A DNA stretch of 34,454 nt from Candidatus Binatia bacterium (GTDB lineage Bacteria > Desulfobacterota > Binatia > UBA12015), in NCBI GenBank assembly GCA_019749875.1, contig JAIEPK010000589.1, positions 1 to 34,454 of the forward strand, written 5' to 3'. The notes below the pieces were generated by a model, which saw only the letters and a list, made by a program, of their open reading frames with translations, ran no database searches and was not told where the DNA came from. Of this stretch, positions 1 to 34,454 are shown in pieces. A program made the translations under genes and the position numbers. The stretch's first letter is position 1; each line of letters starts with the position of its first letter.

Positions 1-163
1 TCAGGTCCTGCTCGAGTGCGACCACGCGCGTCGCGAGGGCCGCGAGATCCGCCTGGTCGGGATCGGCGAGCGCCCGGTCGATCGCATCGTACGCGTCGCG
101 CAGGCCATGCCAGCAGGCGAGCGCGGCTCGGCTGCGTTCGAGGACGGGCGCCTCAGGCGGCAT
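1..163 (-). CDS. Partial small flagellar protein, FliT-like position (hypothetical)
   Basis: An open frame starts at an ATG ending at 163 and reads off the left edge; 54 codons are visible. The start lies inside the end of fliS (11-base overlap), so translation is probably coupled. The visible residues are hydrophilic and helical (LERSRAALACWHGLRDAYDAI, then a D/A/L-rich stretch), with no signal peptide or membrane segment. In many flagellar operons the gene after fliS encodes FliT, the small helical chaperone of the FliD cap, and size and place fit. No diagnostic FliT motif is visible, so the role is inferred from position only. Confidence 0.5.
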   Translation of the reverse strand, partial: MPPEAPVLERSRAALACWHGLRDAYDAIDRALADPDQADLAALATRVVALEQDL

Positions 164-560
164 TGCGCGCTCCCAGCACCGCCGGCCCCTGGGCCACCAC
201 CTCGCGGTAGGCTTCGGCGATGATCGACAGCACGCGACGCACCTGCTCGACGTGACGGACGCTCTTCTGCACGTTCGCCTCGACCAGGTGATCCAGCATG
301 AAGCGGTACAGGCGCTCGAGCTGGGCGGCGATCTCGCCGCCGGCCTTGTGGTCGAGCGTGTGCAGCAGCTCCGCGATCACCGCCTGCGCGCGCCCGAGCT
401 GGCTCGCGAACTCCTCCAGCCGATCGTTGCGCAGTCCGTTCTCCGCCTGGGCGAGGAAGCGCAGCGCGCCGTCGAACATGAGGATCAGGAGCCGGCCGCG
501 ATCGGCCGTGGCGACCTGCGCCTGTTGATACACGCCCGCCGAAGTCTGGTAGCTCACCAT
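153..560 (-). CDS. fliS: Flagellar export chaperone FliS
   Basis: FliS binds the C-terminal tail of flagellin in the cytoplasm, stops it polymerising early, and delivers it to the flagellar type III export gate. The 135-residue product has the usual family length. It is all-helical and carries the family pattern: a Tyr-Gln near the N-terminus (residues 4-5), then ADRGRLLILMFDGALRFL at about 19-36. The start lies 4 bases after the fliD stop, and the gene end overlaps the next small gene, which indicates one translationally linked operon. Nothing looks damaged. Confidence 0.93.
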   Translation of the reverse strand: MVSYQTSAGVYQQAQVATADRGRLLILMFDGALRFLAQAENGLRNDRLEEFASQLGRAQAVIAELLHTLDHKAGGEIAAQLERLYRFMLDHLVEANVQKSVRHVEQVRRVLSIIAEAYREVVAQGPAVLGARNAA

Positions 561-564
561 AGGA

Positions 565-1932
565 TCATGCCGTCCGCCCGAGTGCGCTCGAGATCATCGA
601 GCCCTGGGCTTTGAGGTTGTTGACGAGGACCTCGAGGCTGCTGAACTGGCTGCGCAGGTTCTCCTCGAACGCCGCGACCGTGCGCTCGCCCGCCGCGATG
701 CGCTCGTTGAGGCTGCTCAGCGCGTCGGTGATGCTCTTGTTGCGCGTCGCGAGCAGCCCGGTCGAGCCGGTCACGTCGGTCAAGTAGTCATGGATGCGGT
801 CGAAGGCGCCGCCGGCGCTGCCGAGCCCACCGAACAGCTGGCTCACCCCGGCCTCGTCGTCCGCCAGGGCCGCCGCCAGCTTCGCGGCATCGAGGCTCAA
901 CGTGCCGTCCTTCGTCGACGTGAGCCCGGTCTCGGCGAGCAGCGAGTAGCTGCCGGTGAGGCCGCTCACCGACGAGCTCACCGCGCTGCGCAGCCCGTCC
1001 ATGATCGACCGCACGGTGCTGTCGAAGGCGAGTGGCCCCGTGGTGACGTCGCGGTCGGTCGAGTTTCCGTCCTGCGTGACCTCGCTCTGCGCGTCGACGA
1101 ACGACGCCAGCGCGTTGTACGCGGTCACGACGGCCTGGACGTCCTTGGTAACCGCCGCCGCATCGGTCGTGACGCCGATCTTGACCGGGCCGCCCTCCTG
1201 ATTGAGGGTCAGCGTCACCCCGGAGACGACGTCGTTGACGACGTTGTTCTCGCGCGAGAACGAGGTCGCGAAGCCGCTCACCGTGAAGGTCGCGTTGCGC
1301 GCCGCCTGCGTCACCGTCACGCCGAGGTTGGTGTCGTCGGTGACGATCGTGAGATCGTTCGAGAGGCCGGTGTCGCGCGAGGCGAGGCGCAGCCGGTAGT
1401 CCGGCGACGCGTCCGTGCCGAGGTTCACCACGGTCGCGTTCGCGCCGACGCCGAGCGCGTTGATCTTGGTCGCGAGGTCGTCGAGCGTCGTGGTGGCGTC
1501 GATCGCGATGCTCTGGGTGCTGCCGCTGCCGATCTTGAACGCGAACGTTCCGCTGCCGCTCGCGATGGTCGAGGTCGAGCTCGCCACGCCGGTGCCGGAC
1601 ACGGCGACCGCGTTGCGCGCGAGCTGGCTGACGGTGATCTCCGTCGTTCCGACCAGAGCGCCGCTGCCTGCCGTCGCGCCGATGGTATCGGGATCGCTCG
1701 AGGTCGCGGTGCGTGCCAGCGCGCTGCTCGGATCGCGCAGCTTGTCGACCGCCGCGAGGAGGTCGGCGAGCTTGGTGCCGAAGGTCGCGAGCGCGCTCTG
1801 CTTCGCCTGCTGGTCGAGCTGATCGATCTGCAGCAGGTCGACCGCGCGCTTGCGCTCGAGGGAGACGAGCTGGCTCACGATGGTGTTCGTGTCGAGGCCG
1901 GTCGCGAGACCGCCGATCGTGATCGTTGCCAT
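565..1932 (-). CDS. fliD: Flagellar hook-associated protein 2 / filament cap FliD
   Basis: FliD forms the cap at the filament tip under which exported flagellin folds and inserts. The 455-residue protein begins with the FliD N-terminal signature (GGLATGLDTNTIVSQLV, about residues 7-23). It has a long Thr/Ser/Ala-rich central region and ends with a helical, coiled-coil-prone segment containing VNNLKAQGSMI, typical of the FliD C-terminal domain. Length is normal for the shorter FliD proteins. The start is the ATG 6 bases after the flaG stop. The compact order flaG-fliD-fliS is classic and points to filament-tip assembly. No cysteine is present in the parts I read, as is common for exported flagellar proteins. 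Confidence 0.95.
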   Translation of the reverse strand: MATITIGGLATGLDTNTIVSQLVSLERKRAVDLLQIDQLDQQAKQSALATFGTKLADLLAAVDKLRDPSSALARTATSSDPDTIGATAGSGALVGTTEITVSQLARNAVAVSGTGVASSTSTIASGSGTFAFKIGSGSTQSIAIDATTTLDDLATKINALGVGANATVVNLGTDASPDYRLRLASRDTGLSNDLTIVTDDTNLGVTVTQAARNATFTVSGFATSFSRENNVVNDVVSGVTLTLNQEGGPVKIGVTTDAAAVTKDVQAVVTAYNALASFVDAQSEVTQDGNSTDRDVTTGPLAFDSTVRSIMDGLRSAVSSSVSGLTGSYSLLAETGLTSTKDGTLSLDAAKLAAALADDEAGVSQLFGGLGSAGGAFDRIHDYLTDVTGSTGLLATRNKSITDALSSLNERIAAGERTVAAFEENLRSQFSSLEVLVNNLKAQGSMISSALGRTA

Positions 1933-1938
1933 GCGCCG

Positions 1939-2316
1939 TCAGCCCTTCTGATCCACGAACAGCCCCTTGGCGCCCTTGAGGCGCTTCAGGTGGCGGACCC
2001 ACTCTTCCGACGGGATCTGCCGCACGACCTCGCCGCTCTGCGCGTCGATCACCTGCACGACGACGCGATCGATCTCGGGATCCTTGCGGATCGCGAGCTG
2101 GCGGATCGACGGCTCGGTGGCCTGCTGCACGGCGTCCTCGGCCGGCAACTTTTCCCCGTCGCCCGCGGCGAGATTTTCCGCTTGCGGCTTGATCTCCACG
2201 CGCCGCGCCGGTGCGACCAGGCGGGTCGCGCGCGGGGTCGCGCTCGTCCACCGCTCCGCTCTCGCCGTGGCGAGATCCGCGATCGGCGCCGTGGTTCGGT
2301 GTGGGTCGATGGTCAT
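1939..2316 (-). CDS. flaG: FlaG family flagellar protein
   Basis: The 125-residue protein has a poorly conserved, basic first half and a C-terminal FlaG domain (about residues 75-125). That domain shows the family pattern RVVVQVIDAQSGEVVRQIP followed by SEEWVRHLKRL. FlaG proteins affect filament length in several bacteria; the exact mechanism is not settled. It sits between the flagellin gene (62 bp upstream) and fliD (6 bp downstream), the usual place. The start is an ATG giving the expected length. The first 60 residues look disordered and offer no further clue. Confidence 0.88.
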   Translation of the reverse strand: MTIDPHRTTAPIADLATARAERWTSATPRATRLVAPARRVEIKPQAENLAAGDGEKLPAEDAVQQATEPSIRQLAIRKDPEIDRVVVQVIDAQSGEVVRQIPSEEWVRHLKRLKGAKGLFVDQKG

Positions 2317-2334
2317 TCCGGTTCGGCCTCAAGG

Positions 2335-2359
2335 GGCGGCGGCGACCGGAGCCGCCGCC
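2335..2359 (-). terminator. GC-rich hairpin after the flagellin gene
   Basis: A 9-bp perfect stem (2335-2343 with 2351-2359, GGCGGCGGC/GCCGCCGCC) with a 7-base loop lies in the 62-bp gap between flagellin and flaG. There is no U-tract, so it could be a leaky terminator, an attenuator or an mRNA-stabilising 3' hairpin. Any of these would let flagellin be made in far greater amount than the cap and chaperone genes downstream. Confidence 0.45.
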
Positions 2360-2378
2360 GCCCGCATCGAGCCGCGGA

Positions 2379-3200
2379 TTACCGCAGCAACTGAAGTGCC
2401 AGCTGAGGCTGCTGGTTGGCCTGCGCGAGGATCGAGACGCTGGCCTGCTGCAGGATCGTGCCGCGGGTCAGGTTCGCCGTCTCCTCGGCCACGTCGGCGT
2501 CGCGGATGCGCGACTCGGCGGCGGAGAAGTTCTCACGCGCGACCTTGAGGTTCGCGATGGCGGTGTTGAGCCGGCTCTCGACCGCACCCAGCGTACCGCG
2601 CGACTGCGCGACGTTGGTGATCGCGCTGCTGATCGCGCCCAGCGCCGACTGCGCCGCAGCGGCCGTCGACACCGAGACGTTCGAGAGGCCGACGCCGCTC
2701 GACGAGCCGTCGACCGTCGAGAACGAGATGCGGCTGTTCGAGCTGCCGTCGAGGCCGACCTGGAGATCGACCGTCGTGCCGCCCGACAGGAGTGCCACGC
2801 CGTTGAACGTCGTGGTCGACGAGATGCGGTCGACCTCGGACACCAGTGCGGTGAACTCGGTCTGGATCGCGCTGCGCTGCGTGTTGCTGACCAGGCCGGT
2901 CGCCGACTGCGAGGCCAGCTCGGACAGACGGGTCAGGATCTCGCCGACCTTGCCGAGCGCCTTCTCACCGATGCTGATCGCCGAGATGCCGTCGTTGGCG
3001 TTGCGCACCGCCTGGCTGGCGCCGCGCACGTCCGAACGGAGCTTGTCGGCCAGCGCGAGACCCGCCGCGTCGTCGGCGGCGCTGTTGATGCGCAGACCCG
3101 ACGACAGACGCTCGAACGAGCGGTTCAGCACGCCAGTCGAGTTGTCCAGGTTGCGCTGCGCGTTGAGGGACGGAACGTTGGTGGAAATGTTCAGAGCCAT
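2379..3200 (-). CDS. fliC: Flagellin (filament protein), short type
   Basis: This is the filament subunit. The 273-residue product has the conserved N-terminal D0/D1 region (MALNISTNVPSLNAQRNL, then RLSSGLRINSAADDAAGLA) and the C-terminal helix with VSILAQANQQPQLALQLL. Only a short, Ser/Thr/Val-rich stretch lies between them, so the surface domains D2/D3 are absent or minimal. The start is the ATG at 3200 because it matches the family N-terminus and follows GGAGGA at good spacing. In-frame ATGs at 3212 and further up would add residues not seen in flagellins. A small hairpin (GGGCT/AGCCC, loop of 3) lies in the leader at 3213-3225. The frame stays open far upstream, but that is only high-GC read-through. 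Confidence 0.96.
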   Translation of the reverse strand: MALNISTNVPSLNAQRNLDNSTGVLNRSFERLSSGLRINSAADDAAGLALADKLRSDVRGASQAVRNANDGISAISIGEKALGKVGEILTRLSELASQSATGLVSNTQRSAIQTEFTALVSEVDRISSTTTFNGVALLSGGTTVDLQVGLDGSSNSRISFSTVDGSSSGVGLSNVSVSTAAAAQSALGAISSAITNVAQSRGTLGAVESRLNTAIANLKVARENFSAAESRIRDADVAEETANLTRGTILQQASVSILAQANQQPQLALQLLR

Positions 3201-3580
3201 GCTGTCCTCCATGGGCTCGTAGCCCCGGACGTCCATGCCGGGCTCGGCCAAGTTGGAAAGTGCCTCCGGCTCACCCCGAGCCTTCGTGCTCTCTTTCCGG
3301 TTCGCCCCGCATTCGAGTCGCGCGCGGGAGAACTTGAGAGCCGAATTTCGTCCTTGCGCAAAGAAGTCGGCGAATTGCGCAGACGCGATGCGCGGTCCTG
3401 CGCGCTCCGCGCCGTTCGTGCCCCGGGAGGCGCTCTCCGGTGGTCGTCGGCCCGTGCGGGCGGGTGCTGCGGCACGGCACGACGACGGCGAGCGGTCGTC
3501 ATTCCGTCGGAAATCGGCTACGACCCGACGCGGAAACCCGTGGGTCCCGGACCCGCGACCACGACACGGAGGGACGGACG
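3201..3580. other. Divergent intergenic region, flagellin / LolA-like gene
   Basis: These 380 bp should carry the promoters of both the flagellin gene and the LolA-like gene. Visible structure is the leader hairpin at 3213-3225 and a pair of TTGCGCA words at 3354-3361 and 3375-3381. I looked for a sigma-28 or sigma-54 type promoter for flagellin and found none convincing. No further coding region is apparent. Confidence 0.5.
3354..3381. promoter_or_regulatory. Paired TTGCGCA words, possible operator
   Basis: An 8-base perfect palindrome TTGCGCAA (3354-3361) and a second copy TTGCGCA (3375-3381) start 21 bp apart, about two helical turns. They lie in an AT-richer patch between divergent genes. 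A binding site for a dimeric regulator is possible, but nothing ties it to a known protein. Confidence 0.25.
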
Positions 3581-4351
3581 ATGGGCAAGCGCATCCTGAA
3601 CGGCACCGCCTGGGCGCTGGCGGCTCTGCTGGCACTGGCGCCGGTCGCGGCACGAGCGGCGGGCGACGATGCCGGCGCGCTGGTGCGCAAGGCGGTGGAC
3701 GCGCTGCCGAAGAAGCCGTTCACGGCGCAGCTCAAGCTGACCCCGGCGGGCCAGCCGACCCGTGAGCTGACCCTCGACCACAAGGTCGTCGGCGGCGCGC
3801 GTGCGAGCTACCTCGAGGTGACGGCGCCCGAGGCGCTGTCCGGGATCCGCTTCCTCTTCCTCGAGCACCCGAGCGGTCAGCCGGAGCAGTACATCAAGGT
3901 CGCCGCGGCGCGGAACGCGGTGCAGGTGAAGGACCAGGTGCGCAAGCAGCCGTTCCTCGAGTCCGACTTCTACGTCTCGGACCTCGTCGAGCCGCAGGTC
4001 GACGCCTACGAATACAAGCTCGTCGGCGAGGAGGATCTCCTCGGGCGCAAGACCAAGCTCGTCGAGTCGGTGCCGAAGAACTCGGCGAACGAGATCTATG
4101 GCAAGACCGTGGTCGCCATCGACCCGCAGGACCTGCTGATCCTCAAGCGCTCGTTCTACGACCTGAAGGGCAACCTGCTGAAGGTCTGGACGATCGACCA
4201 GGTGGAGAAGGTCGACGGGGTGTGGACGTTCCGCAAGCAGACCATGACGACGGTCCCGGCGAAGACGAGCTCGACCCTCGAGACGCCGGAGGTGAAGTAC
4301 GACGTGGAGCTGAAGGACTCGATCTTCACGCCGGAGCACCTGCGCCGCTGA
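3581..4351 (+). CDS. Outer membrane lipoprotein-sorting protein (LolA-like family)
   Basis: The 256-residue protein has a clear Sec signal peptide (charged start, hydrophobic ALAALLALAPVA, likely cut after ARA near residue 26). The mature part is beta-rich and has the features of the LolA-like 'outer membrane lipoprotein-sorting protein' family, including the closing segment in which KYDVELKDSIFTPEHLRR leads to the stop. These periplasmic proteins are thought to carry a lipid or lipoprotein and often pair with an MMPL/RND permease. Such a permease lies about 5 kb away at 9306. The ATG at 3581 is chosen because GGAGGGACGGACG precedes it and the signal peptide starts there; longer readings lack a signal. 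The substrate is unknown. Confidence 0.82.
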   Translation: MGKRILNGTAWALAALLALAPVAARAAGDDAGALVRKAVDALPKKPFTAQLKLTPAGQPTRELTLDHKVVGGARASYLEVTAPEALSGIRFLFLEHPSGQPEQYIKVAAARNAVQVKDQVRKQPFLESDFYVSDLVEPQVDAYEYKLVGEEDLLGRKTKLVESVPKNSANEIYGKTVVAIDPQDLLILKRSFYDLKGNLLKVWTIDQVEKVDGVWTFRKQTMTTVPAKTSSTLETPEVKYDVELKDSIFTPEHLRR

Positions 4352-4417
4352 TGGCGAGCGAGCGGGCGCCGAGGCCGCGCTCTGGCGTCGGCCAAGGCCG
4401 AGTGCATTGCCCGGGGG

Positions 4418-4436
4418 CTCGAGACCGTCTCTCGAG
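4418..4436 (+). terminator. Weak hairpin downstream of the LolA-like gene
   Basis: A 7-bp perfect stem (CTCGAGA/TCTCGAG) with a 5-base loop lies 67 bp after the stop codon and before the amidotransferase gene. There is no T-run. It is a weak candidate for transcript end and may be chance. Confidence 0.25.
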
Positions 4437-4537
4437 ATCGAAGCTCGTTGGGAGAGCGCGGGCGCGTTCGAGCGGTTCGTGCTTGCCGGGAGCGCGCTGC
4501 GTTCTCTAGATTCGACGGGGCGCGACGCGCCGCTCCC

Positions 4538-5311
4538 ATGCCGAAGCTCCTCGTCTTTCAGCACGTCGCCCACGAGCCGCTGGGCACGCTCGACCCGCAC
4601 CTCCGGCGCGAGGGGTTTCGCATCCGCTACGTGAACTTCGCGCGACATCCGCACGCGGAGCCGGAGATCGACGGGTACGACGCGCTGGTCGTCCTGGGCG
4701 GTCCGATGAACGTCGACGAGTGCGAGCACCATCCGCACCTGCGACACGAGGTGCGCGTGATCCGCGACGCGCTCGATCGCGGCCGTCCGGTGCTCGGCAT
4801 CTGCCTCGGCGCGCAGCTGCTGGCGCACGCGCTCGGTGCGCACGTCGGCCGCGCGCCGGAGCCGGAGATCGGCTGGTACGAGGTACGCAAGAGCAAGGAC
4901 GCCGACGACGACCCACTGCTCGGCCACTTCGACGACGTCGAGCGCGTCTTCCAGTGGCACGGCTACGCCTTCGAGATGGCCCCGGGTGCGATGCACCTCG
5001 CGTCGTCGGAGCGCTGCCCGAATCAGGCGTTCCGCGTCGGCGACGCGGCGTGGGGCCTGCAGTTCCACCTCGAGGTCGACCAGCCGATGATCGCACGCTG
5101 GCTGACGACTCCGGCCAACGCGCGCGACGTCGCCGGCCTGCACGGCGGGCCGGACCCGATCCTGCGCGACACGCAGCGCTTCGTCATGCGCCAGCACGCC
5201 CTCGCCGAGGAAGCGTTCGCCGCCTTCGTGCAGCGCGTGCGTGCGCACCGCGGCCCGCGTACCCGACCGGTGCCGTGCGCGCAGCCGTTCCCGGATCGAG
5301 CCGAGTCCTGA
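4538..5311 (+). CDS. Class I glutamine amidotransferase (GMP-synthase-like GATase1)
   Basis: The 257-residue protein is a stand-alone GATase1 domain that hydrolyses glutamine, or a gamma-glutamyl compound, through a Cys-His-Glu triad. The nucleophile is C89 in GICLGAQ; H177 and E179 lie in QFHLEVD. The oxyanion strand is seen in LVVLGGPMNV (about 50-59). It resembles the YfeJ/GMP-synthase-like subgroup rather than a synthase subunit, since no partner synthetase is encoded nearby. The start at 4538 matches the family beginning (MPKLLVFQH); no strong ribosome site precedes it. The substrate cannot be told from sequence; gamma-glutamyl amine or peptide cleavage is possible. Confidence 0.88.
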   Translation: MPKLLVFQHVAHEPLGTLDPHLRREGFRIRYVNFARHPHAEPEIDGYDALVVLGGPMNVDECEHHPHLRHEVRVIRDALDRGRPVLGICLGAQLLAHALGAHVGRAPEPEIGWYEVRKSKDADDDPLLGHFDDVERVFQWHGYAFEMAPGAMHLASSERCPNQAFRVGDAAWGLQFHLEVDQPMIARWLTTPANARDVAGLHGGPDPILRDTQRFVMRQHALAEEAFAAFVQRVRAHRGPRTRPVPCAQPFPDRAES

Positions 5312-5353
5312 GCCGCGCGCGGCCGCGGCCGCCGCGACGCTTCTCGTGCCGCG

Positions 5354-6910
5354 CTACGGCTGCGCGGTGATCGACCACGCGCCGCCCGTGGCCGTCCCGA
5401 GCAGGTAGACGTTGCCGCCCGGCGCGAGGGCGAAGCGCGCATCGTCGAGGCCCGAGGTGCTGACGCGCGGCATTCCGAGCCGCGCGCGCGGGTAGAATGC
5501 GAGCAGCTCGGTGCCGCTCGCGGCAGCACGCCCCGACGCCTGCAGCGTGCCCGCGTCGTGCTCCCAGCGCAGCTCCTCGAGCACGCCCGGCGCGGCGCGC
5601 ACCCAGCCTCGCGTGAGCTGGTCGACCAGCGGCTGGCGCACGCCGGTGATCTCGTTGCTGCGACAGTCGACCTCGAATTCGCCCCAGACGTCCGGGATGC
5701 GCCCGGCTTGGTAGTCGGCCGCCTTGTGCGGGTCGCCGCACGACTCGCGCCAGGTCCACAGCGTCGCGGAGAACGCGTACTCGTCCTGCAGCTCCTGGTG
5801 CACGAGGAAGTACCGATCGGCGGGATCCGCGGCGCGATCCGGGCCCGAGCCCCACTCGCCGACCAGCACCGGCGCGCCACCGAACAGAGCCGCCTCGTCA
5901 CGCGCAATGGCGAAGTTGTCGCGCGTGAGCGGCATGGCGTTGATGCCGCCCGTGTAGACGTGCGGCCCGTACACCACGTCACGATCACGGACGAAGTCCG
6001 GCGGCGCACCGCGACCGAGCGCAGACCACAGCGCCGACGGCTCGAACACGACGAGGTGCGGGAAGCCGCCGGCCGCGCGCTCCGCCGCGCGGATCTCGCG
6101 CAGCGCGGCCGCGTACAGATCGGCCAGCGCCTGCTGCGCCGCCGGCGTGAAGGCGTTCGGCTCGTTCATCACGTCGTATCCGGCGACGGCCGTCTCGTCC
6201 GCGAAGCGCCGCGCGACGTGGCCCAGCATGCGCGCGTAGCGCGTGCGGATGCCGACACCGTCCGGACCCGGGGCGTCGGTCCAGAACGCGTCGAACGCGG
6301 CGAGCACCGCGGGGCTGGTCTCGCGGATGCCCGCCGTGGCACAGCGCGCGGCACCGCCGTCGAGCGTCGCCCAGGCGGGCGCGCCGTCCCAGCCGAGCGC
6401 CGGGGATGCCGTCGCCGGACAGGCCTCGTCCGGACCTGCCGCGAGCGTCGCGCCCCAGGCGTCCTGGTGCAGATCGACGATCGTGTAGACGCCGCGCGCC
6501 GCGAGCGTGCGCACGACGCCCTCGACCTCGTCGAGGTAGGCCTCGTCGTACTCTCCGGGCGCAGGCTCGACGCGCGACCACGACAGCAGCAGCCGCACCG
6601 CATTCCAGCCGATGCCGGCGATCCGGTCCGCGTCCTCCTCGGTGAACGGGAACGTCGTCGGGAAGTCGCGCGAAGCCCAGTACTCGGCGAGCGCGTTCAC
6701 GTTCACGCCGCGCAGCAGGACCTCGCGACCTTCTGCGTCGACGATGCGTCCGCCGGCGATCGGGTCGGGCTCGGCGTGCAGCGCCGGCAGCCGCAGCGGA
6801 TCGGCGGCCCCGCCGCCGGTCGCGTCGCTGCAGGCGGCGAGTGCCAGCGGCAGCAGCAGGAGCACGAGCGCGCGCCGGGATCGAACGTGGACGGGACGAA
6901 GACGAAGCAT
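5354..6910 (-). CDS. Glycoside hydrolase family 5 lipoprotein, endoglycoceramidase-like
   Basis: The 518-residue protein starts with a lipoprotein signal; the lipobox LAAC places the lipidated Cys at 27, so it is probably membrane-anchored on the outside. The GH5 barrel follows (about 50-430). The acid/base is E250 in VMNEP and the nucleophile E352 in VGEWGS. The segment VDLHQDAWG (145-153) is typical of endoglycoceramidase-type GH5 enzymes, which release glycans from glycolipids. A C-terminal beta-rich domain (about 430-518) is also seen in that group. The ATG at 6910 follows GAGGAA at good spacing. It is the last gene of a minus-strand set with two SDRs (68 bp gap). Substrate (glycolipid, steryl glycoside or glucan) is not determined. 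Confidence 0.85.
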   Translation of the reverse strand: MLRLRPVHVRSRRALVLLLLPLALAACSDATGGGAADPLRLPALHAEPDPIAGGRIVDAEGREVLLRGVNVNALAEYWASRDFPTTFPFTEEDADRIAGIGWNAVRLLLSWSRVEPAPGEYDEAYLDEVEGVVRTLAARGVYTIVDLHQDAWGATLAAGPDEACPATASPALGWDGAPAWATLDGGAARCATAGIRETSPAVLAAFDAFWTDAPGPDGVGIRTRYARMLGHVARRFADETAVAGYDVMNEPNAFTPAAQQALADLYAAALREIRAAERAAGGFPHLVVFEPSALWSALGRGAPPDFVRDRDVVYGPHVYTGGINAMPLTRDNFAIARDEAALFGGAPVLVGEWGSGPDRAADPADRYFLVHQELQDEYAFSATLWTWRESCGDPHKAADYQAGRIPDVWGEFEVDCRSNEITGVRQPLVDQLTRGWVRAAPGVLEELRWEHDAGTLQASGRAAASGTELLAFYPRARLGMPRVSTSGLDDARFALAPGGNVYLLGTATGGAWSITAQP

Positions 6911-6978
6911 GCGAGGTTCCTCGAGGTGAGCGTCGCCGCACGGCGCGCGCGCTGCAAGGCCGAATCGACCGGGTCGGG

Positions 6979-7770
6979 TCAGTCTTCGGGCAACCCGGGA
7001 TCCCATTGCACGCCGTTGAGGTGCGAGCCGCCGTCGACGAACAGCGTATTGCCCGTCAAGTAGCGCGACTCGTCGCCGGCGAGGAACAGCGCCACCGCAC
7101 CGATGTCGTTCTCGGGGTCGCCCATGCGGCCCATCGGGTTCTGCTCGAGCAAGGCCGCCGCGTTGTCGGGCGCCATCTGACGAAACGCCTCGTAGGCCTC
7201 GGTCGCGGCGGCCGGACAGATGACGTTGGCACGGATGCCGTGGCGAGCCCACTCGCGCGCCGCCGTGCGCGTCAAGGCACGCGCCGCCTCCTTGGCGCCG
7301 TTGTACTCGGCGGTATAGAGGTGCGCGTTCACGCCGTTGAGCGAGCACAGCGTGATGATCGAGCCGCCCTGCCGCTTGAGATGCGGATAGGCCGCCTGCA
7401 TCAGGAAGAACGTCGCCAGATACCCGAGACGCACGCCGTGCAGCATCTCGGCGTCGGTCTTGTGCTCGAGACGCTTGATCGTGCCGCCGCCCCACGCGTT
7501 GTTGACGATCACGTCGAGGCGCCCGAAACGGTCGACGGCCGACGCCACGGCCGCCTCGACCTGCACGCGCTCGGTGACGTCGGTACGGATGAACACGCCC
7601 TGCCCTCCGAGCTCATCCACCTCGGCCGCCGTGCGCTCTCCGGAGCGGACGTCGATCTCCGCCACGACGACCGCCGCGCCCTCGCGCGCGAAGCGCCGCG
7701 CGATGCCGCGTCCGATGCCGAAGCCCGCGCCGGTGACGATCGCCGTGCGCCCCTCGAGCCTTCCCGCCAT
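6979..7770 (-). CDS. SDR family NAD(P)-dependent oxidoreductase
   Basis: A classical short-chain dehydrogenase of 263 residues. The Rossmann motif TGAGFGIG is at 13-20, NNAW at 90-93, and the catalytic residues S143, Y156 and K160 are in place. The acidic residues after the second beta strand (AEID, 37-40) suggest NAD rather than NADP. The C-terminus keeps the family signature GNTLFVDGG. The start at 7770 follows GGAGGA at ideal distance. It lies between another SDR (35 bp upstream) and the GH5 lipoprotein (68 bp downstream), so the three are probably co-transcribed. The substrate is unknown; sugar, steroid or acyl alcohols are all possible for the family. Confidence 0.9.
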   Translation of the reverse strand: MAGRLEGRTAIVTGAGFGIGRGIARRFAREGAAVVVAEIDVRSGERTAAEVDELGGQGVFIRTDVTERVQVEAAVASAVDRFGRLDVIVNNAWGGGTIKRLEHKTDAEMLHGVRLGYLATFFLMQAAYPHLKRQGGSIITLCSLNGVNAHLYTAEYNGAKEAARALTRTAAREWARHGIRANVICPAAATEAYEAFRQMAPDNAAALLEQNPMGRMGDPENDIGAVALFLAGDESRYLTGNTLFVDGGSHLNGVQWDPGLPED

Positions 7771-7805
7771 CGAGATCCTCCCGCCGCCGCGCGCGACGCG
7801 CGCGG

Positions 7806-8573
7806 TCAGCCCAATACCTTGCCGCGCGCGATGGTGCCGCCGCCGTCGACCGGCAGCAGCGCACCGGTGACGAACTCGCTCTCGCGGCTCGCGAGGTACA
7901 CGATCGCCCAGGCGACGTCCTCGGCGCGGCCGAGACGCGTCAAGTGCATTCCCTCGAGCTCGGCGCGTCGCTCCGGCGTCATGCCGGCGTCGCGGCGCGG
8001 ATTCTCGACGTAGCCGACCGACAGCGCGTTGCAGCGGATGCCCTGGCGTCCGTAGTCGACCGCGATCGAGCGCGTCAGCGCGTTGAGCCCGCCCTTGCTC
8101 GCCGCGTAGGGCGCGAGGCCCGGGCTCGCGCGCTCCGCCTGGCGCGACGAGACGTTGACGATCGAGCCGTGGCCGGCGGCGAGCATGTGCGGGATCGCCG
8201 CGCGGCAGAGCCAGGCGGGGCTGGTGAGGTTGACGCGCAGGATGCGCTCCCAGAGCGCGGTATCGAACGCCCCGACCGGGCTCCGCCCGCCGCTGCCCGC
8301 AACGGCGTTGTTGACCAGGACGGTCAGGGCGCCGAAGTGCGCGACCACCGCCGCGACCAGCGCCGTGCAGGCGTCCTCCTCGCCGAGATCCGCCGCGAAG
8401 AACGCGCCCGTCCCGCCGGCCTCCGTGATCGCTCGCACGACGGCCTCGCCGCGCTCCGCGTTCCGCCCATGCACCGCGACCCGGGCCCCTTCCGCGGCGC
8501 AGGTGATCGCGGCCTGCCGTCCGATCCCGGAGGTCGAGCCGGTGATGAGGACGGTCTCGCCGTGCAGTCGCAT
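7806..8573 (-). CDS. SDR family oxidoreductase
   Basis: A 255-residue classical SDR, first gene of the minus-strand SDR-SDR-GH5 set. It shows TGSTSGIG (11-18), NNAV (88-91), the catalytic Tyr-Lys pair in YAASK (Y156, K160) with S142/S143 before it, and the closing pattern GALLPVDGGG. An Arg at the end of the second strand (HGRN) hints at NADP. The start ATG at 8573 gives the normal family start; its ribosome site is weak (GGGCGGGC). It faces the TetR gene, and both share a spacer with two inverted repeats, so TetR could control both directions. The two SDRs share the fold but differ well beyond recent duplication. Confidence 0.9.
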   Translation of the reverse strand: MRLHGETVLITGSTSGIGRQAAITCAAEGARVAVHGRNAERGEAVVRAITEAGGTGAFFAADLGEEDACTALVAAVVAHFGALTVLVNNAVAGSGGRSPVGAFDTALWERILRVNLTSPAWLCRAAIPHMLAAGHGSIVNVSSRQAERASPGLAPYAASKGGLNALTRSIAVDYGRQGIRCNALSVGYVENPRRDAGMTPERRAELEGMHLTRLGRAEDVAWAIVYLASRESEFVTGALLPVDGGGTIARGKVLG

Positions 8574-8628
8574 GCCCGCCCGACATACGCGGGCGCGCTC
8601 CGCCGGGTCAAACCGCCGTCGCCCACAG

Positions 8629-8661
8629 CTGACAGCCGTCAGGATTTCTTGACACATGTCA
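8629..8661. promoter_or_regulatory. Two tandem inverted repeats, likely TetR operator pair
   Basis: Repeat one is CTGAC-N4-GTCAG (8629-8642). Repeat two is TGACA-N2-TGTCA (8650-8661). Their centres are 20 bp apart, so two dimers would sit on the same face of the helix. Both use the same TGAC half-site word. A TTGACA hexamer (8649-8654), a perfect -35 box for transcription toward TetR, overlaps the second repeat, with a poor -10 (TACGCC) 17 bp on. This is what an autoregulated TetR site between divergent genes looks like. Binding itself is inferred. Confidence 0.6.
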
Positions 8662-8684
8662 GCCCGACCCCTACGCCATGCGTC

Positions 8685-9290
8685 ATGCTGCCGCCGCGCG
8701 TACCGGTCGCCGCCAACCGCGACCGCAAAGGCGATCGCACCCGCGAGCGCTTGTTCCAGGCCGCGATCGCCGAGTTCCGCGAGTCCGGCTTCGAGGCCGC
8801 GAGCGTCGGCGCGATCGCGCAGCGCGCCGGCACCTCGCGTGCGAGCTTCTACTTCTACTACCCGTCGAAGGAAGCGGTCCTGCTCGACCTGCAGTGGCGG
8901 GTCGAGATGGAGGTCGTCGACCAGACGCGCCATCGGGCGGGCCTGCGCGCCTTTCTCGACGCGCTGATCGACGCCATCTGCAGCGCCGACTCCGGCATCG
9001 CGGCGGGCGGTCTGCTGCGCGTGACGCTCGCCGTCTACATCCGGCAGCCGGCCGGTCTCGATCTCTCGGATCAGCCATTCCCGCTGATGATGGAGGTCGC
9101 GCGCCGCTTCATCGAGGCGCGCGACGACGAGCTGCGCCCGGGGCTCGACCCGGCGCAGGCGACCGAGCTCTTCCTCGCGAGCCTGTTCGGGCTGATCGCC
9201 GGCACCGCCGGACCGGTCGCGACACGGCGCGACGCCTTGCACACGCTCGCGACGCTCTTCCTCGCCGACGAGACGCCCGTCGAGCGCTGA
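8685..9290 (+). CDS. TetR/AcrR family transcriptional regulator
   Basis: The 201-residue protein has the TetR N-terminal helix-turn-helix: DRTRERLFQAAIAEF, then VGAIAQRAGTSRASFYFYYPSKE (about 41-63) with the hallmark SFYFYYPSKE end. The C-terminal ligand domain is Ala/Leu-rich and shows no diagnostic motif. It is 15 bp upstream of the RND permease on the same strand and divergent from the SDR/GH5 set. It is probably a ligand-released repressor of the exporter and perhaps of the divergent enzymes. The start is the ATG at 8685; the frame upstream lacks a better start. The start lies so close to the -35 candidate that the transcript may be nearly leaderless. Confidence 0.92.
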   Translation: MLPPRVPVAANRDRKGDRTRERLFQAAIAEFRESGFEAASVGAIAQRAGTSRASFYFYYPSKEAVLLDLQWRVEMEVVDQTRHRAGLRAFLDALIDAICSADSGIAAGGLLRVTLAVYIRQPAGLDLSDQPFPLMMEVARRFIEARDDELRPGLDPAQATELFLASLFGLIAGTAGPVATRRDALHTLATLFLADETPVER

Positions 9291-9305
9291 CTGCACGAGG
9301 TATCC

Positions 9306-11630
9306 ATGGAAACGTACGCCCGCTTTCTCGTCCGCCGCGCCTGGCTGGTGCTGCTCGCCGTCGCGCTGCTGACCGCGTGGCTCGCGATGGGCCTCGCGAA
9401 GCTGCGCACCGAGTTCGACGTCGAGAAGAGCCTGCCGCGGAACCACCCGTTCGTCACCATCGACAAGGAGATCCGCAGCAAGTTCGGCGGACGCAACACG
9501 ATCATCGCGCTGCTCGTGCCGAAGGACGGCGGCGACGTCTGGCGCACCGACGTCCTGCGCGTGGTGCGCGACGCGACGCTCAAGGCGCTGCGCCTCGACG
9601 ACGTGATCGCGCAGAACGTGATCAGCCTCGCGTCGCCGAGCGTGCGCTACGTGCAGGAAGTCGGCGGCAGCCTCGACATCGACCTGCTGATGCGCGACCC
9701 GCCCGAAACGACGGAGGACATCGCCGCGCTGCGTGCCAAGGTCGACGGCGACCCGCAGCTCGCCGGCATGGTGGTCACGCCCGACCAGAAGGCCGCGGTG
9801 CTGATCATGGACTTCTGGCCGGGGCCGCAGGCGTACGATCTCGCGACGCGTGCGCTGGCACTCGGCGACGAGCTGCGCGACGCGCCGGTGTCGATCTACT
9901 TCGCCGGCGAGCCGATGATGGCGCTCACCGACCGCCAGCAGTCGCAGGAGGTCGGGATGCGCATCCCGATCACGTTCCTGGTGATCGGCGTGATGCTTCT
10001 GCTCTCGTTCCGCAACCTGCAGGGCATGCTGATCCCGATGCTCACGGCGGCGCTCAGCACCGTGTGGGGACTCGGCCTCATGGGTCACACCGGGCTCGTG
10101 ATCGACACCTGGAACGTCGCGACGCCGATCCTGCTGATCGCGATCGCGGCCGGTCACTCGGCACAGATGCTCAAGCGCTACACCGAGGAGGTTTCGCGCC
10201 TGGGCGACAATCGCGAGGCCGTCGTGACGTCGACGGCGTCGATGGGTCCGGTGATGCTCGCCGCCGGCGGCGTCGCCACCATCGGCTTCGCGTCGCTCGC
10301 GCTCACCGGCATCCCGGCCATCGCGGGCTTCGGGCTGTCGTGCTCGTACGGCATCGGCAGCGCGGTCCTGCTCGAGATGACCTTCATCCCGGCGCTGCGC
10401 TCGGTGCTGCCGGCCCCGAAGCGCGGGCTCCGCAAGTCGCGCTGGACGTCGGCGCCGCTCGCGTTCCTCGAGCGCGCCATCCTGCGCGACGGTGGCCGGC
10501 CGGTGCTGATCGCGACCGCCGTCCTGTTGCTGCTCGCGATCGTCGGCGCGACGCGCATCCGCACCTACGGAGCGACGCGCGAGTACATGGCGCGCGGCAG
10601 CCTCCCGGCGGTGCACCTCGCCGAGATCGAGAAGCACTTCCCGGCGACGGTGACCATGACGATCCTCTACGAGGGCCCGCCCGAGAGCGTCAAGCAGCTG
10701 CCGCTGCTGCGCCACATGGACGGCCTGCGGACCGAGCTCGAGAAGGATCCGCTGGTCTGGCGGACGGCGTCGCTCGGCGACCTCGTCAAGACGCTGCACA
10801 AGACCTTCAACGGCGACGCGCCGGATCCGTACCGCATCCCGGACGACCAGGAGCTGGTGTCGCAGCTGATCTTCCTCGGCGACTCGCCGGCCTTCGAGCG
10901 CTTCATCGACCGCGGCTACACCAAGTCGCTCCTGGTCGCGTACCTGCGCAGCGACGACTCCTCGCTGGTGGGCCCGCTGGTGCGGCGCGCACAAGACTGG
11001 GTGGCGAAGAATCCGCCGCCCGACGGCGTGCGCGTGCTGATCGCGGGTGGTGTCGCGCCGACGATCCTCGCGGTCAACGAGCACACCACGCACAGCAAGA
11101 TCCTGAACATGGTTCTCGTCCTGCTCTCGATCTACGCGGTGTCGTCGATCGTCCTGCGCTCGCCGCTCGGCGGCGTGTACGTGGTGACGCCGATCGTGGT
11201 CACCGTCGTGCTGCTGTTCGGCCTGCTCGGCTGGACCGGCATCCGTCTCGACATGGGATCGGCGTCGCTGATGGCGATGGCGGCCGGCATCGGCGCGGAC
11301 TACGGCATCTACTTCCTCTACCGGCTGCGCGAGGAGCGCGCGCGCAGCACGAGCGACGCGGAAGCGCTGCATGCGGCGCTCGAGACCTCGGGTCGTGCGG
11401 TGATCTTCGTCGCCGCCAGCATCGGCGCGGGCTTCGCTGCACTCGGGCTGTTCTCGGACTTCTTCGGCCTGCGCCTGTTCGGTACGCTGATGCCGATCGC
11501 CATGGTGATCTCGTGCGTCGCGGCGCTGTCCGTCATGCCGGTGCTGGTGCTGCGCACGCGACCGGCGTTCCTGCTCGGTGCGGCGAGCGACGACGCCCCG
11601 CCGCCGGACGCGCGCCCCGTGATGCCCTAG
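9306..11630 (+). CDS. MMPL/RND superfamily membrane transporter
   Basis: The 774-residue permease has the RND/MMPL layout: TM1 near residues 12-32, a large periplasmic loop, a bundle of membrane helices from about 220, then a second copy with a second loop and a second bundle from about 595. The second half holds GIGADYGIYFLYRLREE, the GxxxDY motif with the Asp that relays protons. The matching site in half one reads AIAAGHSAQMLKRY, without that Asp. It resembles the HpnN/MMPL-type lipid exporters more than drug-efflux AcrB. No membrane-fusion protein or outer membrane channel is next to it. GAGG precedes the ATG. It is co-transcribed with TetR. Substrate probably hydrophobic (lipid, hopanoid or steroid-like), by inference. 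Confidence 0.9.
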   Translation: METYARFLVRRAWLVLLAVALLTAWLAMGLAKLRTEFDVEKSLPRNHPFVTIDKEIRSKFGGRNTIIALLVPKDGGDVWRTDVLRVVRDATLKALRLDDVIAQNVISLASPSVRYVQEVGGSLDIDLLMRDPPETTEDIAALRAKVDGDPQLAGMVVTPDQKAAVLIMDFWPGPQAYDLATRALALGDELRDAPVSIYFAGEPMMALTDRQQSQEVGMRIPITFLVIGVMLLLSFRNLQGMLIPMLTAALSTVWGLGLMGHTGLVIDTWNVATPILLIAIAAGHSAQMLKRYTEEVSRLGDNREAVVTSTASMGPVMLAAGGVATIGFASLALTGIPAIAGFGLSCSYGIGSAVLLEMTFIPALRSVLPAPKRGLRKSRWTSAPLAFLERAILRDGGRPVLIATAVLLLLAIVGATRIRTYGATREYMARGSLPAVHLAEIEKHFPATVTMTILYEGPPESVKQLPLLRHMDGLRTELEKDPLVWRTASLGDLVKTLHKTFNGDAPDPYRIPDDQELVSQLIFLGDSPAFERFIDRGYTKSLLVAYLRSDDSSLVGPLVRRAQDWVAKNPPPDGVRVLIAGGVAPTILAVNEHTTHSKILNMVLVLLSIYAVSSIVLRSPLGGVYVVTPIVVTVVLLFGLLGWTGIRLDMGSASLMAMAAGIGADYGIYFLYRLREERARSTSDAEALHAALETSGRAVIFVAASIGAGFAALGLFSDFFGLRLFGTLMPIAMVISCVAALSVMPVLVLRTRPAFLLGAASDDAPPPDARPVMP

Positions 11631-11646
11631 TCGCACGACACCGAGA

Positions 11647-11679
11647 GCGGCATCGCGCGCGTCCGCAGCACGATGCCGC
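11647..11679. terminator. Hairpin between convergent genes
   Basis: A perfect 9-bp stem (GCGGCATCG at 11647-11655 with CGATGCCGC at 11671-11679) and a 15-base loop fills the 72-bp gap between the convergent RND permease and PLD-VTT genes. It would serve both strands. No T-run is present, so the function is likely but not certain. Confidence 0.45.
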
Positions 11680-11702
11680 CGCGAGCAGCGACGTCGGCCG
11701 CT

Positions 11703-13934
11703 TCAGCGACCGGGCGAGACGACGCCCTTGCCGCCCGAGCGGCCGGACGTACGGAGCCTGCGCGAGCGCACGCGCGGTGTCGCCGCCCGGCCGGTGAGAC
11801 GGCGCTCGATCCAGCGTCCGGCGAGAACGACCACCGTCAGCACGCCGACCAGCAGCACGACGTTCGACGGATCGGGACGGCGCAGCGTGCGCATCAACTG
11901 CTCGGCGAACGCGGTCGCGCCGACGACGCCCGGCAACATGCCGATCGTCGTCCCGATCACGAAGTCGCGCAGGCCGACCTGCGCGGCACCGGCCGCCACG
12001 TTCACCACCGTGTACGGAGCGAGCGGCAGCAGGCGCACCACGGTCATCACCGCGACACCGTGCCGCGACAGCCGGTTGCCGAGCTTGCCGAGGCGGCTGC
12101 CGAACAAGCGCCGGACGCGGTGCCGGCCCAGGCCGGCACCGAGCGCATAGCCGGTGAGCGCACTGAGAAGCGCTCCGAGCAGAGCGTACACGCCCCCCGG
12201 GACGGCTCCGAAGGTCGCGGCAGTGACGACGATCAGGAGCGTCACCGGGACCAGCAGCAGGCCGCCCGCGACGAACATCCCCGCCACCACCGCCGGCCCC
12301 CAGGGTCCGTGCGCGAGCGGTGTGAGCGTCGCGCGCAGGCGCTCCGGGTCGAGCCACTCGCCGAGCGGGGTCGCGACCCATGCCGCGACGCAGCCGACGA
12401 CGAGCAGCAGCGCGACCACCGCGGTCGCACGGCCTGGCCCGCCGGACGCGAGCGGCGCGACCATCTGCTCCAGCTCGGCCGCCGGAATCGGACGCTCCGG
12501 GTCGACCACCGCGGCCTCGGGAACGACGCTCTCGAGCCACGGCGTGACGGTCCCGTCGAGCGGCTCGAGGGTGCGGGGGCGACCGCGCAGCGCCTCGATG
12601 GTCGCGTGCGGCGAGCGCGTGCGCTCGAGGTGTCTCGCGACCACGTCGAGCGGACAGTCGAGGTGCTCCGCCAGAAGGCGCGTCAAGAGCCGCAGCGCGG
12701 GCGCGCGCACCGCGCCGTCACCCGGGTCCTCGATGGCGAGGTCACATTCGCTGTCGAGACCCATCGAGCGATTGTTGAGGTTCGCCGAGCCGACCCGCAC
12801 GAAGCGGCCGTCGACGATCGCCAGCTTCGCGTGCACGTTGATGCGCGCCTCGCCGAGCCCGGGCACCGTCGGCGCGTAGATGTGGAAGCGGCCGTACGGG
12901 TCCGCTGCACGGATGCGCCGCAGCAGGCGCGCCCGCAGCACACCCATCGTGCTCTCCTCGAGCCATCCGGCGCACTTGCCCGGATTGACGACGACGATCT
13001 CGGGACCGTCCGGCTCCGCCAGCCGCTCGAGGATCGCATCGCCGACGCAGGCCGCGGTCAAGTACTGGTTCTCGACGTACACCCAGTCGCGCGCGCGGCG
13101 GATGCTGTCGACCCACAGCGCCTCGACCTCGCGCACCTCGTCCTGCTCCTGGTAGGCCGCGAGCGTGCGCGCGATCGCGACGTTCACGTCGCGCATCTCC
13201 GCGGTCGCGCTCGGTGGCCAGGGCTCGCCGGCCTTCCGGACGGGACGGAGCGTGCGTCCCGTGGCGCAGCGCCAGCGTGCACGCACGAGGTCCCCGATCG
13301 CCGCTGCCGCCGGACCTTCGACCAGCATCTGCACGTCGTGCACGGGCGGGAACGGGTTGCCCTTGGGATCGCGGCGGCGCGGGTCGTCGGCGCGGTGCTC
13401 GGTCGTGTCCCAGCGTCCCATCGCGATGTCCATGCCGCCGACGAAGGCGATGCGATCGTCGACCACGACGATCTTCTGATGGTGCGCGCCGCCGATCGGG
13501 TGGCACGGATCGAGGCGGAAGTGGAAACGTCGCGGCATGCGCCAGGCGAAGCGATACGCCGGCAGCAGCTCGCGCTCCATCGCGTAGAGCATCGGAAAAT
13601 CCCAGTCGAGCACGTGGACGTGCAGCGAGCGGGTGCGGCGCAGCGCCTGGGCGAGAAACGACGCGAGCTCCGCTGGCAGCTCGGACGGGCGCGACCCGTG
13701 CCAGAGATCGATGCTGCCGTTGAAGTCCCAGCCGGCGATCAGCACGCTCGAGCGCGCACGCTCCACCGCCTCGGCGAAGGCGCGAAAGTAGGCCTCGGCG
13801 TCGACCAGCACGGCGACGCGGGTCGCGGGCGCGACGCGCCAGCAGTTGCGCCCGGGCTCGAGGATCGCCGGGGGGTGCGATGCCGCGGTGCCGTCCGCGG
13901 CGTCCTCGCGCGTCGCGGCCGTCTCGCCGGACAT
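11703..13934 (-). CDS. Phospholipase D-like / VTT (DedA-type) membrane fusion protein
   Basis: The protein (743 residues from the ATG at 13934) joins two units. Residues about 25-480 form a phospholipase D superfamily domain with both HKD motifs: H152-K154-D159 (HHQKIVVVD) and H368-K370-D375 (HAKLAIVD). Each is followed by the usual G-x-x-N/D region (VGGMDI; GSANLNNRS). Residues about 520-720 form a VTT/SNARE-associated domain with several membrane helices and the reentrant-loop pattern (ATFGAVPGGVYALLG; VVRLLPLAPYTVVN). Such domains occur in lipid scramblase-like DedA proteins. A phospholipid-handling enzyme tethered to a lipid transporter is inferred. A GTG at 14024 with GGAGG at 8-base spacing is a serious alternative start (773 residues) and overlaps a small upstream ORF. 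Confidence 0.88.
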   Translation of the reverse strand: MSGETAATREDAADGTAASHPPAILEPGRNCWRVAPATRVAVLVDAEAYFRAFAEAVERARSSVLIAGWDFNGSIDLWHGSRPSELPAELASFLAQALRRTRSLHVHVLDWDFPMLYAMERELLPAYRFAWRMPRRFHFRLDPCHPIGGAHHQKIVVVDDRIAFVGGMDIAMGRWDTTEHRADDPRRRDPKGNPFPPVHDVQMLVEGPAAAAIGDLVRARWRCATGRTLRPVRKAGEPWPPSATAEMRDVNVAIARTLAAYQEQDEVREVEALWVDSIRRARDWVYVENQYLTAACVGDAILERLAEPDGPEIVVVNPGKCAGWLEESTMGVLRARLLRRIRAADPYGRFHIYAPTVPGLGEARINVHAKLAIVDGRFVRVGSANLNNRSMGLDSECDLAIEDPGDGAVRAPALRLLTRLLAEHLDCPLDVVARHLERTRSPHATIEALRGRPRTLEPLDGTVTPWLESVVPEAAVVDPERPIPAAELEQMVAPLASGGPGRATAVVALLLVVGCVAAWVATPLGEWLDPERLRATLTPLAHGPWGPAVVAGMFVAGGLLLVPVTLLIVVTAATFGAVPGGVYALLGALLSALTGYALGAGLGRHRVRRLFGSRLGKLGNRLSRHGVAVMTVVRLLPLAPYTVVNVAAGAAQVGLRDFVIGTTIGMLPGVVGATAFAEQLMRTLRRPDPSNVVLLVGVLTVVVLAGRWIERRLTGRAATPRVRSRRLRTSGRSGGKGVVSPGR

Positions 13935-14305
13935 CGCCACCGCGATCCTTCCTGCGTCGATCCTGCGCTCGAGCTTCCGCACGCCGAGGCGCGAAGGGCC
14001 GTGTGCATCGCTGCGCCAGCTCACGCGTGCTGCCTCCGGCTGCCGGTGCAGCAGTACTTGACGGTCGGGTTGCGCATCACGAGCCTCCGACGACGCGGCG
14101 GAGCGCCGCGTCGTGCGGCCTCGCGATCGCAAGACACGTGCCCCGGCGGCGACCATGCGCCCGTCGGCCGTCGCGCCGCACCCGCGCGGGCTTCACCGGC
14201 AGACCGTCGCGCTCGAGCGTCGCGCGGATCTGCAGTTTCTACAGACGCGCCGGAAGGATCGGGCAGCGCGCGCGCCCGGTGTACCCGCCGCAGCGTCCGA
14301 TCGCT
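13935..14305 (-). other. Leader region of the PLD-VTT gene
   Basis: These 371 bp separate the AI-2E permease stop from the ATG of the PLD-VTT gene, all on the minus strand. The region holds the candidate 18-codon leader ORF (14021-14077) and the alternative GTG start of PLD-VTT (14024). The rest, 14078-14305, has no gene I can support and may hold the PLD-VTT promoter. Confidence 0.5.
14021..14077 (-). CDS. Possible 18-residue leader peptide ORF
   Basis: An ATG at 14077 preceded by GGAGG with 6-base spacing opens an 18-codon frame encoding MRNPTVKYCCTGSRRQHA. Its TGA overlaps by 4 bases (GTGA) the candidate GTG start of the PLD-VTT gene. A strong ribosome site plus a GTGA overlap is the layout of a translationally coupled leader. 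The peptide has a Cys pair and a basic end but matches nothing I know. It could be a chance ORF. Confidence 0.3.
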   Translation of the reverse strand: MRNPTVKYCCTGSRRQHA

Positions 14306-16153
14306 TCAGGCCACCAGGTTGCGACGCTCGTCGCCGCTCGCGGCGACGACCTCGAGCAGCGCCTCGCGCGCGGCGCGCGTGCCTTCCACGACCGCCGTCG
14401 CGCCGGCGCTCGCGAGCGCCCGAGCCGTATCGCTGCCGCGCTCCCCCGGCGCCTCGGGCAGCACCACCACGATCGGCACGTTCGGAAACTGCCGGCGGAT
14501 CCGCCGGCACAGGTAGCGCGCCGCAACGGCGCCGCGCGGCGGCAGCGCCGCGATGCATATCGCGTGCGGATGCGCGGCCTCGACGTTGGCGAGAATCTCC
14601 AGCGAGCCCATGCCGGGCCACAGTCGCTCGAGCAGCACCGGGTCACGCGCCAGCTCGTGCATCAGGATCTGCAGCACCAGCGCATCGCCCTGCCCGCTCG
14701 CGGGACAGCCCAGGACGCGCGCCGCTGTCGTCTCCGGCGCTGCGTCGCCGGTGCCGGGCGCCGCCGCCGCGCGGGCGATCGAGGTCAGCAGCCGACGCGC
14801 CGCGCGGTGCATGCGATGCTCCTCGTCGGACGTCAAGCGCCCGTTGCCGCGGTCGTCGCTGGTGCGGACGAGCACCGGCAGCAGCAGCTCGTCGTACGCG
14901 TCGCACTCGGGATGCAGGCGGGAGTAGTCGGCGAGGATCTCGCGCGCCTCCTCGTCGTCCGCCGCGAGCAGACGCTGGTAGAGTCGCACGTCGGGCTCGA
15001 GCACCTGCTCGTCGGCGAGCAGGTAGTAGATGAAGTGCAGCTCGGGAACGTGCTTGCTCATGACCACCAGACACACCGTCAGCGGAGTGGCGAGAACCAG
15101 GCCGATCGGTCCCCAGAGCCACGTCCAGAAGGCGATCGCGGCGAGCAGCGACACCTGCGAGACGCCCGCCGACTGCCCGTACAGCAGCGGCTCGACGATC
15201 ATGTTCGCGATCAGCTCGCACGCTGCGAACAACGTCACCGCGAGCAGCGGCACCCGCCAGCCCGGAAACGCCGCCAGCGCGATCAGCACCGGCATCGCCG
15301 CACCGAGGAACGGACCGACGTACGGAACGAAGCGCAGGCACGCGGCGAGAAAGCCCCACAGCAACGCGTACGGCACGTCGAGCAGGTAGAGTCCCGCACC
15401 GACCGTCGCGCCGTAGCCTGCGTTGAGCAGCGACTGTGCGACCAGATAGCGTCCGATCCGCGCGGCCGCCTCGTCGAAGGCGCGCGTGGTCACGGCGAGC
15501 CGCCCGTAGCCGATCAAGCGGATCAGGCGGTCGCGCAGGTCGCGCCGCTCGAGCAGCATGAAGATGACCAGCACCAGCACGAAGCCGGCGCTGGCGAGCC
15601 CTTCCAGGAGCGAGGGAATCTGCCACAAGACCGACGGCGCCTGCATGACCACCGGCACCGGCGAATCGCGTGAGCTCGCCGCGAGGCCACGCTGTGCCGC
15701 ACGCCGGCCCGCACCACGGTCGAGCGCCGACATCACGTCGTCGGCCGCGGCGCGAACCTTGTCGATGATGCCGCCGCTGGTCGCGCCCTGGACGTCGACG
15801 ATCTTCGCACGGATGTTCGAACGATACGCAGGCAGCTCGTCGGCGAGGCGCGTCGCCTGCCATGCGAGCGCGAAGCCGACGCTCGCGAGCAGCGCGAACG
15901 CGAGCACCGTGACGACGGCGACCGAGCCGATCCGCCCGAGACCGATGCGCTCGAAGCCGCGCACCACCGGGCTCAGCAGAAAGGACAGCAGGACCGCCAG
16001 CGCGATCGGGATGAGCACGGCCTGCGTCCAGTAGAGAACCGCGACCGCCAAGGTGCAGCCGATGAAGATGGCGACCGTGTTCAGGCGGCGGCGCTGCGCT
16101 GCCGCATCGGCCGTGATCGCGGCCGACGGCTCCGCGTCGTCGTTCAGTGCCAC
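14306..16153 (-). CDS. AI-2E family transporter with soluble C-terminal domain
   Basis: The 615-residue protein has the PF01594-type membrane unit (about 25-375). It starts with hydrophobic helices (TVAIFIGCTLAVAVLYW; AVLIPIALAVLLSFLLSPVV) and carries the family region RFVPYVGPFLGAAMPVLIAL. A cytoplasmic tail of about 240 residues follows; its last part (about 480-605) looks like a Rossmann-like, cobalamin-binding-type fold (RVLGCPA, then AICIAALPPRG), but the cobalamin motif DxHxxG is not seen. The start is the GTG at 16153, inside the end of the hybrid kinase gene (10-base overlap); no ATG fits the N-terminus. Family members move AI-2 or other small molecules, or ions; AI-2 transport here is not shown. 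Coupling to the kinase suggests linked roles. Confidence 0.88.
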   Translation of the reverse strand: MALNDDAEPSAAITADAAAQRRRLNTVAIFIGCTLAVAVLYWTQAVLIPIALAVLLSFLLSPVVRGFERIGLGRIGSVAVVTVLAFALLASVGFALAWQATRLADELPAYRSNIRAKIVDVQGATSGGIIDKVRAAADDVMSALDRGAGRRAAQRGLAASSRDSPVPVVMQAPSVLWQIPSLLEGLASAGFVLVLVIFMLLERRDLRDRLIRLIGYGRLAVTTRAFDEAAARIGRYLVAQSLLNAGYGATVGAGLYLLDVPYALLWGFLAACLRFVPYVGPFLGAAMPVLIALAAFPGWRVPLLAVTLFAACELIANMIVEPLLYGQSAGVSQVSLLAAIAFWTWLWGPIGLVLATPLTVCLVVMSKHVPELHFIYYLLADEQVLEPDVRLYQRLLAADDEEAREILADYSRLHPECDAYDELLLPVLVRTSDDRGNGRLTSDEEHRMHRAARRLLTSIARAAAAPGTGDAAPETTAARVLGCPASGQGDALVLQILMHELARDPVLLERLWPGMGSLEILANVEAAHPHAICIAALPPRGAVAARYLCRRIRRQFPNVPIVVVLPEAPGERGSDTARALASAGATAVVEGTRAAREALLEVVAASGDERRNLVA

Positions 16154-19100
16154 TTGACGCTCGTCTCGGCAGACCGGCGTGCCAGCGACGCGACCATGGC
16201 GACCAACTCGGCGGGCTCGACCGGCTTCGCCGCGTGCATCTGGAAGCCGGCCAGCAGTGCGCGGCTGCGGTCTTCGGTGCGTGCGAACGCGGTCAAGGCG
16301 AGCGCGGGGACCGCGCCGCCGGCAGCTTGGGCGCGGCTGCGCACGTAGCGGATCAGCTCGTAGCCGTCGCGCTCCGGCATCGCGATGTCGCTCACCAGCA
16401 CGTCGGGCCCGTGATGATCGAGCGCTTCGACCGCCTTGTTCACCGACGGCACCGCGCACACGTCGGCGCCGCCCTCCTCGAGGATCGTCTTGATCAGCTC
16501 CCGCGTCTCGAGGTCGTCGTCGACCACGAGCACGCGCAGACCCGCGAGCGGCTGGCCGACGTCCTCCTGCGCCGCGTTCCGCTCCGCGTCGACGACGGGG
16601 CGCGCGGCACCGTGCGCTCGCGACGTGAGCATCGGCAGCGTCACGTAGAAGCTCGCACCCTGATTCTCTCCGGAGCTTTCCGCACGCACCGTGCCGCCGT
16701 GCAGCTCGACCAGGTGACGCACGATCGCGAGACCGAGCCCGAGACCACCCGACCGTCGCGTCGTACTGCTGTCGACCTGCCGGAAGCGGTCGAAGATGCA
16801 GGCCAGGTCTTGCGGACGGATGCCGCAGCCATCGTCGCGCACGCAGATCACGGCTTGCGCACCGCGGCTCTCGAGCGCGACCTCGATCGAGCCGCCCTTG
16901 GGCGTGAACTTGACGGCATTCGAGAGCAGGTTCCAGAACACTTGCTGCAGACGGTTGCTGTCGCCGGCCACCACGACGGCGGCGGGATCGACGTGCGAGC
17001 GCACGCGGATGCTCTTCGCCTCGGCCGCCGGCCGCGTCGCCTCGATCGCCGCTTCGATCACCGGCTCCAGATCGAGGGGCTGGACCTCGAGCCGCAGCTT
17101 GCCCGAAACGATGCGCGAGACGTCGAGCAGATCCGAGATCAGGCGCGTCTGCGCCTGTGCGCTGCTCTCGATGCGCTCGAGGCCGCGGGCGATCTCGGCC
17201 TCGGTGCGCTTGCCCCGCGTCAGCAGCTGGCACCAGCCGAGGATCGCGGTCAGCGGCGTCCGCAGCTCGTGCGACAGCGTCGCCAGGAACTCGTCCTTGG
17301 TGCGGTTCGCGAGCTCCGCCGCGTGCCGCGCTTCCTGCGCGGCGCGGTACAGCGCCGCCTTCTCGAGCGACACCGCGGCCTGCGCGGCGATCGCCAGCAC
17401 GACGCTCTCGTGCCGTTCGGTGAAGCGGCCTTGCTGGCGGTGGCCGAGAAGAATCGTCCCGAGCAGTCCGCCTTCGCTGGTCACCACGGGGACGGACAGC
17501 AGGCTGCGCACCGTCGGATGCCCCGAGGGCGGTCCGAAGTGCGGCACGTTCTTGCCGTAGCGCCGATCGCTGGTGACGTCGTCCAGGCGCAGCACCAGGC
17601 GGCCTGCGAACGCGGGCCCGAGCAGCGTGGTCGCGCGCGGCGGCCGGAGCCCGGCGAAGACCTCGGGCCCGACGCCCGAGACCGCATGGACGCCCTCGTC
17701 CTGCCCTTCGTCGAGCGGGCCGCTGTAGAAGAATGCTCCCATCTCCGCGGCCGAGCACTCCGTAGCGGCATCGATGACGTCCTGGATCAGCGCCTGCAGA
17801 TCGAGCTTCGCCGCGAACGAGCTGGTGATGCGGTGCAGCGTCTCGACCGCTTCGCGCTCGAGCTCGAGCCGCTCCTCGTACTGCTTGCGCTCGGTGATGT
17901 CGCGGACGTGCGCGGTGAACTCGCGTCCGGAGTCGAGGCGGATCTCGCTGACCGTCACCTCGACCGCGAACTCGCGACCGTCTTGACGACGCGCGGTCGC
18001 CTCGATGCGCTGTCCGAGGAAGCTGCGGCCTCCCTCACGGAGATAGCGCTCGAAGCCCGCACGCAGCGCCTCGCGGTACGACGCCGGAATGATGGTGTCG
18101 AACAGGTCGCGCCCGAGCACTTCGGCGCGCGTGAAGCCGAACGCATGCTCGGCCGCGCGGTTGAACTCGGTGATCCGGCCGCTCTCGTCCATCGCGACCA
18201 CCGCGTCGAGCGAAGACTCGAGAATCGCGGCGCGGCGCGCCTCGCTCTCCCGACGTGCAAGCAGCAGCGCCTGCAGGACGCTGGCGTTGCGCTCGGCATC
18301 GTGGCGCGCCTCGGCCTGCGCACGCATGGCGAAGAACAGCAAGCCCGCGACGAGGAAGCCGCTGCCGAGGATCCACGGCACCACGCCGCGTCGCGACTGC
18401 TCGTCGAAGCTCGCCGTGCTGCGGAACGACACGGTCCAGTCGCGTCCTGCGAGATTGATCTTGCGCTGCGTGGCGTACGCCGCCGCGGCTCCGTCAACCC
18501 CGTCGTCGCCGGGCTGCCAGCTGTAGAGCGAGCGTCCGAGCTCGGCGTCGCGGATGTCGAACGCGATCTGCGGGTCGTCGGGTTGCTGCACGCTCGCGGC
18601 GACGAACTCGGCCGTGTCGAACGGGCTGAACACGTACCCGGCCAGGCTCGCGCGGCGGGCGCCCGCTCCTTCCGGCGTCGCGCCCGAGACGAACACCGGC
18701 AGGAAGACCACGAAGCCGTCCACGCCGCTGGACGCGGTCGCGCCGTCGGTGCCGTCCGCCGCGGCCGCCACGCCGGAGTCGCGCGCGCGCTGCATCGCCG
18801 TGCGGAGGCGAGGCTCCACGCTCAGGTCGATGCCGAGCGCGCGCGTGCTGGCCTCGTCGAGCGGCTCGAGCGCGATCACGGGGAACAGCTCCGCGCGCTC
18901 GCCGGCCGGACGGACGGCGAAGCCCGGAATCCCGCCGGCCGCGATCCGGTGCTCGAAGCTCGCACGGTCCTCCGGACGCACTCGTGCCACGAATCCGATC
19001 CGGCCGAGGCCAGGATAGTGGCCCGGCAGGTCGAGCGTCGCGACGAAGCGTCGGAAGCGCTCGAGATCGACGAATCCGGGTTCGGAGAGAAGCGCGCCCG

Positions 19101-19302
19101 CGGACTGCAGGACGACGCCATACGTATCGAGTCGTCCCTCGATCGCGTCGGCGATCTCCTCCACCCGGCTCTCGAATCGTTCGCGGTCGCGCGACTCGTA
19201 CACCGAGTATGCGGTCCAGCTCGCGACCAGGGTCGCGGCCAGGACCAGCCCGGCGACGCCGAGCGGCGGGCCGTAGCGCTTCCAGTTGGTCGACGTCTTC
19301 AT
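16144..19302 (-). CDS. Hybrid histidine kinase: CHASE1-PAS-GAF-HisKA-HATPase-REC
   Basis: The 1052-residue protein starts with a membrane helix (12-31). A CHASE1-like extracytoplasmic sensor (about 45-300) and a second helix (308-325) follow. Inside the cell it has a PAS domain (355-472), a GAF domain (495-650), HisKA with phospho-acceptor H678 in LSHELRTPL, and HATPase_c (N791/N795 in NLLSNAVKF; DDGCGI; GGLGLGL). A receiver domain closes it, with D972 in VLVSDIAMP. An external ligand is probably sensed by CHASE1 and the signal passed from H678 to D972 or to a partner receiver. It is divergent from an NtrC-type activator and a lone receiver, the likely partners. The ATG at 19302 places the first helix near the N-terminus; its ribosome site is weak, so 19434 remains possible. 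Confidence 0.93.
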   Translation of the reverse strand: MKTSTNWKRYGPPLGVAGLVLAATLVASWTAYSVYESRDRERFESRVEEIADAIEGRLDTYGVVLQSAGALLSEPGFVDLERFRRFVATLDLPGHYPGLGRIGFVARVRPEDRASFEHRIAAGGIPGFAVRPAGERAELFPVIALEPLDEASTRALGIDLSVEPRLRTAMQRARDSGVAAAADGTDGATASSGVDGFVVFLPVFVSGATPEGAGARRASLAGYVFSPFDTAEFVAASVQQPDDPQIAFDIRDAELGRSLYSWQPGDDGVDGAAAAYATQRKINLAGRDWTVSFRSTASFDEQSRRGVVPWILGSGFLVAGLLFFAMRAQAEARHDAERNASVLQALLLARRESEARRAAILESSLDAVVAMDESGRITEFNRAAEHAFGFTRAEVLGRDLFDTIIPASYREALRAGFERYLREGGRSFLGQRIEATARRQDGREFAVEVTVSEIRLDSGREFTAHVRDITERKQYEERLELEREAVETLHRITSSFAAKLDLQALIQDVIDAATECSAAEMGAFFYSGPLDEGQDEGVHAVSGVGPEVFAGLRPPRATTLLGPAFAGRLVLRLDDVTSDRRYGKNVPHFGPPSGHPTVRSLLSVPVVTSEGGLLGTILLGHRQQGRFTERHESVVLAIAAQAAVSLEKAALYRAAQEARHAAELANRTKDEFLATLSHELRTPLTAILGWCQLLTRGKRTEAEIARGLERIESSAQAQTRLISDLLDVSRIVSGKLRLEVQPLDLEPVIEAAIEATRPAAEAKSIRVRSHVDPAAVVVAGDSNRLQQVFWNLLSNAVKFTPKGGSIEVALESRGAQAVICVRDDGCGIRPQDLACIFDRFRQVDSSTTRRSGGLGLGLAIVRHLVELHGGTVRAESSGENQGASFYVTLPMLTSRAHGAARPVVDAERNAAQEDVGQPLAGLRVLVVDDDLETRELIKTILEEGGADVCAVPSVNKAVEALDHHGPDVLVSDIAMPERDGYELIRYVRSRAQAAGGAVPALALTAFARTEDRSRALLAGFQMHAAKPVEPAELVAMVASLARRSAETSVKWH

Positions 19303-19653
19303 GCCGGGCTCGCCGGGCGCTCCGCCGAAACGGGCTACCTCGGGGCGGGCGGGCGCCCTTGCAGATTCCGGACCCAACGCGGACGTCCACCCGGCGCAGA
19401 TTCGACCCGACATTCCGTCGCGCCCGAAGCCCAAAAGCGCAGGCTTTGCCGATCTTACAATGTACGATTTACCTTCCTGTAGACTTTACCGGTTCAGGCA
19501 AGAAGGAAAGCCACGATGGTGCAGGGTTTCGAGCGGTCGAGATCGGGAGCGACATTTGCGAGGACGGGCGGCGCGCTCGGGGCGAGAGGTAGGACTGCGA
19601 TCTCTCGTCGGGCGCGACCACGCGCACCAGGAAGCGCCAGCCGGAGGAGAGTG
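19303..19653. other. Divergent intergenic region, hybrid kinase / NtrC regulator
   Basis: These 351 bp hold an unusually AT-rich island at about 19436-19510 in an otherwise GC-rich window, marking the likely promoter zone of one or both genes. Within it lies a direct repeat (listed separately) and a TACAAT hexamer (19456-19461) that resembles a -10 box but lacks a good -35. No sigma-54 promoter was found by eye. Confidence 0.5.
19461..19490. promoter_or_regulatory. Direct repeat TGTA-N3-TTTACC, possible regulator site
   Basis: Two 13-base units, TGTACGATTTACC (19461-19473) and TGTAGACTTTACC (19478-19490), start 17 bp apart and share 10 of 13 bases. They lie in the AT-rich island between the divergent kinase and regulator genes. 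A binding site for the local regulator is a reasonable guess, nothing more. Confidence 0.35.
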
Positions 19654-21069
<1,416 letters not shown>

Positions 21070-21076
21070 GCCCTCC

Positions 21077-21514
21077 GTGACGAAACGAATTCTCGTCGTC
21101 GACGACGACGCCGACGTCGCCGAGCCGCTGGCGATCCTGCTGTCGCGCACCTACGACGTCGACCTCGCCGCGAACGGCGCCGACGCCGTGCGCCGCATCG
21201 AGCGCGGCCACTACGACGCGATCGTGCTCGACCTGGTCATGCCGGTGATGGACGGCAGCTCGTTCAAGGCATGGCTCGACGGCCAAGGGCTCGACATCCC
21301 GGTGGTGCTGGTCTCCGGCAGCGCCGACCTGGTCGAGCGCGCGCAGCAGCTCGGCGTCGCCGATCATTTCGCGAAGCCGCTCGACACGGCCGCGCTGCGC
21401 GCGCGCCTGGCGGCAATCCTCGATCGGCCTCCGTCACAGTCGCGCATCGCGGGCTCCGCGAGCGGCGCGGTGCGCAACCCGGCGCTCGCAGCACAGGGCG
21501 GCGGCGCGCGCTGA
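21077..21514 (+). CDS. Stand-alone response regulator receiver protein
   Basis: A single receiver domain of 145 residues with the acidic pair in VVDDD (8-11), phospho-Asp D52 in VLDLVMP, and K100 in FAKPLD. There is no output domain. Residues from about 118 on (Ser/Ala/Gly-rich) look unstructured and may come from a rearranged junction. The start is GTG at 21077, 7 bp after the NtrC-type regulator, giving the usual receiver N-terminus (xTKRILVVDDD). It probably acts as a phosphate carrier or sink within the same phosphorelay as the kinase and the NtrC-type protein. Confidence 0.9.
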   Translation: MTKRILVVDDDADVAEPLAILLSRTYDVDLAANGADAVRRIERGHYDAIVLDLVMPVMDGSSFKAWLDGQGLDIPVVLVSGSADLVERAQQLGVADHFAKPLDTAALRARLAAILDRPPSQSRIAGSASGAVRNPALAAQGGGAR

Positions 21515-21735
21515 TCGGCGCTTCCGTCCGGCTTCTTGCCGACGACGGAAAGCCCGGACGCGAGGAGCACGGCTTCCTCGCGCAGACCGTAGTCCGTCAA
21601 GTCACCGCAGAGACACAGCACGTCGGCGACGCTCGATCTGCGCGCGAGGATCGGCTCGAGGCCGCCGCGCGACGTGCGCGAGCAGTGCAGATCGCCCGCG
21701 GCGGCGACGCGCAAGGGCGCGAGCTCTTCCGGCAT
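21364..21735 (-). pseudogene. Metallophosphoesterase, truncated 5' remnant
   Basis: Reading from the ATG at 21735, the first 65 or so residues (down to about 21540) match the start of a calcineurin-like metallophosphoesterase: LRVAAAGDLHC (metal ligands D15 and H17), then VADVLCLCGDLTDYG with D45, then a helix EEAVLLASGL. After that the expected GNHD block and the later His motifs are missing. The frame runs on into antisense sequence of the receiver gene and stops at 21364. Only about a quarter of the family length is left, so it cannot bind metal properly. The break is near the receiver gene end (about 21515-21540). Confidence 0.7.
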
Positions 21736-21834
21736 CGCGCGCTCACTCGGCAAGCGGCCCGCCAGCACCGCCCGGTTCGTCGCGCGTCTTCGTTCCGCAG
21801 AGGGAGCGTGCAGGCATCCGTGCACACGGCCCCG

Positions 21835-21857
21835 TGCGGCGTGAACCATTTACACGC
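21835..21857. promoter_or_regulatory. Inverted repeat upstream of glgX
   Basis: CGGCGTG (21835-21841) and CACGCCG (21851-21857) form a 7-bp stem around a 9-base AT-rich loop. A second, overlapping inverted pair GTGAAC (21839-21844) and GTTCAC (21857-21862) competes with it. The site lies between the phosphoesterase remnant and glgX. It may be an operator or a hairpin; no partner is known. Confidence 0.3.
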
Positions 21858-21985
21858 CGTTCACCCACGAATGCAGAGCTTTACCGTCCGAGAGCGGAGC
21901 TCGTCGCTCCGCGCGCGTACGCACGGGCGAAAATCGAATCGTCGCCCCGGGCACGTCCGTTGCTCGCGCCCCACCCTCCCCGTTC

Positions 21986-24265
<2,280 letters not shown>

Positions 24266-24309
24266 CTCGCGGCGCGGTCGACGCGCCGCTCTGACGCGCA
24301 CGCGGAGCC

Positions 24310-24423
24310 GTGGTGTCGAACCGCGTCACCGGCGATCTCGAACGCTTCCGTGAGCTCATCGAAGCCCGCGGCCAGGCGACGGGCGGCTGGCGCGGCGAAG
24401 TCGAGCAGTCCAAGACGCACTGA
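24310..24423 (+). pseudogene. SRPBCC/polyketide-cyclase family, 3' remnant
   Basis: A short frame (GTG at 24310, 37 residues) reads NRVTGDLERFRELIEAR, then GQATGGWRGEV. This is the C-terminal helix and tail pattern of SRPBCC (START-like cyclase) stress proteins, in which a GDLxRFKxxIExRG helix leads to TGAWRGE. The rest of the domain (about 110 residues) is missing, and a stop lies in frame just upstream (24292). It begins 44 bp after the glgX stop, so the gene was cut on that side. Confidence 0.6.
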
Positions 24424-24445
24424 CGGAGCGTCGCGACGCGGATGA

Positions 24446-24475
24446 GCACCTCGGCGCACCTCGGCGCACCTCGGC
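24446..24475. repeat. Three tandem 10-bp repeats
   Basis: The unit GCACCTCGGC occurs three times head to tail without change, between the SRPBCC remnant and the 3' end of the EEP-family gene. It is probably slippage in decaying non-coding DNA. Confidence 0.8.
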
Positions 24476-24500
24476 GCCCGAGCGCGCCGCGGTGCTCGCC

Positions 24501-25283
24501 TCACACCTCGATCACGGCCTTGACCGGCAAGTGATCCGACGCGACGCGGGCGAGCGCGCTGTCGTGCACGACGAACGACAGCAGCGCGGACCGCGGCGAC
24601 ACCAGGATGCGGTCGAATGCGAACAGCGGCCGCCGGGCGGGGAACGTGCGCTCCCGCGAGCGTCCGAAACGCACGTGCAGGGCCTGCAGCGATTGATCGT
24701 TTGGCCGCCACTCGTTGAGATCGCCTGCGACCACCGTGATCTGCCGGGCGTCTGCTCCGTCCAGCGCGCGCACGATCTGCTCGACCTGCAGCGCGCGCTC
24801 GAAGCGCCGCAGGCCGAGGTGTGTGACGACGATCCGGACCGATCGTCCGGACAGCTCGAGCTCGGCGTCGATTGCGCCGCGCGGCTCCTTGCGCCGGACG
24901 CTCAGATCGAGGTGCCGGGCGGCATGGATGGGCCAACGCGACAGCAGGGCGTTGCCGTAGGTCCCACCCGCTCCTCGCATGGTCGGGCCGGTGACGGCGT
25001 GCATGCCCGACGCCGCGGCGAGCTCGGCGATCTGGTCGGCACCCGCGACGTGGTAGCCGCAGTCCACCTCCTGCAGAGCGAGGACGTCGACGCCGAGCTC
25101 TGCCACGACGCGTGCGACGCGCTCCGGGCTGCAGCGGCGGTCTGCGCCGACGCAGCGATGGACGTTGTAGGAGCCGATGGAGAGCCGCACGGAGGTGACC
25201 GAGCCGACGGATGCGTCGGACGCCGCCGCTCGTGGTGCAACCGTCGCGCCATCCTCGTGGGCCTGCGCCACCCGTCGCCCCAT
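24501..25283 (-). CDS. Endonuclease/exonuclease/phosphatase (EEP) family hydrolase
   Basis: The 260-residue protein has the EEP fold motifs in order: N40 in SYNVHRC, E72 in LQEVD, a THLGLR block (154-159), GDLNEW with D188 and N190, and the C-terminal SDH (249-251). These bind Mg and cleave phosphoester bonds; the family covers DNA repair nucleases, sphingomyelinases and inositol phosphatases. There is no signal peptide. Small bacterial members of this type often sit near cardiolipin synthase/PLD genes. The ATG at 25283 has GGAG 6 bases ahead; a longer frame to 25394 adds a basic, unconserved stretch. It faces two small envelope genes divergently. The true substrate is unknown. Confidence 0.85.
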   Translation of the reverse strand: MGRRVAQAHEDGATVAPRAAASDASVGSVTSVRLSIGSYNVHRCVGADRRCSPERVARVVAELGVDVLALQEVDCGYHVAGADQIAELAAASGMHAVTGPTMRGAGGTYGNALLSRWPIHAARHLDLSVRRKEPRGAIDAELELSGRSVRIVVTHLGLRRFERALQVEQIVRALDGADARQITVVAGDLNEWRPNDQSLQALHVRFGRSRERTFPARRPLFAFDRILVSPRSALLSFVVHDSALARVASDHLPVKAVIEV

Positions 25284-25545
25284 CGCGTGCTCCACGGCTG
25301 CACCCTGCGTGCGTCGCGCGAGGAACGAAGTCTGGCGGCGCCGTTCTTTCCTCTGCACAACCCACTTGTAGAACCTGCGCCGCCCCGGGAGCACTTTGCA
25401 CGCAGCACGAGCGCCGGAGCGCGCGGGATTCGCGCTCTTTCGCGCCCGTGCGGCATTGGCACGCCAGCCGCTCTGCGTTCATCGGCAACGCGCGCCGCCG
25501 TCAAGTAGCGGTGGCCGACACGCATGAGTGAGAAAGGAGCTTGCC

Positions 25546-25752
25546 ATGAAGACCCTCGCCCTGGCGGGTGCGGTCGCCCTGATGATGCTCGGCGCCAGCG
25601 CCTGCTCCGACAAGGTGACCCGTCGCACGACGACCTACCAGCAGACCTCGAGCACCACGCCCGGTGTGCTGGTGCCCGGCACGATCGTGAACGACGACGG
25701 TACCACCACCACGACCAAGACCACGCGCAGCGTGGAGCGGGTCGACGACTGA
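25546..25752 (+). CDS. Small threonine-rich envelope protein, possible lipoprotein
   Basis: A 68-residue protein with a signal sequence (MKTLALAGAVALMMLGASAC) ending in Cys20, so it may be a lipoprotein, though the lipobox (A at -3) is not ideal. The mature part is short and rich in Thr and Ser with runs of Thr and a charged C-terminus (RSVERVDD). The ribosome site AAGGAGCTTGCC before the ATG is nearly ideal, which argues for a real, well-translated gene. It lies 123 bp before another small exported protein with a similar Thr-rich end. Function unknown. Confidence 0.8.
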   Translation: MKTLALAGAVALMMLGASACSDKVTRRTTTYQQTSSTTPGVLVPGTIVNDDGTTTTTKTTRSVERVDD

Positions 25753-25875
25753 CGCCGCACCGACGCCTGCGATTCGACGAAGCACCACGGCAAGAGCCCA
25801 TGGGGTTTGGGCCGCCGCGTGGATGGCCTCGTCTCTTCCAGGCGCGCTGCACGGCAACCCAGAGGAGAATACGTC

Positions 25876-26301
25876 ATGCAGAAGCACTTCTTCCGTAGTG
25901 GAGCGCTGGCCCTCGCCGCCAGCTTGACGCTGGCATCCGGCGCCCTCGCCGACTCCGTGACGAGCCGCGAGGTGACCGAGACCAAGACGATCAGCGGCAC
26001 CGTCAGCGACGTCACGCCCAGCTCGCGGATCGTCGTCACCTCGACCACCGGAGCGCCGACGACCTACACGCTCGATCAGCGTACGGTCTTCGTCGACGAG
26101 GCCGGCAACGTCGTCAGCTACGATCAGGTACGAGGCCAGCCCGTCAAGATCTACGTTTCCGAGAACAAGGAGCAGCCGGTCGTCGTCGAGCGCGTCGTCG
26201 TGTCGAAGCCGGCCACCCGCGTGATCGAGACGCAGCCGGCGCCTCAGGTGATGAAGCGGACCGAGACCCGCACCGAGACGACCACGCACGAGGCCGACTG
26301 A
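25876..26301 (+). CDS. Exported hypothetical protein, beta-rich with Thr/Glu-rich tail
   Basis: The 141-residue protein has a clear Sec signal (FFRSGALALAASLTLASGALA, likely cut after residue 25). The mature domain (about 26-110) alternates hydrophobic strands (ISGTVSDV, RIVVTSTTG, TYTLDQRTVFVD, VKIYVSE), as a small beta-barrel or OB-like fold would. The tail is Thr/Glu/Arg-rich. GAGGAG precedes the ATG at 25876. It probably works in the periplasm or outer envelope. It follows the small lipoprotein-like gene and may share its transcript; a pair of hairpins ends the unit. Not a family I can name. Confidence 0.8.
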   Translation: MQKHFFRSGALALAASLTLASGALADSVTSREVTETKTISGTVSDVTPSSRIVVTSTTGAPTTYTLDQRTVFVDEAGNVVSYDQVRGQPVKIYVSENKEQPVVVERVVVSKPATRVIETQPAPQVMKRTETRTETTTHEAD

Positions 26302-26315
26302 GCCCTTGGTCGAGC

Positions 26316-26339
26316 CGAGCGACGTTCCCTCGTCGCTCG
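26316..26339. terminator. First hairpin between convergent genes
   Basis: A 9-bp perfect stem CGAGCGACG/CGTCGCTCG with a 6-base loop (TTCCCT), 14 bp after the exported protein stop. It stands just before a second, longer hairpin. Likely the transcript end for the plus strand. Confidence 0.5.
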
Positions 26340-26342
26340 ACG

Positions 26343-26373
26343 GCGGGCGTGCGATCGACGATCGCACGCCCGC
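26343..26373. terminator. Second, 14-bp hairpin between convergent genes
   Basis: A perfect 14-bp stem (26343-26356 with 26360-26373) around a 3-base loop (GAC) lies between the convergent exported-protein gene and treZ. Its strength and place suggest a two-way terminator, stopping treZ transcription from the right as well. It is not followed by a T-run on either side. Confidence 0.6.
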
Positions 26374-26388
26374 TCGCGCATGGGGGGC

Positions 26389-28125
26389 TCACTCCCGTGC
26401 GGCCGCCGACAGGATCACGACGGACTCGGCGGCGAGCCAGACCCCGTCGTCGGTGACGCGCAGGTCGCCGTCGGGCGAGGCGAGCGAGACCCTCCGCCCC
26501 GCGCCGCGCAACGGCACCCGCTGCGCGGCCGAGCCCAGATTGCAGACCACCGCGGCGGCCCCGCGCTCTACGACGAGCCAGCGCGCATCCTCGTCGAACG
26601 AGACGCGCGTGCGCTCGAGCCGCGGATCGCACAGATCGGGCTCCGCACGGCGCAGCCGGATCAGGTCCCGATACCAGCGCAGCATCGCCGCGTGCGGCTC
26701 GCTCTGGAGCTCGGCCCAGTCGAGACGCGAGCGATCCAGCGTCGCCGCGGCCTGCGGATCGGGCACCTCGCCCTGCCACGCGAACGCGGCGAACTCCCGC
26801 TTGCGTCCTTCGCGCACCGCCGTCGCGAGCGCCTCGTCGCGGTGTGCGGTGAAGTACTGGAACGGCGACGACGACGCCCATTCCTCGCCCTGGAAGAGCA
26901 GCGGCACGAACGGCGACGTCAGCAGCAGCGCGGCGCCGATGCGCGCCCGCGCCGCTCCGGCGAGGTGCTCGAGGCGCTCGCCGGTCGCGCGATTGCCGAT
27001 CTGGTCGTGGTTCTGCAGGAAGACCACGAAGCGCGTGCCGTCGAGGCCGGCCGTGCCGCGCCCGTGCCGCCGCCGCCGATGCGGCGAGTAGCGCCCGTCG
27101 TACGACCAGCCGCGCTCGAGCGCGCGCGCGAGCTCGGCGAGCGGGCCGAAATCCTCGTAGTAGCCGTGCCGCTCACCGGTCAGGACCGCGTGCAGCGCGT
27201 GGTGCACGTCGTCGCTCCACTGCGCGTCGAGCCCGTAGCCGCCGGCTTCGGGAGCATGCAGCAGCCGCGGGTCGTTCAGGTCGCTCTCGGCGATCACGGC
27301 GACGTGCTTGCCGAGCGCCGCGCCCGCCGCGTGCACGGCTCGCGAGAGCTCCTCCAGGACGTGCGTCGCCGAGAAGTCGAAGATCGCGTGCACGGCGTCG
27401 AGTCGCAGGCCGTCGACGTGATAGTCACGCACCCAGCCGACCGCATTGTCGATCACGAAGCGTCGCACGGCGTCGCTGCCGGCATCGTCGTAGTTGACGG
27501 CCGCCCCCCACGGCGTGCGGTAGCGCTCGGTGAAGTACGGCCCGAAGCGCCCGAGATAGTTCCCGGACGGGCCGAGATGGTTGTAGACCACGTCGAGCAC
27601 CACGCCGAGTCCGCGCGCGTGACAGGCGTCGACCAGGCGCTTCAGGCCCTCCGGACCTCCGTAGGGAGCGAAGGGCGCGTACAGCGCGACGCCGTCGTAC
27701 CCCCAGCCGTGCGTCCCGTCGAACGCGGCCACCGGCAGCAGCTCGACGTGCGTCACGCCGAGCGCGACCAGGTGATCGAGGTGCGCGATCGCGCCGTCGA
27801 AGGTGCCTGCGCGGCTGAACGTGCCGACGTGCAGCTCGTAGAGGATCGCTCCTTCGAGCGGCGGCGCGCGAAAACCCGCGTCGTGCCAGACGTAGGCATC
27901 GTGGCGCACGAGGCACGAGCGTGCGTGGACGCCGTCCGGCTGCGATCCGGACCGGGGATCGGGCAGCTCGTCGCCGTCGATCACGTACGCGTAGGCGTCG
28001 CCGTCCTCCGCCGCTGCGCGCGTGCTCCAGGAGCCGTCGTCGTCGCGCCGCATGGGCGTCCGCTGGTCGCGCAACGCGAGCTCCACCGTGCTCGCGTGCG
28101 GAGCCCACACCCGGAATTCGTGCAT
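26389..28125 (-). CDS. treZ: Malto-oligosyltrehalose trehalohydrolase TreZ
   Basis: TreZ cuts free trehalose from the end of maltooligosyl-trehalose made by TreY. The 578-residue protein has an N-terminal CBM48-like domain (FRVWAPHASTVELAL), then a GH13 barrel with ILYELHVGTFS (94-104), nucleophile D243 (VDGLRLDAVHAI), acid E280 (VIAESDLND) and D374 (FLQNHDQIGN), the last being a strong TreZ signature. A beta domain closes it. The start ATG at 28125 has AGGAG 6 bases ahead. It lies 23 bp downstream of treY in the same direction, the usual pair. Length is normal. Confidence 0.96.
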   Translation of the reverse strand: MHEFRVWAPHASTVELALRDQRTPMRRDDDGSWSTRAAAEDGDAYAYVIDGDELPDPRSGSQPDGVHARSCLVRHDAYVWHDAGFRAPPLEGAILYELHVGTFSRAGTFDGAIAHLDHLVALGVTHVELLPVAAFDGTHGWGYDGVALYAPFAPYGGPEGLKRLVDACHARGLGVVLDVVYNHLGPSGNYLGRFGPYFTERYRTPWGAAVNYDDAGSDAVRRFVIDNAVGWVRDYHVDGLRLDAVHAIFDFSATHVLEELSRAVHAAGAALGKHVAVIAESDLNDPRLLHAPEAGGYGLDAQWSDDVHHALHAVLTGERHGYYEDFGPLAELARALERGWSYDGRYSPHRRRRHGRGTAGLDGTRFVVFLQNHDQIGNRATGERLEHLAGAARARIGAALLLTSPFVPLLFQGEEWASSSPFQYFTAHRDEALATAVREGRKREFAAFAWQGEVPDPQAAATLDRSRLDWAELQSEPHAAMLRWYRDLIRLRRAEPDLCDPRLERTRVSFDEDARWLVVERGAAAVVCNLGSAAQRVPLRGAGRRVSLASPDGDLRVTDDGVWLAAESVVILSAAARE

Positions 28126-28148
28126 CGTCGCTCCTCTCTGAACGAGGC

Positions 28149-30797
28149 TCACGCGTCACGCGTCAGCAGGGCGACCGGCAGCTCGCCGAGCAGATCCGAA
28201 AGTGGCGTCGGACCACCGTCGTGGGTGCGCTGGCCCAGGACGTCACGCCAGGGGCCGGGCGGCAACTCGACCGACGTTCCCTGCCAGTCCCCGGCGAGCT
28301 TGATGGGCAGCCGCACGCCCAGCGCGATCACCCGCTCGCCCCGCGCGTACGCGACGACATGCTGCGCCCGGCTGCCGGTTGCCCACAGCGGACGGTAGGT
28401 GCCCCGCGCGTCGAACGCCTCGGGGATCGCGCGTCGCACCGCGAGCGCCTGCCGAACCAGCCAGAGCTTCGGCAGACCGTCGTCGACGCGCGCGCGAACC
28501 TCGGCGATGGTCGCGTCCTTCAGCTCGTCGAGCAGGCGCGCGCGGCGCGCGAAGTCCACCGGACGCCGGTTGTCGGGATCGACCAGGCTCAGATCCCAGA
28601 TCTCGGAGCCCTGATACACGTCCGGCACGCCCGGCGAGGTGAGCTTGAGCAGCTCCTGGACGAGCGCGTTGTCGCGACCGGGAGCGACCAGCGCCGCGAC
28701 GAAGGCCTGCAGGTCGCCGACGAAGTCGGCGTCGGCCAGCACCGCCTGCGCGAACGTCCGCACGCCTTCCTCGTAGACCGCGTTGGGCTGCGTCCAGCTG
28801 GTCTGCTCCTTCATCTCGCGACAGGCCTTCTCGAGGTAGGCGACCACGCGCTCGCTCTCGATCGGCCACGCCCCGACGACCGTCTGATAGATGAGGTACT
28901 CGACGTTGCGGTCGGGCGTGGCGCCGCCCCAGTGCTTCTCGTTGAGCTTCGACCAGCGCTCGATCGCGGTCGCCCAGAGCTCGGGGATCTCGGACAGCAG
29001 CGCCAGGCGCGCGCGCACGTCGGCGCTGCGCTTGGTGTCGTGCGTCGAGGTCGCCAGCAGCGTCCGCGGCCAGCGGCTCGTGACCTCCGACGACGCGCGA
29101 TGCAGCTCCTCGACCGGGGTGCCGAACTGCAGCGGCTCGCCGCCGACCTCGTTGAGCGCGACGAAGCGCTCGTAGACGTAGAAAGCCGTGTCCTCGACGC
29201 CCTTCGCCATCGTCGGCGCGGACAGCTGCTGGAAGCGTGTCGCGAGCTCGCCCTCGCGCGCCCCCGCGACGCGCAGCAGCAGCACGTCGCCGAGGAAATC
29301 GAACGCGGACGGATCGAGGTCGGGGCGGTTCGCCTTGGCGCATCGGACCGCGGCCTCGACCACCGCGACGTCCTCCGCCGCGACCTCGTGGAGCGGCGCG
29401 CGCACGTACGAGCGGTAGACGCTCATGCAGGCGAGCGTCTCGCGCAGCACCTCGTGCAGCTCGTGGCGCGTGTAGTCACGATGCCGGCGGTGCTGCTCGC
29501 AGACCGCGACGAAGAGCGCGGTCAGCCGGTTCACGTCGCTGCCGAGGAGATCGCGCAGCACCTGGTGCTTCTTCTCGCGCACGATCTCCGTGAGCGTCGC
29601 GAGACGACCGGTGAAGCGCTCGTAGAGCTTGGTGAGTGCCGCTTCGCCGCTCGGATCGATCAACACCCCGGTCGCGCGTCGCGCGAACTCGTAGCCGGTC
29701 GTGCCGTCGATCGGCCAGTCCTCGCGCAGCCGCTCGTCGCCGCTCAAGATCTTCTCGACCAGCAGCCACGCGTCGGGCGCATCGCCGCGCAGACGCTCCA
29801 GATACCCCTTCGGATCGCGCAGCCCGTCGACGTGGTCGATGCGCAGCCCGTCGACGGTGCCGTCGCGGACCCAGCGCAGCACGAGGGCATGCACGCTGTC
29901 GAACACGCTCTCGTCCTCCATGCGCAGCGCGATCAACGTGTCGATGTCGAAGAAGCGGCGATACGTGAGGTCGCGATCGGCGGCCCGCCAGAAGGCGAGT
30001 CGGTAGTTCTGACGCTCCAGCAGCGCGTCGAGCGCATCGACGTCGGCATTCATGGCGTCGATCGTCGCGTCCAGCGCGGCACCGACCTCGGGCCGATCGG
30101 CGACCAGCCGTGCGAGTGCATCGAGCAGGCGCACGGACTCGCGGTGGCGCAGCTGCACGTTGATCGGATCGGTCGCGGTCGCGTCGGGCAGACGCCGCAG
30201 GTCCTCGGCGAGGGCGCACAGCTCCTCGACACCACTGCGCTCGGCCGCGCCCCGCAGCAGCACGTCGAGCGTGCGTGGACTCACGGGGAACTCGTGCTCG
30301 TGGTAGCGCAGCACGATCTCCACCCCGCGCCGCTGCAAATGAAGCTCACCCGCCTCGAGAACGCGCCCGTAGTGATCGCCCAGGACCGGCAGCAGGAGCG
30401 TGTCCCGCATCCGCTCCTCGGGCGCGTGCCACTCGATGTCGAAGAATGCGGCGAAGCGGCTCGCCGCACCGTTCGCGAGCACGTCCCACCAGAGGGCATT
30501 GGCCCGACCGGCGACCGCCATGTGGTTCGGGACGACGTCGATCAGCTGCGACAGGCCGTACGTTTCCAGCGCATCGCACATCGCACGGTGCGCCGCCTCG
30601 CCGCCCAGACGCGGCTCGACGCGCGTGTGGTCGACGACGTCGTAGCCGTGCGTGCCGCTCGCCGACGCGAGGTAGGGCGACGTGTAGACGTGGCTGATCC
30701 CGAGCTGCGCGAGGTAGCTCGCGATCTCGCCGACCTGCGCAAAGCCGAGGCCGGCGCCGAGCTGCAGGCGATAGGTCGCGCGCGGCGCCACCCTCAC
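28149..30797 (-). CDS. treY: Malto-oligosyltrehalose synthase TreY
   Basis: TreY turns the reducing-end glucose of a maltodextrin into a trehalose unit. The 882-residue protein starts with the family pattern TYRLQLGAGLGFAQV and GISHVYTSPYLASASGTHGYDV. The catalytic residues are D321 (VDGLRIDHVDGL), E348 (LLVEKILSGDE) and D587 (STHDTKRSADVRAR). The start is GTG at 30797, which overlaps the stop of the exported protein gene upstream by 4 bases (GTGA), so translation is probably coupled. treZ follows at 23 bp. With GlgX this gives glycogen-to-trehalose conversion, a usual answer to drying or salt stress. Confidence 0.97.
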   Translation of the reverse strand: MRVAPRATYRLQLGAGLGFAQVGEIASYLAQLGISHVYTSPYLASASGTHGYDVVDHTRVEPRLGGEAAHRAMCDALETYGLSQLIDVVPNHMAVAGRANALWWDVLANGAASRFAAFFDIEWHAPEERMRDTLLLPVLGDHYGRVLEAGELHLQRRGVEIVLRYHEHEFPVSPRTLDVLLRGAAERSGVEELCALAEDLRRLPDATATDPINVQLRHRESVRLLDALARLVADRPEVGAALDATIDAMNADVDALDALLERQNYRLAFWRAADRDLTYRRFFDIDTLIALRMEDESVFDSVHALVLRWVRDGTVDGLRIDHVDGLRDPKGYLERLRGDAPDAWLLVEKILSGDERLREDWPIDGTTGYEFARRATGVLIDPSGEAALTKLYERFTGRLATLTEIVREKKHQVLRDLLGSDVNRLTALFVAVCEQHRRHRDYTRHELHEVLRETLACMSVYRSYVRAPLHEVAAEDVAVVEAAVRCAKANRPDLDPSAFDFLGDVLLLRVAGAREGELATRFQQLSAPTMAKGVEDTAFYVYERFVALNEVGGEPLQFGTPVEELHRASSEVTSRWPRTLLATSTHDTKRSADVRARLALLSEIPELWATAIERWSKLNEKHWGGATPDRNVEYLIYQTVVGAWPIESERVVAYLEKACREMKEQTSWTQPNAVYEEGVRTFAQAVLADADFVGDLQAFVAALVAPGRDNALVQELLKLTSPGVPDVYQGSEIWDLSLVDPDNRRPVDFARRARLLDELKDATIAEVRARVDDGLPKLWLVRQALAVRRAIPEAFDARGTYRPLWATGSRAQHVVAYARGERVIALGVRLPIKLAGDWQGTSVELPPGPWRDVLGQRTHDGGPTPLSDLLGELPVALLTRDA

Positions 30798-31225
30798 GGG
30801 ACGACGGCGCGCGGATTGGCCGCGGTCGGCTCGTACCAGTGCTCGGAGAAGCTCAGCACGCGCACGACCGTCTCGAAGTGGCCGTCGGCACGTGCCGGCT
30901 CGGTCGGCAGGTCGTAGCGGAACTGCGCTCGCCCGTTTGCGGGGATCGGCTGCTCGACCCGCACCACCGTGCCGCTGCCGGGATTGTCCTCACCAGGCTG
31001 CATCTCCTTCTCCCAGCGCCACTGCCGCTCGACCATCAGCCGCACGTCGCGCACCTCGTGATCGGTCTCGTTGACCACCCAGCCGGTGACCGATGCACCG
31101 TCGCTGCGCACGTCGCGCACCTCGAGCCCGCTCGGCGCGTCCGCCGCACGAGCCCCCGTCGCGGCGAGCGCGAGGAGCATGCAGAGCGAGAAGGTCGTCA
31201 AGGCCGTTTTCTGCAAGAGCTTCAC
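30794..31225 (-). CDS. Exported protein with FxLYD-like beta domain, first gene of treYZ operon
   Basis: A 143-residue protein whose GTG start (31225) gives a good signal peptide (LLQKTALTTFSLCMLLALAATGARA). An ATG at 31291 would put 22 extra polar residues ahead of the signal. The mature part is a single beta sandwich: VRDVRSDGASVTGWVVNETDHEVRDVRLMVERQW looks like the FxLYD-type domain, in which a new backbone substitution keeps contacts between strands. It ends with LSFSEHWYEP. Its stop overlaps the treY start by 4 bases, an odd partner for cytoplasmic trehalose enzymes. Function unknown; I infer a periplasmic role. Confidence 0.75.
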   Translation of the reverse strand: MKLLQKTALTTFSLCMLLALAATGARAADAPSGLEVRDVRSDGASVTGWVVNETDHEVRDVRLMVERQWRWEKEMQPGEDNPGSGTVVRVEQPIPANGRAQFRYDLPTEPARADGHFETVVRVLSFSEHWYEPTAANPRAVVP

Positions 31226-31428
31226 GTTGGTTGCCCCCTGTTCCCCCGGATCGGCCCGGGCACGCGCGCTGCGCTGCAAGCACACGGCCAACCTCGAGGC
31301 CGCCTGAATCCATGCAGTTCGGCGCTCCGAGGCCGCACCGCGCGGACGAAGTTACAAGCCCGACGCCCGATTCCACACCGCTTCCAGGTCCCCGGCGGGG
31401 CGGCACGGATCGTGGAGCGCGAGCGGGC

Positions 31429-33037
31429 ATGCAGTCATCCGACGATCAGCCATCCGCCGATCCGTTCGCCGCCGACCGCGATGCCGTGACGGCGTGGGAG
31501 CACGACTCCCGTCAAGCGCGAAGCGACGGGCGCAGGCTGGTGCGCGTGCCGCTGCGCAGCGACGCCGAGTGCGACGTCTGCGTCGTCGGCGCAGGCATCT
31601 TTGGGTTGACGGCGGCCTATCTGCTGCAGCACGCCGGGCGCCGCACGATCGTGCTCGACGACGGTCCGATCGCCGGCGGCCAGAGCGCGCGTACCACCGC
31701 CCACCTCGCGACCGCGATCGACGGACGCTTCAGCGCGATCGAGAGCGCGCACGGGCGCGACAAGGCGCGCCTGGTCGCGGAAAGCCATGCCGCCGCGATC
31801 GCGACCATCGAGGACGTCGTGCGCGAGGAGCGCATCGCCTGCGACCTGCGCCGGGTCGACGGCTTCCTGTGCGCGGCGAGCACGGACCCCGATCACCTTC
31901 GCGCGCTGCACGACGAGCGCGACGCCGCCGCGCGCGCGGGGCTCGAGGTCGAGCTGCTCGCACGACCGCCGGTGCGCGGCCTCGGCGATGGTCCGTGCCT
32001 GCGCTTCGCCGCGCAGGGGCATCTGCAGCCCTTGCTGTACCTTGCCGGTCTGGCCGAGGCGTTCGAGCGCGCCGGTGGGCAGATCTACACGGGAACGCGC
32101 GCGGCCTCGCTCGAGGGCGGCTCGCTCGCGCGCGTGCTCTCGACCGACGGCCGCACGATCGCGTGCAAGGCGATCGTGGTCGCGACCGGGACGCCGATCA
32201 CCGACGGCGTCGTCGTGCACGCGCGGCAGGCCCCGTACATGACGTACGTCGTGTCCGCGCCGATCGACGGCCACGACGTCGCTGACGTCCTGCTCTGGGA
32301 CACGGCCGAGCCGTACCACTACGTGCGCCTCGCCGGGATCGATGCTGGCGGGACGCGACGCCTGATCGTCGGCGGCGAGGACCACAAGACCGGCCACGCG
32401 CGCGACGGCGCCGAGCGCTTCGCGCGCCTCGAGCGCTGGGCGCGCGAGCGCTTTCCCGAGATCGGCCCGTTCGATCGCCGCTGGGCCGGCCAGGTGTTCG
32501 AGCCGGCGGACTTGCTCGCGTTCATCGGGCGCGATCCGCTCGGTGACGAGAACGTGTTCATCGGCACCGGGTTCTCCGGCAACGGCTACACGTACGGTAC
32601 GCTGGCCGGCCTGCTGGTGCGCGACCTGGTGTGCGGTCGCGACAATCCCTGGCGCGCCGTGTACGACCCCGGCCGCTTCCCGGCCGACGCGCGCTCGGTC
32701 GGTCGGCTGGTGCGCGAGAACCTGGACGTCGCGGCTCGCTATGCCGACTGGCTCCGGCCGGGCGAGGTCACGAGCGAGACCGCGATCGCCGCCGGCGACG
32801 GCGCGATCGTACGGCGCGGGCTCGACCGGATCGCCGTCTACCGCGACGTCGACGGCACGCTCCACCGTTGCCACGCGGCCTGCCCCCACCTCGGCTGCAG
32901 CGTCGCCTGGAACCCTGCCGAGCGGACGTGGGACTGCCCGTGTCACGGCTCGCGCTTCACGGCCACGGGGCGACTGATCGTCGGCCCGGCAAATGACGAC
33001 CTGCGCGTGCTCGAGGCGCGCCGCGACGGGGAACGCA

Positions 33038-33060
<23 letters not shown>
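31429..33060 (+). CDS. FAD-dependent oxidoreductase with C-terminal Rieske [2Fe-2S] domain
   Basis: The 543-residue protein has an N-terminal DAO-type FAD domain: CVVGAGIFGLTAAYLL with G54-A55-G56, an ARTTAHLATA block after it, and FIGTGFSGNGYTYG for the second FAD contact (about 380). The Rieske domain at about 450-535 has the cluster ligands C485/H487 (CPHLGC) and C503/H506 (CPCH), plus the disulfide pair C490/C505. The family, typified by YhfW of Bacillus, is cytoplasmic and its substrate is unknown; electrons would flow between FAD and the cluster. The ATG at 31429 follows GAGCGGGC. It overlaps the next SDR gene by 23 bases. Confidence 0.93.
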
Positions 33061-33916
<856 letters not shown>

Positions 33917-33927
33917 GCCACCGGCTC

Positions 33928-33966
33928 GGCGAACCACCCCGCCGGGCGCGCGCCCGGCGAACCACC
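33928..33966. repeat. 20-bp perfect palindrome flanked by direct repeats
   Basis: A perfect 20-bp palindrome (33940-33959, half-site CGCCGGGCGC) lies between two copies of GGCGAACCACC (33928-33938 and 33956-33966); the right copy shares 4 bases with the palindrome. The element lies 11 bp after the SDR stop and 17 bp before the next gene start. It may be a terminator or attenuator, or a small REP-like element. No T-run is seen. Confidence 0.6.
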
Positions 33967-33983
33967 GATGGGGAGGGCGACCA

Positions 33984-34454
33984 ATGGAGCGGAGAATGGA
34001 TCGCGAGCGCTGGCGCGACGGTGCATGGCGCGCCGATCGTGAGGACCCGAGAGGCCGTGCGTACGACGATGATCACGCGGCGCCGGGCCACGAGTGGGAG
34101 CACGAGCGCACCGCGGGCGCGCAGCGACGCGGCGAGCGCTCGTGGGAAGCATCCCCGCGCGCCCCGGAGCGCCGCCACGGCGCACATGGGAGTGCGAACG
34201 ACGACGCCCGCGGCGGCCTGCGCGACGAACGACCTCATCGTCGGCCTGACGAGGGCCCGGGGCGGTTCGGCGAGCGCAGCGACGCGGGCCACGGCGACTG
34301 GTCCGCCGAAAGCCCCGACGACGAGTGCATGGATGGCTGGCGCAGCGAGCGTCGTCTGGCCGGGGGCGGCGTCGACGATGGCGGCGCGAGCGCACGCCAC
34401 GACACCGGCAGACACGGCGCGGCCGAGCGCCGCGGTCCCGACCTGCACGGCGCC
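33984..34454 (+). CDS. Partial hydrophilic Arg/Asp/Gly/His-rich protein, C-terminus outside window
   Basis: An ATG at 33984, preceded by GGGGAGGG at 6 bases, opens a frame with no stop before the window ends; 157 codons are visible. The protein is almost devoid of hydrophobic residues and rich in Arg, Asp, Glu, Gly and His, with short WRD, WRA, WSA and WRS motifs spaced along it. It looks disordered. A similar charged, Trp-dotted N-terminal region occurs in front of BON domains in stress proteins of several proteobacteria, so a BON domain may follow beyond the edge. The strong ribosome site supports a real gene. Its place after the stress-type SDR fits. Confidence 0.65.
   Translation, partial: MERRMDRERWRDGAWRADREDPRGRAYDDDHAAPGHEWEHERTAGAQRRGERSWEASPRAPERRHGAHGSANDDARGGLRDERPHRRPDEGPGRFGERSDAGHGDWSAESPDDECMDGWRSERRLAGGGVDDGGASARHDTGRHGAAERRGPDLHGA

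Follow-up and report, generated by a model that had tools for sequence, protein, structure and literature searches.

Several transporter-sensor pairs are known, among them BceAB-BceS, DctA-DcuS and UhpC-UhpB, as are transporter-fused kinases such as CbrA. In all of these a sensor kinase and a transporter are encoded together or work together, as those of the candidate pair described here may do, although in our case the transporter is of the AI-2E type, carries a tail with a B12 fold and has a partnership with its kinase that is putative.

Transporters of the AI-2E family have been assigned more than one activity, AI-2 export having been described in one member (PMC9134010) and Na+(Li+)/H+ antiport in a member treated in PMC7221264. 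The AI-2 exporter TqsA (YdgG) of Escherichia coli has a membrane domain like that of our permease (25% identity in the Foldseek alignment), but its chain of 344 residues stops at the point at which a B12-fold tail would follow. The most similar published protein is HaAI-2E (WP_052573826), described in PMC11796333 as an AI-2E domain followed by a cobalamin-binding domain (CBD) and a DGC domain. According to the available text of that source, it bound hydroxocobalamin only, with no binding of AdoCbl or MeCbl, its cobalt-ligating His is said to be Arg, and the protein is called light-independent. The order of an AI-2E membrane domain and then a CBD devoid of the ligating His is the same in our permease, and both lack a light-responsive signature; by its published description HaAI-2E has Arg and a DGC, whereas our permease has Asp, no fused output domain and an overlapping hybrid-kinase gene. 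AI-2E transporters, cobalamin modules and their fusion, in print at least once, are already known, while searches of the open-licence literature yielded no account of how broad the fused family is, of its division into a His and an Asp clade, of fusions to GAF or SpoIIE, or of the overlapping hybrid kinase.

A hybrid kinase gene overlaps a permease gene

The locus lies in a stretch of 34,454 nucleotides of a Candidatus Binatia bacterium genome (contig JAIEPK010000589.1 of assembly GCA_019749875.1), here called the window, and its features are collected in Table 1. The original prediction had placed the kinase-permease pair at positions 14306-19302, and these coordinates are exact. CHASE, HisKA, HATPase_c and REC each score above the Pfam cut-off, making the upstream gene product a CHASE-type hybrid kinase, and its CHASE domain is flanked by two hydrophobic segments, one around residues 14-34 and the other around 307-328. 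The gene for an NtrC-type activator is divergent from that of the kinase. Scanning for sigma-54 sites gave 11 matches with at most 2 mismatches, where chance alone would give 8.7, and no match fell between the kinase and NtrC genes; between positions 13700 and 19800 there were 0 promoter-like sequences (0.2 expected) and 2 terminator-like ones (1.4 expected).

Table 1. Features of the kinase-permease locus, in window coordinates
Feature	Position	Strand	Basis or remark
Phospholipase-D-motif and VTT (DedA-like) protein	11703..14156	-	longest ORF; downstream of permease
AI-2E family permease P0001 with C-terminal cobalamin-fold module, 615 aa	14306..16153	-	GTG start
Rossmann-type B12-binding-like subdomain, permease residues ~478-614	14312..14722	-	
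Asp490 codon	14684..14686	-	place of cobalt-ligating His of DxHxxG
Four-helix cap, permease residues ~387-463, B12-binding_2-like	14765..14995	-	
AI-2E_transport membrane domain, permease residues 28-368	15050..16072	-	Pfam, E 1.6e-47
Overlap GTGGCACTGA	16144..16153	-	10 nt; aligned overlap in G003/L034
CHASE-PAS-GAF-HisKA-HATPase_c-REC hybrid histidine kinase P0002, 1052 aa	16144..19302	-	Pfam; ATG start
NtrC-type sigma-54 activator (REC, sigma-54 interaction domain, Fis-type HTH)	19654..21069	+	start inferred

As had been predicted, the permease starts within the last codons of the kinase, and 10 nt are common to both reading frames. The kinase frame ends at 16144, reading AAG TGG CAC TGA, and its TGA closes the shared stretch; the permease GTG (16153-16151) is made up of the final G of AAG and the TG of TGG. 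A scan for in-frame ATG, GTG and TTG codons reaching 30 codons upstream and 40 downstream returned, besides this GTG, a single one 34 codons further downstream, an alternative start that would trim the protein into its first membrane segment.

The overlap was initially thought to force coupled translation. It is compatible with termination-reinitiation, but forcing is too strong a word: PMC10666635 names -4, -1 and -8 as the frequent overlaps and takes the interval from -8 to +6 nt as indicative of reinitiation, and the -10 overlap found here falls outside that interval and in the rarer phase. Translational coupling of kinase and permease is thus plausible, not forced.

The overlap recurs in one other genus and was not seen in the other loci read

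The overlap is not limited to the window's genome. In G003, a genome from another genus of the same family, the two genes also overlap in the same order (junction ATGGCCGTGA), with an ATG at the position aligned with the window's permease GTG; the overlap there measures 10 nt from this ATG, or 4 nt (GTGA) from a GTG two codons on. Both genomes have the gene order NtrC-kinase-permease-PLD/VTT, with identities of 65% for the kinase, 66% for the permease, 65% for the PLD/VTT protein and 94% for the NtrC-type neighbour. Among 14 genomes of the family, 12 lack the permease (E<=1e-40), one of them in the window's own genus, and 12 lack the kinase (E<=1e-120), which is carried only by the window's genome (G000) and G003; the overlap is therefore present in both of the two permease carriers.

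Across the class the permease was found in 28 of 148 genomes (E<=1e-40). Thirty class loci were read, and omission of two in which the match starts at a contig edge (L140, L142) leaves 28 informative ones, including L137 with only about 360 nt upstream. A kinase lies upstream in 2 of these 28, the window and G003, and none of the other 26 has an overlapping kinase (flanks up to 1.5 kb). Nor was one seen in 80 named loci from many phyla, the best 80 of at least 583 confirmed from at least 590 pattern matches, a choice that makes them lean to the window's type; 76 of the 80 have at least 500 nt upstream (L047, L063, L064 and L094 have less), and the two sets overlap by three, since L006, L007 and L128 share contigs with L044, L054 and L060. 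A search of the phylum at E<=1e-90 returned 2 of 395 genomes, both of the window's class.

A profile search over 88 loci revealed no enrichment of kinases near the permease, with 8 kinase-profile ORFs in 463,690 bp within 3 kb and 8 in 546,412 bp at 3-8 kb, the near count including G003's own pair and the profile drawing in part on the very loci that it was run against (as copies of L044 and L054, L035 and L036 were omitted, and ORF matches with E >1e-5 were dropped). Since neighbour kinases were looked for by their resemblance to that of the window and by profile, distant ones could escape. ORFs from 90 loci and the window (91 sequences) were also clustered. Apart from the permease itself and two clusters that seem to be overlapping frames of its gene, on which their largest members lie, no cluster reached more than 10 sequences; cluster 3, with 10, is the kinase set. 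In G016 a full-length relative of the CHASE kinase (36%) is encoded on one contig (C2) and the permease on another (C41).

The window may hold an ordinary lineage-specific operon whose two genes came to lie side by side by chance in the ancestor of the two genera, the overlap reflecting genome compaction with no joint function. The pair occurs in only two genomes of one lineage, and overlap between genes on the same strand is very frequent (PMC10666635). Kinase candidates abound in the class genomes (206 in G000 and 138 in G003 in a first look with the kinase query), which together with the flat kinase density means that the pairing may be accidental. Against such an accident, the overlap and the four-gene order have been kept across two genera at about 65% protein identity, and signalling domains are fused directly to the permease in relatives. 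In addition, in a genome of another family (G039) the genes for a CHASE3-PAS-HisKA-HATPase-REC hybrid kinase and for the permease stand head-to-head, and a few kb away lies an NtrC relative that shares 57% identity with that of the window, making this locus a suggestive further case of kinase and permease together. Chance neighbourhood is a reading to be taken seriously, quite possible if somewhat short of probable.

The distribution of the pair also bears on the original proposal that a sensor and a transporter are made in fixed ratio, with the permease feeding or tuning the signal. A signalling role for the permease gains support from the GAF and SpoIIE fusions of its relatives and from the AI-2E-CBD-DGC protein of PMC11796333. 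The permease family, on the other hand, is widespread, and hardly any of the loci read has a same-strand kinase next to the permease. This counts against the proposal, since a fixed ratio of kinase to permease can then not be how the family works in general.

The permease tail is modelled with a cobalamin-type fold

The structure of permease residues 376-615, which include the soluble region (380-615) put forward for modelling in the original prediction, was predicted with AlphaFold2 from 70 sequences. The model is confident over residues ~387-614 (mean pLDDT 92.4) and consists of four helices followed by an alternating beta-alpha domain. At the sequence level the resemblance is faint: Pfam B12-binding_2 matches the window permease weakly (E 0.0022, 18.6 bits against a cut-off of 23), and with E<=0.05 B12-binding is detected in 46 and B12-binding_2 in 40 of 70 tails, many of these single-tail matches, the window's included, being below Pfam's own cut-off. 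A profile of the tails matches the solved cobalamin protein 8jbs (E 7.2e-6), aligning a conserved Asp of the tail opposite the His of GDLHEIA. Foldseek with the tail model returned cobalamin modules first (8jbs, 8j2w and methionine synthase; E about 5e-8) and CarH next. In VIA-align, photocobilin 8j2w (Z 18.3, rmsd 3.7, 201 aligned), the AppA SCHIC domain in 4hh3/4heh (Z 18.2, rmsd 3.5/3.3, 202/200 aligned) and MetH 1bmt (Z 18.1, rmsd 4.1, 219 aligned) are tied at the top. The tail is thus confidently modelled as a MetH/CarH-type cobalamin module made of a four-helix cap and a Rossmann fold, in agreement with the soluble cobalamin-like domain first proposed. The proposed lack of a DxHxxG motif in this domain is likewise confirmed, Asp490 occupying the place of the His.

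Two groups of known proteins are instructive here. CarH, CtMerR and the photocobilins share the four-helix cap and Rossmann subdomain with the window's tail (Z 14-18) and bind AdoCbl (PMC11796333), but CarH has a His ligand where the window has Asp490. As a predicted model, the tail also has the fold of the SCHIC domains (4heh, 4hh3), heme-binding variants of the B12 fold that, according to PMC10734443, use heme instead of cobalamin. The SCHIC domain of AppA, one of the best structural matches, and AerR (7te2) are cobalamin-fold domains in regulators that act on PpsR, whereas the window's domain is part of a permease.

The cobalt-ligating His is replaced throughout a large clade

The Asp is the rule among the sequences sampled. 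Among 106 distinct tails (109 sequences from 108 loci and the window, less three duplicates; L130 was omitted for its short tail), the His position is Asp in 86, the window included, His in 13 and another residue in 7, and D490 is kept at 90% or more in a 42-sequence alignment. All 13 His tails come from a single family (f9) of the window's class and have [DE]xHxxG and, judged by eye, the GG as well, which by eye is missing from the window protein. A tree of the membrane domains separates 100 CBD permeases from 14 AI-2E proteins of the class without a CBD (SH-aLRT 98), unites the His rows (SH-aLRT 90) and places 85 Asp-type rows (82 with D, 3 with another residue) in one clade (SH-aLRT 87) that spans Acidobacteriota, Planctomycetota, Verrucomicrobiota, Pseudomonadota, Rokuibacteriota and others. 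This tree was built in 'quick' mode with SH-aLRT as its only support and holds 100 of the 106 tails; two outgroup rows have very long branches. L035, L036, L060 and L142 were omitted by hand and L113 and L140 by length, and as L044, L054 and L128, the copies of the first three, had already gone as duplicates, these three proteins are absent from it altogether.

Because the Asp type forms a clade of many phyla, the missing His motif looks, on the sequences at hand, like a fixed change rather than decay. The module was probably gained once in this AI-2E clade, and one fusion followed by one His-to-Asp change is the simplest history within the limits of rooting, support and sampling.

The fold and its cap, as found in CarH, photocobilin and MetH, invite the idea that the tail binds a corrinoid and makes the permease a B12- or light-regulated exporter. 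The motif retained in the 13 His-type relatives speaks for it, as does the hydroxocobalamin bound by HaAI-2E, from which it follows that loss of the His is no proof of lost corrinoid binding. Nevertheless, the window has Asp at the ligand position and no GG by eye, and HaAI-2E, in the available account (PMC11796333), is light-independent and binds neither AdoCbl nor MeCbl. It is unlikely that the tail holds cobalamin in the manner of CarH, and a cobalamin or light sensor as a whole strikes us as highly improbable. The His type, confined to one family, and the Asp type form a natural pair for probing both the ligand of the module and its control of a membrane protein.

Output domains are fused to the tail in relatives

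Tails longer than 300 aa occur in 11 of 109 permease loci. Ten of these were scanned (L085 was left out), yielding GAF domains in nine and SpoIIE in one (L108, Rhodospirillales), and two of four scanned plasmid-borne relatives, those of Nitrobacter hamburgensis and Paracoccus yeei, have GAF as well. GAF, SpoIIE and DGC domains normally function in the cytosol, which argues that the tail of the permease would also be cytosolic. Counting against a cytosolic module, a PhoA fusion placed the C-terminus of UPF0118, another AI-2E protein, in the periplasm (PMC7221264).

The membrane domain itself is of the AI-2E family. It scores 162.7 bits for AI-2E_transport (PF01594) against a curated cut-off of 34.3, and TqsA (7nb6) is matched both by sequence (E 3.8e-21) and by fold (Foldseek E 6.3e-11, TM 0.71 on the target). 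A model of the full-length permease (pLDDT 83.5, pTM 0.64) matches 7nb6 first and cobalamin modules thereafter. The Na+/H+ antiporter signature described for UPF0118 in PMC7221264 consists of charged residues including D251 of motif C and the RR of motif D; compared by eye with the motifs given there, the window permease lacks it, DFxPIxGSI of motif C reading RFVPYVGPF and D251 corresponding to Arg274, a residue that does not vary among the 42 aligned sequences. That the permease is simply an Na+(Li+)/H+ antiporter or a housekeeping exporter whose tail plays no active part is suggested by the antiport and AI-2 export of other AI-2E members (PMC7221264, PMC9134010), but is scarcely credible in view of this missing signature, the confidently modelled tail and the GAF or SpoIIE domains that follow it in some relatives.

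A proposed signalling permease with a re-purposed domain

The reading we prefer, with middling confidence, is that the permease serves in signalling and carries a B12-fold domain put to a new use, and that in this lineage it belongs to an apparent operon and to one envelope-signal response with the hybrid kinase. A large clade of AI-2E transporters would have gained a C-terminal MetH/CarH-type cobalamin module, probably once, and in most of the sequences sampled exchanged its cobalt-ligating His for Asp. The module would most likely be a regulatory or adaptor domain that binds another ligand, a corrinoid held differently or a protein partner, and it may gate the permease or report its state. 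In the window, kinase and permease are probably co-expressed from overlapping reading frames in their apparent operon and could contribute to a single response to an envelope signal: the CHASE domain would sense a periplasmic cue, the kinase and the NtrC-type activator would set expression, and the permease would transport a solute or signal. Gating, common pathway and transport substrate are parts of this scheme that we infer. For a pathway common to kinase and permease the chances are about even: that two genera share the overlap and the gene order favours it, while the lack of the pair in other loci and the large number of kinases weigh against it.

Significance for the AI-2E family

AI-2E transporters are usually classed as exporters of a quorum signal or as antiporters. 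That a deep-branching clade has a cobalamin-type module, mostly with Asp in place of the His, and that some of its members add signalling domains, suggests that membrane permeases may act as receptors in a family that is widespread and little studied. It is further conceivable, though we consider it doubtful, that the AI-2E-CBD permeases are a broad class of transceptors in which the module, its His once exchanged for Asp, senses the state of transport or some new ligand and relays this to lineage-specific outputs. If so, these outputs would be fused to the permease, as with GAF, SpoIIE and the published DGC, or provided by an overlapping hybrid-kinase gene as in the window.

Neighbourhoods of the AI-2E permeases

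A CHASE3 hybrid kinase stands head-to-head with a relative of the window permease at L037, with a relative of the NtrC-type regulator (57% identity to that of the window) nearby, in a genome of the same class as the window and of a different family. Beside the window permease itself lies a protein joining phospholipase-D motifs to a VTT membrane domain, and it adjoins the permease in the same gene order in G003, a genome of another genus in the same family. At L065, a PLD-like match is also found downstream of the permease.

In one relative (L108), the B12-fold tail is followed by a further signalling domain. On an Azospirillum lipoferum plasmid (L169), a diguanylate cyclase, a HAMP histidine kinase and a SiaC/SiaB/SpoIIE cluster adjoin the AI-2E transporter.

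Features in the window and at related loci
Feature	Location	Strand
FliD	565-1932	
Flagellin ORF	2379-3653	
Exact sigma-54 -24/-12 match	2386-2401	-
MMPL-family transporter, sterol-sensing-domain match	9306-11630	+
Phospholipase-D motifs, C-terminal VTT (DedA-like) domain, one protein	11703-14156	-
FAD-dependent oxidoreductase (DAO), then Rieske domain, single ORF	31093-33060	+
CHASE3 hybrid kinase	L037:5681-8017	-
AI-2E permease, B12-fold tail, then SpoIIE-type phosphatase domain	L108:7041-8597	

A sigma-54-like site among flagellar genes

A motif scan found an exact match to the sigma-54 -24/-12 consensus (TGGCACTTCAGTTGCT) inside the flagellin ORF at its 3' end and upstream of FliD; matches with at most two mismatches occur in the window at chance level, an estimate made for that class as a whole.

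Permeases retaining the histidine signature

The [DE]xHxxG signature is kept in the AI-2E permeases of L040-L043, L129, L131-L135, L137, L139 and L141, all from one family of the window's class. These permeases could bind a corrinoid.
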